Part shown: positions 1-64,000 of the stretch, in pieces
Numbering within the stretch: position 1 is the first letter of the stretch
How the letters are laid out: each line of letters opens with the position of its first letter
Assembly: GCF_003336245.1 (NCBI RefSeq)
Contig: NZ_QPHM01000001.1
Span: forward strand, 930,001-994,000
Source of the DNA: Haloplanus salinus
GTDB taxonomy: Archaea > Halobacteriota > Halobacteria > Halobacteriales > Haloferacaceae
Direction: 5' to 3'
Length of the DNA stretch: 64,000 nucleotides
The notes under the pieces: generated by a model
The model's input: the letters and a program-made list of their open reading frames with translations, nothing else
What the model was told of the DNA's origin: nothing
Database searches by the model: none
Made by a program: the position numbers and the translations under genes

Positions 1-89
1 CGGCGGCTCCGGACGACGGCCTTTCATATCCCCCACCTATCGGGGACGGCATACAACCGTCTCGCGTTCGAACGACGTGCGTTCTCCCT

Positions 90-350
90 ATGGACAACGA
101 GGACTGTCGTAAGGCCGGTGCATCGTGGGCGATCGTACAGGGACTGCTCACCGCAGTCGTCCCGCAACTGGGCGTACGGCTATTCAAACGACTGCTCGGG
201 ACGAACTTCGAGAACGCGGGCGAACTCCGGGCGAAACCGGCGTATCTCCGCCAGCTCCGGGCGACCGGCATCGGGCTCGCGGCCGCCGGGGTCGCCACCC
301 TCGTCATGGACGCGGTGGCGGACGACGACGGCGAGCCTGGGGCCGAGTAG
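90..350 (+). CDS. Small predicted membrane protein, function unknown
   Basis: The 86-residue product begins at an ATG at 90 and shows two hydrophobic stretches (about residues 12-32 and 58-75) separated by a short basic segment, with an acidic tail (DDDGEPGAE). The composition is typical of haloarchaeal small inner-membrane proteins. I recognise no domain. It is followed by about 185 bases without a convincing gene and then by an LPG-synthase-type membrane protein, so co-transcription is possible but not shown. Confidence reflects good codon bias and a clean stop, not functional knowledge. Confidence 0.6.
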   Translation: MDNEDCRKAGASWAIVQGLLTAVVPQLGVRLFKRLLGTNFENAGELRAKPAYLRQLRATGIGLAAAGVATLVMDAVADDDGEPGAE

Positions 351-534
351 ACGATCCGGGCCGGCATCCCGCCGCCGGAACCGTCGACGACGGCGTCGCC
401 GACTGCCCCGACCGCCCGCGGTTCGGGCGCGTGACGACCGGCACCGGTCGGAGCGAGCGCCTCGACGCCGGCGTGGTCAGCGACCGAACCAGTCGATCAG
501 CAGATTCATTCCACCGTCGGCCCGTCTTCGCGGC

Positions 535-1536
535 ATGCACAAGCGGGTCCGGTTCCTCCTCGGCGTCGCGCTCGGCGGCGGCGCCCTCCTCCTGTACGCG
601 TGGTACGCGGGGGTCGGCGGGATCGTGGATCGGGCACGGGCCGTCGCGCCGTGGGCGCTGGGTGCGCTGGCACTCCTCGTCGCCGCCGAAGGGGTGGTCG
701 ACGGTGCCGGCGTCTGGGCGTCCGTCCGCCCCCTCGACGGCGGTCTCGACCCGCTCCGGAGCGTCCAGTTCGCGCTCGCCGGCGACTTCTTCGACATCGT
801 GAGCCCGGCGGGAGCCGCGAGCTCCGAACCGATCATGTCCCGGTTCATCAGCGTGGCGACCGGGACCGGCTACAGCGAGGCGCTCGGCGTCCGCGGCGTG
901 GCGAAGTACGTCAAGGCGACCGGGCAGATCCTGCTGTCGAGCGTCGTCGGCGTCGCCGTCCTCCGCGGCGACGCCGCGGGCGTTCTGCGGACGCTCGTCG
1001 CCGGCGTCGTCGCGGTGGTCGCGGTCGGCGTCGTCGGCGTCGTCGTCGGCGGACACCTCGCCCGCCTGTCGGTCGCGGTGCTGACGCCCGTCGCCGCCGC
1101 CGTCTCGACGGTCGTGCCGGGCGTCGCGGCCGACCGCGAGCGGGTCGCCGCCGCCGTCGACCGCTTCCGGACGCGAGTCGCGGAGTTCGGTGACCGCCCC
1201 GCCCTCGTGGCGCTGATCGTCCTCGGCGGGGTCCTCGAACAACTGCTCGTCGCCGTCGCGCTGTGGACGCTCCTGACCGCGCTCGGAACTCCCGTCGCCT
1301 TCCTCCCGATCCTCGTCGTCGTCCCGCTCCCGCAGGCCGCGACGGTCGTCCCCGTCCCGGCGAGCCTCGGGGCGTACGACCTGCTCCTCGGCGGCGCGCT
1401 CGTCGTCACGACGGGCGTCGCGAGCGTCACCGCGGCCACCGCCGTCCTGCTCTTTCGGACCGCGAGCCTGGCGTTCGGACTCTCGATCGGCGGGCTGTGT
1501 GCCGCGTTGCTCCGCGGCTGGCGACCGGGGGCGTAG
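535..1536 (+). CDS. UPF0104 / lysylphosphatidylglycerol synthase TM-region family membrane protein
   Basis: The 333-residue protein starts at the ATG at 535; the longer open frame upstream is Arg-rich shadow sequence. Seven to eight hydrophobic helices are visible, with the conserved block of this family: an N-terminal helix, a GDFFDIVSPAG-like loop (about residues 82-92), and a C-terminal PVPASLGAYD segment typical of the flippase-like region of MprF/YbhN relatives. In bacteria this fold is linked to lipid flipping; in archaea the substrate is unknown. It stands alone, upstream of a chelatase gene with a separate promoter. The family is clear, the function is only inferred. Confidence 0.82.
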   Translation: MHKRVRFLLGVALGGGALLLYAWYAGVGGIVDRARAVAPWALGALALLVAAEGVVDGAGVWASVRPLDGGLDPLRSVQFALAGDFFDIVSPAGAASSEPIMSRFISVATGTGYSEALGVRGVAKYVKATGQILLSSVVGVAVLRGDAAGVLRTLVAGVVAVVAVGVVGVVVGGHLARLSVAVLTPVAAAVSTVVPGVAADRERVAAAVDRFRTRVAEFGDRPALVALIVLGGVLEQLLVAVALWTLLTALGTPVAFLPILVVVPLPQAATVVPVPASLGAYDLLLGGALVVTTGVASVTAATAVLLFRTASLAFGLSIGGLCAALLRGWRPGA

Positions 1537-1685
1537 CGCCGCGTCGTGCCGTCCGGTTCGGGCCGTCGCGTCGCTCCCGACGGCCATGAGCATGACGATT
1601 GCGATGGCGACGGCGACGGGGACGGTCGAAGCGGAAATCGCGCCGAACCGAACGGATATACGCCCGGACTCCTGGGTGTCATTGC

Positions 1686-2849
1686 ATGGGTCAGCTCCCG
1701 TTTCCCGCCATCGTCGGGCAGGACACGCTGAAATCCGCGCTGCTGCTGAACGCGGTCAACCGGGACATCGGCGGCGTCCTGATCCAGGGCGAACGGGGGA
1801 CCGGCAAGAGTTCCGCGGTGCGAGGGCTCGAGCGGGTCCTCCCGGAGCGACGCGTCGTCGCGGAGTGTCCGTTCGGCTGCCCGCCGGACGACCCGACGCG
1901 GCAGTGCGCGGAGTGTCGGGAGCGAACCACGGTCGAGGTGGAGCGCGTCCCGACGCCGGTCGTCGACCTCCCGCTCGGAACGACCGAGGACCGCCTGCTC
2001 GGCGCGCTCGATTTCGAACGCGCGCTGAACGAGGGGATCAGCGCGCTCGATCCCGGCCTCCTCGCTCGTGCGAACCGTGGCATCCTCTACGTCGACGAGG
2101 TGAACCTCCTCGACGACCACCTCGTCGACCTGTTGCTCGACGCGGCCGCCAGCGGCGTCAACCGAATCGAACGCGAGGGGCTGACCGTCACGCACCCGGC
2201 CGAGTTCGTCCTCGTTGGGAGCATGAACCCCGAGGAAGGCCGCCTCCGCCCTCAGTTCCGGGATCGGTTCGGCCTCCAAGTCGACGCCGAGGCGCCGACC
2301 GATCCCGAACGGCGCGCGACGATCATCGAAGTCGCGGAGGCGTTCGACCGGGAGCCGGATCGGGTTCGCGAGCGGTACCGGGACGAGGAGCGACGCCTCC
2401 GGGAGCGGATCGCGGCGGCGCGGGACCGCTACGACGACGTCTCCCTCGGTGCCGACCGTCGGCGACGGATCGCCGAACTCTGTCTCGCGGCGGGCGTCGA
2501 GGGGAACCGAGGCGACATCACGACCGCGCGGTGTGCGCGGGCGCTCGCCGCGCTCGACGGCCGAACGGCGGTCACGGACGCCGACGTGCGGCGGGCGGTC
2601 GAACTCGCGCTCCCCCACCGCGTCCCGAACGATCCGTTCGACGACGGCGTCGACCTCGGCGACCTCGCCGCCGACCGGTTCGGCGACGCGACCGCGGACG
2701 GCCCGACCGACCACCCGGACGCCGAGGACGGAGGCAGGGACGACGACGACCCGGGGACCGGCCGCAACCGCGGCGGGAGCGAGAATCGGCGCGACGACGG
2801 CGACAGCACGGTCGGGCGGACGCTCCGGAGGCTCCGAGATTTTTTGTGA
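1686..2849 (+). CDS. chlI: Magnesium/cobalt chelatase AAA+ subunit (ChlI/BchI type)
   Basis: The 387-residue AAA+ ATPase would drive metal insertion into a tetrapyrrole; in haloarchaea without chlorophyll this normally means cobaltochelatase in cobalamin synthesis. The ATG at 1686 gives the conserved start MGQLPFPAIVGQD and sits about 30 bp downstream of a GGATATAC promoter-like box, so the transcript may be nearly leaderless. Walker A is GERGTGKS (residues 35-42), Walker B is GILYVDEVNLL, and a sensor segment SMNPEEGRLRPQ follows. The C-terminal 60 residues are an Asp/Arg-rich linker like the one joining ChlI and ChlD in fused haloarchaeal proteins. The frame ends at a TGA right after a T_TTT_TTG heptamer; see the separate entry. 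No cobN lies in the window. Confidence 0.92.
   Translation: MGQLPFPAIVGQDTLKSALLLNAVNRDIGGVLIQGERGTGKSSAVRGLERVLPERRVVAECPFGCPPDDPTRQCAECRERTTVEVERVPTPVVDLPLGTTEDRLLGALDFERALNEGISALDPGLLARANRGILYVDEVNLLDDHLVDLLLDAAASGVNRIEREGLTVTHPAEFVLVGSMNPEEGRLRPQFRDRFGLQVDAEAPTDPERRATIIEVAEAFDREPDRVRERYRDEERRLRERIAAARDRYDDVSLGADRRRRIAELCLAAGVEGNRGDITTARCARALAALDGRTAVTDADVRRAVELALPHRVPNDPFDDGVDLGDLAADRFGDATADGPTDHPDAEDGGRDDDDPGTGRNRGGSENRRDDGDSTVGRTLRRLRDFL
2827..2849 (+). promoter_or_regulatory. Candidate -1 programmed frameshift site joining chlI to chlD
   Basis: At 2840-2846 the chlI frame reads GAT TTT TTG TGA, so the heptamer T TTT TTG is in the exact phase required for tandem -1 slippage and is followed at once by the zero-frame stop. 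A -1 shift continues as GTG ACG CCC into the ChlD frame. A Shine-Dalgarno-like GGAGG lies at 2827-2831, 8 nt before the heptamer, the arrangement used as an upstream stimulator in dnaX. Six consecutive Ts are rare in DNA this GC-rich. The alternative, re-initiation at the overlapping GTG (2846-2848), is possible, but GGAGG would then be 14 nt away, longer than usual. Confidence 0.65.
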
Positions 2850-3820
2850 CGCCCGGCGCGGAGGGCGAGGACGCCGCGGCCGACGACGATGCCGCCGGCG
2901 GGCACGATCCAGGGCGCGGTGACGGCGAGACGGGGCGCGACGGGCCGGCGGCCGACCGCCCGCGCCTCGATCCGATCGGCGACACGACGGCCGGCGGCGC
3001 GCCCGTCGCGTGGGCGGATCCGGACCCCGAGACGCCCGACGTGGCGGTGTTCGACGACGGAACCGCTCACGTCGGGGACGCGGCGGCCCCGGCGTCGGCG
3101 CCGAGCGGGCGCTACGTCGGCTCGCGGCGGTTGCGGTCCGACGAGCGACCGACCGACGTCGCCGTCGACGCTACCCTTCGAGCGACGGCCGGGCGCGGCG
3201 GGACGGCCGTCAGGGAGCGCGACCTCCGAGTGAAACGCCAGGACGGCGAGGCGCCGACGCTCGTCACCTTCGTCGTCGACTCGTCGATGAGCATGCGCGC
3301 CCACGGCGATATCGGAACCGCGACGACGCTCGCGACGAGCGTCCTCCGGCGCGCGAATCGAGAGAACGACTACGTCGCCGTCGTCGCCTTCCACGACGAA
3401 CGGGCCGACATCGTCGTGCCGCCGACGACCGACCCGACGGTGGCGGCTCGCCGGCTGGACGACGTACCCGTCGGCAACAAGACGCCGCTGCCCGCCGGGT
3501 TGCTCGCCGCGCACCGCCTCGTCGCCCGCGAGCGGACGGCCGTGCCCGACCTGCCCGCCGTCGTGGTCGTGGTGACCGACGGCCGGCCGACGGTCGGCAT
3601 CGAGGGCGACCCCGTCGACGAAACCGAGCGCCTCGCCCGACGGCTGGGGGCGGCGGACGTGGACCTCGTCGTCCTCGATCTGGATCGGGGGACCTCCGGC
3701 ACCGACGTCTGCCGGTCGATGGCCGCCGCGGCCGACGGCGCGTACGTCGCCATGGCCGACGTGCCGCCGACGGAGCGCTCCCGCGTCGTCACGCAGGTGG
3801 TCGACGCGTCACGACGGTGA
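2846..3820 (+). CDS. chlD: Chelatase ChlD-type VWA subunit, in -1 frame relative to chlI
   Basis: This frame carries an acidic linker of about 130 residues and then a von Willebrand A domain with a complete MIDAS: DSSMS near residue 150, a Thr in GNKTPLP, and TDGRPT. Such domains pair with the AAA+ ring of magnesium/cobalt chelatases. No ATG precedes the domain at a sensible place. The frame can be entered only by a -1 shift from chlI or by starting at the GTG that overlaps the chlI stop (GTGA). Read as a fusion, the protein would be about 711 residues, similar to single-chain haloarchaeal ChlID proteins. It ends 18 bp before the convergent pilus operon. Confidence 0.85.
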   Translation: MTPGAEGEDAAADDDAAGGHDPGRGDGETGRDGPAADRPRLDPIGDTTAGGAPVAWADPDPETPDVAVFDDGTAHVGDAAAPASAPSGRYVGSRRLRSDERPTDVAVDATLRATAGRGGTAVRERDLRVKRQDGEAPTLVTFVVDSSMSMRAHGDIGTATTLATSVLRRANRENDYVAVVAFHDERADIVVPPTTDPTVAARRLDDVPVGNKTPLPAGLLAAHRLVARERTAVPDLPAVVVVVTDGRPTVGIEGDPVDETERLARRLGAADVDLVVLDLDRGTSGTDVCRSMAAAADGAYVAMADVPPTERSRVVTQVVDASRR

Positions 3821-3838
3821 GGCGTGACTGCCGACCCG

Positions 3839-4411
3839 TCACCGCTCGCGCCGCTCCGCGACGGCGCCCCGAACGCCCCGGATCACGACCGTCACGGTCG
3901 CCGTCCCGTCCGGCCCGCGGACCGTCACGTCGAAGGCGACGGCGACGAGGGCGGTCGAGTTGGCCCGCGTTTGCGTGACGACGCCGTCGGCGACCGCACA
4001 GGTGTCGAACGCGCGGCCTGGGCCACGGGGACAGCCCGTGCGCGCCCAGTTCCGGGCCGCCGATGCGTTCCGGTCGATGGCGACGGTCACGCCTCGGGCC
4101 GTCCCGGCCGATTCGAGCGACCCGACCGTCGAGTTGAGACGGTCGGTCGCCAGCGCCGCGACGGTGCGGTGGCTGTCCGGGTCGGTCCCGTTCGCCACTG
4201 CGACCGTCGTGTCGGCGACGGCACGTTCGAGCGACCGGGTGGCGTCGTCGAGCGACTGCGTGGCGTCGGGACCACCCACGTCGTCCGCGACGCCGCCAGC
4301 GATGCCGACGGTCAACTGGGCGTACGCGAGAAGCATGGGCACGAGCGCGGTAACGACCACCGCCGCGGCAAGCAAGACGAGTTGCCCCCGCCGGCGGGTC
4401 ATCCGTACCAC
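3839..4411 (-). CDS. Pilin-like secreted protein, last gene of tad-type pilus operon
   Basis: The 190-residue protein has a basic N-terminus (MTRRRGQ) followed by one hydrophobic helix of about 20 residues and a polar exported domain with two Cys (CPRGPGRAFDTC). This N-terminal layout matches archaeal class III signal peptides, which are processed and assembled through the same hydrophobic helix. Its start overlaps the preceding gene by 13 bp, so it is the sixth and last cistron of the operon running leftward from tadC. It belongs to a haloarchaeal family known only by DUF names; a minor-pilin role is inferred from context. Confidence 0.75.
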   Translation of the reverse strand: MVRMTRRRGQLVLLAAAVVVTALVPMLLAYAQLTVGIAGGVADDVGGPDATQSLDDATRSLERAVADTTVAVANGTDPDSHRTVAALATDRLNSTVGSLESAGTARGVTVAIDRNASAARNWARTGCPRGPGRAFDTCAVADGVVTQTRANSTALVAVAFDVTVRGPDGTATVTVVIRGVRGAVAERRER

Positions 4412-4803
4412 ACCCGTATCGAGACCGGGCCGTAGCGCGTCGAGACCGTCGTCGACCCCACGGGAGTGGTCGGGGGCTGGGGATGGCCGAAGGAGCCGTG
4501 GGGCGTCCGCACCCGAAAGAGCACGTCCGCGGGGAGCAGGTCCACGAGCCGGTCGTGGGCCGACGACCGAACCGCGGCGAACGACTCCTCGGAGCGGGCG
4601 AGTTCGACCAGTCGAGCGTCGCGTCCGCCTTCGGTCGGCTCCGAGGCGAGAATGGTCGTGGCATCGTTTGCCAGCGTGTCGAGTTCCGCTGTCGACGGTG
4701 GCGGTCCCGTCGAGACGACGGTAAAGCCGGCGGCCACGCCCATCACGAGGACGACGCCGACGGCGGCTTCAACGACGGTCAGCGAGAGCTGCCCTCTATG
4801 CAT
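4399..4803 (-). CDS. Pilin-like protein in tad-type pilus operon
   Basis: The 134-residue product begins MHRGQLSLTVVEAAVGVVL: a short basic head, a GQLS processing-like site and one long hydrophobic helix, then a soluble domain ending in RYGPVSIRVWYG. The ATG at 4803 lies inside the end of the upstream gene (8-bp overlap), which supports translational coupling. The pattern fits minor pilins of haloarchaeal TadA/TadC clusters. No enzymatic motif is present. Confidence 0.78.
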   Translation of the reverse strand: MHRGQLSLTVVEAAVGVVLVMGVAAGFTVVSTGPPPSTAELDTLANDATTILASEPTEGGRDARLVELARSEESFAAVRSSAHDRLVDLLPADVLFRVRTPHGSFGHPQPPTTPVGSTTVSTRYGPVSIRVWYG

Positions 4804-5467
4804 CGACGGTCACCGCCATGGTCCGTGTCTGTGCGCGGGGCAGACTGTACGTCACGACGACGCGCCCGGTGGCGTTCGCGCCGGCGCGGGGTCGGACGGT
4901 CGTCGGCTCGTATCTGGAGAGATAGACGGTCGCGTTCGAATCGAGGCCAGCACCGTCGTACAGAACGACGCGCTCGCCGGCACGAACGGTGCGGATCGTG
5001 GTGTTCTCCCCGGAGTCGACGGCGACGGTCGCCCGCTCTACGCCCCGTGGAACCCGTACCGTCGACCCACGGGAAAGGTTGACCGCCCGCCGGACCGGCT
5101 CCGAACGGGAGACGACGGTCACCGACCGCCGGACGGTGACGCCACCGGACGGGTCGCCGCGCTCGACGACGGACTCACCGTCGAGGGTGATCCGGAGGGC
5201 CGCCCCCTCGGCTGGCGGGGCGAGCGCCTCGAGGCGGCTCGCGTTCAGCGCCTCCACGGCGGCGGCGTCGAGTGCGTTCGCCCGCACCGTCGTCGGGGAG
5301 TCGCCGGCGACCAGACGATCGGCGACCGCCGTCGCGGCGTGTCGGTCGAGGGGGTCACGGTCGGCGCCGGCGAGCGCACCGTCGGCGGCGGCGATACCGA
5401 CGACGGTCGCCCCCGTCACGAGGACGAGCGCGAGGACAAGGGCGACGAGGTTAGTCTGTGCCCTCAC
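4796..5467 (-). CDS. Pilin-like protein in tad-type pilus operon (GTG start)
   Basis: The start is GTG at 5467-5465, overlapping the upstream stop as GTGA; longer versions of the frame are antisense noise from neighbouring genes. The 223-residue protein starts RAQTNLVALVLALVLVTGA, a short basic head followed by a hydrophobic helix, then a mostly beta-rich exported part with several potential N-glycosylation sequons (NAS, NLS, NTT, NAT). A structural pilus component is likely; the family has no assigned biochemical role. Confidence 0.76.
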   Translation of the reverse strand: MRAQTNLVALVLALVLVTGATVVGIAAADGALAGADRDPLDRHAATAVADRLVAGDSPTTVRANALDAAAVEALNASRLEALAPPAEGAALRITLDGESVVERGDPSGGVTVRRSVTVVSRSEPVRRAVNLSRGSTVRVPRGVERATVAVDSGENTTIRTVRAGERVVLYDGAGLDSNATVYLSRYEPTTVRPRAGANATGRVVVTYSLPRAQTRTMAVTVDA

Positions 5468-5907
5468 GACAGAGTCACCCGCACTCGGCCACCGGTGCCA
5501 CGCACCCGGACGACGGCTCGATCGTCGCTCTCCCACGCCCCCTCGACGGCGACGACGCGCTCCGGAAGTGCAAGCGGGACGCGCCCGGAGAGGGTCGGAT
5601 CGGGGTGGTCGAGGACGAGAACTCCGTCGACGGCGCGGACGCGGTAGGTCGCGCGGTCGATAGTGTCGGGCAGCGTGACGCTCCGGGTCACGTCGACCGC
5701 GCTCGCCCGCCGTGGGACCGACGCCTCGATTCGGTCGGCGGCCGTCGCGAGGGTCCGGTCGCTCACCTCCGCGGCGGCCGCCGTTCGGTACTCGGGAAGG
5801 ACGCCGCCGTGGAGGGTGGCGACGAGCGACGCGACGTAGAGGAGGACGATCAGCGCCTCCAGCCCCTTGCCGACTACGGGCGCGAGGCCACGGTCCCGGT
5901 CGCTCAC
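5464..5907 (-). CDS. Pilin-like protein in tad-type pilus operon
   Basis: The 147-residue product carries RGLAPVVGKGLEALIVLLYVASL at its N-terminus, a basic-to-hydrophobic junction typical of archaeal pilin-like subunits, followed by a domain rich in Val and Arg. Its ATG overlaps the previous stop by 4 bp (ATGA) and its own stop overlaps the next GTG start. The whole segment from 8542 to 3839 therefore reads as a single coupled transcript. Confidence 0.78.
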   Translation of the reverse strand: MSDRDRGLAPVVGKGLEALIVLLYVASLVATLHGGVLPEYRTAAAAEVSDRTLATAADRIEASVPRRASAVDVTRSVTLPDTIDRATYRVRAVDGVLVLDHPDPTLSGRVPLALPERVVAVEGAWESDDRAVVRVRGTGGRVRVTLS

Positions 5908-6611
5908 CGTCCCACCTCCAAGTGCAGGTCGTGGACGAAGACGTACACCTCACGAAGGTCCGGGAAGCGCGCGACGACGCTCGGCACGTCGTCGCCGTCC
6001 AGCGAGCGACGGGTCGTCGTCGCGCCCATGTCGGCGAACCAGCGCTCCCAGACGGCTGGCGTCCGCGTCTCGACGGCGACGGCGTAGCCGCCACCGGTCA
6101 GGTGCCGGCGGTCGTGGGTCACGTTCGTCCGCAGGGTTACCGTCCCCGGTCCGGCGACGGCGACGGCAGGGGCGTCGAGCGTCGATACGTCGAGAAAGAG
6201 CGTCCCGTTGCGGACCGACAGCGACGGTGGCGCGTGGAAGGCGGCGCCGGTGCCGGTGCCGCGAACGGTCGCCCCGCCGACGTATCGAACCCGTCGGTCG
6301 CCGGCGGTGAAGACGAGTCCGCCGACCGCTCGCTCGAAGGCGATCCGCTCCCCAACGAGCACCCGAACCGAGCGGTCGACGGTGCGGAGTCGGCCCTCGT
6401 GTAACGTGAGGGTACGCTCGTGGGGGCCATACCGTTCGGCGTCGAGGGCGGCGTCCATCGAGGCCGCGGCGCCGCGCGCCTCGGCCTCGCTCGCTCCCTC
6501 CTCGACGACGGAGCCGATGGTGACGGTCAGCGCCGACATGCTCACCACGGTCACCGCCAACAGGATGGCAACCCCGATGGGTGCCGACTGCGCTCGGTCA
6601 CGGGCGATCAT
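5904..6611 (-). CDS. Pilin-like/DUF-type exported protein, second gene of pilus operon
   Basis: The 235-residue protein starts MIARDRAQSAPIGVAILLAVTVV, closely resembling the archaeal type IV pilin N-terminus in which a basic residue and a small residue precede an S-P-I-G-V-like hydrophobic helix. The exported part has a jelly-roll-like run of short Val/Arg strands. It directly follows tadC with a 4-bp overlap. In haloarchaea such proteins always accompany TadC, so a role as a pseudopilin or assembly factor is likely but inferred. Confidence 0.8.
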   Translation of the reverse strand: MIARDRAQSAPIGVAILLAVTVVSMSALTVTIGSVVEEGASEAEARGAAASMDAALDAERYGPHERTLTLHEGRLRTVDRSVRVLVGERIAFERAVGGLVFTAGDRRVRYVGGATVRGTGTGAAFHAPPSLSVRNGTLFLDVSTLDAPAVAVAGPGTVTLRTNVTHDRRHLTGGGYAVAVETRTPAVWERWFADMGATTTRRSLDGDDVPSVVARFPDLREVYVFVHDLHLEVGR

Positions 6612-8542
6612 AGCATCCCCGTCGTCGTGAAGACGGCGTGACAGACGACTACGAGCGCCCCGGAGTGCAGCAGTGCCTCGTACCGGCCGCGGCTGGCAGT
6701 GCCGGCGAACCAGCCCGAGGCCAGCATCGTCGTCTGGGTAACGACGTAGAGGCGGTAGCGCTCACGGTTCAGGTCGATTGCCGATCCCTCGATGACGTAG
6801 CCGGAGGTCCCCCGGATGGAGGCGAGTTGTTCGAAGCCATCGAAGACGTGGAGGCCGACGGCAACGGCGATGCCGACGACCAGCAAGGCGGTCGTCCATC
6901 CGACGGCGACGTAGGCGAGCAGCTTGGCGCGAAGCTGTCGTTTTTCGTGGTAGAGTCGGCCGATCTCGGTCTGGAGCGTATCGAAGACGGTGCCCGCATC
7001 GCTCCCGGAGTCGAGCGCTCCGGTCACCAGCCCGACGGTCTGTTCGGCGAGTGGTGTCCCCACGGTTTCGACGAAGCGTTCGAGCGCCGCGGTACGGACG
7101 TTCTCGTCGAGACCCGTCTCCGGACTGGTGAATCCGAGGTTTAGCGCGAGGTCGGCCACGTCGGGGTCGAGCGGCCCGAAGTCCACGTCGCGGGCGACGA
7201 GTTCGACCGCGCGAGGAAAGGGCCGACCGAGGTTGACGTGGCCGGAGACGGCGTGGATGAAGTCCTTGATCTCGCGGTCCTTGGCGTCGTCAAGGCGGGC
7301 GCGACGGATGCCGACGACGCCGACGGGGAGGGCGTAGGCGGCGTAGCTCAAGAGTGCCACGTCGGCGATTGGATAGCCCATGGCGTCGAGCGCGGCGGCG
7401 ACGGTGAGGGCGGGAAAAAGAGCGACGACCGCCGCGCTCGCGGGGTTCTTGCCGGCGGTAGCGAGCGTCGCGAGCGCGCCGGGCGGCCGGTCGTACTCGA
7501 TGGTCTGCCCGGGCGGGCGAAGTCCCCCGACGACGATGCTCGCGCCGAGGCCGAGACCGAGGACGAACAGGGCGCTCGCGTAGACGACGATCGCGCGGGC
7601 AGTGGTCGTACCGAGTGGTGTCGCGACCGGTTCGGAGAGGGCCGGCGAGATGATGGCGAGGACGGTCAACACGATGACTAAGAGGGTCGGCAGGACGAGC
7701 AGGACCATGAACACCTCCGAGAGGAGTTCGAGGAGACCGGCCGCGCGTTGGCGGGCGCGGTCTTGCCGGTGGGCGAGCATCCGGCTCTCCATCCGGAGGT
7801 AGTTCGCGAGTTCGGCCTCCCCCTGCTGTGCGTGTTCGCTGAACTTCAAGAGGAAGGGCGCGAGCAGTTCCCGCGAAGGCGTGTCGCGGGCGATACGCCG
7901 GAGGCCTTCGTGGAGGCTCCCGGTGAGGGCGGCGGTGTTCAGCACCTTCCGGATCGACACCGCCGTCTCGCCGTATGGGTCGGTCGCGGCTACCTTCCGG
8001 AGCATTCTTCGGTGGCCGTCGCTCCCGGAGGAGAGGACGTGGAGGTAACGGACGGCGCCGGGCAGGGTGCGCTCGATGTCGTTGCGGCGGGCGGTCGCCA
8101 GCCAGCGCAGGTAGCCACCGCCGAGGCGAACGGTCGCGGCCTTGGCGAGGCCGCCGACGGCGACGCCAGCGGCCGCGACGACGACGGTCGTCGATGGGGT
8201 GGGGAGACCGACCCCGGCGAGCGGGAGCACGTCACCGACGGCCGGGAGCGGGGGTCGGGCCCCCAGCGTCGCCGCGACGACCACGGCCGGGAGCGCGACG
8301 GCGACGGCGACGACCCACGAAAGACCGTAGACGCGGGCGAGATACACGTCGAAGCTGAGACGGAGGTCGGTCCCTCGGTATCGCTTGCGGTCCCGGACGT
8401 GTCGGCTATCGTCGGCGTGACGGGCGAACAGGGCGTAAAGTACGCGGTCGAACGAGGAGGCGTAGCCCGTCGAGGGCGACTCCACCGACGGAGCAGCCTT
8501 GACGGGAGTCCCGCCGTCCGCCCGTCTACCGTCCGTCGTCAC
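6608..8542 (-). CDS. tadC: TadC-type type II/IV pilus inner-membrane protein (GspF family, duplicated)
   Basis: The 644-residue membrane protein has two copies of the type II secretion F domain: cytoplasmic helices near residues 145-250 and 420-550, each followed by paired transmembrane helices. It forms the membrane platform on which the pilus ATPase acts. The frame extends upstream to a TTG at 8605, but the GTG at 8542 has a perfect GGAGGTG ribosome-binding site 4 nt upstream (8553-8547) and is preferred. It heads a six-gene overlapping operon with five pilin-like proteins. Its usual partner ATPase is not adjacent; a TadA-type ATPase lies at 42042-44300. Confidence 0.9.
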   Translation of the reverse strand: MTTDGRRADGGTPVKAAPSVESPSTGYASSFDRVLYALFARHADDSRHVRDRKRYRGTDLRLSFDVYLARVYGLSWVVAVAVALPAVVVAATLGARPPLPAVGDVLPLAGVGLPTPSTTVVVAAAGVAVGGLAKAATVRLGGGYLRWLATARRNDIERTLPGAVRYLHVLSSGSDGHRRMLRKVAATDPYGETAVSIRKVLNTAALTGSLHEGLRRIARDTPSRELLAPFLLKFSEHAQQGEAELANYLRMESRMLAHRQDRARQRAAGLLELLSEVFMVLLVLPTLLVIVLTVLAIISPALSEPVATPLGTTTARAIVVYASALFVLGLGLGASIVVGGLRPPGQTIEYDRPPGALATLATAGKNPASAAVVALFPALTVAAALDAMGYPIADVALLSYAAYALPVGVVGIRRARLDDAKDREIKDFIHAVSGHVNLGRPFPRAVELVARDVDFGPLDPDVADLALNLGFTSPETGLDENVRTAALERFVETVGTPLAEQTVGLVTGALDSGSDAGTVFDTLQTEIGRLYHEKRQLRAKLLAYVAVGWTTALLVVGIAVAVGLHVFDGFEQLASIRGTSGYVIEGSAIDLNRERYRLYVVTQTTMLASGWFAGTASRGRYEALLHSGALVVVCHAVFTTTGML

Positions 8543-8546
8543 GGCC

Positions 8547-8618
8547 CACCTCCGCGGCAGGTTCCGACCTGGATCCGTTCGGGCATACCGCGAGGTGTCG
8601 CCCAATGCTACATAAACG
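8547..8618 (-). promoter_or_regulatory. Leader of tad operon: TATA-like box and Shine-Dalgarno
   Basis: On the minus strand CGTTTATGTAG (about 8618-8608) resembles a haloarchaeal TATA box and would place the transcript start near 8590, giving a leader of about 45 nt. GGAGGTG at 8553-8547 is fully complementary to the 16S rRNA tail and lies 4 nt before the GTG at 8542. This decides the start of tadC. Confidence 0.5.
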
Positions 8619-9210
8619 TTGGACGGCGCTTCTCAGATTTGATTTCGTCGACCGACCGCGGGGGGAGGGGTTCTCCCCGTCCCCGTTACCCTCGCCAGGG
8701 TCGGGGGGCAGAAGCCTCGGAGTCGCCGGCGCGGTGGCCGCGACAATCGTCGTTCACGAACGCCGTCCTCGCTCGTTTGCCACACGGCGAGAAGATGCCG
8801 TTCGGCGGCCGAAGGCGCCGTCGACGGGGCCGGCGTCGGAGCCGCGGTCCGCGGGACGGTCCCGTAGTTCCGCGGCGGCGTCGCCCTCGGCGCCGAGCGT
8901 CGGGCCCATGGCGCACTACCCCCGGACGTGGCGGTCGGGAGCGTGGTACGAGCCACGGCGGTCGGACGCGATACGTCTACGTCGGGGAGCGTGAACCGAC
9001 GCTCGGAGCCGTATTCCTCGGTGGTGTCCACCGACGGGCCACGACGGAGCGCCCAACTGACAGGTAAATAAACTATCAGCCGTGCAGCTATCTCGGCGGT
9101 GCGAACGGCACGGCAACGCGGCGGTTGGCCGTCCGCCGCGACGACGGCCGTGGGTGCGACCGTCCGGCCCCCGCGAACGGGAGCGGATGCACGGCGGGCG
9201 GGGCGTGAGG
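8619..9210. other. Region without a convincing gene
   Basis: About 590 bases between the divergent tad operon and the stress-protein gene. Open frames exist in several phases but are Arg/Pro-rich and match nothing I recognise. In haloarchaea the tadA ATPase normally sits here, directly upstream of tadC, so this may be a scar left by its loss or movement, but I see no recognisable tadA remnant such as a Walker motif. Confidence 0.4.
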
Positions 9211-9246
9211 CGATACTATAAGCCCGAGCCGAATAAAGTCGGATTC

Positions 9247-9696
9247 GTGACCCTACTGGTGCCATTCGACGGATCGGCCCTCGCCGAGGCGGCCCTGCGG
9301 CGCGCCCGCGAGTTCGCCGGCTACCGGGACGAGGCGGTGGTCGTCCTGACGGTCGTCCCCGAGGACGAGTCGTTCGCGGTGGAGCGCGGCTGGATCGACC
9401 CCGGCGAGCCGTACGATCCCGAGGAGGTCTGCACGGAGTTCGAACTGCGCGTCGCGGAGATTGACGCCGACGCGACGTTTCGGTGTGAGCGGCCGTCGCC
9501 GAGCGAGCATCCGACGGCGACGACCATCGACGACGTCACCCAGACGATCCGGTCGGTCGCCGCGGAACTCGACGTCTCCATCATTTTCGTCGGGAGCGAG
9601 AACGCCGGCCGCGTCTCGATGCCGGTGACGAGCGTCGGCGGGCCGCTCTCGACGGACGGCAGGTACGACGTCCACATCATCCGGCGGGCGGAGTAG
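9247..9696 (+). CDS. Universal stress protein UspA-type
   Basis: The 149-residue protein begins at GTG 9247 with TLLVPFDGSALAEAALRRA, the classic first strand and helix of the Usp fold. It has a VVLTVVPE second strand and a SIIFVGSENAGRV strand where the ATP-binding G-2x-G-9x-G motif would be; the motif is degenerate here, so ATP binding is uncertain. The box ACTATAAG at about 9215 lies 27-30 bp upstream, placing the transcript start within a few bases of the GTG, so the mRNA is probably leaderless. The longer upstream extension of the frame is not supported. Confidence 0.85.
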   Translation: MTLLVPFDGSALAEAALRRAREFAGYRDEAVVVLTVVPEDESFAVERGWIDPGEPYDPEEVCTEFELRVAEIDADATFRCERPSPSEHPTATTIDDVTQTIRSVAAELDVSIIFVGSENAGRVSMPVTSVGGPLSTDGRYDVHIIRRAE

Positions 9697-9699
9697 GGG

Positions 9700-10071
9700 T
9701 CAGCGGCCCCGTCCCGTCGACACCCGCGCCACCGGATTCCCCCAGCCGACGAGCACGCAGCCGAGCAGGCCGCCGTAGGTCACGAGTCCCCACGCGGCCG
9801 CGCCGACGAGCCAGGGTGCCCGCGGGGCGAGGACGACGGCGACGAGGACGACGGCGGCGGCGCTCGCGAGGGGGACGCCGCGCCGTTCCCAGCCCGTCGC
9901 GAGCGCCGGTGAGGCGAGGAAGGCCCACTCGATCCCGAGGGTGCCCGCGACGCCGACGGCGACGGCGAGGGGATCGAGGAAGACGCCGACGCCGACGGTA
10001 CGGCCCCCGACGACGACGAGGGCGACGAGGGTCAGGCAGGCGAGGGCACCGTCGCGGCGGGCGTCGGCCAT
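9700..10071 (-). CDS. Predicted membrane protein, four helices, function unknown
   Basis: The 123-residue product is almost entirely hydrophobic, with about four transmembrane helices separated by short Arg/Gly turns and a basic C-terminus (RVSTGRGR). It converges on the stress-protein gene with a 3-bp gap and diverges from the histidine kinase gene 100 bp upstream. No known family is recognised. Confidence 0.62.
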   Translation of the reverse strand: MADARRDGALACLTLVALVVVGGRTVGVGVFLDPLAVAVGVAGTLGIEWAFLASPALATGWERRGVPLASAAAVVLVAVVLAPRAPWLVGAAAWGLVTYGGLLGCVLVGWGNPVARVSTGRGR

Positions 10072-10174
10072 ACGGACGGGCGGGGCTTGGCGAACAAAGC
10101 CCTCACGGATGGGAGAATCAATCGTGAAAACCCGACCAACGTTTACAAGACGCTCCCGACCTGACGGGCGGCGG

Positions 10175-12127
10175 ATGGACGCCAGTGGCTACCGAGAGGA
10201 GATTTACGGCGTCTTCGCCGGTGCCGGCGGGGACGCCGACGTGACCGAGCGGGTGGAGCGGGCGCTCGGCGTCGGAACCGAGTATCTCGGACTCCCCATC
10301 GGCTTTCTCACGCGGATCGACGACGGGGAGCAGGAGATCGTCGCGACCACCGGGCGACACGCGGGGATTCGAGCGGGTGAACGGTGTCCGCTAGACGAGG
10401 CGTACTGCCGGCGGACGGTCGAGCGGGAGGAGACGCTGGCGGTACAGGACGCCGACGCGTCGGCGGCGGTCAACGACCGGGCGGTGCAGGCGTTCGGGCT
10501 GGGGGCCTACATCGGCGTCAAGATCACCGTCGACGACGAGACGTACGGGACGGTCTGTTTCGCCGCCGAGTCGACGCGGTCGGAACCGTTCGGCGAGTCG
10601 GAGGAGGTCTTCCTCGAACTGCTGGGGAAGCTGATCGGGCAGGCGCTCGAACGGCGGGCGTACGAACGGGAGTTGGAGGAACGAACCGCGCGACTCGAAC
10701 GCGAGAAGGCGCGGTTCGAGGGCATCGCCGAGACGAGCTTCGATATCCTCTTTCGGCTCGACCGAGCGGGTACCTTCACCTACGTCTCCGCGGCGGTCGA
10801 GCGCGTGCTGGGATACCCGCCCGAGGAACTGATCGACACCCCGTTCGCGTCGTGGCTCGACGGCGAATCGATAGACGACGCGTTGGCGGCCTTCGAGCGG
10901 ACGGTCGACGGCGAGGCGGTCGAGGGCCTCGAACTCGAGTTCGTCGACGCGACGGGCGAGCGGGTCGTCGTCGCGGTGAACGCCACGCCGATCCGGGACG
11001 ACGGCGGGGTGAGCGGGGTGCAGGGCGTCGGTCGGGACGTGACCGGACGGAAGCAGCGCGAACGGGAGTTGCGGCGGAAGACCCGCGCGATGGACGAGGC
11101 GCGGGTGGGCATCTCGATGGCCGACGCCGAGGGTGACCTGCCGCTCGTCTACGCCAACGAGGGCTTCGAGCGCGTGACCGGCTACGACGCCGCGGAGATA
11201 CTGGGTCGGAACTGCCGGTTCCTGCAGGGGGCGGCGACCGACCAGTCGGCCGTCGACGAACTCGGCGACGCGGTCGCCGCCGGGGAGCCGGCCTCGGTCG
11301 AACTGCTCAACTACCGCGCCGACGACTCGCCGTTCTGGAATCAGGTGCGGCTCAGCCCCATCGAGGGGCCGGGGGGCGACCTCACCCACTATCTCGGGTT
11401 CCAGACCGACGTGACCGAGCGCAAGCGGACCGAACAGCTCGTTCGCCTGCTCAACCGCGTACTCCGGCACAACCTCCGCAACGACCTGAACGTCCTGCTC
11501 GGCGTGGGCACCCACCTCCAGTCCGGGCTGACCGCGGAGGACGACGTGAGCGACCTCGGCGACCGGATCGAGCGGACCGCGAACCGACTGGTGGGGACGA
11601 GCGAGCAGGCCCGCGAACTGGAGCGGTACGCGCGCCGCGAACGCGAGCCCCAGCGACTCGACCCCGCGGCCCTGTTCGACGCCGCGACGAACGACGTTCC
11701 CGAGGGGGTGACCGTCGACGCCGCGGTGCGGACCGAACGGGGGATCTGTGCCGGCCCCGAACTGGAGACGGCGCTGACGGAGCTCGTCGAGAACGCCGTG
11801 GAACACGACCCCGCCGCCGGGACGAGCGTCGAACTCGAAGCGACGGACGACGGCGAGTGGGTCGAACTCACCGTCGGGGACGACGGGGTGGGCATCGACG
11901 ACATGGAGGCCGCGGCCATCGACGCGGGCGAGGAGACGGACCTCGTCCACTGCTCCGGGTTGGGGCTGTGGCTGGTCAACTGGATCGTGACGCGCTACGG
12001 CGGCTCCTTCGGTATCCGCGAGCGGGACGACGGGGCCGGGTCGGTCGCCTCGATCAGGCTCCCCGCCATCGACGACGACACGCCGGTCGACGCCGTCAAG
12101 CGGCGGCCGACCGTCCTCTTTCGCTAA
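10175..12127 (+). CDS. GAF-PAS-LOV sensor histidine kinase
   Basis: The 650-residue soluble sensor kinase reads, in order: a GAF domain (about 10-165), a PAS domain (about 180-300), a LOV-type PAS (about 310-420) with GRNCRFLQG containing the photoactive Cys347, an H-box RVLRHNLRND with His432, and a HATPase_c domain with an N-box (ELVENAVEHD), DDGVGID and GLGLWLV. LOV domains bind flavin and form a Cys adduct under blue light, so blue-light or redox sensing is expected. No transmembrane helix or response regulator is adjacent. ATG 10175 is chosen because the upstream extension is shadow sequence. The stop overlaps the convergent gene by 4 bp. Confidence 0.9.
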   Translation: MDASGYREEIYGVFAGAGGDADVTERVERALGVGTEYLGLPIGFLTRIDDGEQEIVATTGRHAGIRAGERCPLDEAYCRRTVEREETLAVQDADASAAVNDRAVQAFGLGAYIGVKITVDDETYGTVCFAAESTRSEPFGESEEVFLELLGKLIGQALERRAYERELEERTARLEREKARFEGIAETSFDILFRLDRAGTFTYVSAAVERVLGYPPEELIDTPFASWLDGESIDDALAAFERTVDGEAVEGLELEFVDATGERVVVAVNATPIRDDGGVSGVQGVGRDVTGRKQRERELRRKTRAMDEARVGISMADAEGDLPLVYANEGFERVTGYDAAEILGRNCRFLQGAATDQSAVDELGDAVAAGEPASVELLNYRADDSPFWNQVRLSPIEGPGGDLTHYLGFQTDVTERKRTEQLVRLLNRVLRHNLRNDLNVLLGVGTHLQSGLTAEDDVSDLGDRIERTANRLVGTSEQARELERYARREREPQRLDPAALFDAATNDVPEGVTVDAAVRTERGICAGPELETALTELVENAVEHDPAAGTSVELEATDDGEWVELTVGDDGVGIDDMEAAAIDAGEETDLVHCSGLGLWLVNWIVTRYGGSFGIRERDDGAGSVASIRLPAIDDDTPVDAVKRRPTVLFR

Positions 12128-12456
12128 CCCTCCGCGATCCGACCCCCGGCCGCGAGATGGAGGGAGTAGGCGATCAGGACGAGACCGGCGAGTTGGAGGA
12201 CGCGGACGAGCAGTCGGAACACGTCCTGGAACCCGAGGGTGACGACGTGGAGGGCGATCAGCCCCTGCCCGACGACGGCGAGCAGGTAGGTGACGCCGAA
12301 GAGGAGGATCATACCGGCGGCGAGATACCGCATCGCGGGCTCGTCGTTGCGGCGGAGGCCGCGGTAGGCCTGATAGCCGATATAGAGGCCGACGAGTGCG
12401 GAGCCGGTGGCCGCGGCGCTCGCGAGCAGGTCGACGAGCGGGGCGGCGGCAACCAT
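12124..12456 (-). CDS. Small membrane protein paired with winged-helix regulator
   Basis: The 110-residue protein has three hydrophobic helices (about 10-30, 45-67 and 75-98). It begins one base after the stop of the winged-helix gene, and in haloarchaea small membrane proteins of this kind are regularly encoded right behind such regulators, so the two are probably co-transcribed and functionally linked. No catalytic motif is visible. Confidence 0.78.
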   Translation of the reverse strand: MVAAAPLVDLLASAAATGSALVGLYIGYQAYRGLRRNDEPAMRYLAAGMILLFGVTYLLAVVGQGLIALHVVTLGFQDVFRLLVRVLQLAGLVLIAYSLHLAAGGRIAEG

Positions 12457-12457
12457 C

Positions 12458-12802
12458 TCAGAACTCCCCCCAGAGGCGTGTGAGTTCGTCGGCCACGTCC
12501 GTCTCGGTTCGGTCGACGGTCCAGTCGACCTCGCCGTCGTCGACGACGAGTTCGAACCGCTCGATGGCGGCGACGTAGACGGTGTCGTGGTGGCCGTCGC
12601 TCCGCGGGCGCGTCCGCTCGTCGAGCAGGGCGGCGTCGACGAGGCGGTCGACCCGGCGGTAGACGGCGGAGGTGGAGACGCCACAGCGCTCGCTCAGCTC
12701 CGCCGCCGACAGCGGCTCCGCGCTCGTCGCCGCGAGGATGGTCCGGACGTGCTCGTCGTCGAACAGGCCGACGAGCGTGGAGAGGTCGGGGTCGTCCGCC
12801 AC
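12458..12802 (-). CDS. Winged helix-turn-helix transcriptional regulator
   Basis: The 114-residue protein has an ArsR/TrmB-like winged helix: helices around LVGLFDDEHVRTILAATS, a recognition helix CGVSTSAVYRRVDRLVDAALL (about residues 39-60) and a wing ERTRPRSDGHHDTVYVAAIE. The GTG at 12802 is chosen; a TTTATT element lies about 20-25 bp upstream, consistent with a near-leaderless message. It precedes the small membrane protein by one base. The regulated genes are unknown. Confidence 0.85.
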   Translation of the reverse strand: MADDPDLSTLVGLFDDEHVRTILAATSAEPLSAAELSERCGVSTSAVYRRVDRLVDAALLDERTRPRSDGHHDTVYVAAIERFELVVDDGEVDWTVDRTETDVADELTRLWGEF

Positions 12803-12894
12803 GGATGGATCAGTCCTGTGACCGAGAAATAAATCGCCCGCCCACCTCGGCGGGGCGGGCAACGACGGGACGCTCGGGGGCGATGCGGCGGCGA

Positions 12895-14226
12895 TCACGA
12901 CGACCCCTCTAGAGGCACCGCGAACAGCGGTCGTGACGACGAACTGGGCGCGTACGACACCTGCATCCGGGTCGCCGGCCTCGGTTCGGCGGCCGCATAC
13001 GGGTCCGCGGCGTCGTGGTCGACCTCGTCGGGGTCGATCACCCCGACCGTCGGCCGGTCGCGCACGTCGACCGTCGCCGTCTCGCCGGGCGTGAGTCGGT
13101 CGGTGTCGGTCGGGAACGGCCGCGACGCCGGAAGCGTGAACAGCCCGTCGGGTGCGTCGACGCCGAATCTGAGCGAGAGTGTATCGGCGGGGACGGCGTC
13201 GCCCGCCTCGTGGCGGAGGGTGATCGCCCGCGGGTCGCGTTCGCGGTCGTACCCCCACGTCACCTGCGGCGGATACGGTGGCGTGATGTCGCCGGGGTCG
13301 ATTCCCTCGCCCGGCGGGATCCGGCCCTCGACCGTGACGAGCCGGCCGTCGATCCGGAAGTCGGAGTTCGCCACCTCGCGGGTCAGGACGGTGCCGTCGA
13401 CGGCGCGGTCCCGGAGGTCGGCCTCGGGCGGGGTGTGCCCCTCGGGGTAGAGAAACGTCATCACGTGGTAGGCGATGTCGCCGTCGAACCGGAAGCCCTC
13501 GCATTTCCGCCAGTAGCGACCCTCGGGCGGGTCGTCCGTCGGTGGGATATACTCGACCATCCGACTCTCGCCGACCGTGTCGGTGAGCCGTTCGACGCCG
13601 GGGGTGGCGTTGTGGTAGCGGTCGATCCGGCCGGCGCGGGCGTCGAGCAGGGCGTCGATCCGGGGGTGATCGTGGACACGCCGGCTCGACCGGACGATGG
13701 TCCCGTCGCGGACGGCGACCCGTCGGGGCACGTCGTCGCGGGCGAACAGGTCGTAGTCGCGGTGCGTCCCCGCGGCCGCGTAGCCGCTCCGGACAAGCGT
13801 CTCGGCGACGGCGACGGCGGCGAAGTCGCCAGCGAGGACGGTACCGAAGGGGGTGTACAGGAGGCGGTCGTAGTTCGGGTAGCCGACGCCGAAGTGGTCG
13901 AGGTGGCTCAGGAGTCGCTTGCGGGGCGTGGTGAACCGAACGGGCGCGGGGTAGTCGAGAGCGCCGGGGCGGCGAAACAGGAAGGCGTAGCGCTCGGCCT
14001 CGACGCCGTCGACGGCCGAGGGAGCGGGGAGCCACCGGCGGTACCGCGGCGGGTCCGCGTCGGGAACGTCGATGCGGCCGAATCGCTGTGCGGAGCCGAG
14101 CGGGGGGAGGGCCGACGTACAGCCGGCCGTCGCGGCGGCGACGCCGGTCGCGACGGCGCCCGCGCCGCGGCGGAGGAACGCGCGGCGCGTTGGGGAGGTG
14201 TCGTCAGCGGGGGTGTTGGGGACCAT
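12895..14226 (-). CDS. Tat-exported lipoprotein, function unknown
   Basis: The 443-residue protein starts at ATG 14226 with SPTRRAFLRRGAGAVATG, a Tat signal, and a TAGCTS lipobox near residue 32, so it should be exported folded and anchored by lipid-modified Cys. The body has no recognised domain; it contains many Tyr/Asp-rich beta strands and a conserved-looking segment RYWRKCEGFRFDGDIAYHV. An alternative upstream start would place the twin-arginine motif too far in. A stretch GGATATATATATG at about 14300 may be part of its promoter. Confidence 0.78.
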   Translation of the reverse strand: MVPNTPADDTSPTRRAFLRRGAGAVATGVAAATAGCTSALPPLGSAQRFGRIDVPDADPPRYRRWLPAPSAVDGVEAERYAFLFRRPGALDYPAPVRFTTPRKRLLSHLDHFGVGYPNYDRLLYTPFGTVLAGDFAAVAVAETLVRSGYAAAGTHRDYDLFARDDVPRRVAVRDGTIVRSSRRVHDHPRIDALLDARAGRIDRYHNATPGVERLTDTVGESRMVEYIPPTDDPPEGRYWRKCEGFRFDGDIAYHVMTFLYPEGHTPPEADLRDRAVDGTVLTREVANSDFRIDGRLVTVEGRIPPGEGIDPGDITPPYPPQVTWGYDRERDPRAITLRHEAGDAVPADTLSLRFGVDAPDGLFTLPASRPFPTDTDRLTPGETATVDVRDRPTVGVIDPDEVDHDAADPYAAAEPRPATRMQVSYAPSSSSRPLFAVPLEGSS

Positions 14227-14374
14227 CGCAGCCGTCCCGACACGCCGGGGGCGTATCACACCCCGTGACGGACTGCGCCGCCGCACAGTCCGTCGACGGA
14301 TATATATATGATACGCCGAACCGGTCGGGTCGACAGTATCGACACGCGCCTAAGTTCCGAAACGGATTTTAATT

Positions 14375-14390
14375 TTTAGGTTGGCCTAAA
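14375..14390 (+). promoter_or_regulatory. DtxR/iron-regulator-like palindrome
   Basis: TTTAGGttggCCTAAA is a perfect 6+4+6 inverted repeat with the TTAGG...CCTAA half-sites typical of DtxR-family metal-dependent repressors, which haloarchaea have (SirR/Idr proteins). It sits in an AT-rich tract (ATTTTAATTTTTAGG) three bases upstream of a GTG at 14393, so bound repressor would cover the transcript start. Metal control of the downstream small gene is inferred. Confidence 0.55.
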
Positions 14391-14392
14391 CT

Positions 14393-14635
14393 GTGCCGAA
14401 CGAAACGGACCGCGAGTGGAGACCGGCACCGCGAAGCTGCGTCGTGGGGGATCGCTGATGCGGGGCGCACGAGTGGGTAATCGTCGATACGGCGTCCGAG
14501 CCGGCGGAGTACGGCATTCCCGAACTCCCGGCGTGGCGGGGCAGCCGCGACGGCGACGGCAGTCTCGCCTTCGTCGCGGACGGTGACGACGAGCCGTTCA
14601 TCGCCGCCGAGTCGCCGGTCCGCGTCCGTCGCTGA
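14393..14635 (+). pseudogene. Small gene with in-frame UGA inside a likely CxxC zinc motif
   Basis: From GTG 14393 the frame reads VPNETDREWRPAPRSCVVGDR, then TGA at 14456-14458, then CGAHEWVIVDTASEPAEY and on to a stop at 14635. The part after the TGA has good acidic haloarchaeal composition but no ATG or GTG of its own. Removing the 12 bases GGGGATCGCTGA would restore SCVVCGAHEW, an ordinary CxxC metal-binding knuckle. The simplest reading is a small zinc-ribbon-like gene broken by a 12-bp insertion; readthrough is an alternative. The upstream iron-box-like palindrome shows the promoter is still structured. Confidence 0.5.
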
Positions 14636-14640
14636 TCACC

Positions 14641-16443
14641 TCACTCCAGCTGGTGGTAGTCGAGTTCGTGGCCGGCGTCGAGGGCGTCCCGCACCGCCGC
14701 GCTCGGCTCGTCGACGGGCGCCGTCGAGAGCGCCATCGACCCGAGGGTGCCCCGCTCGGCGACGACGTTCCGCCGCCAGTCGGGGTCGGTGTCGGGGTAG
14801 TCGGGGCGGTGGTGTGCGCCACGGGACTCGGTGCGCTCGTGGGCGCTCCGGAGGACGGCCTCGGCGACGAGCAGCCCGAACTGGAGGTTTAGCGCGAACT
14901 CGAACGACCGGCTCGTCCGGTCGCCCACGTCGAGGTCCACGACCCGTCCACGGAGCGCGGCGAGGGCGTCGAGGCCGGCGTCGAGGCCCGCCTCGTCGCG
15001 GTGGATGCCGGCGTGGTCCCAGAGGACGTCCCGGAGGTCGTCGAGCAGGGTCTCGGGGGACGTCGAGCCGTCGCTCCCGGCGAGGGTGGCGAGGTCGGCG
15101 AAGTGGTGCCGGGCGACGGCGTGGAGCGTCGCGTCGGCGTCGGCGTCGGACCCCTCGGCTAGCCGCGACGCGATGGCGTCGCCCGTTAGCTGCCCGTACG
15201 CGATGGTCTCGGCCAGCGAGTTGCCGCCGAGGCGGTTCGCGCCGTGGACGCCCGCCATCGTCTCGCCGATGGCGTAGAGGCCGTCCACGTCCGTCTCGCC
15301 GTCGTCGTCGACGACGACCCCACCCATGCCGTAGTGGGCCGTGGGTGCGACTTCGACCGGTTCGGTCGCCATGTCGACGCCGAGATCCGCGAACCGCTCG
15401 TACATCCGGGGGAGACGCTCCTGGATGAACGCCCGGTCGCGGTGGGAGATGTCGAGGTAGACGCCGCCGGCCTCGGTGCCGCGGCCGGCCGCGATCTCCT
15501 CGTCGATGGCGCGGGCCACCACGTCGCGGGCGTCGAGTTCCATCTGGTCGGGCGAGTACCGCTCCATGAACCGCTCCCCATCGGCGTTGTAGAGGCGGCC
15601 GCCCTCGCCGCGGACGGCCTCGGTGACGAGGCGGCCGTCCCACTCGTCGCCGTAGCGGGCGCCGACCATGCCCGTCGGGTGGAACTGGACGAACTCCGCG
15701 TCCACGAGGCGGGCGCCGGCGTCGTAGGCGAGCGCCGGGCCGTCGCCCGTGTTCTCGTCGTCGCGTGAGGAGTGCCGCCGGTAGAGGCTCGTGTACCCGC
15801 CCGCCGCGAGGACGACCACGTCGGCGTCGAACAGCAGGAAGTCGCCGGTGTCGAGGTCGGTGGCGGCGGCGCCGAGGATTCGCTCGCCCGCGTCGTCGGT
15901 CAGTAGCTTCGACACGAAGACGTTCTCGCGGTACGGGATCGACAGCGACTGCGCCCGGTCGACGAGGGTGTCGAGGAGGGACTCGCCGGTGTGGTCGCCG
16001 GCGAAGGCGGTGCGACGGAACGACTGCGCGCCGAAGTAGCGCTGGTCGATGTCGCCCTCGTCGGTTCGGCTGAACGCCATCCCCCAGTCGTCGAGTTCGC
16101 GGAGGAGGGCGGGCATCCGCCGCGTCACGGCCTCGACTTTCGCGGGGTCGTTGAGGTGGTGGCCCTCGTTCAGCGTGTCGGCGGCGTGGATGGCCCAATC
16201 GTCCTCGGGGTCGTGGGTCCCGAGGGCGCCGTTGATGCCGCCACGCGCCCACGTCGTGTGGGCGTCGCCGTGGCTCCGCTTGCCGATGACGAGGATGTCG
16301 GCGGGGTCGACGCCCCGCTCGACCAGTTGGATAGCCGTCCGGGCGCCGGCCGCGCCGGCGCCGACGATCAGGGCGTCGACGGCGTGGGTCTCGTAGTCGA
16401 CCGAACGCGAGTCGTCGCTCGGCGGTCGGGAAGAACTGTCCAT
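14641..16443 (-). CDS. FAD-dependent dehydrogenase, SdhA/FrdA/L-aspartate oxidase family
   Basis: The 600-residue flavoprotein has the FAD-binding start DALIVGAGAAGARTAIQL, the HTTWARGGINGALG loop of this family, a substrate-pocket stretch FVQFHPTGMV (His and Thr conserved), and the second FAD segment HGANRLGGNSLAE. The length matches succinate dehydrogenase flavoproteins and NadB. No iron-sulfur or membrane subunit is adjacent, which favours a stand-alone aspartate-oxidase-like or uncharacterised fumarate-reductase-like role over complex II. ATG 16443 gives a short acidic head before the fold. The exact substrate cannot be read from the sequence. Confidence 0.85.
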   Translation of the reverse strand: MDSSSRPPSDDSRSVDYETHAVDALIVGAGAAGARTAIQLVERGVDPADILVIGKRSHGDAHTTWARGGINGALGTHDPEDDWAIHAADTLNEGHHLNDPAKVEAVTRRMPALLRELDDWGMAFSRTDEGDIDQRYFGAQSFRRTAFAGDHTGESLLDTLVDRAQSLSIPYRENVFVSKLLTDDAGERILGAAATDLDTGDFLLFDADVVVLAAGGYTSLYRRHSSRDDENTGDGPALAYDAGARLVDAEFVQFHPTGMVGARYGDEWDGRLVTEAVRGEGGRLYNADGERFMERYSPDQMELDARDVVARAIDEEIAAGRGTEAGGVYLDISHRDRAFIQERLPRMYERFADLGVDMATEPVEVAPTAHYGMGGVVVDDDGETDVDGLYAIGETMAGVHGANRLGGNSLAETIAYGQLTGDAIASRLAEGSDADADATLHAVARHHFADLATLAGSDGSTSPETLLDDLRDVLWDHAGIHRDEAGLDAGLDALAALRGRVVDLDVGDRTSRSFEFALNLQFGLLVAEAVLRSAHERTESRGAHHRPDYPDTDPDWRRNVVAERGTLGSMALSTAPVDEPSAAVRDALDAGHELDYHQLE

Positions 16444-16951
16444 GTCAACTAGTCGGTCCAGAGCGGCATAACCTCGCCGCCGCCGGCGTCACGGGTGGGT
16501 ATACGTCCGCTTCGGTGGGGGCGTTCGGGTCATCCGTGCGGTCGGCGGGGCGGCGCCCAACCGACTAAGAGGGGGGGGCGAACGGGGTCGTGACAGGCGA
16601 CACGGGTCGCCGAGGTGTATCTCGCCCGGGCGACGACGGTCCGGAAGGACTGCGAGTACGTCCGCCGGGCCGGCGGGCAGGGGTCGACCTGCCAGCCCGG
16701 ACGCGGGAGCGCTCCGACCACGGCCCGACGGGTCAGTCCAACCGGTTCGACGTCTTCGACCGTCACGTCGACCCCGGGGCGCACACCCGGTTGTCGTTCG
16801 ACGAGGAGTGACCCGGGCCGGCCCCGCTGTCGGGGACGCTGTGCGGTCGAGATCCGAATCGGGAGCACGGGTCGCGTTCGAAGGACGGGACGGTATTTTG
16901 GCGGGGGAACATACGAAGCCTTTTGTTCGAAGTTCCGCACGTTCGAGGTAG
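16444..16951. other. About 500 bases with no convincing gene
   Basis: Both strands carry open frames, for example a minus-strand one reading SLLVERQPGVRPGVDVTVED, but none has a recognisable domain, a good start or the usual acidic composition. It may hold decayed sequence at the left edge of the accessory patch. The last 60 bases, which contain T-rich tracts, probably include the promoter of the SDR gene that follows. Confidence 0.4.
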
Positions 16952-17725
16952 ATGGCTCCGCAGATTTCGGCAGAAACCGAGGCGTTGCTCGTCGGCGGAT
17001 CAAGTGGCATCGGATTGGCGACGGCGGAGCGGTTGACTCGCCGTGGCGTCGATGTCCACCTCGTCGGTCGGACGGAAACGAAACTGGAGGACGCAGTCGA
17101 GAGTCTCCCGGGGGATGGACACGGGGACTATTCCGTCGTGGATCTGCACGAGGACGACGACGTTGCGGGGTTCGTCGACGCGGTCGAGGAGTCGTCGGCA
17201 TCGATCGACTATCTGGTGAACGCGGCGGGGTCGTTCGAACCGAAGCCGTTCTTGGATCATACGGAGTCTGACTACGAGAAGTATCATAAAATAAATAAGT
17301 CGTTCTTTTTCATCACCAAGGCCGTCGCTCGAAGAATGGTAGAGGACGGTGGGGGGGCAATCGTAAACGTCGGATCGATGTGGGCACAACAGGCGGTGAA
17401 GGATACGCCGTCCTCGGCCTACTCCATGGCCAAAGCTGGACTCCACACGCTCACACGACAGCTCGCTATCGAGTTGGGAGACGACGACGTCAGGGTCAAT
17501 GCGGTGTCTCCGGCCGTGGTGGAGACGCCGATCTACGGTGAGTTCATGGATCCGGAAGACATCCACGAGAATTTGCAGGCGTTCGACGAGATGCACCCGG
17601 TCGGGGATGTCGGCCAGCCGGAAGAAGTAGCCTCGGTGATCGACTTTCTCCTCTCGGAGGAGGCGTCCTGGGTAACCGGCGCGATCTGGGACGTCGACGG
17701 CGGCGTGATGGCGGGGCTGACGTAA
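16952..17725 (+). CDS. Short-chain dehydrogenase/reductase (classical SDR)
   Basis: The 257-residue enzyme has the Rossmann motif GGSSGIGLA (about 15-23), an NAAG motif near residue 90, and the catalytic S...YSMAK (Ser143 region, Tyr and Lys near 155-160), with a C-terminal [12 protein letters not shown] block. It should oxidise or reduce a carbonyl/hydroxyl with NAD(P)(H). Base use differs from its neighbours: several AT-rich stretches (for example around 17280-17320) and less extreme third-position GC. It abuts a TnpB element on the right. This suggests acquisition by transfer. Confidence 0.9.
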
Positions 17726-17780
17726 ACTACCTCACCCTACTCCCTCGGCGCATACGCGCCTCGGTCCTTGAGGGTGTCAT

Positions 17781-17826
17781 CAGAAGCGAAGCTTCTGACT
17801 GCTAACCAGAAATCTCCGATTTCTGG
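17781..17826 (+). repeat. Double-hairpin repeat, copy 1 (3' of tnpB)
   Basis: Two perfect hairpins in tandem: CAGAAGC-GAA-GCTTCTG (17781-17797), an 8-nt spacer, then CCAGAAATC-TCC-GATTTCTGG (17806-17826). The same architecture, with identical loops and spacer length, occurs inside tnpB at 18499-18554 on the opposite strand. It may be a right-end structure of the TnpB element or an independent REP-like unit. Confidence 0.75.
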
Positions 17827-17856
17827 TGATGGGGCTTTGATGTGGACTCCCGGCAA

Positions 17857-19163
17857 TCAGTCCCCAGCAATAGGCTGGTAACTCTCACCGTTCAACGTCC
17901 CACCATTTACACGTAGGTCTACTTCTACGTCTCCGCTCCCCGACTTAGGCGAGGACCGGAGTTTGTGCGTCCGCTTTCGGGCGTACCGTAGCCCGACGTT
18001 CTTTGCGCCGTTATAATCCGCGTTCACCTCGTACCCGCACTTCTGGCACTTGAAGCGTTCTCCGCGGCGGTTGTCCTCGTGCGTGAACCCACAGTCCGTC
18101 CGAGAACAGCGTTGGGACGTGTGGTTCGGCTCGACTTGCTCGACAGAGACACCGCGTTCAGGTGCCTTGTAGGAGGCGTACTCGAACAAGCGTCGGAATG
18201 CCCACACGTGGTGCCACTTCGCCTGCGGAAGTCGCTCACGAATGTCGGTCAAGTCCTCGAACACGATCACGTCGCAGTCGTGTTCGACGGCTTCCACGAC
18301 GATCTCGTTGGCGACGGTGTGGATGTACTGTTTTCGCCATGCTTCTTCGCGCTTCCCGAGCCGAAGCAGGGCGTTATGTGCGGCCTGCGTACCGCGCTGT
18401 TGCATCTCACCGCGTCGCTTCTCGAACTCGCGGCACCAGTGGTCGTAGTCGTCACCGTGCCAGAAGCGCCCGGTTGAAGAGACCGCAAGGCTGTTGACGT
18501 CCTCAGAAATCGGAGATTTCTGATGGGCTGCGCAAGAGCTTCGCTCTTGCGAACGCCGAGGTCGATACCGAGGACCGTTTGGTCGGGGTGCCCGATATCT
18601 GCCGGAACCTCTGCGTCGTCGCCGTCTGTCCGCCGAGTCGAGAGTTGGATGTAGAACTCGTCGTCCACCGCGTCGTATCGAACCGTACTCTCGCGGAACT
18701 CGTAGTCCTCGGAGAGAACGTATCGCTCGTAGGGCGTCGGACTGTCTGCCGGGAGAATGAACGACGGTTCGACCCGCCCCTCAACAGTTGCCAGCGACAC
18801 CTTGTTTCGGTAGAACGTCGCGCTTCGCGCGTCGTAGTCCATCGTTTCGGCGGTGAACGTCGGGCAAGAGACGCGCTGTCCCTTCTTCCACCGTTCGACA
18901 ACTCCCTTGATGGCTTCGACGGCGCGTTTGATGGCGGCTTGGACGAGTTGTGCCTGTAGGTCCGTCTCCTCTCGAAGTTCGGAGTAGAGCACGTCACGAA
19001 CCTGCCGCTTGTTGGTCTTGCACTCGGTGAACGACGTGTCCGACCAACAGTAGTCGGCGGTACGGTTCACGCAGTACAGGTATTGGTCGGCGGTTCGGTG
19101 GAGTGCGTCGCGTTGCTCGTCGGAAAGATTGAGTTTCACGACGGCGGTTCGACGCACGTCCAT
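17857..19163 (-). pseudogene. tnpB: tnpB (RNA-guided endonuclease family), split by a 56-bp insert
   Basis: The N-terminal part runs from ATG 19163 through the first RuvC motif VLGIDLGV. The C-terminal part, in another frame, starts at a MQQRGTQAAHN segment and contains IVFEDLTDIRERLP (catalytic Glu), a CxxC...CQKCG zinc ribbon and NADYNGAKN (last catalytic Asp), ending at 17857. Between them a 56-bp double-hairpin insert (18499-18554) shifts the frame by two; joining across it restores GVNSLAVSSTGRFW, the normal TnpB sequence. All catalytic residues are otherwise present, so the break looks recent. A TATAAG-like promoter lies upstream near 19190. Confidence 0.85.
18499..18554 (-). repeat. 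Double-hairpin repeat, copy 2, inserted in tnpB
   Basis: Read on the minus strand the insert gives CGCAAGAGC-GAA-GCTCTTGCG, an 8-nt spacer and CAGAAATC-TCC-GATTTCTG. The loops and the second stem match copy 1 exactly, while the first stem has a different sequence but is still perfectly paired (9 bp versus 7 bp). The insert is flanked by a GT that could be on either side. It carries no coding capacity. Confidence 0.8.
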
Positions 19164-19328
19164 ACTTCAGAGAAGACCCAACGGTACTTATACGTTCGAG
19201 AGTCGGTCGGAGCATGCCGGTTGTATCTTACCGTGTCGGTTTCCTCTCCGGCCTACTCGCTCCTCCGCTACGCTTCGGTCGCTGCTTGAGGCCGGAGGCT
19301 CCACCTTGCATTACGCTGACCTGAGCCG

Positions 19329-19583
19329 CTAGCCCCGCCGCACGACCCGCCGTCGGATGGCGACGGCGACGACGACGCCGTAGACGAGGGCGGGACCGAA
19401 CCCGACGACGGCGGCGAGCGTCGTCGGATCGGTGTCGGGGAAGACGGGATACACCGCCGGCAGGAGGACGCGGATGGAGCCGACGATGACCCCGAACCCG
19501 ACGACGACGACGACCAGGACGCCGACGACGGCGATGGCCATCGACGGGGCGTCGCGCCGAATCGACGAGAGCGGATCGGTCAC
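19329..19583 (-). CDS. Small two-helix membrane protein, function unknown
   Basis: The 84-residue product has two clear transmembrane helices (about 13-40 and 55-76) and a basic tail (RRRVVRRG). It lies just beyond the TnpB element. No family is recognised, and the call rests on composition and a good ATG start. Confidence 0.58.
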   Translation of the reverse strand: MTDPLSSIRRDAPSMAIAVVGVLVVVVVGFGVIVGSIRVLLPAVYPVFPDTDPTTLAAVVGFGPALVYGVVVAVAIRRRVVRRG

Positions 19584-19765
19584 GTCGACCCTCCAAGGGG
19601 TCCGAAGCGACGGGGCCGAGGCGGAGACACACCGGCGGCGGTTCTCGTCGGAAGCATCGCCGGAGTATGGAGTCGGACCGGCCTATACTTGCCGGGCGAG
19701 AATCGGCGGGAGTCGACCCGGCCGGTCGACGCGCCGCGAGTGTTCACGAGTGATTCCGAAAGCCA

Positions 19766-20527
19766 GTGACGTATATGTGCCGAGCGCGAACCGCCGGAGA
19801 ACGATGGAGCGAGTGTCGGCCCGAGCGGGGGACGGCCGTCGCCGCCGTCGGACTCGTCCTCGCGGTGGGCCACCTGCGGTCGGCGATTCGCCTGCGGGCG
19901 TTCCCGCGACTGCTCGCCGTCGAGGCGATCGTCCCGCTCGTGTTGGCCCTGGTCGTGGCCGGCATCGGCGGCCTGCTCCGTGAGGGGCGACTCGGGCCGG
20001 CGGCCTTCGTCGATCGGGTGCTCGGCTGGACCGCCGTCGGAACGGTGGCCCTCGTCGTCGCCGTGGGATGGCTGTTCGCCGACGCCGCGGTCCGCGGCCA
20101 GTCGATGCCCGGGGCGGAACGGACGATACTCAACGCCGCGACGCTGGGCGCCGTCGTCGGCCTCGTCGTCGGCATCTACGACGCCCGGAGTCGGTCCCAG
20201 CGCCGCCGCGCCGAGCAGTTGACCCGGCTCAACGACACGCTCCGCATCGCGACCCAGGAGATGGTCGACGCCACCGAGCGGGACGAACTCGAAACGGTGG
20301 TCTGCGAGCGGCTGACCGACTCCGGCAGCTACGACGGCGCGTGGATTGGCCGGTACGTCCCCGGCGACGAGTCCGTCCGGTTCGCCGTGGCTGGGGCGGC
20401 CGAGTCCGTATCGGCCACCCTGACGCCACGTCTCGGGGCGCCACCCGCAGTTCGGGCGGGCGTCGTGTCGGTAGTCGAACGGGTCGCTACACCGTTGACA
20501 GTCGGCCGTCAGTGGCGTGTGTCGTGA
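19766..20527 (+). pseudogene. 3'-truncated membrane sensor with GAF domain
   Basis: The 253-residue frame has an N-terminal block of about four transmembrane helices, a short linker (ARSRSQRRRAEQLTRLNDTLRI) and the first 60 residues of a bat-type GAF domain (MVDATERDELETVVCERLTDSGSYDGAWIGRY). The GAF then degrades into GAPPAVRAGVVSVVERVATP and stops. Full-length relatives continue with the rest of the GAF and a histidine kinase or HTH output domain, none of which is seen before the next gene at 20595. It is best read as the 5' remnant of a sensor gene, near the TnpB patch. Confidence 0.6.
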
Positions 20528-20594
20528 TACCGCGCCACGGTACCCACGGATTTCGCCCGCTCGGGGTGGAGGGCGGCGGGACCCGTCGTAGCGG

Positions 20595-22181
20595 TCATCC
20601 CGCCCACGTCCCCGGACCGACGCGAAGCGGTGCGCGACCCGATCCGGTCGAGCGTGGGACGGACCGACGGGCGTCCGAGTCGAGGGCGAGCACCGATCGG
20701 AGACGAGGGGGCGTCGGCTCGTCGGTGACGGCGCTCGCGTTCCGCGGCGGCCGGGGGACGGTCGCGTGCGTGTCGTTGCGACCGTCCGTCTCCCCGGAGT
20801 CCGCCACCCCGTGCGGTGGGCCGTCGATGGGGACCCAGTTCGGCCGCGTCACCCGCACGTGGTCGGGCGTGATCCGGATGACCGTCTCGATTCGCGTCGA
20901 CTGGTCGCCCCGCGGGACGTACGTCCGGCGAATCTCGCGGACGATGCCCGTCTCGCTGACGAGCGCCCGCCCGGACACGTCGGTCGCGCCGGGCCACGGG
21001 TCTCCGTCGAAGTCGATCACGTACAGCGTCGTCCCGTCGCGCTCGATCGTTCCGACGTGTCGTGACTCCATCACGCCCAGATACCACTGGACGTACCGCT
21101 CGGTTCGATCGACGAGACGGTTCGGGTCCGTCGTCGCCATCGTGGTACGCAGCCGAAGGACCGGGCTCTCGCCCGCCGCGTCACCGTCGTCCGCCGAACG
21201 CACGTACCGTTGGTCCCCGTTCGAATACGTCGCCTCGGCGCCGATCACCGGCGACGCGTGGTCGAGCGTGCCGAACCGTCGGACGTCGGATAGATAGCGA
21301 CCCTGCGCCGAGACGGCGGCACGCTCGTGGCCGACGCCCCGAAGGTCGTCGTCGACGAACTCGCGGTGGACGATCCGGAGCCGGAACGATCGCTCGTCGA
21401 GGGTGGCCTCGTGGGCGTCGGCCAGTCGCCGCGCGTTCTCGATGCCGTCCTCGTCGAGTCCCGGCGGTAACGAGCCGTTGGGAGCCGAGTGGGTCCCCGG
21501 CGTCGACGTCTCCGCGCCGGTCGTCGTCCCGTCGGCGCCGAACACCGCGGCGGCCGGCCCCGCGACCCCCGGGCCGGCCGCGGTTACGAGACCGCCGAGA
21601 ACGAGCGAGAGCGCGACCACGGTGACGCCGAGTTCGAGGAGTCGCTCCCGTCGCGCCGTCACCGTCCCACGCCCCCCGTCGACGTCCGCCGCCCCGTCGT
21701 CCCCGGCGGCCGTGGCGCCCGTTCGGTCGTCCCCCACCGTCGGGGCGTCGGAAGCCAGCCGTCCAGCCCCGCGCTCCCGCCGCGTCGAGGCCGTCCCAGT
21801 CGGCCCGTCCGACGTGGCCGCGCCGCGCTCGGCTGTCCCGCCGTCGCCCCCGGCGGCGTCGAACGACTCGAACTCGCGGCCGAGAAACTCCAGACACAGC
21901 CGGCTCCGGTCCTCGGCGGCGAGCGCGTAGGCCAGCAGCTCGTGGAGCGTCGCGGCGTCGACGACGACCCCGTCCGCCGTCTCCGTGGTCCCGCCCTCGC
22001 CGACGTCGACGAGGAGCCGTCGGGGTCGGTCCGCGTCCGGTGGCGTCGCCCGCAGGTCGCCGCCGTCGCGGTCGACTGCCCACCCTCGGGCCGCGTACAC
22101 CGCCGCGACGAACGCCGTGGCAGTCCCGTGATCCAGGGCCGCGAGCGCGGCTCGGAACGACGAGTCCGGCACGGATGTCAT
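20595..22181 (-). CDS. Membrane-anchored protein with extracellular domain, function unknown
   Basis: The 528-residue protein has a cytoplasmic N-terminal domain of about 110 residues (FVAAVYAARGWAVDRDGGDLRATPP resembles restriction-endonuclease-like or DUF2034-type sensing folds, but catalytic residues are not evident), an acidic linker, one transmembrane helix (about 187-212) and an outer part rich in Tyr and Asp. The outer half resembles haloarchaeal LolA-like/DUF lipoprotein domains. The start MTSVPDSSFRAALAAL at 22181 is well placed. It diverges from the DUF1508/SAMP pair. Confidence 0.7.
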   Translation of the reverse strand: MTSVPDSSFRAALAALDHGTATAFVAAVYAARGWAVDRDGGDLRATPPDADRPRRLLVDVGEGGTTETADGVVVDAATLHELLAYALAAEDRSRLCLEFLGREFESFDAAGGDGGTAERGAATSDGPTGTASTRRERGAGRLASDAPTVGDDRTGATAAGDDGAADVDGGRGTVTARRERLLELGVTVVALSLVLGGLVTAAGPGVAGPAAAVFGADGTTTGAETSTPGTHSAPNGSLPPGLDEDGIENARRLADAHEATLDERSFRLRIVHREFVDDDLRGVGHERAAVSAQGRYLSDVRRFGTLDHASPVIGAEATYSNGDQRYVRSADDGDAAGESPVLRLRTTMATTDPNRLVDRTERYVQWYLGVMESRHVGTIERDGTTLYVIDFDGDPWPGATDVSGRALVSETGIVREIRRTYVPRGDQSTRIETVIRITPDHVRVTRPNWVPIDGPPHGVADSGETDGRNDTHATVPRPPRNASAVTDEPTPPRLRSVLALDSDARRSVPRSTGSGRAPLRVGPGTWAG

Positions 22182-22360
22182 ACGTACACATGCGGCCAGA
22201 CGCGCAAAACGTTTCGGCCCTCCGTGGCTGGGGTCGTCTCCACGGGCTGAGCGTCGTCCGACGGTGCGTTCGAGGCGTCCACAGCGGCGGACGCGTGAGC
22301 TAAGACCGTGCCGACGCCGGTCGACACAACACGTAAACCGCCCTCGGTCGAACGACGACC

Positions 22361-22546
22361 ATGGCTGGCCAACCGGTCTTCGAAGTGTACGAGGACAGGG
22401 GTGAGGAGTGGCGGTGGCGACTCGTCGCGTCGAACGGCAATATCGTCGCGGACAGCGCCGAGGGCTACGCGTCGAAACAGGGGGCGAAGCGCGGCATCCG
22501 GTGTGTCAAACGGATCGCCCCCGACGCCGACGTGGAGGCGGAGTGA
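22361..22546 (+). CDS. DUF1508 (YegP/HVO_2922-type) small protein
   Basis: The 61-residue protein has the complete DUF1508 unit: FEVYEDRGEEWRWRLVASNGNIVADSAEGYASKQGAKRGIRCVK. This compact beta-beta-alpha repeat is widespread; the haloarchaeal form is a single-repeat dimer of unknown function. It is followed after 8 bp by the ubiquitin-like gene, so the two are probably co-transcribed. Confidence 0.92.
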   Translation: MAGQPVFEVYEDRGEEWRWRLVASNGNIVADSAEGYASKQGAKRGIRCVKRIAPDADVEAE

Positions 22547-22554
22547 GACGGGCG

Positions 22555-22815
22555 ATGGAGCTGACGGTGTACGGTCCGCTCCGCGCCGCGACGGGAACGA
22601 AACGGGTGAACGTCGACCCCGACGACGGAACGGTCCGCGGGGTCGTCGAGGCGTTCGTCGCCGCCTACCCCAGCGCCGAGTCACACCTCGTCGACGAGGA
22701 CGGGGCACTCCGCCCGAGCGTCCGCGTCACCGTCGACGGCGGGCGAGTCGGTCTCGACGACGACTGCCCGCCCGGCGCCGCGGTGGCGCTGTTTCCGGCG
22801 ATGCGCGGTGGCTAG
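22555..22815 (+). CDS. Ubiquitin-like small archaeal modifier / MoaD-family protein
   Basis: The 86-residue beta-grasp protein starts at ATG 22555 (MELTVYGPLRAATG) and ends in MRGG, the diglycine tail needed for adenylation and either sulfur carriage or isopeptide conjugation. The length and ALFPAMRGG end match SAMP1/MoaD-type proteins of haloarchaea. Activation would be by the E1-like UbaA encoded elsewhere. It cannot be told from sequence whether it serves protein modification, molybdopterin synthesis or both. The stop overlaps the convergent acetamidase stop by 4 bp. Confidence 0.88.
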   Translation: MELTVYGPLRAATGTKRVNVDPDDGTVRGVVEAFVAAYPSAESHLVDEDGALRPSVRVTVDGGRVGLDDDCPPGAAVALFPAMRGG

Positions 22816-24116
22816 CGGTCGTACTGCGCTCGCACCGCATCCGCCAACCCGACCGCCTCTAGCGTCTCCATCGGCGCCAACATCGACAGTTGGACCACCC
22901 CCGGCAGGCGCGCTATCTCGACGCCCCCGGAGAACGTACACCGGGCGCGCACCTCGCCTTCGGTCATGTCCAGCAGGGTGCCGGCGCGGTCGAACGCGTT
23001 GTCGGTGGCGTCGTTGATCGTCGCCCCCGACCCGATCACCTGGATCGGGGCGGCGTCGGCCACCTCGTCCACGTCGTATTCGGCGGCCAGTTCGGCGCCC
23101 GCCTCACGTTCGGCGTCGGTGTACGGTTTGGCGATGGGCGGCAGATCCGTTTCGTTGGGAAGGAGGAGCGGCCCGTCGATGTCCAGTCCCTTGATGACCT
23201 CCACCTCCAACTCCGTCCGCCCGCTCACGTCCGTCGTGTGCAAGGAGAGTTCGCCGTCACCCTGGTTCGCGTGCAGGTCGCCGACGTAGAGGCCGGCGCC
23301 CTCGATTTTCACCGGGCAGATCAGCGTCGCGCCCGGACGCACGTCGTTCGAGTCCATGTGGCCGTCGGTCCGATCTTCTAGCGCCGCCTCGTCCGGGAGG
23401 CCCCAGTCGTGGCCGGCGCCGATGAGGAACTGCCCGAAGTCGCCGGCGTTGTGCGAGTCGGGGAACCCGCGGGGCGGCGTCGTCCCGATGTTGCCGATGA
23501 ACGGTCTGAGGTGGCCGAGCGTCCCCGGAATCTCGTCGGGTTTGTAGAGGAGGATGGGGTGCTGACGGGAGTGCTCGGGCAGGGCCATCGCCTCGTCGGC
23601 GCGTTCGGCGAGGTCCGTCGCGCCCGCCTCGCCCACCGTCAGCCCGACGGAGCGGTCGTCGTCGAAGGCGACGGTGTAGCCGAACTCGAAGCCGAAGGAG
23701 GAGGCGTTGGCGCCACACTCCGCACACTTGATCGACTCCTCGCCGATGCCCTCGACGACGCTCTCGGGCCACTCGGTCCCGCACTCGGGACAGCGGTGGT
23801 CGACGAACGGGTCGTCGTCGAACGCCCCCTCGCGTTCGGCCATGCTCCCCGTGCTGGTGGCGACGCTCGTCACCTCGACGTCCTTGATACGGACGACCAG
23901 CGCGTCGCCGGGTTCGGCGTTCTCGACACGGATCGGGCGGGTCACCTCGTGGCCACCGCGGAACTCGGGGGTGATCATCGGTCCCCAACACGCCGGTGGG
24001 GTGTGGGTACGCACCGTCCCACCGTCGGCCACCGTCCCCGCCCACTCCTGCTCCGGGCCGACGAGGCCGAGCGTGAATCGGTCGACGTCGAGTTCTTGCT
24101 GAATCTGCTGGGACAT
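22812..24116 (-). CDS. Acetamidase/formamidase family protein with inserted zinc ribbon
   Basis: The 434-residue protein matches the FmdA/AmdA fold: HTPPACWGPMITPEFRGGHEVTRPI at the N-terminus, GNIGTTPPRGFPDSHNAGDFG in the middle and a GDLHANQGDGE metal/active-site loop. Such enzymes hydrolyse short amides to acid and ammonia. Residues about 110-140 carry CPECGTEW...CAECG, a four-Cys zinc ribbon not needed by the core fold. ATG 24116 is chosen; nine upstream residues in the same frame lack support. Confidence 0.88.
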   Translation of the reverse strand: MSQQIQQELDVDRFTLGLVGPEQEWAGTVADGGTVRTHTPPACWGPMITPEFRGGHEVTRPIRVENAEPGDALVVRIKDVEVTSVATSTGSMAEREGAFDDDPFVDHRCPECGTEWPESVVEGIGEESIKCAECGANASSFGFEFGYTVAFDDDRSVGLTVGEAGATDLAERADEAMALPEHSRQHPILLYKPDEIPGTLGHLRPFIGNIGTTPPRGFPDSHNAGDFGQFLIGAGHDWGLPDEAALEDRTDGHMDSNDVRPGATLICPVKIEGAGLYVGDLHANQGDGELSLHTTDVSGRTELEVEVIKGLDIDGPLLLPNETDLPPIAKPYTDAEREAGAELAAEYDVDEVADAAPIQVIGSGATINDATDNAFDRAGTLLDMTEGEVRARCTFSGGVEIARLPGVVQLSMLAPMETLEAVGLADAVRAQYDR

Positions 24117-24165
24117 ACGGTAAACCGTTGTCGCGTATCTCAATAACAGTTACCACGGGGCGCGT

Positions 24166-25305
24166 TCACCCGGCCACGCCGCTCCGGAACCCCCGCTGGA
24201 TCGTCATCGCGTGGGCGTAGTCGGCATCGGTGAGGACGCCGAAGAGTTCGCCGTCCCGCTGGACGATGGCGTCGAGGCCGCCCGAGCCCTGCAGTTGCCC
24301 CAGTATGTCGAAGGCGTCGGCATCCGGGTCGACGCGCGGCACGTCGCGCATGATCTCACCGACCGTGTCCGTGTCGCGGTCCTGCCGGCGGGCCTTCTTC
24401 AGATCGTCGAGGGTGACGATCCCCACCGCATCACCGTCGCCGTCGACGACGAGGTGGATGGGGTTGCGGTTCCGGAGCATCTGCGAGCCGAAGTCGTCGA
24501 CCGTCGTCGACGCGGTGACGGTCGCCGGCTCCCGCGTCATGATGTCGCTCACGGTGAGCCCTTCGAAGAGTTCGTCGAGTAGGACCGCCTTCGACTCCGT
24601 CGTCGCGGCGCCGTAGATGAAAAAGGCAAGCAACAGGAGGATGATCTGGAAGTTGAGGACGGCGACGATGGCGAAGAGGAAGGCAAAGACCACGCCGACA
24701 CGCGCGGCGATGCGGGTCGCCACCCCGTACGGCCGGGTGCGTGCGAGGAGCGCCCGCAGGATGCGACCGCCGTCCATCGGGAAGGCGGGGAGGAGGTTGA
24801 AGCCCGCGAGGACGACGTTCGTGATCGCGAGCCAGCCGAGGACGAACCGCGGCACCTGCAGCGAGGTCGGGGCGACGACGGCGGCGCCGTAGCAGACCCC
24901 CGCGACGAGGAGGCTCGTGATCGGCCCGGCGATGGCGATCCAGAACTCCCGGTTCCACTCCTTCGGGAACGTCTTCAGCGCCGCCAGGCCGCCGAGGATC
25001 CAGAGCGTGATCGACTCGATTTCGAGGCCGTACCGTATCGCTACCCACGAGTGCCCGAGTTCGTGGATCGTGACGCTGACGAAGAGGCCAACCGCCGCTA
25101 GGAGGCCGACGAGCCACGGCATCGGCCCGGCACGGAGGACGGCGAGGTCGAAGCCGACGCCCGTTAGCCCGCCGATCAGTCCCGCGTACAGTTCGATCTG
25201 CTGACCGCTCCCGATCAGCCACGCGAGGATCGGGAGGAAGATCAGAAGTGAGGTGTTGACCCGGATCGGGATACCCCAGATGTTCGTGATGGTGTAACTG
25301 CGCAT
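24166..25305 (-). CDS. Site-2 protease (M50 metalloprotease) with CBS domains
   Basis: The 379-residue membrane protease has the zinc motif HELGH (about residue 83) and the second motif NLLPAFPMDGG (about 172), set in six or so transmembrane helices, followed by two CBS domains (about 245-370) that may sense nucleotides. S2P enzymes cut transmembrane regulators within the bilayer. ATG 25305 (MRSYTITNIWGIPIRV) is chosen over a TTG two codons upstream. It diverges from the methyltransferase gene. Confidence 0.93.
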   Translation of the reverse strand: MRSYTITNIWGIPIRVNTSLLIFLPILAWLIGSGQQIELYAGLIGGLTGVGFDLAVLRAGPMPWLVGLLAAVGLFVSVTIHELGHSWVAIRYGLEIESITLWILGGLAALKTFPKEWNREFWIAIAGPITSLLVAGVCYGAAVVAPTSLQVPRFVLGWLAITNVVLAGFNLLPAFPMDGGRILRALLARTRPYGVATRIAARVGVVFAFLFAIVAVLNFQIILLLLAFFIYGAATTESKAVLLDELFEGLTVSDIMTREPATVTASTTVDDFGSQMLRNRNPIHLVVDGDGDAVGIVTLDDLKKARRQDRDTDTVGEIMRDVPRVDPDADAFDILGQLQGSGGLDAIVQRDGELFGVLTDADYAHAMTIQRGFRSGVAG

Positions 25306-25393
25306 GGCCAAATGTCAATCCCTCAATCCTTAAGTCGTCGGGGGATCGTCGTTCGGGCGGGAGACCTACCTCGCTGCGAGCCCACGAGTCGGT

Positions 25394-25987
25394 ATGGACC
25401 GGAACGAGATCCGGCGAGCGTGGGACGAGGTTTCGGAGACGTACGCCCGCCGACGCGACCCGACGGGATCGGACGCCGCGCTGATCGACGACCTGCTCGA
25501 CGACCTGCCGCCCGACGCGACGGTCCTCGACGCCGGCTGTGGCGACGGGGCGCGCACGCTCACGAACCTGCCGACGGGACGCGTCGGCCTCGACGTGTCG
25601 CGGCGTGGGCTGGAACTCGCCGAGGAGCGCGTGTCGGGCGCGCGCCTCCTCCAGGCCGACATGACCGCCATCCCGCTAGCCGACGGGAGCGTCGACGCCG
25701 TGACCGCCTACCACGCCGTCTTTCACGTCCCTCGCGAGTCCCAGCCAGAGGTGTACCGGGAGTTCGTGCGCGTCCTCCGGCCGGGTGGCCGCCTCCTGAT
25801 GACCTTGCCGGGCGGGCGGTTCGAGACGGTCCGCGAGGGGTGGATGGGCGGGCGGATGTTCTTCTCGGCGCCCGGCCGGGAACGGACGCTGGCCCAGCTC
25901 CGCGAGGCGGGCTTCGCCGACCTACGAACCGAGACGGCGACCGACCCGCTCGGAAGCAGCACGGAGTTCGTGTTTGCGACGCGCTAG
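25394..25987 (+). CDS. Class I SAM-dependent methyltransferase
   Basis: The 197-residue protein has motif I VLDAGCGDGARTL, an acidic motif II region GLDVSRRGLELAEERV, motif III DMTAIPLADGSVDAV and the post-motif VLRPGGRLLMTLPGG, the pattern of small-molecule methyltransferases of the UbiE/Methyltransf_11 group. The substrate is unknown. The stop overlaps the convergent gene by 4 bp (CTAG). Confidence 0.9.
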   Translation: MDRNEIRRAWDEVSETYARRRDPTGSDAALIDDLLDDLPPDATVLDAGCGDGARTLTNLPTGRVGLDVSRRGLELAEERVSGARLLQADMTAIPLADGSVDAVTAYHAVFHVPRESQPEVYREFVRVLRPGGRLLMTLPGGRFETVREGWMGGRMFFSAPGRERTLAQLREAGFADLRTETATDPLGSSTEFVFATR

Positions 25988-26757
25988 GCCCGCTCCATCG
26001 GCGCCGAACACCGCAGACAGAGCGTCACCCCGGCGGTCCAGTTCACGTCCGTCGACCCACAGTCCGGACATCGGAACGAGTCGTTGCCGTATTCGGTCGT
26101 GCCGCGGGGCGCCGCGAGGCGGCCGGCGTCGACGACGCGAGCGAGCAATGAGGGGAACCGCTGGCGTTTGAACGCCGCCCGCCGGGCGAGAAAGGCGCCG
26201 GGATCGGACGGGTCGGCGCCGTGGAGGTCGTCCCACTCGACCGCGATTTCGCCGTTCGCCGGGCCGCGGGCGACCTGTTGGATCGGCTGGGTCGCGGCAC
26301 GAAAGAGCGGACTCGTCGCCAGTCGCTGCGGATCGTCGACCGCGTCGGCGGCCGCGCCGTAGGCGTCCTCGGCGGTGCGGTAGGCCGCGTCGGCGTCGTC
26401 CATCCCGGCCACGACGCGGTAGTCGGCGATGAACTCGTCGAGGCAGGCCCGCTGTGCGGGGTTGGAAAACGACGACTGCAGGTCGCGGGCGACGGCGATG
26501 CCCTCGACGCCCCGCCGCGAGGCGCGGGCGTCGCGGCCGGCGGCGCGGTAGGCGGCGGCGGCGACGACGAGCCACCGAAGTCCCTCGCCGACCCAGCCCC
26601 GGTCGTCGTCGTCGAACGGGGACCGGTCCTCCGTGGGCCGCGGATCGGCGAGCGACAGCCAAGCTGCCCGCGTGAACTCGTCGCCCGCTCGCTCCTCCGC
26701 TCGTTCCGACAGCGCGGTGACGCCCGCAGCGATGCGGTCGTCGGCATCGGTCGTCAT
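25984..26757 (-). CDS. Haloarchaeal protein with C-terminal zinc ribbon, function unknown
   Basis: The 257-residue protein starts at ATG 26757 (MTTDADDRIAAGVTAL). It is helical and Ala-rich through residue 200 and ends with CPDCGSTDVNWTAGVTLCLRCSAPMERA, a four-Cys zinc ribbon. Nothing identifies a reaction. Its 5' side faces a remnant gene on the other strand. Confidence 0.75.
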   Translation of the reverse strand: MTTDADDRIAAGVTALSERAEERAGDEFTRAAWLSLADPRPTEDRSPFDDDDRGWVGEGLRWLVVAAAAYRAAGRDARASRRGVEGIAVARDLQSSFSNPAQRACLDEFIADYRVVAGMDDADAAYRTAEDAYGAAADAVDDPQRLATSPLFRAATQPIQQVARGPANGEIAVEWDDLHGADPSDPGAFLARRAAFKRQRFPSLLARVVDAGRLAAPRGTTEYGNDSFRCPDCGSTDVNWTAGVTLCLRCSAPMERA

Positions 26758-26823
26758 GGCTGACCTGAGAACTGCACCGATACAAGCGCGTCGCTGCCAC
26801 CAACGCCTCTGCCGGTCGCCGGC

Positions 26824-27116
26824 GTGCCAACCGAGACGCCCGGCGACACAAACGCGTACGCCCGCGACGCCGACGGCGGACACCTCCCTGCGTGGAAGGC
26901 GTTCACCCGACGCGTCGGCGGGGGCGGCGACGTGGGCATCCGGCACGGGACGTTCCTCGTCAGGGACGGCGAGGACGAGGCCGTCGACAACGACATGCCG
27001 CCGGCGGGGCTGGGCGACGGCGGCGAGGTAGTGCCCGCGCCCGGGCGGGCCGAGACGGCGGGGGCCGTCTGGGCCGGACCGCGGGCGACGACGCGCCCGT
27101 CGACGCGGACGACTGA
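26824..27116 (+). pseudogene. C-terminal remnant of a DUF4188-like monooxygenase-family gene
   Basis: The frame reads TNAYARDADGGHLPAWKAF, then VGIRHGTFLVRDGEDEAVDNDMPPAGLGDGGEVVPAP, which matches the C-terminal third of DUF4188 proteins (HLPAWREF..., WHETY, NMPPFGLG...VPA). Near a G5 run at about 27060 the frame shifts to give GRLGRTAGDDAPVDADD and a stop at 27116. The N-terminal two thirds are missing and key aromatic residues have changed. It is a decayed fragment, not a working gene. Confidence 0.55.
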
Positions 27117-27159
27117 CCTGCCCGCGGCGTTTTTGTGTCGCGACACGAACCGACGGTCG

Positions 27160-28437
27160 ATGTGGCACCGACGGACGCTGTTGGCGGCGGCCGCGGCGGC
27201 GGCCGGGCTTGGCGGCTGCGCCGAGTCGTCGGCGCCGGCGACCCCCGAGGGACCGACGGGGGCGCCGTCACGGCCCCCAGTGACGGCGCGGTACGCGTTC
27301 ACACATCTCCGAGCCGACGGCAACCGCGTCGTCGACGGTCGCGGGACCATCGACGACGCGCAGCCGGTCGATATCGTCGTCGACGGCCGGCCGGCGTGGC
27401 TCCTCGCGTTCGGTGGCTCGGGCGGGGCGAGTTACTGGACGGTCGTGACGGCTGGTGGGCGGGCGACGACCCACCGTGTCGGCGACGGGGCGGAGACGGT
27501 CGCGTCCCACGGGCGCGTCCCGACGCCACCGCTGGCGTACGCGGCCGGCGGGGCGTTCGGCGTCGTCGACGCGCCCGCCGACTGCGCCGCGGAGACGCAC
27601 CCGGTGATGATCGATGGCGGCGTGTTGTACGTGGCCACGAACGGCGACGCCGTCGTTCGGCGCGACGGAACGTCGACTCGACTCGACGCCGACGCCCCGA
27701 GTGACGCCCGTCCCGTGCGGGTCGACGACGGGCGGTACGCGCTCTACGGCGGGCGGACGGAGCGCTACCGACACGGCGCGCTCGGCGACGGCGTCGAAGG
27801 GAGCCGGCTGCTCGTCGTCGACGCCGCGGGCGAGCGGGTCGAGGCGTCGGTGACGCTCGATGCGCCGGCGGTCTTCGAGGGGCTGTCGCCGCTCGTGGCC
27901 GACCTCGACGGCGACGGCGACGCCGAAATCGTGACGACCGTCGCCGATGCGACCGACGGCGCACGCATCAGGGCGTACGACGTCGACGGGGCCGAACTGG
28001 CGACCGGGCCGAGTTACGGCTCCGGCTGGCGCCACCAACTCTGTGTCGCGCCGTTCGCCCCGGACGGACGGCCGGAGCTAGCGGTCGTCAGGAAACCCCA
28101 CGTCGACCGGACGCTGGAGTTCTACCGGCTCGACGACGACGGGCTGACCGTGACGGCGACACACGGGAGGTACGCCAGTCACACGTACGGCTCGCGGAAC
28201 GTGGACGGCGGGCTGGCCGCGGATCTACACGGTGACGGGCGGTCGGAGCTGTTGCTGCCGACGGCCGATCGCCGGGCGCTGGCGGCCGTCCGGCGGGCGA
28301 GCGGGGGCGTCGAGCGGGCGTCGACGCTCCCGCTCGGTGGCAGCCTCGCGACGAACGTTGTTGGCGTCGCCCTCGACGACGGTCGGCTCGCGGTCGGTGC
28401 CGGGACGACCGCCGGGGTCCGGATCTGGCGAGGGTAG
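27160..28437 (+). CDS. Lipoprotein with FG-GAP/VCBS-like repeats
   Basis: The 425-residue protein starts at ATG 27160 (MWHRRTLLAAAAAAAGLGGCAE), with a signal sequence and a lipobox ending at Cys about 20. Inside are repeated beta-propeller-like units; one has a calcium-type DLDGDGDAEIV loop and another DLHGDGRSELLL. It is probably an extracellular surface protein. It precedes another lipoprotein and an ABC exporter, but spacing of 75 bp leaves co-transcription open. Confidence 0.8.
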   Translation: MWHRRTLLAAAAAAAGLGGCAESSAPATPEGPTGAPSRPPVTARYAFTHLRADGNRVVDGRGTIDDAQPVDIVVDGRPAWLLAFGGSGGASYWTVVTAGGRATTHRVGDGAETVASHGRVPTPPLAYAAGGAFGVVDAPADCAAETHPVMIDGGVLYVATNGDAVVRRDGTSTRLDADAPSDARPVRVDDGRYALYGGRTERYRHGALGDGVEGSRLLVVDAAGERVEASVTLDAPAVFEGLSPLVADLDGDGDAEIVTTVADATDGARIRAYDVDGAELATGPSYGSGWRHQLCVAPFAPDGRPELAVVRKPHVDRTLEFYRLDDDGLTVTATHGRYASHTYGSRNVDGGLAADLHGDGRSELLLPTADRRALAAVRRASGGVERASTLPLGGSLATNVVGVALDDGRLAVGAGTTAGVRIWRG

Positions 28438-28512
28438 CTCGGGACCGCGTCGGACGTGCCTCGACCCACTGGACGGATCGCGGGCTTTTGTCGCCGGCGT
28501 CCAACGGGGGGT

Positions 28513-28929
28513 ATGGTCAGGAGGCGAGCGTTTCTCGCGGGGCTGGCGGCGCTGTCCGGACTCGCCGGCTGTGGGGCGAGCGCGGCCGCCGACACGGGGT
28601 CGGCGGTCGCGCCCGACCGGCCGTCGTGTGCCGACGGCTTCCGGATCGTCGACCGCGTCGAACGGATCGAACGGGGGACGGTGCCCGAAGTCGAGTTTCG
28701 CCTGCACAACGGCGGCGACACGACCGTCGGGTACACCCTCCGCGTGGGGTTCGAGCAGGCTACCTCGACCGGGCTGCGGGAGCCGTCGGGCCGGGACGTC
28801 CTCGTCGGGACGGTCGGGCCGGGGGCGACGGTCACCATCACCGCGACGACCGACGGCGCCGAGCGTACCAGCACGACCGACTACACCCTCGCAGTGACGC
28901 TCTCCTGCCCGGAGTCCGCCGACGTTTAG
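28513..28929 (+). CDS. Small Tat lipoprotein, function unknown
   Basis: The 138-residue product begins MVRRRAFLAGLAALSGLAGCG, with an RRAFL Tat motif and a lipobox. The exported domain resembles an immunoglobulin-like beta sandwich with a repeated pattern of charged strands (VEFRLHNGGDTTVGYTLRVGFEQ). It lies 23 bp upstream of the ABC ATPase gene and may belong to the same transcript. Confidence 0.8.
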   Translation: MVRRRAFLAGLAALSGLAGCGASAAADTGSAVAPDRPSCADGFRIVDRVERIERGTVPEVEFRLHNGGDTTVGYTLRVGFEQATSTGLREPSGRDVLVGTVGPGATVTITATTDGAERTSTTDYTLAVTLSCPESADV

Positions 28930-28952
28930 TTTCTCCACACCAAGGGAGAGTG

Positions 28953-30002
28953 ATGACCACCGGAAGCCGGGGGCTGGAGGCGAGCGAGCGGTCGCCGGCG
29001 AAGAGCCGAGCGGAGGGACCCGAATCGCAGGCGGCGGACGGGACGACGGCCCCGACGCCCGCCGTCGCCGTCGACGACCTTCACAAGCGGTTCGGGACGG
29101 GTCCCGACGCCGTGACGGCCGTCGACGGCGTGTCCTTCGAGGTCGATCCCGGATCGGTCGTCGGCCTCCTCGGCCCGAACGGCGCCGGGAAGACGACGCT
29201 CATCAAGTCGATTCTCGGGATGGTGGTGCCCGACCGGGGAGCGGTTCGGATCAAAGGGATCGACGCCCGCGAGGCGCCACGGGCGGCCTACGCCCACGTC
29301 GACGCGATGCTGGAGGGCGCGCGCAACGACTACTGGCGGCTCACGGTGCGGGAGAACCTCCGGTATTTCGCGACGATCAGCGGCGTCGATCCGGCGTCGG
29401 TCGCCGACCGGCACGAGCGACTGCTCGACCGGCTCGACATCGCCGACAAGGCGGACGAGCCGGTTCGCAACCTCTCCCGCGGGATGAAGAGTAAGGTGTC
29501 GCTCGCGAGCGTCCTCGCCGGCGGCGCGGAGGTGGTCTTTCTCGACGAGCCGACGCTCGGGCTCGACGTCGAGAGCGCACGGACGTTCCAGGCGGAGATC
29601 CGGCGGTTGGCCGCCGAGACGGGGTTGACCGTGATCCTCAGCAGCCACGACATGGGTGTCGTCGAGACGGTCTGTGACCGCGTGATCGTCGTCTCGGCGG
29701 GGGAAATCGTCGCCGACGACACCGTCGACGGCCTGCTCCGTCAGGGCGACGCCCACACCGTCGAGCTGACCAGCCCCGCGTTCGACCGGGGCCTCCTCGC
29801 CACGCTTCGGGACCGGGTCGAGGTCACGGCGGTCGACCGACTCGACCGCGGCGCACGGATCGAGGTGACGACCGACACCGAGGGGCTGTACGCCCTCATG
29901 GCCACCCTCCGGGACCAGGACGTGTCGCTCTCGCGGGTGCGGACGGTCGAGCGCGACCTCTCGGACGTGCTGGTCGATCTCACGACCGCGGAGGGGGCGT
30001 GA
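28953..30002 (+). CDS. ABC transporter ATP-binding protein (CcmA/drug-exporter type)
   Basis: The 349-residue ATPase has a disordered acidic head of about 40 residues, Walker A GPNGAGKTT (about 78-86), the signature NLSRGMKSK (Gly in the second position is replaced, giving LSRGM as in CcmA/DrrA relatives), Walker B VVFLDEPTLGLD and an H-loop SSHD. The C-terminal 90 residues form the regulatory domain of exporter ATPases. It overlaps the permease gene by one base, so the two form one exporter; the cargo is unknown. Confidence 0.92.
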   Translation: MTTGSRGLEASERSPAKSRAEGPESQAADGTTAPTPAVAVDDLHKRFGTGPDAVTAVDGVSFEVDPGSVVGLLGPNGAGKTTLIKSILGMVVPDRGAVRIKGIDAREAPRAAYAHVDAMLEGARNDYWRLTVRENLRYFATISGVDPASVADRHERLLDRLDIADKADEPVRNLSRGMKSKVSLASVLAGGAEVVFLDEPTLGLDVESARTFQAEIRRLAAETGLTVILSSHDMGVVETVCDRVIVVSAGEIVADDTVDGLLRQGDAHTVELTSPAFDRGLLATLRDRVEVTAVDRLDRGARIEVTTDTEGLYALMATLRDQDVSLSRVRTVERDLSDVLVDLTTAEGA

Positions 30003-30808
30003 TGGCCGCCGGTGGTCGCCGGGACGACGCGGCGGCGGCGACCTACGTCCACCTCGCGCGGGCGGTCCTCTATCGGGAGTATCTGGTGTTCGTGCGCTAC
30101 CCCGCGAACGCCGTCGGCGGCATCGTCGTCGCGCTGTTTTTCTTCGGCGTGCTGTTCTACGGCGGGCGGATGGTCGCCGGACGGGCGCTGACCGACTCCC
30201 TCGAGGGGTTGCTCGTCGGCTACTTCCTCTGGACGCTCTCGGTGGGGGCGTACTCGGCCATCTCGAACGACATCGGCAGCGAGGTGCAGTGGGGGACGCT
30301 GGAACGGCACGTCACGTCGCCGTTCGGGTTCGCGCCGGTCGTCCTCCTGAAAGGCGTCGCGAAACTCGTCCGGACCTTCCTCACCTCCGGCGTCGTCCTC
30401 GCCGTCATGCTCGTCGTCTCGGGGACGACGCTCCAACTCGACGTGCTCACGGTCGTCGTCGTCGCCGGACTCGGCGTCACGTCGGTGCTCGGCGTCGGCC
30501 TCGCGGCGGGCGGCGTCGCCGTCCTCTACAAGCGGATCGGCAACTGGCTCAACCTCCTGCAGTTCGGCTTCGTCCTCCTGATCTCGGCGCCGGCGTTCGA
30601 CCTCGGCTGGACGCGGCTGTTGCCCCTCGCCCACGGGAGCGCGCTCCTCCAGCGGGCGATGGTCGACGGCGTTCGCCTCTGGGAGTTCGGCGCGGTCGAC
30701 CTCGCCCTCCTCGTCGTGGTCGCCGGCGCGTATCTCGGGGGTGGGTACGTCGTGTTCCGCTCCGCGACGCGTCGGGCGCGACGGCGGGGCGTCCTCGGCG
30801 ACTACTGA
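30002..30808 (+). CDS. ABC-2 type transporter permease
   Basis: The 268-residue membrane protein has six helices and the ABC-2 pattern: an N-terminal amphipathic helix, a long loop with GTLERHVTSPFG and a GIAVLYKRIGNWLN-like segment before the last helices. The ATG at 30002 overlaps the ATPase stop; a GTG three bases earlier is also possible. Together with the upstream ATPase it forms a two-component exporter. Its stop overlaps the convergent permease gene by 7 bp. Confidence 0.88.
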   Translation: MAAGGRRDDAAAATYVHLARAVLYREYLVFVRYPANAVGGIVVALFFFGVLFYGGRMVAGRALTDSLEGLLVGYFLWTLSVGAYSAISNDIGSEVQWGTLERHVTSPFGFAPVVLLKGVAKLVRTFLTSGVVLAVMLVVSGTTLQLDVLTVVVVAGLGVTSVLGVGLAAGGVAVLYKRIGNWLNLLQFGFVLLISAPAFDLGWTRLLPLAHGSALLQRAMVDGVRLWEFGAVDLALLVVVAGAYLGGGYVVFRSATRRARRRGVLGDY

Positions 30809-31821
30809 GCCGACTCCCGGAAGATGGACGCGACGGCCTGTCCGACGGTCCGGCCCTCGCCGACCACGTCGCGACGGTAATGCATGTAGACGGCGCCGAG
30901 CGGCGGCTGGAGGAGGTACGCGAGCGCGATCGGTAACACCGCGGTGGCCGGGGGAAAGCCCGGGGCAGCGGCGATAGCCACCGCGATGGAGAGGTTCCGC
31001 ATGCTGGTGGCGTACACCAGCGCGACGCCCTGCGGAGCCGGCAGGAGCCACCGCCCCAGCCCACCCCCGACGACGAGCAACGCGGCGTAGAACACGGCGA
31101 GGGGGACGACGACGCCCGCCGAGGAGAGGGGATCGGCGAGGATGCTCGACGACCGCATCGTCATCGCGACGAAGACGATGAGCATGACCCCGACGGAGCT
31201 GAGCCCGCCGAAGATCGGCTTGAGGTGCTTGAACCGCTCCGGACCGAGTCGGTTGAGCAACGCCGAGCGCGTGACGACGCCGGCGGCCATCGGTCCGACG
31301 ACGACGATGGCGAGTTGCCGATAGAGGGTACCGGCGTCGAAGCCGACGTTCCCGGGGACGAGCACGGACAGATAGACCGGCAACACGGCGACGGCGGCGA
31401 GGAGGTTGACCGCCATCGCGACGAGTGCCGCTTCGAGGTCACCGTCGGCCAGCCCCGTCCACGCCGCAGTCATGCCTGACGTGGGGATCAGCGCGACGAA
31501 GTACAGCCCCACCGCGTAGCCGGGCTGTCCCGCGAAGAACGTGCGTGCGAGCGCGACGGCCAGAAGCGGCGCGATGGCGAAGTTGACCACCAGGCTCAGT
31601 CCCACCGGCCCCGCGTGACGACGGACGTGCACGACTTCGCGAAGGTCGATGTTGATCATCATCGGGTAGATCATCAGAAAGAGGATCGGCACCACGGCGG
31701 CCCGTAGCGCCGCCTTCGTCCCACCGTCGGCGACCTGCCCGAACAGGAGTCCCGCGGCCAGCGACGCCACGACCACGTAGATGAGGTGGTCTTTGATCGC
31801 CGTCAACGCGCGCCGGATCAC
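30802..31821 (-). CDS. ACR3/BASS-family permease (arsenite or organic-anion transporter)
   Basis: The 339-residue protein has ten hydrophobic helices and the BASS/ACR3 signatures: FLMIYPMMINIDLREV in an early helix pair and LIPTSGMTAAWTGLADGDLEAAL in the middle. Archaeal members are often arsenite exporters, but the diagnostic Cys of ACR3 is not obvious, so a bile-acid-symporter-like role is equally possible. The GTG start at 31821 has GGAGGTG upstream. A palindrome (31889-31903) lies in the divergent promoter region. Confidence 0.82.
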   Translation of the reverse strand: MIRRALTAIKDHLIYVVVASLAAGLLFGQVADGGTKAALRAAVVPILFLMIYPMMINIDLREVVHVRRHAGPVGLSLVVNFAIAPLLAVALARTFFAGQPGYAVGLYFVALIPTSGMTAAWTGLADGDLEAALVAMAVNLLAAVAVLPVYLSVLVPGNVGFDAGTLYRQLAIVVVGPMAAGVVTRSALLNRLGPERFKHLKPIFGGLSSVGVMLIVFVAMTMRSSSILADPLSSAGVVVPLAVFYAALLVVGGGLGRWLLPAPQGVALVYATSMRNLSIAVAIAAAPGFPPATAVLPIALAYLLQPPLGAVYMHYRRDVVGEGRTVGQAVASIFRESAQ

Positions 31822-31888
31822 GCGACGCCACCTCCCGGACGGGCGGCGGTCACGCGCGCGACCCGACGATCGACACCGAAGCTAATCA

Positions 31889-31903
31889 TGTGCATATTGC
31901 ACA
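31889..31903. promoter_or_regulatory. Perfect inverted repeat in divergent promoter
   Basis: TGTGCA-TAT-TGCACA is a perfect 6-3-6 palindrome in an AT-rich island between the ACR3-like permease (minus) and an SDR gene (plus), 68 bp and 75 bp from their starts. The position and symmetry suit a dimeric repressor such as an ArsR- or TetR-type protein. No such regulator gene lies nearby, so the binding protein is unknown. Confidence 0.5.
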
Positions 31904-31977
31904 ATACATTGAATACACTTAGTTGCTCCGTCGCGCCGGCACGAGGGATTCAACACCGTCCCGCCCATTCCCATGGT

Positions 31978-32715
31978 ATGTCCACAGGACCGGATCTGAG
32001 CGGCCGGACGGCACTGGTGACCGGAAGCGCGAACCGAGTGGGGCGGGAACTCCTCCTGCGCATCGCTGCCCACGGCGCCGACGTGGCCGTCCACTACCGG
32101 ACGAGCGAGGCGGCGGCGACGGCGACGGCCGAGGAGGCACGCGAGGAGGGCGTCGCGGCGACGACGGTGCAGGGCGACGTGACCGACCCCGACGAGGTGG
32201 ACGCGATGTTCGACGCCGTCGAGGCCGACCTCGGCACCGTCGACATCCTGGTCAACAACGTCGGCAACTTCGACCCGCGTCACTGGCAGGAGATCGAGTG
32301 GGCGGCGTGGCGCGACGTGGTCGAGAGCACGTTCTACGGGACCGTCCTCTGTTCGCGGCGGGCGCTCCCGGGGATGCGCGAGTCGGGGTGGGGCCGCATC
32401 GTCAACGTCGGCTTCGCGGACAGCGACCGGGGGGTCGCCCACCCGGTCAACTTCCCGTACTTCGTCGCCAAGACGGGCGTGTTGATGTTCACGCGGATGC
32501 TCGCGGCCGACACGCAGGACGAGGGGATCACCGTCAACGCGGTGTCGCCGTTCGCCGTCGAGAACACCGTCTCCGACGTGTCGTCGTTCCCCCGTGGCCG
32601 ACCGGCGTCGTTCGACGACGTGGCCGCGCCGCTCCTCTTTTTCCTCGACGACCGCGCCGCATACATCAGCGGGCAGAACGTCGCCGTCGACGGGGGGCGC
32701 CTGGCGGAGGCGTGA
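31978..32715 (+). CDS. Short-chain dehydrogenase/reductase
   Basis: The 245-residue enzyme has TGSANRVGRE as cofactor motif, VNNVGNFDPRHW for the NNxG segment, and the catalytic YFVAK near residue 161. The substitution of the usual GxxxGxG spacing (TGSANRVG) is like that of FabG-related reductases acting on pteridines or acyl chains. ATG 31978 is chosen over longer open sequence. It meets the next gene tail to tail at a TGATCA. Confidence 0.9.
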   Translation: MSTGPDLSGRTALVTGSANRVGRELLLRIAAHGADVAVHYRTSEAAATATAEEAREEGVAATTVQGDVTDPDEVDAMFDAVEADLGTVDILVNNVGNFDPRHWQEIEWAAWRDVVESTFYGTVLCSRRALPGMRESGWGRIVNVGFADSDRGVAHPVNFPYFVAKTGVLMFTRMLAADTQDEGITVNAVSPFAVENTVSDVSSFPRGRPASFDDVAAPLLFFLDDRAAYISGQNVAVDGGRLAEA

Positions 32716-33039
32716 TCAGCCGTCGGCGTCGTCGGTCGGTGCGTCGGTGACGGAGATCGTGACCGGACCGTCGTGGTCCCCGTGGTCGTCGTCGTGGGTG
32801 CCGTGGGTGTCCTCGCCCGCGACGGCGTGGGACGCCGAAGGATCGACGCCCGTGACGCCGTAGCCGACGAAGAAGCCGGCGGCGCCGCCGAAGCCGGCAC
32901 CGACGCCCGCACCGACCGGACCGGCGACCGAGCCGACCCGCGCCCCGGTTCGGGCGCCGGCGCTCGCGTACCGCTGGACGAGGCGCACGTCCTCGTCGTC
33001 GTCCAGGAACGGTTCCAGCAGGAGCGATGGATCGCTCAT
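32716..33039 (-). CDS. Glycine-zipper protein with His/Asp-rich tail
   Basis: The 107-residue protein has a central glycine-zipper helix, VGSVAGPVGAGVGAGFGGAAGFFVGYG, able to insert in or pack against the membrane, followed by a tail with repeated His and Asp (GEDTHGTHDDDHGDHDG) that looks able to bind divalent metal. The zipper is closely shared with the 63-residue protein at 47787. The gene diverges from photolyase by 68 bp. No function is known. Confidence 0.72.
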   Translation of the reverse strand: MSDPSLLLEPFLDDDEDVRLVQRYASAGARTGARVGSVAGPVGAGVGAGFGGAAGFFVGYGVTGVDPSASHAVAGEDTHGTHDDDHGDHDGPVTISVTDAPTDDADG

Positions 33040-33107
33040 ACGTGTGGTGTACGGTCGCGGCAAGTTGAGTCCAACGGGTACTACCGTGTCGAGTCCCACC
33101 TCCGAGC

Positions 33108-34496
33108 ATGCGTCTATACTGGCACCAGCGGGACCTCCGAACGCGGGACAACGTGGCGCTGTCGGGGACGGCGGCGACCGGCGATCCCGTCGTTCCAGTG
33201 TACGTTTACGACCCCGAGGCACTCGGGACGGTCGGCACGCGCCAGCGCGCCTTCCTCATGCACGGCGTGCGGGCGCTCAAGGAACGCTACCGCGACCTCG
33301 GGAGCGACCTGCTCGTCCGGAAAGGAACGCCGAGCGACGTGTTGGGCGACCTCGCGGCGGAGTACGGGGCCGAGACCGTCGGCTACGCCGATCATTACCG
33401 GCCGGCTCGCCGGACCCGACAGCGGAGCGTCGAACGGACGCTCGGGACGGCGGGAATCGACGTCGAGTCGTGGACCGACCTCGTCCTCGTCGATCCGGGC
33501 CGACTCGACGCGTCGTATCCGAACCACGGCCGGTTCTACGACGACTGGCAGCGGGTCCCGAAGTCGCCGCCGGCCGAGGAACCCGCCCCCGAATCGCTCG
33601 CCGACGTGAGCGACGGGACGACCGTCCCGACCCCGACGGTCGATATCGACCTCCCCGACGCGGGCTACGCGGCCGCCCGCGACCGGTTCGACGACTTCCT
33701 CGAGACGGGCATCTACAGCTACAACGACACCCGCGACGACCTCGCGCGGGCGGTGGCGGCGCCGACGAGCGCAGTCTCCCGGCTCTCGCCGTATCTCGCC
33801 GCCGGGATGATCGGAGTTCGGGAGCTATGGGCCGAGGCGACCGACATCCACGACGCGGTGAACGGCGGCGAGGCGCGGAACGTCGACAAGTTCCGGTACG
33901 AACTCTCCTGGCGCGAACAGAACTACCACCTGTTGTATCACAACCCCGACCTCGGGGAGGCGAACTACGAGTCGTTCCCCAACGACATCGCGTGGCGCGA
34001 CGACGACGACGCGTTCGAGGCGTGGGTGGCGGGCGAGACGGGGTATCCGCTGGTCGACGCCGGGATGCGTCAACTGGACCGCGAAGGGTACGTCCACAAC
34101 CGCCCGCGGCAGGTGGTCGCGAGCTTCCTCACCAAACACCTGCTGATCGACTGGCGGCGCGGCGCGCGCCACTTCCAGCGGAAACTGCTCGATCACGACT
34201 ACGCCTCGAACAACGCCAACTGGCAGTGGATCGCCTCCACGGGCACCGACTCGGTGGACGTGCGCATCTTCGATCCGGTCAGCCAGCTGTCTAAATACGA
34301 CGACGACGCGACCTACGTCCGCGAGTACGTCCCCGAACTCCGGGACGTGCCCGCGGGGAAGGTAGTCGACTGGCCGACCCTGTCGCGAGGGGAGCGCAAG
34401 TCGCTCGCGCCCGACTACCCCCACCCGATCGTCGACCGGAACGAGGGGTACGAACGGGCCCAGCGCGTCTTCGAGCGGGCGCTGGGGAAGCGCTGA
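33108..34496 (+). CDS. phr: Deoxyribodipyrimidine photolyase (class I CPD type)
   Basis: The 462-residue flavoenzyme repairs UV-induced pyrimidine dimers with blue light. The N-terminal antenna domain starts MRLYWHQRDLRTRDN; the FAD-binding half has RFRYELSWREQNYHLL-like helices, GYPLVDAGMRQL, HNRPRQVVASFLTKHLLIDWRRGA, and SNNANWQWIASTGTDS, the signature of class I photolyases. The conserved Trp chain appears present. The length is normal. A solar, surface-brine lifestyle agrees with the halorhodopsin locus 4 kb away. Confidence 0.95.
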   Translation: MRLYWHQRDLRTRDNVALSGTAATGDPVVPVYVYDPEALGTVGTRQRAFLMHGVRALKERYRDLGSDLLVRKGTPSDVLGDLAAEYGAETVGYADHYRPARRTRQRSVERTLGTAGIDVESWTDLVLVDPGRLDASYPNHGRFYDDWQRVPKSPPAEEPAPESLADVSDGTTVPTPTVDIDLPDAGYAAARDRFDDFLETGIYSYNDTRDDLARAVAAPTSAVSRLSPYLAAGMIGVRELWAEATDIHDAVNGGEARNVDKFRYELSWREQNYHLLYHNPDLGEANYESFPNDIAWRDDDDAFEAWVAGETGYPLVDAGMRQLDREGYVHNRPRQVVASFLTKHLLIDWRRGARHFQRKLLDHDYASNNANWQWIASTGTDSVDVRIFDPVSQLSKYDDDATYVREYVPELRDVPAGKVVDWPTLSRGERKSLAPDYPHPIVDRNEGYERAQRVFERALGKR

Positions 34497-34601
34497 GGGC
34501 GGGAGGGAGCACGTCCCCGCAGCCGTGGTACCGTCGACCGGTGCGCGCCCGTCGACGCCGAAGGAACCGTTTTCCGTCACCGTTACGACGGCTGACCCAC
34601 G

Positions 34602-35888
34602 ATGACGACACGAGGTTCGCTCCCCCCGACCCCACCGGGAGTGCCGGTCGTCGGGCACGCGCCGGCGTTCGCCCGTGACCCCTTCGGGTTCGTCCGGCGG
34701 TCGGTCAACGGGACCGGCGACGTCTTTCGAATGCGTCTGTTCGGTCGTGACGTACACGTCGTCGCTCATCCGACGCACGTCCGGACGATCCTGCGCCGCC
34801 CCGACGCGTTCCGCAAGCCCGACGATTTCCGTGTCGCGTTCGGCGAGGCGGTGCTGTCCGTCCACGGCGAACAGTGGCGGCGCCAGCGCGAGGCGATGGG
34901 GGATATCTTCGGGCCGAATCGGATCACGGCTCACGCGGATCGGATGGCCGAGGTCGCGGCCGAGCGAATCGCGGACTGGTCGGGCGACACGGTTCGACTG
35001 GACACCGCGATGCGGGGGGTCGCCCTCGACAACCCGTTCGAGGTGGTGCTGGGGGCGTCGCTCGACCCGGCGGAGATCGACGAGTTAGCCGAGGCGGCCG
35101 CCAGTCTCAACCTGTACTTCAAGCCGACGACTTGGGCGTTGCCCGACTGGGTGCCGACGCCGGCGCGTCGGGACTTCCGGCGGGGGAAGGCGACGGTTCG
35201 GAACCAAGCCCGCCGGTTGCTCGACGGCGCGGACGTGGACGGCGACGGGCTGATCCCCGCGCTGGCCACGCTCGAATCGGCGCCCGACTCCGAGTTCGAC
35301 CGCGAGGAAGTCCTCGATCAAGTCGTCGGGATGCTGTTCGCCGGCCACGAGACGACGGCGCTGGCCATGACCTACGGGCTCCACCAGATCGCCGCACACG
35401 ACGACGTCACCGAGCGCTTCGACGACGAACTCGACGGGATCGAGGCGGGAACCGCCGGGGTCGAGGGGACGCCGTATCTGGATCGGGTCGTTAACGAGAC
35501 GCTTCGACTGTACCCGCCCGTCCACGCGCTGCCGCGGATCACCGACGAACGGGTCGAAATCGGGGAGTACGTCATCCCGGCCGGCGAGCAGTTGCTGGTG
35601 TCGATCTGGAACCTCCACCACGACCCGCGCTTCTACGACGATCCGTGGGCGTTCGACCCCGACCGGTGGCTCGGCGCGTCGCCGGAGGAGTACGGGCACG
35701 CATTCATCCCGTTCGGGGCGGGACCACGCGTCTGCCTCGGCCGGCACTTCTCGCGGACGGAGATGAAGGCGGTGTTCACCGCCGTCGGCCGCCGGTACCG
35801 GATCGACGCCGAGGGATCGCCAGCGATCGATCCGCAGATGACCTCACAGCCGGCGGCGCCGGTGACCGTCTCCCTCCAGCGGCGGTGA
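34602..35888 (+). CDS. Cytochrome P450
   Basis: The 428-residue P450 carries the oxygen-activating helix I motif AGHETT (residues 247-252), the ETLR ExxR motif (about 299-302) and the heme loop FGAGPRVCLG with ligand Cys378. The PPTPPGVPVVGH start is typical of soluble CYP families. It would insert oxygen into a hydrophobic substrate using an electron partner (ferredoxin) encoded elsewhere. No substrate clue lies nearby. The stop is followed by a tRNA gene. Confidence 0.95.
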   Translation: MTTRGSLPPTPPGVPVVGHAPAFARDPFGFVRRSVNGTGDVFRMRLFGRDVHVVAHPTHVRTILRRPDAFRKPDDFRVAFGEAVLSVHGEQWRRQREAMGDIFGPNRITAHADRMAEVAAERIADWSGDTVRLDTAMRGVALDNPFEVVLGASLDPAEIDELAEAAASLNLYFKPTTWALPDWVPTPARRDFRRGKATVRNQARRLLDGADVDGDGLIPALATLESAPDSEFDREEVLDQVVGMLFAGHETTALAMTYGLHQIAAHDDVTERFDDELDGIEAGTAGVEGTPYLDRVVNETLRLYPPVHALPRITDERVEIGEYVIPAGEQLLVSIWNLHHDPRFYDDPWAFDPDRWLGASPEEYGHAFIPFGAGPRVCLGRHFSRTEMKAVFTAVGRRYRIDAEGSPAIDPQMTSQPAAPVTVSLQRR

Positions 35889-35952
35889 CGCGTTCCGATC
35901 GGCCGGGAACGTCGACCGTCACTTATGTATGCCGACGGCCTACGTTGGAGCC

Positions 35953-36087
35953 GGGCTCGTAGTTCAGCCCGGTAGAACGGCCGGCTGCCGTGGACCGGAC
36001 GGTCGCGGGGTCCCTCGGGACCCCTTACTGAATCGCGTCGCGGTCCACGGGGTCGGACGGCCCTGGGTTCGAGTCCCAGCGAGCCCA
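35953..36087 (+). tRNA. tRNA with structured intron in the anticodon loop; anticodon not certain
   Basis: A full cloverleaf frame is present: acceptor GGGCTCG (35953-35959) with CGAGCCC (36080-36086) and A at 36087, D-arm GTTC/GAAC, and T-arm CTGGG-TTCGAGT-CCCAG (36063-36079). The gene is 135 bases, about 60 too long. The excess lies in the anticodon loop and folds by itself: a 9-bp helix CCGTGGACC/GGTCCACGG (35988-35996 with 36042-36050) and an 8-bp hairpin GGGGTCCC/GGGACCCC (36007-36024). After C32-T33 the next bases are GCC, so anticodons GCC, GCG or GGG are possible depending on the cut sites. It does not show a clean bulge-helix-bulge. Confidence 0.75.
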
Positions 36088-36182
36088 CTGTCCCGACGCG
36101 GGACGGGATACAGCCGTTCTCCGACGCGACGCGGGTTTCCGGTCGGTCGATCCGTATTAGTCGCTCGACGCGAAGACGTGGT

Positions 36183-36971
36183 ATGGATCTGGAACTCGAC
36201 GGCAACGTCGCGCTCGTCACCGGATCGAGCCGCGGGCTCGGGAAGGCCTGTGCGCGGACGCTCGCCGCGGAAGGCGCACACGTCGTCTGTAACGGGCGGG
36301 ACGAGGAGCGACTGGCCGAGACGGTGGCGGCCCTCGACGACGGGAGCGACAGGGTGGTCGGCGTCGCCGCGGACCTCACCGACCCGGACGCGGTGGCGGC
36401 GCTCGTCGAGGAGACGGTCGACACCTTCGGCGGCCTTGATCACGTCGTCACGAACGTCGGCGGCCCCGCGATGCGGCCGTTCGGCGACATCGACGACGCG
36501 ACGTGGTTCGACACGTTCGAACTGCTGGTGATGAGCGTCGTCCGCGTCGTCAGGGCGGCGGCGCCACACCTCCGGGCCGGCGACGGCGGGTCGGTAGTGT
36601 CGGTCACCTCCCGGACGGTGTGGGAGACCATCGAGAACTACGCGCTGTCGAACGCGCTCCGGCTCGCCATCGTCGGCCTCGATTCGACGCTCGCGCGCGA
36701 ACTCGCCCCGGCGGTGCGGGTCAACGCCGTCGCCCCCGGGCCGTTCGAGACCGGCCGGATCGACGCGCTGGTCGAGGAGAGTCTCGACGTCGGCGCGTTC
36801 GACACCCCGGAGGCGGCGCGCGAGGCGTGGGGCGGCGGCGTACCGCTCGGCCGGCCGGGTCGGCCGGCCGAACTCGCCGACCTCGTTGCGTTCCTGCTCT
36901 CGTCGCGGGCGAGTTACGTCACCGGCGAGACGGTGCGGATCGACGGTGGGGTGACGCGCGCGCCACGCTGA
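36183..36971 (+). CDS. SDR-family oxidoreductase lacking the canonical active-site Lys
   Basis: The 262-residue protein has the SDR cofactor site [12 protein letters not shown] and TNVGG in place of NNAG, with a normal C-terminal [13 protein letters not shown]. The catalytic block reads [19 protein letters not shown], so Tyr is kept but YxxxK has become YxxxN. The same replacement is common in a subgroup of 3-oxoacyl-ACP-reductase-like SDRs, so the enzyme may be active on another substrate or serve a non-redox role. It stands 95 bp downstream of the tRNA. Confidence 0.88.
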
Positions 36972-37021
36972 CGCCCCGGCGCGGGCGACACCCATAGGTC
37001 GGCGGGGTGTTACGGTGTGGT

Positions 37022-37678
37022 ATGGAGCGTGCCGGTCGGTTTCGGGTCTACCGCGGCGTCGAGTCGGTTCCACACATCAACGTTCAGGCCGTCGCCGAGC
37101 CAACGCTGTACTCCGTCTATCGGTCGGGGTACGACGCTGGCCTGCAGGAGATGGTCGACGCCCTCGCCACCGGCGACCTGCTCGAGGCGACCCTCGACGG
37201 CGACCCCGCGGACGACGCCGAGCCGTGGCGACTGACGGCTGCCGACCGGATCGATCGGGTTCGGACCGCCTTCGCCGTCGACGTCGACCCGCCCGCGGTG
37301 GCCCGCGAGTGCTGGACGACCGGCCGCACCGAGCCGGCGTACACCGTCCTGACGGACGACGGGGAGCCGGTCGGCGTCTGTGGCGTCCAGCCCCGCGACC
37401 CCCTCCCGAACGGGGCGTTCGTCCCGAGCGTCCTGACCGGGCTGCTGCCCCTCGAAGCCGAGTTCGAGTCCGTGCCGAAGGTCGGCGAGCCGGCGGTCGA
37501 AGCGGTCTTTCTCGACCCCGATCCGCCCGAGGCGTCGTCGTACCGGCGGCCGTACGGCGTCGTCTTCCTGTTCACCCGGCCGTCGACGGCGCCCGCGGAG
37601 CGGCTCCGGGAGACGTACGACTGCCCGCTCGATTCCGACACCCGTCCGACGTTCGACCCGTACGCTATCCGTCGGTGA
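37022..37678 (+). CDS. Conserved haloarchaeal protein (DUF6663-like), function unknown
   Basis: The 218-residue soluble, acidic protein starts MERAGRFRVYRGVESV at ATG 37022. Its layout (a small RFRVYR strand, a DAGLQEMVDAL helix, then a WRLTAADRIDRV segment) matches a haloarchaea-only family. No catalytic motif is seen. The ATG lies 50 bp after the SDR stop, so the two may be co-transcribed. Confidence 0.72.
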   Translation: MERAGRFRVYRGVESVPHINVQAVAEPTLYSVYRSGYDAGLQEMVDALATGDLLEATLDGDPADDAEPWRLTAADRIDRVRTAFAVDVDPPAVARECWTTGRTEPAYTVLTDDGEPVGVCGVQPRDPLPNGAFVPSVLTGLLPLEAEFESVPKVGEPAVEAVFLDPDPPEASSYRRPYGVVFLFTRPSTAPAERLRETYDCPLDSDTRPTFDPYAIRR

Positions 37679-37728
37679 TACGGCGGAAAAATGGCTGATC
37701 GGGCGGCTCGATCGGATCGCGGCCGGCG

Positions 37729-37884
37729 TCACTCGTCGCCGCCGTCGGTGACGAGTTCGACCTCGACGTCGCGTTCCTCCTCGAAGCCGTCGGGCGTCCA
37801 GTCGTCGTCCTCGGCATCGACCGGTTCGTCGTCGTCGCGTTCGTCCCACCAAGACGTGTTCTCGTACTCGTAGTGATGACACAT
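37729..37884 (-). CDS. Small acidic conserved protein, function unknown
   Basis: The 51-residue product starts MCHHYEYENTSWWDERDDDEP and is dominated by Asp and Glu. The Cys-His-His head followed by two Trp recalls small haloarchaeal proteins that accompany metal or redox genes, but no domain is known. ATG 37884 is preferred over an extension with no support. Confidence 0.6.
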   Translation of the reverse strand: MCHHYEYENTSWWDERDDDEPVDAEDDDWTPDGFEEERDVEVELVTDGGDE

Positions 37885-38040
37885 GGTCACGTCACCCACG
37901 AAACCCTGAGTACTGGACGAATAAAACCGTTCCGCGCCGGGCCGTCCCGGGTCTCGGTGGCCCACCGACCGCGGGCCGACGGTTCGACGTGTTATCGGAC
38001 GGATACGTGATTACAACCGGACAGAACAACCTAATCGTCG

Positions 38041-38053
38041 GATAAATATTTAA
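38041..38053 (+). promoter_or_regulatory. TATA box of the halorhodopsin gene
   Basis: GATAAATATTTAA is centred about 27 bp upstream of 38074, so transcription should start just before the ATG at 38078, and the earlier ATG at 38054 would lie upstream of the transcript start. This selects the shorter protein and indicates a leaderless message. Confidence 0.6.
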
Positions 38054-38077
38054 ATGTCCGGACCGAACGTCGATCGC

Positions 38078-38908
38078 ATGTCCGAAACACTGGTACCACG
38101 GGGTATCGACATACTGCTTCAGGCGAGCCAGGCCGACGCCCTGTCGGCGGTACAGGGTGATCCGCTGCTCAGTTCGTCGCTGTGGATCAACGTCGCGTTG
38201 GCCGGGCTCTCGATCCTGCTGTTCGTCTACATGGGCCGGAACGTGACGAGCGGGCGCGCGAAGCTCGTCTGGGGGGCGACGCTCATGATCCCGCTGGTCT
38301 CGATTTCGAGCTATCTCGCCTTGCTCTCCGGGCTGACCGTCGGCTTCATCGAGATGCCGGCGGGCCACGCCCTCGCCGGCGAGGAAGTGATGAGCCAGTG
38401 GGGCCGGTATCTGACGTGGACGCTGTCGACGCCGATGATCCTCCTCGCGCTCGGCCTCGTCGCCGACGTCGACGCCGGGAGCCTGTTTACCGTCATCGCC
38501 GCGGACATCGCGATGTGTGTGACGGGGCTGGCCGCGGCGCTGACGACCTCCTCGTACCTGTTCCGGTGGGCGTTCTACGGCGTCAGCTGTGCGTTCTTCC
38601 TCGTCGTCCTCGGTGCGCTGCTAACCGAGTGGTCGGCGTCGGCGGCGAACGCCGGCACCGGCGAGATATTCGGGACGCTCCGGGCGTTGACCGTCGTGCT
38701 CTGGCTGGGCTATCCGATCATCTGGGCCGTCGGCGTCGAGGGACTGGCGCTCGTCGGGTCGGTCGGGCTCACGTCGTGGGGTTACTCGATCCTCGACGTG
38801 TTCGCGAAGTACGTGTTCTCGTTCCTGCTCCTGCGGTGGGTGGCCAGTAACGAGGGCGTGGTGTCGGGGGCGCGAAGCGCTGCCGGGGCGGCGCTCGGCG
38901 ACGACTGA
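38078..38908 (+). CDS. hop: Halorhodopsin, light-driven chloride pump
   Basis: The 276-residue seven-helix rhodopsin has the chloride-pump helix-C motif Thr113-Ser117-Ala124 (RYLTWTLSTPMILLALGL), replacing the Asp-Thr-Asp of proton pumps, and the retinal Lys244 in LDVFAKYVF with Asp240. A conserved B-C loop GFIEMPAGH is also present, as in other halorhodopsins. The promoter position fixes the start at 38078. It is followed, divergently across a short gap, by a bat-type regulator and, further on, a CrtI-like desaturase, a light- and carotenoid-linked neighbourhood. Confidence 0.95.
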   Translation: MSETLVPRGIDILLQASQADALSAVQGDPLLSSSLWINVALAGLSILLFVYMGRNVTSGRAKLVWGATLMIPLVSISSYLALLSGLTVGFIEMPAGHALAGEEVMSQWGRYLTWTLSTPMILLALGLVADVDAGSLFTVIAADIAMCVTGLAAALTTSSYLFRWAFYGVSCAFFLVVLGALLTEWSASAANAGTGEIFGTLRALTVVLWLGYPIIWAVGVEGLALVGSVGLTSWGYSILDVFAKYVFSFLLLRWVASNEGVVSGARSAAGAALGDD

Positions 38909-38982
38909 GGTCGGTGTAACTGTTTTTCCGTGGATCGCCGGATCGGCTCGGTGACCCACCGTAGTGACGGCCGACGAACCGC

Positions 38983-39633
38983 CTACTCGCGGAGCAGGTC
39001 GTCGAGGAGGGTCCGCTGTGCGGCCGCGAGATGTTCCGCGAACGTCGACGGGCCGATGCCGAGTTCGTCGGCGACGGCCGTAGCGTTGGCCTCGCGGGGG
39101 TACGCGAAGTAGCCCATGCGGTGCGCCGTCCGGACGACTTCCCGCTGCCGGTCGGTGAGACGGCTCCGGTCGACGACGGTCGGATCGCCGTCGTCGGTCG
39201 CCCCTTCGTCACCGGTCTGGACGAGGTAGCGAAGCTCCACCCGCTCGGCCGCGTCGGCGAGTTCGTCGACGATCGTCCGCAGGCGCTCGACGCTCCGGAG
39301 ATGGAGGGTGAGAACGAGCGTGCCGTCTCGAACCCGGACGTCGGCGATGGGCGAGCCGAGCGATTCGACGATCTCGCAGGCACAGGTGGTCTCCGGGTCG
39401 CGCTCGAAGCGGTAGACGCGCTCCTCGCCCACCTCGACGACCGGGGTGACGGCGTCGAAGGACGCGGCCGCCTCGGCGGCGTCGCTCGCGACACGAAACT
39501 CCTCCGCCGTGCCGTCCCGTCCGGTCGCCCACGTCACGTCGGTCACGGCGGCGCCGCTCTCCGCAGCGAACGACGCGAGCGGGCAGTTCGTCGGTTCGTG
39601 GACCGCCAGTTCGGCGCGGACGCCATCCGACAT
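38983..39633 (-). CDS. Bacterioopsin-activator-like (bat-type) HTH regulator
   Basis: The 216-residue protein has an N-terminal domain of about 120 residues with strands FRVASDAAEAAASFDAVTP and an RVYRFERDPETTCAC segment, and a C-terminal HTH_10 domain, LTDRQREVVRTAHRMGYFAYPREANATAVADELGIGPSTFAEHL. Such proteins activate opsin and carotenoid genes. Convergent with the halorhodopsin gene, it may control that gene, but this is inferred. ATG 39633 is used. Confidence 0.88.
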   Translation of the reverse strand: MSDGVRAELAVHEPTNCPLASFAAESGAAVTDVTWATGRDGTAEEFRVASDAAEAAASFDAVTPVVEVGEERVYRFERDPETTCACEIVESLGSPIADVRVRDGTLVLTLHLRSVERLRTIVDELADAAERVELRYLVQTGDEGATDDGDPTVVDRSRLTDRQREVVRTAHRMGYFAYPREANATAVADELGIGPSTFAEHLAAAQRTLLDDLLRE

Positions 39634-39814
39634 CGTTTTGATCGCACGACTCGGCGGATATAAGCCTCGTGGCGAGCGCACGACGCCGACGCTCTCGCGG
39701 CGCTGGACTGTCCGTTCGCCGTCGCCTTCCGGGTGTCTTCATCGGCGTGATCGCACTCCCCGCCGTCGCCGTCGGGAGCCTCCCCGACCGGGAGCGGGGC
39801 CTCCGGCACGTCGC

Positions 39815-41338
39815 TTAGAACGGGACGAGCGAGCGCACCCCCGCCTCCGCGTCGACACCCACGTCCGCCCGCACCGCGTCGGCGACGTGAGCGCCGCTGA
39901 TCAGACACATCGGGACGCCGATGCCGGGGTCCGTGAACGAGCCGGTGTAGTAGAGGCCGGTGACGGCCGCCGACCGCTGGCTCGGCCGGAACGGCCCCGT
40001 CTGGCCGAGGGTGTGTGCGAGGCCGAGTGCCGTCCCCTGTGGGTAACCCATCGACGCGAACTCCGTGACACAGGCCGACCGCTCGACGACGATCCGATCG
40101 CGCAGGTCGACGCCGGTGTGGGCGGCCAGGTCGTCGAGGACCGCCTCGCGGAACCGCGCCCGCTGGTCCGGGCCGTCGTCCAGCCCCGGCGCGATGGGCA
40201 CGAGGACGACGACCGTCGAGTGGCCGTCGGGCGCGACGCCGTCGTCGGTCCGGGAGGGGACGTTCACGTAGTACGAAGGGTCGCTCGGCCACGACGGCCG
40301 ATCGAAGATCGACTCGAAATGCGAGCGCCAGTCCGTCGGGAGGACGAGCGTGTGGTGGGACAGCGCCGGCAGGTCGCCCTCGACGCCGAGATAGAGCACG
40401 AACGCGGAGGGGGCGTACGTCCGCGACGCCCAGTAGTCGGGGTCGCGGTCCCCGCGGCCCGCGGGCAGCAGCTCCCGCTCGGTGTACGAGGGCGGGGCGT
40501 TGCTGACCACCCGGTCGACCGTGCGTTGGCCGGCCGTCGTCGTCACCGTCAGCCCGTCGGCCGTCGGTTCGAGGCCCGTGACGGGCGTCCGCGTCTCGAA
40601 CGTGACGCCGAGGTCGCGCGCCAGCCGAGCGACGCCGTCGACGACACTCGCCATGCCGCCCGTGGGGTAGTGGACACCGAGGGTGTAGTCGACGTGGCTC
40701 ATCAGCGAGTAGAGCGCGGGCGTGTTGTACGGCGATCCGCCGAGGAAGACGAGCGTGTACTCGACGAGCTGTCTGAGCTTCGGGTGCTCGAAGTAGTCCG
40801 CGACGTGGTCGTCCATCGATCCGAGAAGCGGAAGGCCACGCGCCGCCCGCAACAGGGAGGGGTCGAACCAGTCCCGCACCCGCGGACGACGCTCGTAGAC
40901 GAACTCCTCCATAGCCACCTCGTAGGCCGCTGCGGCGTCGGACAGATACGCGTCGAGCGCGTCGTCGGCGCCCGACTCGTAGGACGCGAAGAGCGCGCGC
41001 TGGCCCGCGCGGTCGGCGGGGACCGCGGCGCTGTCGCCGTCCTTCCAGAACACCCGGTAGTTCGGGTCGAGCCGCGTCAGCGAGTAGTAGTCCGACGGTT
41101 CGCGCCCGAAGCGACCGAAGAAGCGCTCGAACACGTCGGGCATCAGATACCACGACGGACCGGTGTCGAACCGGAAGCCGTCGCGCTCGATACGCCCGGC
41201 GACGCCGCCGAGGTGGTCCCGTCGCTCGACGACGGTCACGTCGGCGCCGGCGTCGGCGAGGTGGCAGGCGGCCGAGAGCCCGCCGAACCCCGCGCCGATC
41301 ACCACTATGGATTCGGAGTCGAGTCCCGTCGGTGTCAT
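39815..41338 (-). CDS. Phytoene desaturase-like FAD oxidoreductase (CrtI family)
   Basis: The 507-residue flavoprotein starts VVIGAGFGGLSAACHLADAGADVTVVERRDHLGG, the FAD-binding dinucleotide fold of CrtI-type desaturases, and ends GLYYTGSFTDPGIGVPMCLISG, their C-terminal signature. It likely acts in carotenoid (bacterioruberin or retinal) synthesis. No phytoene synthase is adjacent. ATG 41338 gives a short head before the fold. Confidence 0.9.
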   Translation of the reverse strand: MTPTGLDSESIVVIGAGFGGLSAACHLADAGADVTVVERRDHLGGVAGRIERDGFRFDTGPSWYLMPDVFERFFGRFGREPSDYYSLTRLDPNYRVFWKDGDSAAVPADRAGQRALFASYESGADDALDAYLSDAAAAYEVAMEEFVYERRPRVRDWFDPSLLRAARGLPLLGSMDDHVADYFEHPKLRQLVEYTLVFLGGSPYNTPALYSLMSHVDYTLGVHYPTGGMASVVDGVARLARDLGVTFETRTPVTGLEPTADGLTVTTTAGQRTVDRVVSNAPPSYTERELLPAGRGDRDPDYWASRTYAPSAFVLYLGVEGDLPALSHHTLVLPTDWRSHFESIFDRPSWPSDPSYYVNVPSRTDDGVAPDGHSTVVVLVPIAPGLDDGPDQRARFREAVLDDLAAHTGVDLRDRIVVERSACVTEFASMGYPQGTALGLAHTLGQTGPFRPSQRSAAVTGLYYTGSFTDPGIGVPMCLISGAHVADAVRADVGVDAEAGVRSLVPF

Positions 41339-41606
41339 GGGTGCCTCTGCGGCCGGCGGCGACACTGGTACCGACCGCGTTCCGAACGTCGGGGCGCGTC
41401 GGGACAGAGACCACCCCCGAACAGCGTGGGCCTTTATCCGTCGTCGCGTCCGCCGACCGCCCGCACGGGTCGGCGACGCCGGCCGGGCTACGGCTGACGC
41501 ACCGCCACCGCAGCGGGCGCCGTCGACGGATCGAGCGTCGGGGCACGGGCACGGGCGGGAGCGGGGGCCGCGACCGTACCTCGCTCGTCGGTCGGCCGAT
41601 AACCGG

Positions 41607-41987
41607 TCAGTACGGTGGCTCGATGGCAGCCACGAGCATGTACAGGGCGAAGGCCGAAACGAGGAGTCCTCCCAGTTGCGTCCCGGCGGTCGCGAGGAAA
41701 CCCACGTCGTAGATGAGCGGGGCGAGCATGAACCAGCCCCCGAAGATGGTGGTCAGCGTCGCTGCCGGCATCGACGGGCTCGACCGGCGACGGTACAGGC
41801 GGAGGTTCTGCCCGGCGAAGACGACGCCGAGCAGCCCGCTCGTGACGAGGCTGCCGGTGAAGGCGCGACTCGCACCCGCGACGACCGGCGTCACGGTAAC
41901 GAGGAGACAGCCGAGCAACGCAACGACCGCCGAGACGGTAAGAAACGGAGTGGAACGGTCCGATGGCACGGGCTGTGTACGGGCCAC
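41607..41987 (-). CDS. Four-helix membrane protein, SPW-repeat-like
   Basis: The 126-residue protein has four transmembrane helices, a GGWFMLAPLIYD loop and a repeated two-helix pattern similar to SPW-repeat proteins, although the SPW triplet itself is not present. GTG 41987 is the likely start; a second GTG lies six codons in. Function unknown. Confidence 0.65.
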   Translation of the reverse strand: MARTQPVPSDRSTPFLTVSAVVALLGCLLVTVTPVVAGASRAFTGSLVTSGLLGVVFAGQNLRLYRRRSSPSMPAATLTTIFGGWFMLAPLIYDVGFLATAGTQLGGLLVSAFALYMLVAAIEPPY

Positions 41988-42041
41988 AACGGCAAAAGTG
42001 CATCCACGGCGGCGTGATCCGCCGTCGAGCGAGGGGGCGTC

Positions 42042-44300
42042 TCAGTCGTCGCTCGCCGTCTCGCTCCGCGCCCGTTCGACCGTCGCCGCCTCGTCGGTGC
42101 GGAGGTCCGAGACGAACGCGAACAGGTCGTCGAAGTCGGCGATGCCCTCCCGTTCGAGATACTGGACGTACCGGTGTTTCCGGTGGAACTCCTCCTCGAC
42201 GGCCTCGACGTCGCGGTCGGTGGCGTCGGCGAGGCGATGGAAGAGGCGGACGCCGAGCGCGCGGTGGTCGTCGTCGAGATGGGGGTGGGCGTAGTCGAGA
42301 CTGAACTCGCCGTCGGTGTCGCGGCGCGCGACGACGTTCCAGTACAGCGTGCGCCCGCCCTTCTCGACGCGCCCCGCCGGGAGTGTACCGGAGTCGAGAG
42401 CCTCGTACTCGGACTCGCTCAGGAGTTCGACCGCCTCCGCGACGTAGCGGTCGCCGTCGACGTGGTGGGGGAAGATCACGAGGTCGATCTCCCGCAGGAG
42501 GTAGGTCGGCAGTCCCTGCTCGACGACGCGGTTGATGAGCGTCTCCACGTCCTCGGCGTGAGTGGTGCCGATGACGCCGTGGCCGGTGTTCAACGTCTCA
42601 CCGAACGTCTCGAACGAGGCGGGCGTGTTGATCTCCGCGATGACCTCCACGTCGGGGTTCAGGTAGTTGGTCTCGGTCATCAGCCGCGCCATGGTCACGC
42701 GCTTGTACTCGTTCTCGTGGTCCCGCGTCGTCAGGGAGATGCCCGTCTCGTGGGGGAGTCGAACCTCGCGGCTGCCCTCGTCGATGGAGACGGGGCGGTC
42801 GTCGTAGGGGACGAAGGGCATGTGGGCGTTCATGAGCGTCGTCTTCCCCACCCCGGTCGGGCCCGAGAACAGGACGACGCCGTGGCGTTCGTACAGCATC
42901 CAGAGGATCGTGACGAGTTCGGTCGAGATGGCGTCGCGGTCGAGTAGGTCGACGGGCGTCATGGCGTCGGCGGACTGCTTGCGGATGGAGACGTGCGGGC
43001 CGTCCTCGGAGATGACGGGAAGGGCAACGGCACAGCGGATGGTCTCCGCGACGCCCGGCGGGTCGAGGTTCACCTTCGCGCTCGGCCGACTGGCGCTGAG
43101 TTCCGTCCCGTCGCTCGCAGCGAGTTGCGTGACGACGTTGACGAAGGCCGTCTCGTCGTCGAAGGCGAGGTTCGTAGGGACGCGGCCGACGGGGAGTTCG
43201 TCGGCCCGCGGAATCACCTTTACCCGTTCGTCGACGCGGTTAGCCTCCACGTCCTCCAGGTGCGGGTCGCGGATGGGAACCGTGAGGACGCCGTGACCCA
43301 CGTAGTCACGGAGGACGTAATAGACCAAGTCGTCGAGGCGGTCGGTAGCGTACCGGCTGTCGACCGGCGGGACCGCGAGGCCGTACTCCGCGAGCGCGGT
43401 CAGCAAACGGTACTTCGTCGCCGCGACCCACGCCCGGGTGTTGCGGGCGGTGAGCCGCCGGGAGAGGAAGCCACGGGCACGCTCGCGGACGAAGGCGTGA
43501 CGATCCTCCACTACGTCCTCGACGTTGGCCTCCCAGACCCGCTCCTTGCACTCCTCGATGAGTTGCTCGTCGCCGGGGAGCAGATCCGGTTCGAGGACGG
43601 CGTACTTCGTCGAGAACTGGTCGCTCCCCAGCAGATGTTCCCGATAGATCACCACGTCGACGTCGAAGCCGGCGAAGTCGACGGTGTAACGCCGGAGACG
43701 TTCGCCGGCCACCCGGTCGATAAAACGGGCGTGGGCGTCGAAGTCGGTACGGGCGGGCGCGTAGTGCTCGGTGTGGACGACCACGCGATCGTCCTCGCGG
43801 CCCACGTCGACCACCTCGATCCGGTCGTCGAGCGCGAGCGGCGTCGGGTCCCCCAGCAGTCGAAGCTCACAGAGCGCGTGGTGGGTGAGGCGGCGCCACG
43901 CAGCCGGCGAGGCGTCGATCAGGCGGTCGAGCGCCCGGCGGTACTTGGGTTCGAACCCCGCGGCGGCGCGTTCGGCCGTCCCCTCCCGCGTCAGCGGCCG
44001 ACGGCGGTTGACGACTTGAAAGTGGTCGCGGATACGCTCCATCGCAGCCCGGTCCCGCGGCCCGAGCCCCGGTTCGCGGATCGAATAGGCGAACTCGTCG
44101 GTTTCGGTTTCGCGGACGGTCGCCACGACGCCCGGCGACACTTCGTACTGTGCGACCACGTCGGGCGCGTACCACGCGTCGGCGTCACCGGGCGCCCGCG
44201 GCGTCGGAACGGCCCCGTCGTCGGCGCGCGACTCGCCGCCGCCGACCGAGAGCGTCGGTCCGTCACTCATCTCGGCTTCGTCTCCCCCCGGGAGCGACAT
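42042..44300 (-). CDS. tadA: TadA/VirB11-type type II/IV secretion ATPase for pilus assembly
   Basis: The 752-residue ATPase has an extended N-terminal domain (about 1-430), then Walker A SGPTGVGKTTLMN (about 485-497), an Asp box SIDEGSREV, Walker B-like DVEVIAEINTPASFETF and a His box TTHAED. It should power pilus subunit assembly. In haloarchaea it normally sits immediately before tadC; here tadC is at 6608-8542 and this gene stands alone, next to a small membrane protein. The start may instead be the ATG at 44270 (MSDGPTL), ten codons in. Confidence 0.92.
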   Translation of the reverse strand: MSLPGGDEAEMSDGPTLSVGGGESRADDGAVPTPRAPGDADAWYAPDVVAQYEVSPGVVATVRETETDEFAYSIREPGLGPRDRAAMERIRDHFQVVNRRRPLTREGTAERAAAGFEPKYRRALDRLIDASPAAWRRLTHHALCELRLLGDPTPLALDDRIEVVDVGREDDRVVVHTEHYAPARTDFDAHARFIDRVAGERLRRYTVDFAGFDVDVVIYREHLLGSDQFSTKYAVLEPDLLPGDEQLIEECKERVWEANVEDVVEDRHAFVRERARGFLSRRLTARNTRAWVAATKYRLLTALAEYGLAVPPVDSRYATDRLDDLVYYVLRDYVGHGVLTVPIRDPHLEDVEANRVDERVKVIPRADELPVGRVPTNLAFDDETAFVNVVTQLAASDGTELSASRPSAKVNLDPPGVAETIRCAVALPVISEDGPHVSIRKQSADAMTPVDLLDRDAISTELVTILWMLYERHGVVLFSGPTGVGKTTLMNAHMPFVPYDDRPVSIDEGSREVRLPHETGISLTTRDHENEYKRVTMARLMTETNYLNPDVEVIAEINTPASFETFGETLNTGHGVIGTTHAEDVETLINRVVEQGLPTYLLREIDLVIFPHHVDGDRYVAEAVELLSESEYEALDSGTLPAGRVEKGGRTLYWNVVARRDTDGEFSLDYAHPHLDDDHRALGVRLFHRLADATDRDVEAVEEEFHRKHRYVQYLEREGIADFDDLFAFVSDLRTDEAATVERARSETASDD

Positions 44301-44351
44301 AGCCGTTGCTGGCTCGCTATCACTGATAATACTCGGGGCGAGGGAAGCCGG

Positions 44352-45560
44352 TTAGCGCCGTCCGGATCGCTCCGGCACGAGCGTCGACTCGTGTCGAACG
44401 GCGTCGAGACCGATGTCGGCGACCGCCTCGCGGCCGGACAGGCCCATCGTCAGGTCGAACTCGGCGAGGAGGTTCCGGAGCACCGTCCGAACGCCGTCGG
44501 CGCCGCCGGCGGCCAGCCCGTACGCGTAGGGGCGGCCCAGCATGACCAGATCCGCGCCGAGCGCGATGGCTTTGTACGCGTCCGCGGCGCGGCGCACGCC
44601 GCTATCGAAGGTGATGTCCACGTCGTCGCCGACGGCGTCGGCGATCTCCGGCAGCGCTTCGATGGCCGTGATCGAGCCGTCGACCTGCCGGCCGCCGTGT
44701 GTCGAGACGCCGATGGCGTCGACGCCGTGTTCGACGGCCAGTTCGGCGTCGCGCGGGTCGAGGATGCCTTTGACCACGATGGGGAGGTCCGTCTGTTCGC
44801 GGACGAACGCGAGGTCGTCCCACGTGAGCGAGGCGTCGCCGAAGATATCCAGGAACTCCTCGACTGCGGCTTCCGTGTCCTCCTCGGGCGGCGCGTCGAG
44901 TCGGTCGCGGAACGCGGGATCGGAGAAGTAGTTCGCGACCCCGTCGCCCTCGAGGAAGGGGTAGTAGCCGCGCTCGATCAGCCGTTCGCGCCACCCCAGG
45001 ATGGGCGCGTCGACGGTGACGACGATGGCGTCGTAGCCGGCGTCCTCGGCCCGTGTCAGGAAGCTCCGGGCGATGTGCTCGTCCGAGGACCAGTAGAACT
45101 GGAACCACTTCGGGGTCGACCCGAGCACGTCGGCCACCTCCTCCATCGGCGTCGACGAGAGCGAGGAGAGGACCGTCGGCACGCCGACGTCGGCAGCGGC
45201 CTCCGCGGTCGCGTATTCCGCTCGCTCGTGGAGCAGCGACTGGATGCCGAGCGGCGTGAGCGCGACGGGGACCGGGAGGTCCTGGCCGAGGACCGTCGTC
45301 GAGAGGTCGCGCGACTCGACGTCGCGGAGCATCCGCGGAACGATCCGCCACGCGGAGAAGTCCTGCCCGCGTTCGAAGGTTTCGTCGCTCCCGGCGCCGC
45401 CCGAGACGTAGGCGCGCCCCTGCCACGACATCGCCTCGTGTGCGGCCGTCCGAAGGTCGTCGTACGAGACGGGGAAGTCAGGCGGGTCGCCGTCGAGCGT
45501 GCCGCGGCGGTAGAGATCGTTCACTCGCTGCGTGCCGTACTGATCGGTGATCTCCGACAT
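44352..45560 (-). CDS. FMN-dependent alpha-hydroxy-acid dehydrogenase (LldD-like)
   Basis: The 402-residue protein has the TIM-barrel signatures of this family: VALTPLGIQSLLHERAEYATAEAA, the FMN-binding PIVVKGILDPRDAE, and the active-site STHGGRQVDGS with its catalytic His and Arg, then SGVRRAADAYKAIALGADLVMLGRP. It oxidises lactate, glycolate or a similar hydroxy acid and passes electrons to an acceptor or oxygen. ATG 45560 is chosen, since the upstream extension is not conserved in character. Confidence 0.92.
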   Translation of the reverse strand: MSEITDQYGTQRVNDLYRRGTLDGDPPDFPVSYDDLRTAAHEAMSWQGRAYVSGGAGSDETFERGQDFSAWRIVPRMLRDVESRDLSTTVLGQDLPVPVALTPLGIQSLLHERAEYATAEAAADVGVPTVLSSLSSTPMEEVADVLGSTPKWFQFYWSSDEHIARSFLTRAEDAGYDAIVVTVDAPILGWRERLIERGYYPFLEGDGVANYFSDPAFRDRLDAPPEEDTEAAVEEFLDIFGDASLTWDDLAFVREQTDLPIVVKGILDPRDAELAVEHGVDAIGVSTHGGRQVDGSITAIEALPEIADAVGDDVDITFDSGVRRAADAYKAIALGADLVMLGRPYAYGLAAGGADGVRTVLRNLLAEFDLTMGLSGREAVADIGLDAVRHESTLVPERSGRR

Positions 45561-45808
45561 ACATTTGTGAACGAGCGCTCGAACATAAGCTGTCGGTTGA
45601 TTTGCGGCTAGACGCGGACGCCCTACGAGGCCGGTGACGACGCCGAGCGAGCTCCGTCGGTGACGGGCGTGCCGAGGACTCCGTGCGACGTTGGGCCGCG
45701 GTTCCGAACGAGCGTGGGCCGTCCGGATGGGTTGTCGGCCGCACGAGGCCCGACGATCCGGCCGCTCCGCTCGCAAACACTCAAATCCCCAACGCAGCTA
45801 AAGGTGAC

Positions 45809-46237
45809 GTGAAAACGTCGCTTCTCGTGTACGACGGTAGCAACTCGGTGTTTCGTGCGGCCGCGGAGGCGGCGACGCGCCGGGTAGACGGAATCGTGGC
45901 CGTCCGCTGGGGCGCCGATCCAATACAGGCGTTCCTCGAAGCGCAGTTCGACTCCCGCCCCTTCGCGTTCATCCTCGTCGAGGACGATTCCGTCCACGTC
46001 GGCACGGAGACGGTCGGCCGGGTTCTCAGTCGGATGGGTCTCGCCGCCCCGCTCGTTGCTGGGCTGAAGCGAGCCTATGCGGCCGGCGGGGGCCCGTTTG
46101 GCCGACTGGTCCACGGACGAACGGTGGCGGACCTCGACGGGACGTTCCCGCTGTCGGCGGCGGCCGCAGCCCACCTCACGGACCTTCGGCGGGTCCGGGA
46201 GATCCCTGTCGAAGAGGCCCCCACCGAGGAACCCTGA
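45809..46237 (+). CDS. DCC/DUF393-like protein without the CxxC motif
   Basis: The 142-residue protein starts at GTG 45809 with KTSLLVYDGSNSVFRAAAEAA. DUF393 thiol-disulfide oxidoreductase-like proteins begin VLYDGxCxxC at this place; here the Cys positions are Ser and Phe. The following strands (ILVEDDSVHVGTETVGRVLSRMG and the FGRLVHGR region) still match the family. The protein may have kept the fold but lost redox chemistry. It meets the NAD(P)-binding gene tail to tail with no gap. Confidence 0.7.
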   Translation: MKTSLLVYDGSNSVFRAAAEAATRRVDGIVAVRWGADPIQAFLEAQFDSRPFAFILVEDDSVHVGTETVGRVLSRMGLAAPLVAGLKRAYAAGGGPFGRLVHGRTVADLDGTFPLSAAAAAHLTDLRRVREIPVEEAPTEEP

Positions 46238-47122
46238 TCAGCCGTCCGCGAGCGCCTGCCGGACCGCCACCTCGACCGGCGTCTGCTCGATGGGAACGAC
46301 CGACTGCAGGTCCCGTTCGGGGTCGACCGTCACGGGGTTCCGCATACTCTCGGCCAGCGGGCGGGCGATAGCGTACTGGACGTCCGTCGTCAGGCGGAGC
46401 CAGTGTGACGAGAGCCCCGGAGACATCACCGGCACCGGCACGATCAGCACGCGTTTGCCTTTCTCCTCGGCAGTCACCTTCAGCAGTGATTTGTAGGACC
46501 ACACTGTCGGCGCGCCGATGTCGTAGATGCCGCCTCGGGTCTCCGCAACGTCGAGGACGCCGACGAGGTAGGCGACGGCGTCGTCGATACCGATCGGCTG
46601 ACACGGCGTACTCACCCACTTCGGGACCGTCATCACGGGCAGCCGGTCGGTGAGGTCGTCGACGATGCGGAAGCTCGCGCTGCCGGCACCGATGATGATC
46701 GCCGCCCGGAGGACTGTCAGGTCGAAGGTCCCCGCTTCGAGCACCGACTCGACCTCCCGACGGGAGGCGAGATGTGGCGAGAGGTTCCGCTCGTCGCCGC
46801 TGATGCCGCTTAGGTAGACCACCCTGTCGACGCCGGCCGCCGACGCCAGCTCCCGGAACCGACGGGCGTAGGCCCGGTCTAGCTCCGCGAAGTTCTCGGC
46901 CGTCAGCGAGTGGATCAGGTAGTAGGCCGCGTCGACCCCCTCACAGAGTCCCTCCAGCGATGCCGGATCGGCGAGGTTACCTTCGAACAGCTCCACGCCG
47001 TCCGGAAAGTTCGATCGGCTCGCACTCCTGGAGAAGGCGACGACTTCGTGGCCGGCCGAGCGCAGCGACTCGACGAGCCGACCACCGACGAACCCGGTTG
47101 CTCCGACGACGAGGACACGCAT
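46238..47122 (-). CDS. NAD(P)-binding atypical SDR (NmrA/YbjT-like)
   Basis: The 294-residue protein begins MRVLVVGATGFVGGRLVESL, a Rossmann motif of extended or atypical SDRs, with AAYYLIHSL and VVYLSGISGD strands. The typical YxxxK is absent (HLASRREVES in its place), as in NmrA-like sensors and the NDUFA9-type group. A sensor or electron-transfer accessory role is possible. ATG 47122 is clear. Confidence 0.85.
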   Translation of the reverse strand: MRVLVVGATGFVGGRLVESLRSAGHEVVAFSRSASRSNFPDGVELFEGNLADPASLEGLCEGVDAAYYLIHSLTAENFAELDRAYARRFRELASAAGVDRVVYLSGISGDERNLSPHLASRREVESVLEAGTFDLTVLRAAIIIGAGSASFRIVDDLTDRLPVMTVPKWVSTPCQPIGIDDAVAYLVGVLDVAETRGGIYDIGAPTVWSYKSLLKVTAEEKGKRVLIVPVPVMSPGLSSHWLRLTTDVQYAIARPLAESMRNPVTVDPERDLQSVVPIEQTPVEVAVRQALADG

Positions 47123-47248
47123 CGACGGGCGTACGACCCGCTACGGCAAGGGTGTTCGGTCGGCGTACTCGACGACGGTGGTGCGACGGCCGCCTCGTGG
47201 ACGCCGGCGCGTCCGACCGCCCCACTTACTCGCTCGGGTGCGAACGAC

Positions 47249-47602
47249 TCACGTGAGCGACGACGATGACGACCCATTCACCGACGCCGACGTGACCGAC
47301 CGGCCGGCCGAGGCGGCGATGGTCGTCGCCGCGGCTTCGAGGTTCCTAACCGGCGCCACGAAGTCCCGGCGGGCGATCAGCGGGGAGTTCCCGAGCGCGA
47401 CGGCTGCCCCGCCGAGGGGCGCAGCGGTCACGACGGCCCGAATCACGCCCGTCAGGACGAACGGCAGGAGGGCGAGCAACACGGCGACGGCGAACTGAAT
47501 CGACACGCCGGCGACGAACTTCCGTTCGACCGATTCCGTCACGCAGAGATGCTCCATCGACGCCCAGAGGGCCCGTCGGTAGCGGTCCAGTGACGCGTCC
47601 AT
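47249..47602 (-). pseudogene. 5' fragment of a membrane signal transducer (Htr/MCP-like)
   Basis: The 117-residue frame from ATG 47602 has a basic head (SVERKFVAGVSIQF), two transmembrane helices and FVAPVRNLEAAATTIAA, which looks like the first helix of a HAMP linker. It then runs into SAGRSVTSASVNGSSSSSLT and stops; the rest of the HAMP and the signalling domain are absent. On the opposite strand at 47254 starts a short acidic frame (MSDDDDDPFTDADVTDRPAEA-like), so the junction near 47320 joins the 5' ends of two genes. Confidence 0.5.
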
Positions 47603-47786
47603 GCCCGGCCCGGTCGGGGGGAGGCGAACAGATCTCACGTCCGATTATCAACTCGTATGAACGGCGGTGTGGGTGCGTCCGGCGTTCGACGGCGGGAGTA
47701 TCACGGCCGAGTGCGTCGGCCCGGGGGCCGGCGGGGCGGCTCCCGACGGGGGTAGGTTTTTGTCGACCAAGCCGTAATTCTATCCG

Positions 47787-47978
47787 ATGCTTCCACGCAA
47801 AAAGAAAGATCACGCGAAAAACGGGGCGGCGGCGGGTGCCGCCGTCGGCGCGGCTATCGGCAGTCCCCTCGGGCCGGTCGGAGCGGGCATCGGCGCCGGC
47901 TTCGGCGGCGCGAGCGGGTTCATCGCGGGCACGGTGCGCGAACAGGTGGAGTCGAGCATCTGTCCCTGTAAGAAGTAG
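47787..47978 (+). CDS. Small glycine-zipper protein with CPC tail
   Basis: The 63-residue protein has a basic head (MLPRKKKDHAKNG), a glycine zipper (VGAAIGSPLGPVGAGIGAGFGGASGFIAG) and ends SSICPCKK, where Cys-Pro-Cys may bind metal or anchor the protein. The zipper segment GPVGAGxGAGFGGAxGF is shared with the protein at 32716-33039. Function unknown. Confidence 0.68.
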   Translation: MLPRKKKDHAKNGAAAGAAVGAAIGSPLGPVGAGIGAGFGGASGFIAGTVREQVESSICPCKK

Positions 47979-48433
47979 TCACGCCCCGCGGAGCGCGTCT
48001 AGTTCCGCGAGCAGGTCGTCGACCGACGGCGGGTCGTCTCGGCGGTCGAGAATCACCACCTCGGGCATCCGGCCGAGGAAGTCGCTGAACCGACCGAGCA
48101 GGCCGAACCGAACCGAACCGGCTGGTCGTAGGCGTCGGACACCGCGGCGTCGGAGTCGGCGAGGAGAGGATAGGGGAGGTCGTACCGCTCCTGCCAGTCC
48201 TCGGCCCCTTCGACCGGTTCCGGGAGGACGGAGACGGGCGTGGCGTCGCGGGCGCGGAAGTCGTCGATCCGATCGGCGACGGTCCGCACCTAGTTCCGGC
48301 AGTTGGTGCAGTAGTGATCACGCTGAAACAGCAGGACGACGACGACGATATCCTCCGGAAGCGCGTCGAGCGTGAACGGATCGGGACCGGGACCGACGTT
48401 CGGCAACGAGAACTCTTGGGCGTCGGGCGTGAC
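47979..48433 (-). pseudogene. AhpC/TSA-type redoxin, broken by nonsense, frameshift and TnpB insertion
   Basis: Read leftward, the sequence gives TPDAQEFSLPNVGPGPDPFTLDALPEDIV, then RDHYCTNCRN with the redoxin CxxC, then a TAG at 48292-48290 where relatives have Gln or a similar residue, then VRTVADRIDDFRARDATPV and YDLPYPLLADSDAAVSDAYDQPVRFG. At (GGTTC)3, minus strand of 48105-48119, the frame shifts; deleting one GGTTC unit restores GLLGRFSDFLGRMPEVVILDRRDDPPS through the final stop. The 5' end abuts the right end of a TnpB element, and no start codon is left. Confidence 0.8.
48105..48119 (-). repeat. (GGTTC)3 pentanucleotide repeat causing frameshift
   Basis: Three GAACC units on the plus strand (GGTTC on the coding strand) occupy 48105-48119. 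With two units the redoxin frame is continuous over 150 codons. The third looks like a slipped-strand duplication. Confidence 0.7.
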
Positions 48434-48438
48434 ATCCT

Positions 48439-49858
48439 CCCCGGCGTAAACGCCGGGGCTTCCCGTACCGCAGGTGGGATATTTGACGGTCTACGACACA
48501 ACCTGTTCTCGCGGGGCGAAAACCCCACTGTCTGAGTCGAACAGGTGTACCGATGGCTGTGCCACACAGCCGTTACTCCTATCCTCGCCGTGAGGACTCG
48601 GAGTTATCTTTTGCCGCATGTTCTCCGCTCCGTTGCAGTCCGCGTTTCCGACCAACCCGCACGACGAGCAGACGTACAACCCACGGTGCTTGCGGTTCGA
48701 CTTCGTGTCGTCACCACACGCAGAGCAGGTCTGTGAGGTGCTCCACTCGTTCTCTTTCAGCACCTCAACGCCACGTATCTCGCCTTTGTATGCGAGGTAC
48801 TGGTAGATGCGGTCGAACGCCCACGAGTGCAACTTCTTGTTCCCAGTTGTGCCCCAGTCAGACTTTCGCACATCTTCGGGCCAACTCACCGCGAGTGTCC
48901 CCACGTTCCGTTCGACACACTCGGTGATAATGGCGTCCGTGAGCGTGTGGTAGAAGTGTGTCTCACGCTCTGTGAGTTTTCGACGTGCCCACATCGACTT
49001 CTCGGACGGGCCGTTCTCGCCTTCGGTGTCGTACTCAGCACGCTTGAAGTAGTGCTTGTCCTGTTTAACCGAGTTGCCGGGGTACAGGACGTATTCGTCG
49101 GGGAAGGCAACAGTGGCGACGTTCTTGATGCCAAGGTCGATTCCCGCTACTTCGTCACCTGCCGGGTCGTTTGTTTCGAGACTGACTTTGCAGACGAAGT
49201 GCAGTTCCCATTCGTCTCCGTTCCAGACGGCACGAACGTTCTGCACCGATTTGACTTTTGAAAGGTCAACGTCAGGTCGAGTCTGATACTCACAGAGCAG
49301 GAAGTCCGACCAATACTCCTTGAGGTTCGAGCCTTTGCTGAGTCGGACGCGGTTATTCTTTGGGTCGTGTTTGAATCCGTCTTCTTTGAACGTGACCGTA
49401 CTACGTGGTCGGTTGTCACCGTGTTTTCGGTAGCCGGGTGGATTCGCCTCATCAAATTTGTGTCGCAGGTCGAACCATGACTGGAAAGCGTCGGAAAGTT
49501 CTTCGATGACTTTCTGACTGGATTGCGCGTTCAAGTCTTTCCAGCACGCTTGGTTCTTCATATACGATTTCAGCACACCCTCGTCGGGGATTGCACCGAT
49601 TGCGTCCCAAACTCGGTCTGTTGTCCATCGTGCGACGTTCCAGATTTTGGAGGCTGAGTCTCCGAGCGAGTCGAGGCCATCGCAGACCTGCCGGTGGTTC
49701 TGGATGGAACCAACGTAAGTCCGAGTGGCCTTGATCGCCATACATAGACTATGTAGGTCAATCTACTTGATGATTCGGATTAGCGTGGAATATCCATCCA
49801 GCTATAGTCGGTAGACTGTGTGAGAAGTGTCGGATTCACGCCCGCCGTGAACGGCGGG
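48439..49858 (-). mobile_element. Intact IS1341-type TnpB element with terminal hairpins
   Basis: A right-end hairpin CCCCGGCG-TAAA-CGCCGGGG (48439-48458) and a left-end hairpin CCCGCCGT-GA-ACGGCGGG (49841-49858) flank an uninterrupted tnpB. There is no tnpA, so mobility would need a transposase in trans. The right end lies against codon 1-2 of a redoxin pseudogene. On the minus strand the sequence GGAGGATGTCA follows the right hairpin, as is common for these haloarchaeal elements. The stretch downstream of the tnpB stop is expected to encode its guide RNA. Confidence 0.75.
48491..49741 (-). CDS. tnpB: TnpB, RNA-guided DNA endonuclease, apparently intact
   Basis: The 416-residue protein has the RuvC catalytic triad: Asp202 in GIDLGIKN, Glu289 in SWPEDVRK and Asp368 in NADCNGAEN, plus a zinc ribbon CSAC...CSSCG (about 345-365). 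The N-terminal half has the WED/REC-like organisation of TnpB. TnpB proteins cut DNA at a site specified by a guide RNA from the element's right end and promote element retention. No stop or frameshift is present, so the gene may be active. Its base composition is well below that of the host genes. Confidence 0.93.
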   Translation of the reverse strand: MAIKATRTYVGSIQNHRQVCDGLDSLGDSASKIWNVARWTTDRVWDAIGAIPDEGVLKSYMKNQACWKDLNAQSSQKVIEELSDAFQSWFDLRHKFDEANPPGYRKHGDNRPRSTVTFKEDGFKHDPKNNRVRLSKGSNLKEYWSDFLLCEYQTRPDVDLSKVKSVQNVRAVWNGDEWELHFVCKVSLETNDPAGDEVAGIDLGIKNVATVAFPDEYVLYPGNSVKQDKHYFKRAEYDTEGENGPSEKSMWARRKLTERETHFYHTLTDAIITECVERNVGTLAVSWPEDVRKSDWGTTGNKKLHSWAFDRIYQYLAYKGEIRGVEVLKENEWSTSQTCSACGDDTKSNRKHRGLYVCSSCGLVGNADCNGAENMRQKITPSPHGEDRSNGCVAQPSVHLFDSDSGVFAPREQVVS

Positions 49859-49944
49859 ATTCTCTCCTCGAAGAAAGATAGGTCGTGTAGTCGCGGCGAC
49901 AATACGATACCGTTCGGAAGGCGTCGTGCCCGGCCACTGGCGGC

Positions 49945-50658
49945 CTACTCGGCGCGGGCGACGACGGAGACGTAGCCGATCCGTCCGTCGTCGACGGCGG
50001 CCTCCAGATCCTCGATTGCGGTCCGGATTCGTGTCCCCCGCTCCCCGAGCAACCCGAGGAGGGGGCCGTAGTCGACCCGCCGGTTCACTCGGTCACGCAT
50101 CGCCACCAAGTCGTCGTGGTGGTCGTTCATCGACTGCACGGCGAAGCCGGCGGCTTCGAGCGCCGCCGTCAGGTCGTCGCGGCGCCGCGCCCCGGTGAGA
50201 CAGAGCGCTTCCGCGACCCCGTCGGGAACGACTGGCTTCTCCCCCGCGACGACCACGTCCGAGACGGCGAGTCGGCCCCCCTCGCGGAGCACGCGCCGGC
50301 ACTCGGCGAGCGCCGCCGGGAGGTCGGTCAGACAGAGGACACACTCCGCGAGGACGACGTCGACGGCGGCGTCGCGGACGGGAAGCGCCGTCGCGTCGCC
50401 CCTGATCGCCGGCGCCGCGGCGGCCCCGAGGGTCGGATCGGGATCGAGGCCGGCGGCGTCGGCGCCGCGATCACGCGCCAGCGGAAGGGCGTCGCCGGCG
50501 CCACAGCCCACCTCTAGCAGCCGGGTGTCGGCGTCCACGTCCGCGCGGTCGAGCAGGCGTTCGGTGGCCGCCGTCCCACCCGGGTGGAGCGGGCCGTCGA
50601 GTAGGGTATCGAGCGCCCGCCACGGGTCGGCGAGCGCGGCGTCGAGGAGTCCCTTCAT
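49945..50658 (-). CDS. SAM-dependent methyltransferase paired with a radical SAM enzyme
   Basis: The 237-residue protein has motif I LLEVGCGAGDALPLARDRG, an acidic loop GLDPDPTLG, GDATALPVRDAAVDVVLAECVLC and VLREGGRLAVSDVVV, a UbiE/arsenite-methyltransferase-like class I fold. A Cys sits at the edge of motif IV (AECVLCLTD). Its start overlaps the stop of the radical SAM gene by 4 bp, so both are made from one message and probably act on the same substrate. The substrate is unknown. Confidence 0.88.
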   Translation of the reverse strand: MKGLLDAALADPWRALDTLLDGPLHPGGTAATERLLDRADVDADTRLLEVGCGAGDALPLARDRGADAAGLDPDPTLGAAAAPAIRGDATALPVRDAAVDVVLAECVLCLTDLPAALAECRRVLREGGRLAVSDVVVAGEKPVVPDGVAEALCLTGARRRDDLTAALEAAGFAVQSMNDHHDDLVAMRDRVNRRVDYGPLLGLLGERGTRIRTAIEDLEAAVDDGRIGYVSVVARAE

Positions 50659-52088
50659 CGGGACCCCCCACCGTCCGTAGCCGGGCGCTCGGTCCCCTCG
50701 TCCGCCTGCCCGCCGCCGACCGCGTCGCGGCCACCCCAGCCGTTGCGGTTCCGGAGCGCGTACTCGCCGTCGGTCGTCGTCATGTTGTAGCCACAGAAGG
50801 GAACGAGGTCGCCGTCGGTCGTCGGCACGGAGAGGCAACAGTTGCTCAGGCGGTTCACGTCCGCGGCGTCGGCGTCCATGAAGCCGGTAAAGGAGACGGG
50901 CACCACCTCGTCGAACAGGTCGGCGACGCCGCCCGCGTCGGCGCCACAACAGCCCGCGGTCTTGCACGCCCACTCCTGCCCGGCGGCGGTCCCCGCGAGC
51001 AGTTCCATGTAGTCGGCCTCGTCGACCAGTCCGGAGAGGGTGTCCCACAGGCGGTCGTCGACGAACTGGGTGAGCGGGACGAACGGGAAGTCGTCGTCGC
51101 CGTCCGCCGCGCCCCCGTCGCCGACCCCGCCTACGTCCGCCGTCCGCGGCACGAACGCGGTCCCGATCTGGCAGTACGCCGAGCAGCAGGGCGCAGGGAG
51201 CATGTCGCGGGGGTCGAGCGATTCGATCTGGTCGGCCAGCTGTCGCGTGGCGTCGTCGATGGCGTATCGCCCTTCGTGCTGGTCGTAGCGGCCGAAGTGG
51301 GCCACGGGCTGGAAGTTGACCGAGCGGACGACGTCGCGGTTGTCGAGCGCGAACCGGACGATATCGCCCATCTCGTCGTCGTTGACGCCGGGGACGACGG
51401 TGGGAACGAGGACCACGGGGAGGTCGACCGCCCGGCAGGCCTCGATGGCGTCCCGTTTCTCGTCGGCGAGGTCGACCCCGCGGATGCGCTCGTACGTCTC
51501 GGCCGTCAGGCCGTCGAACTGGAGGTAGACGGCGGTCACGCCGGCGTCGACGAGCGTCCGCGCGTAGCCGTCCTCGGCCGCCAGCCGAATCCCGTTGGTG
51601 TTGACTTCGACGTGGTCGATGCCACGCTCCCGCGCCCCGGCGACGAGGTCGGGCAGGTCGTCGCGGACCGTCGGTTCGCCGCCGGAGAACTGGATCGGGC
51701 GCCCGCCGGCGTCGGCCACGGTGTCGAGGAGGGCGTCGAGTTCGGCCGTCGACCGATGCTCGCCGCCGGGCCCCGAACTCGCGAAACAGAACGAACACGA
51801 GAGGTTGCAGTCGTCGGTCACCTCGACGACGGCGAGGCAGGCGTGATCGGGGTCGACGGTCAGGTCGCCGCCGTCGTGTTCCGGGCTGGGGCCGAAGTCG
51901 GCGGCCCAGTCCCAGTGGTCGAACGATCCCCAGACCTGGCGGCTGGCGGTGCCGTGGGTCGGGCAGTCACGCGTGAGGAAGACGCCATCCCCACGCCGTT
52001 CGTACCGCCCCGGTACGGGCTCCAGACAGTCGGGACAGAGGCTCGTCGTCGTGGCGAGTTCGTCGGCCGTCATGCGGGGCGTGAGCAT
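50655..52088 (-). CDS. Tes-like radical SAM enzyme
   Basis: The 477-residue protein has the radical SAM motif CNLSCSFC (Cys94, 98, 101), FSGGEPTVRDDLP and VEVNTNGIRLA. The N-terminus LCPDCLEPVPGRYERRGDGVFLTRDCPTHG is the extra metal-binding domain of the tetraether-synthase (Tes/MJ0619) family, and the C-terminal half is Cys-rich (APCCSAYC, CKTAGCCG, SNCC, CGYN), suggesting further clusters. Tes joins lipid tails in methanogens and thermophiles; haloarchaea are not generally thought to make such tetraethers, so the reaction here is open. Coupled to a methyltransferase. Confidence 0.88.
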   Translation of the reverse strand: MLTPRMTADELATTTSLCPDCLEPVPGRYERRGDGVFLTRDCPTHGTASRQVWGSFDHWDWAADFGPSPEHDGGDLTVDPDHACLAVVEVTDDCNLSCSFCFASSGPGGEHRSTAELDALLDTVADAGGRPIQFSGGEPTVRDDLPDLVAGARERGIDHVEVNTNGIRLAAEDGYARTLVDAGVTAVYLQFDGLTAETYERIRGVDLADEKRDAIEACRAVDLPVVLVPTVVPGVNDDEMGDIVRFALDNRDVVRSVNFQPVAHFGRYDQHEGRYAIDDATRQLADQIESLDPRDMLPAPCCSAYCQIGTAFVPRTADVGGVGDGGAADGDDDFPFVPLTQFVDDRLWDTLSGLVDEADYMELLAGTAAGQEWACKTAGCCGADAGGVADLFDEVVPVSFTGFMDADAADVNRLSNCCLSVPTTDGDLVPFCGYNMTTTDGEYALRNRNGWGGRDAVGGGQADEGTERPATDGGGSR

Positions 52089-52188
52089 ACGACACGTATA
52101 AGGGTGTCGTGGCTGTGCGCGGCCGCCGGTGGACGCACCGCGTGCCGAAGCGCCCAACGCTTTTTCACGGCCGGCGCGGAGCGGGCGT

Positions 52189-52926
52189 ATGGACGCGGCC
52201 GGGGTGGGGACGGGGATGGCCGACGACTCGCCGACGGCGCTGGCACGGGGGCTCCTCCGCGCCTGCGAGCGGGGGGAACCGACGGAGCGGCATCTCTCGG
52301 CGCTCGCGGCCCTCGACGACGACGACCTGCGACGGGTGCGAGAGGAGAGGGCAGCCGCCGTCGCGTTCTGGCTGAACTGTTACAACGCGGGCACGCAGTT
52401 GCTCCTCCGGGACCACCCGGACCGGTACGAGAGCGTCCTCCGATCCGTTCGGTTCTTCGGGCACCCGGCGCTCACCGTCGCGGGGACCCGGCTCTCGCTC
52501 GACCGCATCGAGAACGGCCTGCTCCGTGGCGGGCGTTCGAAGTACGGCCTCGGCTACCTCCCGAAACTCCTCGTGACGGCGTTCGAGCGCCGCTACCGGC
52601 TCCGGTCGTGTGACCCACGAATACATTTCGCGTTGAACTGCGGGGCCGCAAGCTGTCCGGCGATCAGGGCGTACGACCCCGCGACCGTCGACGACCAACT
52701 CGACCGGGCGACGCGGACGTATCTCGACGCGACCGTCACCTACGACGCCGACCGAGACGTCGCGCACGTCCCGCGGGTGTGCCTGTGGTTCCGTGGGGAT
52801 TTCGGCGGCAGGGCCGGGATCAGGCGGCTTCTTCGGGACCACGGCGTCGTTCCCGAGGACGCGACGCCGTCGCTCCGGTATCGCGGGTGGGACTGGTCGA
52901 GGGCGGCCGGGGCGTTCGTCGAGTGA
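52189..52926 (+). CDS. DUF547 domain protein
   Basis: The 245-residue protein has FWLNCYNAGTQLLLRDHP, a central LSLDRIENGLLRGG segment and HFALNCGAASCPAIRAYDP, all typical of DUF547, which resembles a cysteine-peptidase fold; the Cys and His of the putative site are visible. No signal peptide is seen. ATG 52189 is used; a second ATG nine codons in (MADDSPTAL) is possible. It diverges from the Tes-like gene by 100 bp. Confidence 0.85.
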   Translation: MDAAGVGTGMADDSPTALARGLLRACERGEPTERHLSALAALDDDDLRRVREERAAAVAFWLNCYNAGTQLLLRDHPDRYESVLRSVRFFGHPALTVAGTRLSLDRIENGLLRGGRSKYGLGYLPKLLVTAFERRYRLRSCDPRIHFALNCGAASCPAIRAYDPATVDDQLDRATRTYLDATVTYDADRDVAHVPRVCLWFRGDFGGRAGIRRLLRDHGVVPEDATPSLRYRGWDWSRAAGAFVE

Positions 52927-52957
52927 CGCGGGGCAGTACCCCACGACTGCGGGGCGA

Positions 52958-53665
52958 TCAGCCGCCGAGGTAGAGTTCGGCCACGTCGTCGCTCTCGAGG
53001 AGTTCCTCGCCGGCCCCCTCGAAGCGGTTCTCGCCCATGTCGAGGACGTACCCTCGGTCGGAGACGGACAGCGCCTTGCGGGCGTTCTGTTCGACCATCA
53101 GGATGGCCGTGTCCGTCTCGTCGCGGATCGTCACGAGGCGATCGAACATGTCGCCGACGAGGTCGGGCGCGAGGCCGGCCGACGGCTCGTCCACGAGCAA
53201 CAGGTCGGGGTCGATCATCAGCGCCGAGGAGAGCGCCAGCATCTGTTGTTGCCCGCCGGACATGGTCTGGGCCTTCTGTGTCTGGCGCTCTTCGAGGATC
53301 GGGAACCGCTCCCACACTGCCTCCAAGTCGGCCGCGGACACCTGATCTTCGATGTACGCCCCCATTTCGAGGTTCTCGCGGACCGTGAGGGTGGGAAAGA
53401 CGTTCTCGCGTTGCGGGACGTAGCACATGCCGCGTTCGGTCACGCGGTCGGCCCGAAGGTCAGTGATATCCTCGCCGGCGAAGGTGACGGTGCCGGACCA
53501 GCAGTCGATGAGCCCGTAGACGGCCTTCATCATCGTCGACTTGCCGGCGCCGTTCGGGCCGATGATGGTGACGATTTCCCGCTCCTCGACGTCGATGTCG
53601 ACGCCGTGAAGGATCTCCGCGTCGCCGTACCCCGACACCACGTCGCGGGCTTCGAGCAGCGCCAT
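52958..53665 (-). CDS. livF: Branched-chain amino acid ABC transporter ATPase LivF
   Basis: The 235-residue ATPase has Walker A GPNGAGKST, the LivF-type CYVPQRENVFPTLTVRENLEMGAY Q-loop region, signature MSGGQQQM and LLVDEPSAGLAP, then a VEQNARKAL H-loop equivalent (His replaced by Gln-Asn, normal for LivF). It ends a five-gene import system with livG, livM, livH and a divergent binding protein. The length is normal. Confidence 0.94.
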   Translation of the reverse strand: MALLEARDVVSGYGDAEILHGVDIDVEEREIVTIIGPNGAGKSTMMKAVYGLIDCWSGTVTFAGEDITDLRADRVTERGMCYVPQRENVFPTLTVRENLEMGAYIEDQVSAADLEAVWERFPILEERQTQKAQTMSGGQQQMLALSSALMIDPDLLLVDEPSAGLAPDLVGDMFDRLVTIRDETDTAILMVEQNARKALSVSDRGYVLDMGENRFEGAGEELLESDDVAELYLGG

Positions 53666-53667
53666 CG

Positions 53668-54639
53668 TCAGGCCACCCCGAGGTAGGCCTCGATGACCGC
53701 ATCGTCGGTTCGAATCTCCGCCGGCGGTCCCTCGACGAGTTTCTTTCCCTCGTTCATGACGATGATCGTATCGGAGAGTTCCATGATCACTTCCATGTCG
53801 TGTTCGACGATACAGAACGTGTACCCCTCGTCGCGAAGCGCCTCGATGCGGGCCATCAGTTTCTGCGTGAGCGACGGGTTGACGCCGGCGACGGGTTCGT
53901 CGAGCAGGATGAGTTGCGGTTCGAGCATCAACACCCGCCCGAGCTCCAGGAGTTTGCGCTGTCCCCCGGAGAGGTTGCCGGCGGGTTCGTCGCGGACGTG
54001 GTCCATCTCGAGGAGTTCGAGCATCTCCGCGGCGCGTTCACGCACCGCGGCCTCCTCCTCGCTGACGCGGTCACGGCGGAGCCAGGTGTTCACCAGGTTC
54101 TCGCCCGCCTGCCCTTGGGGGGCGAGCATCAGGTTCTCCAGTGCGGTCATCTCGCCGAGTTCGCGCGTGAGTTGGAAGGTGCGTACCAGCCCCTCCCGGG
54201 CGAGCATGTACGGTCGGCTGTTGGTGTGGCCGGGCCGACGCTGGGTGAGTCGCTGTTTGGCGAGATACCCACCGGCACCGAGGGCAGCGCCGGCGGCCGT
54301 GGTGCCGAGGGCCGGCGCCGCGCTCAGCCCGAGCGGCGCGAGACCCACGATGCCGCCGAGGGTGCCGGTCACGAGGCCGCTGGCCCCGCCCCAGATGATC
54401 GTTTCGTCGCGGTGTGGGCGCATGATCCGCTGGAGGTTCTGGCCGTCGTATCTGACGACGCCGTCGTCGGGTTCGTAGAACCCGCTGATGAGATTGAACG
54501 TCGTCGTCTTGCCCGCGCCGTTCGGCCCGATGAGGCCGGTGATCGATCCCGCGTCGATATCGAAGGTGGCGCCGTCGACGGCGACGATACCGCCGAAGGT
54601 CTTCCGCAGGTTCTCGACTTCGAGGATGGGGTCGCTCAT
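53668..54639 (-). CDS. livG: LivG-type ABC ATPase with a hydrophobic insertion
   Basis: The 323-residue protein has Walker A GPNGAGKTTT (38-47), signature LSGGQRKLLELGR (about 227-239), LILLDEPVAGVNP and VEHDMEV. LivG is usually about 250-260 residues. The extra length is one insertion at about residues 70-145, between the first beta sheet and the GLVRTFQ Q-loop region. It contains a Gly/Ala-rich hydrophobic hairpin (GGASGLVTGTLGGIVGLAP and AGAALGAGGYLA). It is in phase and shows no sign of a frameshift, so it is likely real and might touch the membrane subunits. Confidence 0.92.
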   Translation of the reverse strand: MSDPILEVENLRKTFGGIVAVDGATFDIDAGSITGLIGPNGAGKTTTFNLISGFYEPDDGVVRYDGQNLQRIMRPHRDETIIWGGASGLVTGTLGGIVGLAPLGLSAAPALGTTAAGAALGAGGYLAKQRLTQRRPGHTNSRPYMLAREGLVRTFQLTRELGEMTALENLMLAPQGQAGENLVNTWLRRDRVSEEEAAVRERAAEMLELLEMDHVRDEPAGNLSGGQRKLLELGRVLMLEPQLILLDEPVAGVNPSLTQKLMARIEALRDEGYTFCIVEHDMEVIMELSDTIIVMNEGKKLVEGPPAEIRTDDAVIEAYLGVA

Positions 54640-56339
54640 CCGTCCACCTCCGACGTCGAAGTCGAAGTCGAAGTCGACCGCTCGTCGCGGCCGAGCAGTC
54701 CCTCCGGGATGTAGTAGAGAACGAGGAGGAACAGGACGCCGACGACGACGAGCCGGAAGGCCTGGATGTTGACGCGGACGGCGGGCGGGAAGTAGGAGGC
54801 GAGCTGGGTCGTCGCCTGCTGGAAGGCCCAGAAGATGCCCGCGCCGAGGAGCATCCCCTTGTTGTTGCCCGCGCCACCGAGGAACATGATCAGGAGAGTG
54901 ATGAACGTGATTCTGGGGGCGAAGGTGGTGAACGTCAGTCCCTGAGCGTACATCGCCCAGAGGGCGCCGGCGAAGCCGCCGAGCGCCGATCCGAGGACCA
55001 TCGTCTGCACCTTGTAGACGAACGGGTCCTTCCCGAGGGACTTCACCACCGTCTCGTCGTTGCGCACGGCCCGGAGGACGCGCCCGAACGGCGACCGAAC
55101 CGTCAGTTCCAGCACGGAGTAGAGCGCGACCAAAAACAGCACGAAGCCGGCGAGTTGGAACCGCGAGTAGTCGACCTTGGTCGTCAGGTCGCCGACGAAC
55201 ACCACCGCGTAGTCGATGCCTACGTCGCCGCCGAACTGGAGGATCCAGACGACGTTCTGGACGAGGATGTTGAGCGCGGCGGCGAGGTCACCGTCGCCGA
55301 GCGGCCCCAGGATCGGGAGGAGGAAATACCACAGCGCGACGAACCAGAGCGCTCCGACCCCGACGACGGTGAGTTTCACCCGCGCGACCCACTCGATGCG
55401 GGTGACGCCGAGGTAGTAGGCGGCGACCAGCGCGGCCAGCAGGCCGAGGGTCAGCGCGCTCTTGAGGCCGACCGATTCGACGACCGGCAGCGGGAGCAAC
55501 GCCACCAACAGCCCCGTCCCGAGTCCGACGCCGACCGCCCACTCGCGCCGTCCGAGACGTCGGTAGTGATGCGAGACGAGCACCAGCGCGACGAACCACG
55601 TGTACAGGGAGACGAGAGCGCCGAGCGACAACAGCGGATCGACCGCCACGAGGACGACGAAAGACAGCACCCCCGCGACGAGGCCGGCGAGGGCGCCGAC
55701 AGCCGGCAGGGAGCCGATGCCGCCCGGGCGGCGCTGGAGGCGCGTCAGGCCGAACGTGGTCACGGCGTAGACGGCCGCGAGCGGGAGCCGCGAGTCCGAC
55801 TCGCGGAGGGTCCCGAGCGCGCCGGTGGCGACGGCCCAGACGACGGCGACGATGAGGCCGAACAGGGCCGGGCCGACGACCGTATCCATGGCGAGCGGGA
55901 ACAGCGACTGGAGCGGCGGGCTGTAGCCACGGAGCGCGTCGGGACCGTTGGCCAGCCACGTCTCCGACTGGATGACCCGCTGGAAGATGACCGATACCCC
56001 GAGGACCGTGATGGCGAGGTAGTCCTCGCGTAACCGGATCGTCGGCAGTGCCACCAACCCCCCGACGATGCCGGCGAGAACCGTCGCGGCGAGGATGGCG
56101 ACGGCCCACGTTCCGATCACGGGCACGTCGCCCAACCCGATGACGTACGCCGTGAAGTCGGTCGGATCGTCCGGGCCGAGGACGAACAGCGCCGCCGTGT
56201 ACGCGCCCACGAGGTAGAACCCGACGTGGCCGAAATCGAGCAACCCGGTGTGGCCGTATTTGATGTTCAGCCCGAGCGAGAGGATGCCGTAAATCGACAC
56301 CAGCAGCATGAACGAGATGACGACGTCGGACGCGGCCAT
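54636..56339 (-). CDS. livM: Branched-chain amino acid ABC permease LivM, enlarged
   Basis: The 567-residue permease has the LivM start VISFMLLVSIYGILSLGLNIKYGHTGLLDFGHVGFYLVGAYTAAL and the coupling region FGRVLRAVRNDETVVKSLGKDPFVYKV near residue 430. Typical LivM is 300-420 residues. Here about 180 additional residues with six or so hydrophobic helices (roughly 190-370) lie between the conserved halves. The stop overlaps the livG start by 4 bp. The enlargement matches that in livH and the insertion in livG, pointing to a family of its own. Confidence 0.9.
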   Translation of the reverse strand: MAASDVVISFMLLVSIYGILSLGLNIKYGHTGLLDFGHVGFYLVGAYTAALFVLGPDDPTDFTAYVIGLGDVPVIGTWAVAILAATVLAGIVGGLVALPTIRLREDYLAITVLGVSVIFQRVIQSETWLANGPDALRGYSPPLQSLFPLAMDTVVGPALFGLIVAVVWAVATGALGTLRESDSRLPLAAVYAVTTFGLTRLQRRPGGIGSLPAVGALAGLVAGVLSFVVLVAVDPLLSLGALVSLYTWFVALVLVSHHYRRLGRREWAVGVGLGTGLLVALLPLPVVESVGLKSALTLGLLAALVAAYYLGVTRIEWVARVKLTVVGVGALWFVALWYFLLPILGPLGDGDLAAALNILVQNVVWILQFGGDVGIDYAVVFVGDLTTKVDYSRFQLAGFVLFLVALYSVLELTVRSPFGRVLRAVRNDETVVKSLGKDPFVYKVQTMVLGSALGGFAGALWAMYAQGLTFTTFAPRITFITLLIMFLGGAGNNKGMLLGAGIFWAFQQATTQLASYFPPAVRVNIQAFRLVVVGVLFLLVLYYIPEGLLGRDERSTSTSTSTSEVDG

Positions 56340-56340
56340 C

Positions 56341-57768
56341 TCAGCTCCCCCCCACGATGCCTTCGGGTTTGACCAGCAACACGAGCAACAGAACCACGAA
56401 CGCGACGGGGATGCGGTAGGTGGCGCTGAGTCCCGGTATGGCGAAGATGCCCACCTCCATCGCGAGTCCGACGATGTAACTGCCGAGGATGGCGCCGTAG
56501 ACGGAGATGCCGCCGAGGATGACGCCGGCAAACATCGCGAGCAGGAGGTTGAACCCGAGGTTGATCGTGATGGAACTGAACAGGAAGCCGAGCATGACGC
56601 CGCCGATGGCGGCGAAGAGCCCGGAGATGATCCAGACGGACATCATCACTTGCCGGGTGTTGATGCCGCGGACCATCGCCAGTCGGCGGTTGTCGCTCGT
56701 CGCCCGCATCGCCGTTCCGAGCGTCGTCGCCTGTAACAGGTAGTGGAGCGCGGCCATCATGGAGGCGGCGAGCGCGATGATGCCGAGCCGGAGCGGCGAG
56801 GTGCGGATGCGCGTCGAGAGTATCGACGCGTCGGGGACGGTACCGTTGGCGCCGCTCCAGAAGGCGGCCACGCCGAGGGCGACGACGACGGTGCTAGCGC
56901 CGACGGCGGCGAGTCGCGGCCCGATGACGGCGGCGGATCCCCGTCGCCAGCGGTAGGCGGCGGCGGCCAGTGCCACCGCCGCGACGACGACGGCGCCGAG
57001 TTCCAGCCACGAGTAATCCATCACGAGCAGTTGTCTGGACGCCTCGGTCCGCGTCTCTTGAATGCTGACGATCAGGCCGTCGTCGACGACGAAGAAGTCG
57101 AAGAACTTCGCGAGTGTCACGTCGAGTTGCCCACCCAGAAACGGCAGCGTCGTCTCGACGGTGTAGAACCGAATCTCGCCGCCGAATATCGTCTGGATGC
57201 CGAACCGGACGACGAAGGCCACGGCGAGCGAGACGATGAGCATGAGGGCGAGTTCGACGTCTTTCTCGCGGAATTTCCGGAAGATCAGCGATTCCAGCAG
57301 GGGGACGATGGCGCCGAGCAGGACGAACGAGAAAAGCAGCGCTGCCTCGAAGGAGGGTGCCCCGAGCACCACGCCGGCGCCGACGAGCGCCGCGAGGGCG
57401 GCGTGGACTCCGAGCGCGACGCCGTCGGGGGCGTCGATGCCCCACCAACGTCCCTTCAGCGCCGGGACGCCGCCGAGGTGATACACGGTGCCGAGGACGC
57501 CGGCAGCCGACAACACGAACAGCACGGCGGCGCCGGCGGCGCCGACCTGCTGGGAGCCGGTCGCGAGTACGTCGAAAAGCGGTACGGTGTCCGGTTTGTT
57601 GACGAGCAACGCGGCGTACGCGCCGAGTGTCAGCAAGTCCCCGTGGGCGAAGTTGGGCACCTCGGCGATGTCGTACACCAACGCGAGACCGGTGGCACCG
57701 AGCGCAACGATACTCCCGGTCACGATCCCGGTCACGACTGCGTTCAACAACCCCGTCTCGGCCGCCAT
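56341..57768 (-). CDS. livH: Branched-chain amino acid ABC permease LivH, enlarged
   Basis: The 475-residue permease starts NAVVTGIVTGSIVALGATGLALVYDIAEVPNFAHGDLLTLGAYAAL, the LivH signature, and has the coupling loop TLGTAMRATSDNRRLAMVRGINTRQVM near residue 350. Standard LivH has about 290-340 residues; the extra 130 are split between two hydrophobic blocks (about 70-150 and 240-320). It is the first gene of the minus-strand liv operon and is preceded by a TATA-like box that makes the message nearly leaderless. Confidence 0.9.
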   Translation of the reverse strand: MAAETGLLNAVVTGIVTGSIVALGATGLALVYDIAEVPNFAHGDLLTLGAYAALLVNKPDTVPLFDVLATGSQQVGAAGAAVLFVLSAAGVLGTVYHLGGVPALKGRWWGIDAPDGVALGVHAALAALVGAGVVLGAPSFEAALLFSFVLLGAIVPLLESLIFRKFREKDVELALMLIVSLAVAFVVRFGIQTIFGGEIRFYTVETTLPFLGGQLDVTLAKFFDFFVVDDGLIVSIQETRTEASRQLLVMDYSWLELGAVVVAAVALAAAAYRWRRGSAAVIGPRLAAVGASTVVVALGVAAFWSGANGTVPDASILSTRIRTSPLRLGIIALAASMMAALHYLLQATTLGTAMRATSDNRRLAMVRGINTRQVMMSVWIISGLFAAIGGVMLGFLFSSITINLGFNLLLAMFAGVILGGISVYGAILGSYIVGLAMEVGIFAIPGLSATYRIPVAFVVLLLVLLVKPEGIVGGS

Positions 57769-57790
57769 GACTGCTAATGACTGTCAGGGG

Positions 57791-57800
57791 TTAATATCAT
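57791..57800 (-). promoter_or_regulatory. TATA-like box of the livHMGF operon
   Basis: On the minus strand ATGATATTAA (57800-57791) is centred 27 bp upstream of the livH ATG, so transcription would begin within a few bases of translation. Confidence 0.5.
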
Positions 57801-57987
57801 TTCGGGATCGGTGGATCCTCGATGAACTGTTCGGGGCGACCGGGCGCGATTCGGGCGGAGTTATCGCAGTTTCGAGACGACTGTAAAGCGAGTGAACGAC
57901 CGTGTACGACCGTTTTCACCGGTGCCAACGAGAGAATCGGTCGCAGTGGTGACTTGAGTTTGCCCTACGTATCGGTTTAGTTAGACA

Positions 57988-58001
57988 ATAGATTAATCTA
58001 T
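57988..58001. promoter_or_regulatory. 14-bp perfect palindrome in the livK promoter region
   Basis: ATAGATTAATCTAT is a perfect palindrome, rare in such GC-rich DNA. It lies 25 bp before the livK ATG at 58027 and just downstream of a TTTAGTTA box that could be the TATA element. It covers an upstream ATG at 58000, which argues against starting there. A dimeric regulator (for example an Lrp/AsnC protein) is a plausible binder, but none is encoded nearby. Confidence 0.55.
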
Positions 58002-58026
58002 GTCAAGAAATAACACGTTACACGTC

Positions 58027-59367
58027 ATGTCAGACCGTAGTCGGCGCGATGTTCTCAAAGGGCTCGGTGCGACAGGTGCGACCGGTATCGTCTCACTCGC
58101 TGGTTGCTCCCAGCAGGAAGGGGGCGGTGGTGACGGCGGCGACGCGACGGCCACCGAAACCTCGATGGACGGTGGCGACGCGACGGCCACCGAAACCGAG
58201 GGCGGCATGGAGGGCGGCGAACCAATCGCCCTCGGCTCTATCTTCCCGGTGACCGGCACTAACAGCGCCTACGGCGGCGGGCACCAACAGGCGTTCAACC
58301 TCGCCGTCGAGGAGATCAACGGAAGCGGTGGCGTCCTGGGCGGCCGGGAGATCACCCCGGTCAACCGCGACACCGAGGGGAGTCCGTCACGGGCGGCCCA
58401 GAAGTTCCGGACGATGATCAACCAGGAGGGGGTCGTCGGGCTGGTCGGGCCGTACTCCAGCGGTATCGGGACGACGCTCGCTCCCATCGCCCGCGACAAT
58501 CAGGTGATGGAGGTGTCCAACGGCAACACCTCGCCCGCGCTGGCGACGGCCGGTGTCAACGAGAGCAACGGCGTCAAATACTACGGCCGGACCTCACCCA
58601 ACGACGTCCAGCAGGCGCTCGTGATGGCCCGCGTCCTGAATCAGACGCTCGAGGCCGAGACGGCGTCGTTCCTCTTCGTCGACAACCCGTACGGGCAGGG
58701 ACTCGCCGAAGCCGCGAGCGAGAGCTTCGACGGGGAGACGCTGAACATGGTGGGCTACTCCCAGCAGACCAGCGACTACACGTCCACGCTGGATTCGGTG
58801 TTCGATGGCAACCCCGATGCAGTCGGCGCAGTCATGTACCCCGGGGGCGGTCGGACCATCCTCCAGCAGTGGAATCAAGGCGGCTACGGCGGCGACTGGG
58901 TCGGCGCCGAGGCGATCCTCTCGCCGCAGTTGCTCTCCGATCTCTCGGACATCGTCGAGGGCATGTACATCACCTCGCCCCAGACGGCAAACAGCGAGAC
59001 GTTCCAACAGAACATGGGCGGGATGGGGAACATCACCCAGTTCGCACCCCATGCCTACGACGCGACGTACCTGATGGGGCTGGCGATGGAGCGGGCGGGC
59101 GAAGCGAGCGGCACCGGCATCGCGGAGAACATCCGGCCGGTTTCCCGGTCGAACGGCGACGAGACGACCGTCTCCGTCGCGGAGTTCCAGGCTGGCAAGG
59201 AGGCCATCGCCAACGGCGACGCCATCGATTACGACGGCGCGTCCGGCTCCGTCGATCTGAACGAGAACCTCGAACCGGTCGTTCCCTACCGGATCCTGCA
59301 GGTCCAGAGCGGCGAAGCCCAGCAGGTCGAGGAGGTGCCGCTGTCGTACTTCGAGGGCAAAATCTAA
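58027..59367 (+). CDS. livK: Branched-chain amino acid/amide-binding lipoprotein (LivK type)
   Basis: The 446-residue protein has SRRDVLKGLGATGATGIVSLAGCS, a Tat signal and lipobox, then a Gly/Thr-rich tether with a near-exact repeat (GGDATATET twice), and a periplasmic-binding-protein fold starting IALGSIFPVTGTNSAYGGG. The motifs GPYSSGIGTTLAPIARDNQVMEVS and PYGQGLAEAASESF are typical of LivK/amide-binding proteins. It captures the substrate outside the cell for LivHMGF. The gene diverges from livH over 258 bp that hold both promoters. Confidence 0.92.
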   Translation: MSDRSRRDVLKGLGATGATGIVSLAGCSQQEGGGGDGGDATATETSMDGGDATATETEGGMEGGEPIALGSIFPVTGTNSAYGGGHQQAFNLAVEEINGSGGVLGGREITPVNRDTEGSPSRAAQKFRTMINQEGVVGLVGPYSSGIGTTLAPIARDNQVMEVSNGNTSPALATAGVNESNGVKYYGRTSPNDVQQALVMARVLNQTLEAETASFLFVDNPYGQGLAEAASESFDGETLNMVGYSQQTSDYTSTLDSVFDGNPDAVGAVMYPGGGRTILQQWNQGGYGGDWVGAEAILSPQLLSDLSDIVEGMYITSPQTANSETFQQNMGGMGNITQFAPHAYDATYLMGLAMERAGEASGTGIAENIRPVSRSNGDETTVSVAEFQAGKEAIANGDAIDYDGASGSVDLNENLEPVVPYRILQVQSGEAQQVEEVPLSYFEGKI

Positions 59368-59402
59368 CGGGGGTTTAATCCGCCGCTCCCCGTAACGCCG
59401 CC

Positions 59403-60578
59403 ATGCGCGCCGAGTTCGAGGACGGCTGGCATCCCTCGACGAAACTGAACGTCATCGGGGCGGCGCTGGATTTCACGCGTGTCGACCCGCTCCCCGAGAA
59501 CGTCACCCGGGACGAGATCGAGGAGTACTGTTACACGCTCGAACAGCTGTACGGGTCCTACGTCGAGCGACTGGCCGACGAGACGGTACTCTCCCAGCGG
59601 GAGGCCCGAACCTGGGTGCTGCGCAACCTCGTCCACGAGGGAGCGGACCGGCTCACGTTCGACGCCGTCGGCCTCTACATCTGGGCCATCGGCCGGTCGG
59701 CCGACGGCGACCCGCTCTCGCGGACTATCGTCGCCGACTACCACGACCGGGCACGGGGGAAACTCGACGCCGCCGAGGCGACGGTGACGTACGCCCAGCC
59801 GCCGCCGTACCCCGACGACCTCTTCGACGAGCCGACGATGCTGTGGGTCGACGGCGGGGTGGCCGAGCGGCTCGCCAACCGACTCGGCCCCGAGGAGAGC
59901 TTCAGCGACGTGGTCGACCGGCTCCTGGACGAGACGGTCGTGGCCGTCGAACTGCGGACGCTGGTCGAACGCCTCCGCGACGAGCGAGAGGCGTCGTACG
60001 TCGGCGTCGGGACCGTCCGTCCGGGCTGGGACCGCGACCTCCCGCTGTCGGTTCACGTTCCGGATCCCGGTGGGTCCCCGGCCGTCACGGACGCCGAGGT
60101 CGTTCGCGTCGGCGGGCGGACGCTCCCGTTCGGCATCGAGGAACGGCCGGCCGAGACCGGGACGGGGTCGACCCTGACGCTGTTTGCCGGCGGCGAGGTC
60201 GAGCCGGCGACCGGCGTCGAGCGGCTCCGCGAGGCGCTCGACGGCGTCGAGGCGACGCTTCCCGAGGCGGTCGAGCGGGCCGCGGCGGCGGATGCGTCGG
60301 CGCTCGCCGTCGCCGACCGGCCGGTCGGGACGGGGCTTCACCTGCTCGCGGTCGCCGCGGACGACGACGCGTTCGCCCACCTCGACCGACTCCTCCTCGA
60401 CGACCGGACGCTGACCGTCGAGCGGGTCACGAGGCCGTCGGTCGCGGCGTACGACCCCGACGGAACGACGCTGTTGTGGACGGCACCGGACGCCCCGTTC
60501 GACGAGTCACGCGACCTGCCGGCCGATCCGGCGGCGCGGCGACGGCGACTGCCGACGGCGGTCCTTCGCACCGGGTGA
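59403..60578 (+). CDS. Haloarchaeal conserved protein, function unknown
   Basis: The 391-residue acidic soluble protein begins MRAEFEDGWHPSTKLNVIGAALDF. Residues 35-110 form helices (IEEYCYTLEQLYGSYVERL, ARTWVLRNLVHEGADRLTFDAVGLYIW); the remainder is a series of Val/Asp strands. I recognise no domain. It starts 35 bp after livK and may be co-transcribed with it, though a link to transport is not evident. Confidence 0.7.
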   Translation: MRAEFEDGWHPSTKLNVIGAALDFTRVDPLPENVTRDEIEEYCYTLEQLYGSYVERLADETVLSQREARTWVLRNLVHEGADRLTFDAVGLYIWAIGRSADGDPLSRTIVADYHDRARGKLDAAEATVTYAQPPPYPDDLFDEPTMLWVDGGVAERLANRLGPEESFSDVVDRLLDETVVAVELRTLVERLRDEREASYVGVGTVRPGWDRDLPLSVHVPDPGGSPAVTDAEVVRVGGRTLPFGIEERPAETGTGSTLTLFAGGEVEPATGVERLREALDGVEATLPEAVERAAAADASALAVADRPVGTGLHLLAVAADDDAFAHLDRLLLDDRTLTVERVTRPSVAAYDPDGTTLLWTAPDAPFDESRDLPADPAARRRRLPTAVLRTG

Positions 60579-60629
60579 CGCGACACGCGGGACCCGGACG
60601 CTTATTCACCCGACGTTCCTTGGACGGGT

Positions 60630-60983
60630 ATGGACGGCGAAATTTCGGTCGAAGAGGTCGAGGCACTGCTGGACGACGGGGACGGACCGCGCATCGTCGA
60701 CATTCGGTCGCCGGGCGAGTTCGCCCGCGGACACATCCCCGGCAGCGAGAACGTGCCTTTCGGCGAACTGCCCGACCGCGTCGCGGAGTTCGCCGGCGCC
60801 GACCGCATCGTCACCGTCTGTCCGCACGGCAAGGCGAGCGTTCAGGCCGCCCGACTCATCGGCTCCTACGAGGGAACGACGGACGCACGCGTCGAGAGCA
60901 TGGCTGGCGGACTGGAAGCGTGGGAAGGCAACCTCGAAGCCGGCGCGGAGGGCGACGGCGAGACCCCGGAGTCACCCTTTTAA
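60630..60983 (+). CDS. Rhodanese-like sulfurtransferase
   Basis: The 117-residue single-domain protein has RIVDIRSPGEFARGHIPGSENVPFGEL and the active-site loop VCPHGKAS, where the catalytic Cys begins a C-P-H-G-K-A loop. It would move sulfane sulfur to an acceptor. An acidic tail follows. The domain is complete. Confidence 0.93.
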   Translation: MDGEISVEEVEALLDDGDGPRIVDIRSPGEFARGHIPGSENVPFGELPDRVAEFAGADRIVTVCPHGKASVQAARLIGSYEGTTDARVESMAGGLEAWEGNLEAGAEGDGETPESPF

Positions 60984-61021
60984 AATAGCTCGACGGGCGG
61001 GCAGTCAGGTACCGATCACGG

Positions 61022-61327
<306 letters not shown>

Positions 61328-61397
61328 CTACTGGATGAGGCTATTAAACAGTGTCGGGACGCCGAGCGGGATAGCGGTTCGTCCGTCCCGTCGTCGG

Positions 61398-63601
<2,204 letters not shown>

Positions 63602-63605
<4 letters not shown>

Positions 63606-64000
63606 GCGACCACCTCCGGTCGGGCGTCGACCGTTCGGGTGGTCCCGTCGTCGTCCCCGTTCACCGTCAGCGACCGACGCCGGCCGGGGTCGAACGGCAG
63701 CGTCTCGCCGTCGACGCGAACCGTCGTCCGGGAGCCGCCGGACTGACGACCCCCGCCCGGCGCGCTCGCGCGGACGACCACGTCGGCGTCGCGGTCGGTC
63801 ACGTGGCCGGCGCCGACGCGGGCGAGGTGGGCGAGGAGGCGGTCGGTCTCGCCGGGCGCCAGCGTCGTCCGACCGGCGGGCGTCGCGAGCGTGACGGTCA
63901 CTCCCTCCGCGAGGAGGGCGTAGCCCACGGTGGCGGCCGCCTCGGCCATCCGGTCGGCAGCCCCCGACTCGGCGCTCGCGGCCATCGTGATCGTCGGCCC
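63602..64000 (-). CDS. DUF58-like protein, C-terminal part (continues beyond the window)
   Basis: Only the last 132 codons are inside the window; the frame is open to its right edge (GPTITMAASAESG...). The visible part, MAEAAATVGYALLAEGVTVTLATPAGRTTLAPGETDRLLAHLARVGAG, fits the end of a DUF58/VWA-like protein. Its stop overlaps the transglutaminase GTG start. The start lies outside the window. Confidence 0.72.

Follow-up and report, generated by a model that had tools for sequence, protein, structure and literature searches.

The question raised by this locus is whether a haloarchaeal gene for a ChlI-like ATPase and the ChlD frame that adjoins it at -1 form a single gene that yields two proteins. 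The DNA analysed (hereafter the window) is a stretch of 64 000 nt, 930001-994000 of the main contig of the 3.55-Mb haloarchaeal genome of Haloplanus salinus (G000; completeness = 99.93%). A preliminary description of this DNA had proposed that a -1 frameshift site between chlI and chlD serves to make two chelatase subunits. From the sequence comparisons reported here it appears that one gene giving two proteins through programmed -1 ribosomal frameshifting is the best explanation, and we consider it quite probable, because three species conserve the heptamer and the stop behind it but no alternative start, and because selection acts on both halves.

Two reading frames and their junction

The features of the locus are collected in Table 1. 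In G000, the 3' end of the ChlI frame reads CGA GAT TTT TTG TGA. The heptamer in it is of the X_XXY_YYZ type and in the right phase, GGAGG precedes it with a spacer of 8 nt (2832-2839), and a -1 slip on it leads into the VWA (ChlD) frame. The preliminary description was accurate in the coordinates, phase and spacing that it gave for these elements, and the reading frames bear out its claim that a -1 slip enters the VWA frame. That frame has no ATG of its own near the junction, as had been noted, and the GTG mentioned there is present. Both halves are intact, as had also been claimed, with Walker A and B motifs and a full MIDAS that are kept in all three species discussed below.

Table 1. Features of the chlI/chlD locus in the window (genome G000)
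Feature	Position	Strand	Evidence and conservation
ChlI-like AAA+ ATPase, zero-frame product, 387 aa	1686..2849	+	Mg-chelatase, AAA lid and AAA_5 domains
Walker A, GERGTGKS	1788..1811	+	Translation; invariant in 3/3 species
Walker B, LYVDEV	2085..2102	+	Translation; invariant in 3/3 species bar one neighbouring residue
GGAGG, SD-like, possible stimulator	2827..2831	+	Sequence; present in G074, absent in G116
Slippery heptamer T_TTT_TTG	2840..2846	+	Phase read directly; same place in G074 and G116
Zero-frame stop TGA abutting heptamer	2847..2849	+	TGA in G074, TAA in G116, same place
ChlD part, -1 frame: acidic linker and VWA domain, 324 aa	2846..3820	+	VWA domain matches; GTG 2846 through TGA 3820
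MIDAS DxSxS (DSSMS)	3278..3292	+	Invariant in 3/3 species
MIDAS, completing Thr and Asp	3482-3484, 3578-3580	+	Invariant in 3/3 species

The closest solved structures are ChlI/BchI for the ChlI part, and a solved relative of the ChlD part is the 60-kDa Mg-chelatase subunit. The predicted structure of the ChlD part is a VWA fold of low confidence (pLDDT 54); it gives no clue to function, since its PDB matches are generic VWA domains.

Conservation of the slip site and of both frames

The family was searched with a ChlI query in 148 genomes and with a ChlD-part query in 171 genomes. Besides G000, a gene of the same frameshifted kind was found in two genomes, both likewise of the genus Haloplanus: G074 (79% ChlI identity to G000) and G116 (77%), the latter being the MAG Haloplanus sp. 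LUM.53 (L040), which is 79% complete (Haloplanus ruber is G024, L073). No relatives of the gene were found in viral contigs. The junction reads GAT TTT TTC TGA in G074 and GAT TTT TTG TAA in G116; the phase of the six Ts and the presence of a stop directly behind them are kept in all three species, while the identity of the stop codon and the linkers differ. Aligning the gene with close relatives, as the preliminary description had suggested, shows the junction and the heptamer to be conserved in both G074 and G116.

The two frames might be overlapping genes, with termination at the TGA and a restart on the GTG that would give a separate ChlD. Overlaps of start and stop such as GTGA are common in compact genomes, and in G000 the GTG overlaps the stop exactly. 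Moreover, reinitiation at closely spaced genes has been proposed as a use of the SD motifs found inside haloarchaeal ORFs (PMC3986360). However, the GTG is replaced by CTG in G074 and by GTA in G116, and standard start codons follow only after 375 and 201 nt, respectively. The ChlD frame of G074 contains no ATG, GTG or TTG between 150 nt upstream and 375 nt downstream of the junction, a stretch that extends beyond the conserved LDPIG, GRYVGSRR and VDATLR; in G116, a TAG closes the frame 138 nt upstream and the first start stands at +201. In both species the first starts fall past conserved ChlD residues, and for want of usable starts reinitiation cannot yield an intact ChlD there, unless an unusual start codon is used. 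In addition, 14 nt separate the end of the GGAGG from the GTG, G116 lacks the GGAGG altogether, and the conserved T6 is left unexplained. Reinitiation is, in our estimation, distinctly unlikely.

Purifying selection acts on both halves: in pairwise comparisons of the three species (Nei-Gojobori; dS of 0.5-0.9), ChlI has a dN/dS of about 0.24 and ChlD one of 0.30-0.39. Codon retention was analysed where all three species conserve the residue and the G000 codon has A or T in third position. Both the GAT and the TTT codon of the heptamer are identical in the three species, as against 6 of 33 such codons in the rest of ChlI and 2 of 19 in ChlD; taken alone this is modest evidence, because three related genomes are few.

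These results also bear on the possibility of a broken gene or a sequencing error. Homopolymers are error-prone, and most relatives of the gene are plain fusions. Yet the same break is present in three separate assemblies with differing stops and linkers, both halves are under purifying selection, and true assembly errors among the relatives look different and carry Nextera adapter sequence. A broken gene or an error is very improbable, in agreement with the preliminary description, which had held mutation or sequencing error to be the less likely cause. The frame breaks in two public assemblies, L087 (Natrialba hulunbeirensis JCM 10989) and L008 (G107), were rejected as recoding and attributed to assembly artefacts, since the Nextera end CTGTCTCTTATACACATCT lies inside chlID, around 7050 in L087 and around 2620 on the reverse strand in L008. 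In a third chlID, that of L132 (G109; around 5771-5835, reverse strand), the AAA domain is interrupted and the remainder lies in another frame; the break coincides with two six-base repeat arrays, CCAGTC x6 and GATGAA x4, and possibly reflects a slippage-prone or phase-variable site, or an error.

The site is more than a chance occurrence: T6 is seen once within the window, and for TTTTTTNTRA the chance expectation, estimated from dinucleotide shuffles, is 0.01. Over the whole genomes, the pattern occurs 12 times in G000 and 9 times in its nearest relative, G074. Among these 21 sites in two genomes, the chlI/chlD site is the only one that joins two long frames. The others (11 in G000 and 8 in G074) were read singly, and at none of them is a long frame continued by a long one at -1; they were therefore rejected as further recoded genes.

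Slippage at the six Ts could also occur in transcription: if RNA polymerase added one U in some transcripts, the seven Us of the mRNA would likewise join the frames and give the fusion, and the sequence cannot separate slippage of the ribosome from that of RNA polymerase. Even at a short T run, slippage can be driven by a hairpin that lies right before it, as in the Roseiflexus IS630 (PMC5009743), and weak inverted repeats are present upstream of T6 in all three species. However, these repeats are no better than shuffles in two of the three (z = -0.3, 0.6 and -1.8), and the upstream hairpin was set aside as a signal because its folding is weak by this measure. Efficient unaided slippage has been described for runs of nine, and longer runs or a strong hairpin are usually needed (PMC5009743), against T6 here; the exact phase of the heptamer and the abutting stop would moreover be superfluous. 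We regard transcriptional slippage as quite improbable.

With programmed -1 frameshifting, most ribosomes would terminate at the TGA at 2847 and release the 387-aa ATPase, while some would slip back one base on U_UUU_UUG, with the stop codon next, and continue in the VWA frame to give an ATPase-linker-VWA protein of 711 aa. The two forms would probably co-assemble like I- and D-type subunits, in a ratio set by the slip rate. On U_UUU_UUC, the heptamer of G074, both tRNA-Phe could re-pair on UUU. If U_UUU_UUG is read by tRNA-Leu(CAA), re-pairing in the A site is imperfect, which counts against the slip. The translational nature of the slip, its frequency and the co-assembly are inferred, whereas the two frames, the conserved heptamer and stop, the lack of a conserved start codon, selection on both halves and an origin beside haloarchaeal fused chlID genes are seen in the sequence.

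The SD-like GGAGG, found in two of the three species, may assist the slip. As to a stimulatory RNA structure downstream, folding without pseudoknots gives minimum free energies for 60 and 100 nt that are within the range of shuffled sequences (z = -1.6 to 1.0). The preliminary description had called the signal dnaX-like; with GGAGG missing in G116 and downstream folding no better than that of shuffles, the label is not upheld.

Origin among haloarchaeal chlID genes

Of the other haloarchaeal chlID genes found, nearly all consist of one open frame, about 700-850 aa in length, and neither T6 nor A6 was found in the linkers of 86 fused chlID genes (haloarchaeal and other). G_GGA_AAC heptamers, which occur in many fused haloarchaeal linkers, were considered as a reverse-type frameshift signal and rejected; on reading the linkers they prove to be E-G-N motifs whose place varies within low-complexity sequence. 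ChlI matches in halophilic Thermoplasmatota (L108, L109 and L112) lie in open frames of 730-810 aa, an unusual size, in which a long stretch precedes the ATPase.

In a phylogeny of ChlI domains, the frameshifted genes of the three species fall into one clade (SH-aLRT 99) whose sister is the fused, CobN-adjacent gene of another family, G159 (SH-aLRT 95); together they lie within the haloarchaeal group (SH-aLRT 99), beside other fusions. Forcing the Haloplanus genes together with the fs-chlD genes of Chloroflexota costs 50 log units (p-AU 0.03). In view of this placement beside fusions and far from Chloroflexota fs-chlD, a fused haloarchaeal gene is the most likely ancestor of the frameshifted one, although the tree was built without the methanogen and proteobacterial fs-chlD genes, which limits what it can tell about origin. 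Programmed frameshifting was probably gained anew in the Haloplanus lineage. The preliminary description had counted relatives with a plain fused gene and no T run against frameshifting. Most relatives are of exactly this kind; but since they are on a different branch of the family, they date the frameshift to the Haloplanus clade rather than refute it. The Chloroflexota genes themselves (L096, L098, L105 and L115) have a tightly kept A_AAA_AAG site: all read ATA AAA AAA AAG, with TAA four codons on.

The frameshifted gene has no conserved neighbour among G000, G074 and G116. By reading translations, the gene order is kinase-chlID-MFS-flippase in G074 and kinase-MFS-flippase-chlID in G000, with other genes in G116. 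From -2.7 kb to 3.8 kb, G000 is otherwise syntenic with L129, chlID standing ~3 kb further on in G000, past the flippase; the frameshifted chlID has moved locally between G074 and G000. Elsewhere in the window (17857-19163, minus strand), a TnpB-like transposon protein appears to be split over two overlapping frames and is probably a broken insertion-sequence gene.

Function and relation to known systems

The frameshifted pair might be subunits of a tetrapyrrole metal chelatase, as their domain content suggests and as has been proposed for other fs-chlD genes (PMC9227772). The joined product scores 648 bits against TIGR02442 (putative cobaltochelatase), somewhat below the 713 and 754 bits of CobN-linked haloarchaeal fusions; as these too fall short of the cut-off of 779, the cut-off does not decide the matter. 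Against this role, neither PF02514 (CobN/ChlH) nor PF02570 (CbiC) has a match in G000 or G074, where CobS (late assembly or salvage), found in all 12 Haloplanus genomes, is the sole such gene remaining. The same searches found both families in six Haloplanus congeners and in Haloferax volcanii, and PF02514 in 5 of 14 control genomes. In the six congeners an ordinary fused chlID adjoins cobN; the frameshifted gene is not linked to it. In G116 a chelatase role is conceivable, as this genome has cbiC and part of a cobN, truncated where the contig ends; its frameshifted gene is on another contig, and an ordinary chlID may have escaped the assembly. Neither cobN nor a chlID of any sort is present in three other congeners. 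It can be added that within Haloplanus the presence of cobN goes with that of cbiC and of the ordinary chlID (six genomes with, three without), an indication that corrin-ring synthesis was lost or gained repeatedly while salvage was retained.

With no large subunit in the genome, the usual cobalt or magnesium chelatase role is unlikely for the gene in G000, and for the frameshifted pair as a whole we regard chelatase activity as rather unlikely, the case for this reading being weak. Of the earlier proposal that frameshifting gives chelatase subunits, the frameshifting is well supported by the conserved site and by selection; the small and medium chelatase subunits accord poorly with the absence of CobN/ChlH and CbiC from G000 and G074 and with a location away from cobN.

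The nearest known system is fs-chlD, for which a cluster of 23 genes is described; they come from six genera, Methanocaldococcus and Methanococcus among them, with 10-63% frameshifting in E. coli reporters (PMC3711429), poly-A shift sites (PMC3711429; PMC5009743 section 18) and a proposed yield of small and medium chelatase subunits (PMC9227772). Some of these genes are in genomes without CobN and have no assigned function (PMC9227772), and the text of the 2013 paper (PMC3711429) names no haloarchaeon. The fs-chlD genes of Pseudomonas, Burkholderia, Delftia, Herpetosiphon, Methanocaldococcus and Methanococcus have the same ChlI frame followed by a VWA frame at -1. Further likenesses are (i) a homopolymer slip site under selection, (ii) conservation of the break and slip site between species, here three Haloplanus genomes, and (iii) in some bacteria, a genome likewise without CobN. 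In contrast, the Haloplanus site is T_TTT_TTN and not the poly-A A_AAA_AAR, its stop is directly behind the heptamer, its host is a haloarchaeon and no stem-loop was found; common descent is not seen either, the Haloplanus genes branching with haloarchaeal fusions and not with Chloroflexota fs-chlD. The fused haloarchaeal chlID beside cobN (HVO_B0050/HVO_B0051; PMC8305020) has the same domains and is apparently the ancestral branch, but it is one open frame without a T run, whereas the Haloplanus gene is frameshifted and stands alone. The latter would work like a known fs-chlD and yet be set apart from it by its heptamer, abutting stop, lineage and apparently origin; what would be new is a T-type heptamer abutting the stop in a haloarchaeal orphan paralogue.

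Escherichia coli dnaX also gives two ATPase forms with a common N terminus. Its -1 slip likewise takes place on a homopolymer heptamer with an SD-like element upstream (PMC5009743), but it shortens the product, whereas the Haloplanus slip lengthens it, and A_AAA_AAG with a 3' stem-loop stands against T_TTT_TTG without one. An SD-like element is present in two of the three Haloplanus genes, with no significant stem-loop downstream. Closer in domain of life is fucA1 of Saccharolobus solfataricus (PMC8211752), also an archaeal chromosomal gene with a -1 slip on a homopolymer heptamer; its site is A_AAA_AAT and its relatives are mostly full length at 96% identity (PMC8211752), whereas in Haloplanus three species with 65-79% identity have the break in common.

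Among chromosomal genes of archaea, proven -1 frameshifting concerns mainly one, fucA1 (PMC8211752); the haloarchaeal cases in the literature examined are predicted and in viruses, and none of the papers searched links Haloplanus with a frameshift. A haloarchaeal gene conserved in three species, together with Haloferax volcanii as a genetic host, offers a clean test system. The locus also bears on the view that fs-chlD spread from an ancient gene and did not evolve again (PMC9227772), as here the frameshift stands beside a fusion clade, and it adds to the question of the role of ChlI/ChlD pairs in cells without a large chelatase subunit. Tentatively, we suggest that the gene, a fused chlID paralogue by origin, may have been uncoupled from cobalamin synthesis and have gained its own -1 site (T_TTT_TTN with the stop abutting), which would set the ratio of AAA+ and VWA subunits for a non-corrin role. 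If true, frameshifting would have evolved independently more than once within a single gene family.

Follow-up and report, generated by a model that had tools for sequence, protein, structure and literature searches.

Several kinds of short, palindromic mobile unit have been described. The bacterial REP and REPIN sequences are reported as very short, hairpin-based, high in copy number and often paired, and Y1 HUH enzymes, the RAYTs, are considered their likely movers (PMC3733652, PMC6006769); they are sorted by GTAG and CGTC tags (PMC3733652). According to the available text of PMC6006769, only the IS200-type subclass of TnpA is reported in Archaea, and a RAYT is therefore not expected there. 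Haloquadratum walsbyi carries SMR-A elements, about 110 bp long and bounded by prominent terminal inverted repeats, which insert within the near-terminal palindromes of IS605-type elements or PATEs without target duplication, and whose mobilisation is called enigmatic (PMC3119063). The PATEs themselves have palindromes near their ends, which resemble IS605-type ends, and show no target duplication; one terminal-only PATE of 52 bp is suspected to be mobile, and such a form is described as arising by deletion between two near-terminal repeats, leaving one repeat copy (PMC3119063). Small, probably mobile double-hairpin elements that insert in tandem are described from mitochondria, and in fungi these are not removed from transcripts (PMC2800124). 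In the open-access literature, covered by title and start of abstract, no report of units like those described here across haloarchaea was found.

The stretch analysed, referred to as the window, is the 64 kb at C1:930001-994000 in the 3.55 Mb genome of a haloarchaeon (G000). Two double hairpins are associated with a tnpB gene of IS1341 type (17857-19163, minus strand), recognised from its open reading frames and from a TNB domain in its 3' part (PF07282, E 1.4e-20), which is found only in the downstream ORF. Unit 1 (17775-17829, minus strand) is 55 bp long and lies between CCCCA and CCC in the right end of this IS200/IS605-type element. Its sequence and fold give a first hairpin CCAGAAATC-GGA-GATTTCTGG (17806-17826, minus strand) and a second hairpin TCAGAAGC-TTC-GCTTCTGA, followed by the end TGACA (17780-17798, minus strand). 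Unit 2 (18500-18555, plus strand) is 56 bp long, has the opposite orientation and lies within the tnpB reading frame, with CG as flank and AACG as end. The exact bounds and lengths of both units were set by empty homologues; the earlier note had placed the two double hairpins at 17781-17826 and 18499-18554, within a few bases of these bounds.

Empty sites, exact to the base, were found for both units. The site of unit 1 is empty in the paralogues L015 and L024 of the window's genome, which read AAAGCCCCA^CCCTCAA at this point, and in other homologues. The site of unit 2 is without the insert in L024, L015 and others, and is empty to the base. Unit 2 shifts the tnpB frame, and when it is left out the reading of the empty tnpB homologues is obtained, as expected of the clean insertion that the earlier note had proposed. 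The counter-case given in that note was a first copy that is an ordinary TnpB right end, with no further copies anywhere. Both parts of this are contradicted, as unit 1 is also an insertion and copies are present across haloarchaea. The right end that unit 1 splits has the form CCCCA...CCCTC...AGGGTGAGG...GTTTAC (17722-17834, minus strand), assigned by comparison with empty right ends and with a presumed outer limit. The RNA fold of 17724-17860 has a z of -4.57.

Double hairpins with stems of at least 7, loops of 3-5 and a gap of 2-12 number three in the window, these being units 1 and 2 and a GC-rich one at 27188-27235, against 0, 0, 0, 1, 0, 0, 0 and 1 in eight Markov controls. Each of the two units folds as DNA into two clean hairpins, with z of -5.4 and -5.1. 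A search of Rfam over units 1 and 2 gave no family, and two matches elsewhere in the window. A second tnpB of the window adjoins a match to Rfam sot0042, a sense overlapping transcript RNA, at 48438-48609 on the minus strand. Taken with the empty sites, the sequence comparisons indicate that units 1 and 2 are real, are mobile, and belong to an abundant haloarchaeal superfamily of non-autonomous units of about 50-60 bp.

The two units share the first hairpin only. Spacer, second hairpin, ends and flanking dinucleotide all differ, which marks them as members of two subfamilies rather than copies of one repeat. The plan of subfamily A is CA/TCA-hairpin-TTAGCAG-hairpin-CGACA/ (slashes mark the borders of a unit) and that of subfamily B is CG/TCC-hairpin-TGGGCTG-hairpin-AACG/. 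Unit 1 scores 69.8 bits against the A model R1 (E 1.3e-20; the match, 17775-17831, takes in the CA flank) and unit 2 only 19.3 bits, whereas unit 2 matches the set CG/TCC-YCAGAA..TTCTGR-TGGGCTG-second hairpin-AACG/. The difference between the first stems of the window copies, read earlier as compensated change within one element, therefore lies between subfamilies and does not by itself represent paired change. A third kind of unit, AAG/TCAAGCAAAGC...CTCAG/TACCGC, has AG as both flank and end and was found in the tnpA locus L031.

Stems that stay paired while their sequence changes are nevertheless found, not between the two window copies but within subfamily A. From 118 candidate places of a 19-base core, 13 failed the hairpin filter and 105 units were kept; 47 distinct units with hairpins of 21+21 nt were aligned. 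Changes on both sides occur in 9 of 18 pairs, with 118 such cells, against 36.6 cells in shuffles, none of 500 of which reached the observed value, and 3 to 23 with the partner slid; the shuffle leaves relatedness among the rows in place. The rows were preselected for at least 80% pairing, so that the pairing figure of 98.5% is biased, the changes on both sides less so. Base three of the spacer and the final base of the unit also vary together in A units: both are A in 93, only the spacer base is A in 2, only the final base in 4 and neither in 6 (p 3e-6, from related rows). Such a pattern might be expected if a guide read the cleavage site. Judged by eye, the pairing rule between guide and cleavage site in IS608 does not appear to fit the A ends. 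The loops of A units often occur in reverse-complement pairs (GGA and TCC, GAA and TTC), as if the hairpin tips inverted.

Units are inserted directly 3' of a dinucleotide, CA for A and CG for B, that is the same as their own last two bases. CA precedes the unit and closes it in 92 of the 105 parsed A units. Among the 13 exceptions, flank and end still match in four (CG with CG in 3, TA with TA in 1), three others, preceded by GG, agree once the end is set one base further on, and the rest do not match (CG before and CA at the end in 2; TA and CA, CA and CG, AA and CA, CT and CC in 1 each). For the 60 single A units found neither in arrays nor in tnpB right ends, C occupies position -2 in 55 and A occupies position -1 in 51, with no base preferred at position -3. 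The CG flank and AACG end were present in 16 of 16 parsed B units, a list made up of those matches from 38 loci and the window that pass the hairpin filter, with failing matches uncounted. A longer target duplication is not required, although the matching stretch reaches 9 bp at one site in a carbonic anhydrase gene. In arrays the units are stacked end to end, with the junction GACA/TCACC.

The unit family is abundant and almost confined to Halobacteriales. The 19-base core, with up to 2 mismatches, was found in 93 of 392 genomes of this order, and the reversed control gave five matches; model R1 (E <= 0.001) matched in 331 of the 392 genomes and in 87 of 95 genera. In a phylum sample of 148 genomes, matches were present in 22 of 24 genomes of the order and in 5 of the 124 others, of which three are from one genus, with modest E-values. 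An exact two-part pattern searched in 84,980 species gave 67 stretches, all 67 haloarchaeal by title. The further copies expected on the earlier note's suggestion of a repeat family were thus found with core, model and pattern alike. The window's genome has at least 16 distinct unit places among the matches listed, and 400 kb of its contig 3 contain 7 double hairpins, a Markov control giving 0; G381 has 22 matches to the 19-mer. Halolamina salifodinae and Halobacteriales archaeon YIM A00010 are among the unit-rich strains. Counts of R1 matches per genome are lower bounds, with up to 14 candidates scored for each genome of the order and up to 37 for each in the phylum sample, and palindromes match on both strands. 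A contig of Haloplanus ruber R35 carries the unit, as does one plasmid record, of Halobacterium sp. DL1, under a feature annotated as transposase IS605. No stretches were found in viral_contigs and no match in phages.

Simple string rules assign 21 of the 105 A units to tnpB right ends and 24 to arrays, leaving 60 in other places. Those in tnpB right ends lie nearly always between CCCCA and CCC, which is one arm of the right-end palindrome. Whether TnpB right ends of this type carry the unit, as the earlier note had wondered, has a divided answer: among 33 tnpB rows, 7 have a unit at the site of unit 1, 19 have the empty site and 7 are unclear. In the tnpA elements L074 and L084, B units split the left-end palindrome, for which L069 and others show the empty state, and L062 and L086 carry units in the same left-end region, with L063 and L087 as their empty counterparts. 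The comparison shows a preference of the units for near-terminal palindromes of IS200/IS605 elements. Within another tnpB right end, that of L226 (G416:C155), a double hairpin of another type, GAAAGGC..GCCTTTC GAGGCCTC GATAGAGC..GCTCTATC, stands directly before CCCCACCC, so that right ends appear to be struck by several kinds of unit.

Coding sequences are also broken. The unit of the third kind in L031 (G000:C3, at approximately 1453-1503 in the sense direction) interrupts the tnpA that is the only Y1_Tnp match of the window's genome, and L075 is an uninterrupted relative at the same residues. In the tnpB genes L011 and L016 a unit lies upstream of the TNB domain. A carbonic anhydrase gene (L004; PF00484 on the G370 protein) and a cation efflux gene (L005; PF01545 on the G293 protein) are each broken by a unit. 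Units inside genes break them, and annotation reads the break as a frameshift.

Three genomes carry the carbonic anhydrase unit, namely G000, G199 of the same genus and G425, and its site is empty in nine other genomes, four from the genus (G370, G293, G367 and G422) and G110, G415, G398, G428 and G260. On either side of the unit stands the 9-mer GACGACATC, of which the empty G370 gene has a single copy. In the gene tree G000 pairs with G370 (98/97) and G199 and G425 are placed elsewhere, which requires 3 changes at this site, at least 2 of them forced (on the starred branches); a single change was found in 0% of 200 bootstrap trees. At tnpB site 1 there are 5 changes, at least 3 forced, and at tnpB site 2 there are 3 changes, at least 2 forced, the same B unit being present at the same base in G000, G416 and G396 with differing loops. 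The copies at this second site (L216, L226 and L230) differ mainly in their loops. In these trees, units recur at the same base in non-sister lineages. This points either to repeat insertion at one base or to traceless loss, and either amounts to precise, site-directed mobility.

Beyond the unit, the carbonic anhydrase gene is still conserved in G000 and G199. In the G425 copy (L174), which carries the unit, the upstream frame is apparently shifted and there are extra amino-acid changes, so that it looks to be decaying. Retention of function after insertion, by bypass or splicing, was considered and set aside, as the G425 copy looks decayed and recent insertion explains G000.

The preferred reading, at about even confidence, is that the units form one superfamily and are moved in trans, as single-stranded hairpins, by an HUH enzyme, either Y1 or a relative. 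Each unit has two hairpins 4-8 nt apart and short, conserved, unpaired ends; the two hairpins would serve a hairpin-reading HUH nuclease as left and right ends in miniature, the candidate being a Y1 transposase or relative supplied from elsewhere. Replication or repair forks would be the places where the units, as single-stranded DNA, are excised and inserted. Arrays and the reuse of a site would be explained by a right end that matches the target, and each insertion would break a host gene or split a transposon end. The stems would covary because the hairpin, and not its inner sequence, is recognised. Single-stranded transposition of this type is favoured by the short hairpins, by a target dinucleotide that equals the end with no further duplication, and by the avoidance of a double-stranded circle of 55 bp.

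In the 94 genomes of the window's family, unit 19-mer and Y1_Tnp match are both present in 33, the unit only in 7, Y1 only in 35 and neither in 19 (Fisher p 0.066). Y1 as a required companion was rejected, since the association is weak and seven of the 40 unit-bearing genomes of the family have no Y1 match; G314 has none, despite at least 14 R1 matches with both strands counted. The TnpA-type enzyme suggested by the earlier note agrees with the units in target dinucleotide, orientation and size, but the link to Y1 is weak and no tnpA flanked by units was found. An autonomous parent element was likewise discarded: neither the 30 tnpA loci nor 1.58 Mb of unit-biased DNA contained a transposase gene flanked by units, and neither set showed unit ends at the termini of a tnpA or tnpB element. 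Where units occur in the tnpA loci, they are insertions within a left end or close to it, or lie at a greater distance. Left and right half-units separated from each other on the same strand were found as 2 pairs in the 1.58 Mb, at 466 and 184 bp, too close for a transposase gene.

Two other routes of insertion have to be considered. The identity of two bases at the borders would also be expected from a 2-bp target duplication or from the core of a serine recombinase, and a site-specific recombinase (serine, IS607-like, or tyrosine) could integrate a small circle with the border repeats of 2 bp, up to 9 bp, as shared core. The two copies of GACGACATC around the carbonic anhydrase unit, single in the empty gene, would agree with this, as would the match of flank and end across subfamilies and the reuse of one base. 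A double-stranded circle of 55 bp can, however, hardly be bent, most targets share just two bases with the unit, and the covarying double hairpin would be left without a role, which makes a recombinase improbable. It is similarly unlikely that no dedicated enzyme is involved and that units arise by template switching or repair at stalled forks, with short-homology priming at palindromes. Palindromes and unit ends are indeed preferred, no enzyme has been found, and loops vary between copies, often as reverse complements, but slippage is not expected to leave precise, full-length units with constant bounds at one dinucleotide in unrelated genes.

The recurrence could also reflect precise loss or very short conversion tracts. 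That it is due to precise excision of old insertions or to gene conversion between genomes is possible but doubtful; this concerns the history of the sites and is compatible with movement by an HUH enzyme. A single gain followed by two losses could also give three changes on a tree, and haloarchaea recombine often. Over the 144 bp downstream of the carbonic anhydrase site, however, G000 has 5 differences from the empty G370 and 17 from the occupied G199, so that any converted tract would be very short, and all nine other genomes are empty there. Least probable is an RNA structure, belonging to an omega RNA or to a 3'-end element, that spread with tnpB and is kept for an RNA function. The units in tnpB right ends, the stable RNA fold of that region and the A-rich flanks around many units speak for it; most units lie elsewhere, some inside coding genes that they break, and the right-end site itself is often empty. 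The likeness to integron attC sites was weighed and rejected, as the core does not fit.

The units can be set beside the described systems. Like the SMR-A elements of PMC3119063 they are short, non-coding, mobile and haloarchaeal, insert without target duplication and lie in near-terminal palindromes of IS605-type elements, but at 50-60 bp they are double hairpins with covarying stems and a two-base match of flank and end. The separation from SMR-A (HqIRS42, 43 and 55) is one of description and leaves room for kinship in sequence. As in PATEs and the MITEs of IS200/IS605, insertion is 3' of a fixed short target (CA or CG) with no further duplication, whereas the ends of the units, unlike those of PATEs as described in PMC3119063, were not found ending tnpA or tnpB elements. 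The earlier suggestion of a small REP-like mobile unit is borne out by short palindromes in high copy and by sites empty to the base. Compared with bacterial REP and REPIN as their sources describe them, the units have two hairpins in direct order and also occur inside genes; the GTAG and CGTC tags are absent from their ends, which are TCA, TTA or TCC and CGACA or AACG. The mitochondrial elements share small size, probable mobility and tandem insertion, but belong to other genomes and have other sequences, and neither a dinucleotide rule nor the targeting of insertion sequences forms part of the description in the available text of PMC2800124.

Units split transposon ends and break tnpA and tnpB, including the sole Y1 match of the window's genome, which would make them a brake on IS200/IS605 elements or a parasite of them. 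It is a tentative proposal, rather less probable than not, that haloarchaea hold a REP-like world without RAYT, in which several subfamilies with a co-adapted interhairpin guide and terminal dinucleotide, and hence a target dinucleotide of their own, prefer IS200/IS605 ends, brake or parasitise these elements, and depend on a mover still to be found. With the family, Archaea would gain a counterpart of the bacterial REPs and the mitochondrial double-hairpin elements in hundreds of genomes, and the empty and occupied orthologues would serve as natural experiments on how a gene-less pair of hairpins of 55 bp moves. PATE-like and omega RNA regions are reported to be transcribed in haloarchaea (PMC10544981, PMC12558985), and a unit in a tnpB right end adds length to the region that gives rise to omega RNAs. 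Many A units (L151, L155, L158, L160 and others) have AAAAGCT...CA before them and AAAAG after them, a recurring setting that could represent a terminator or another element.
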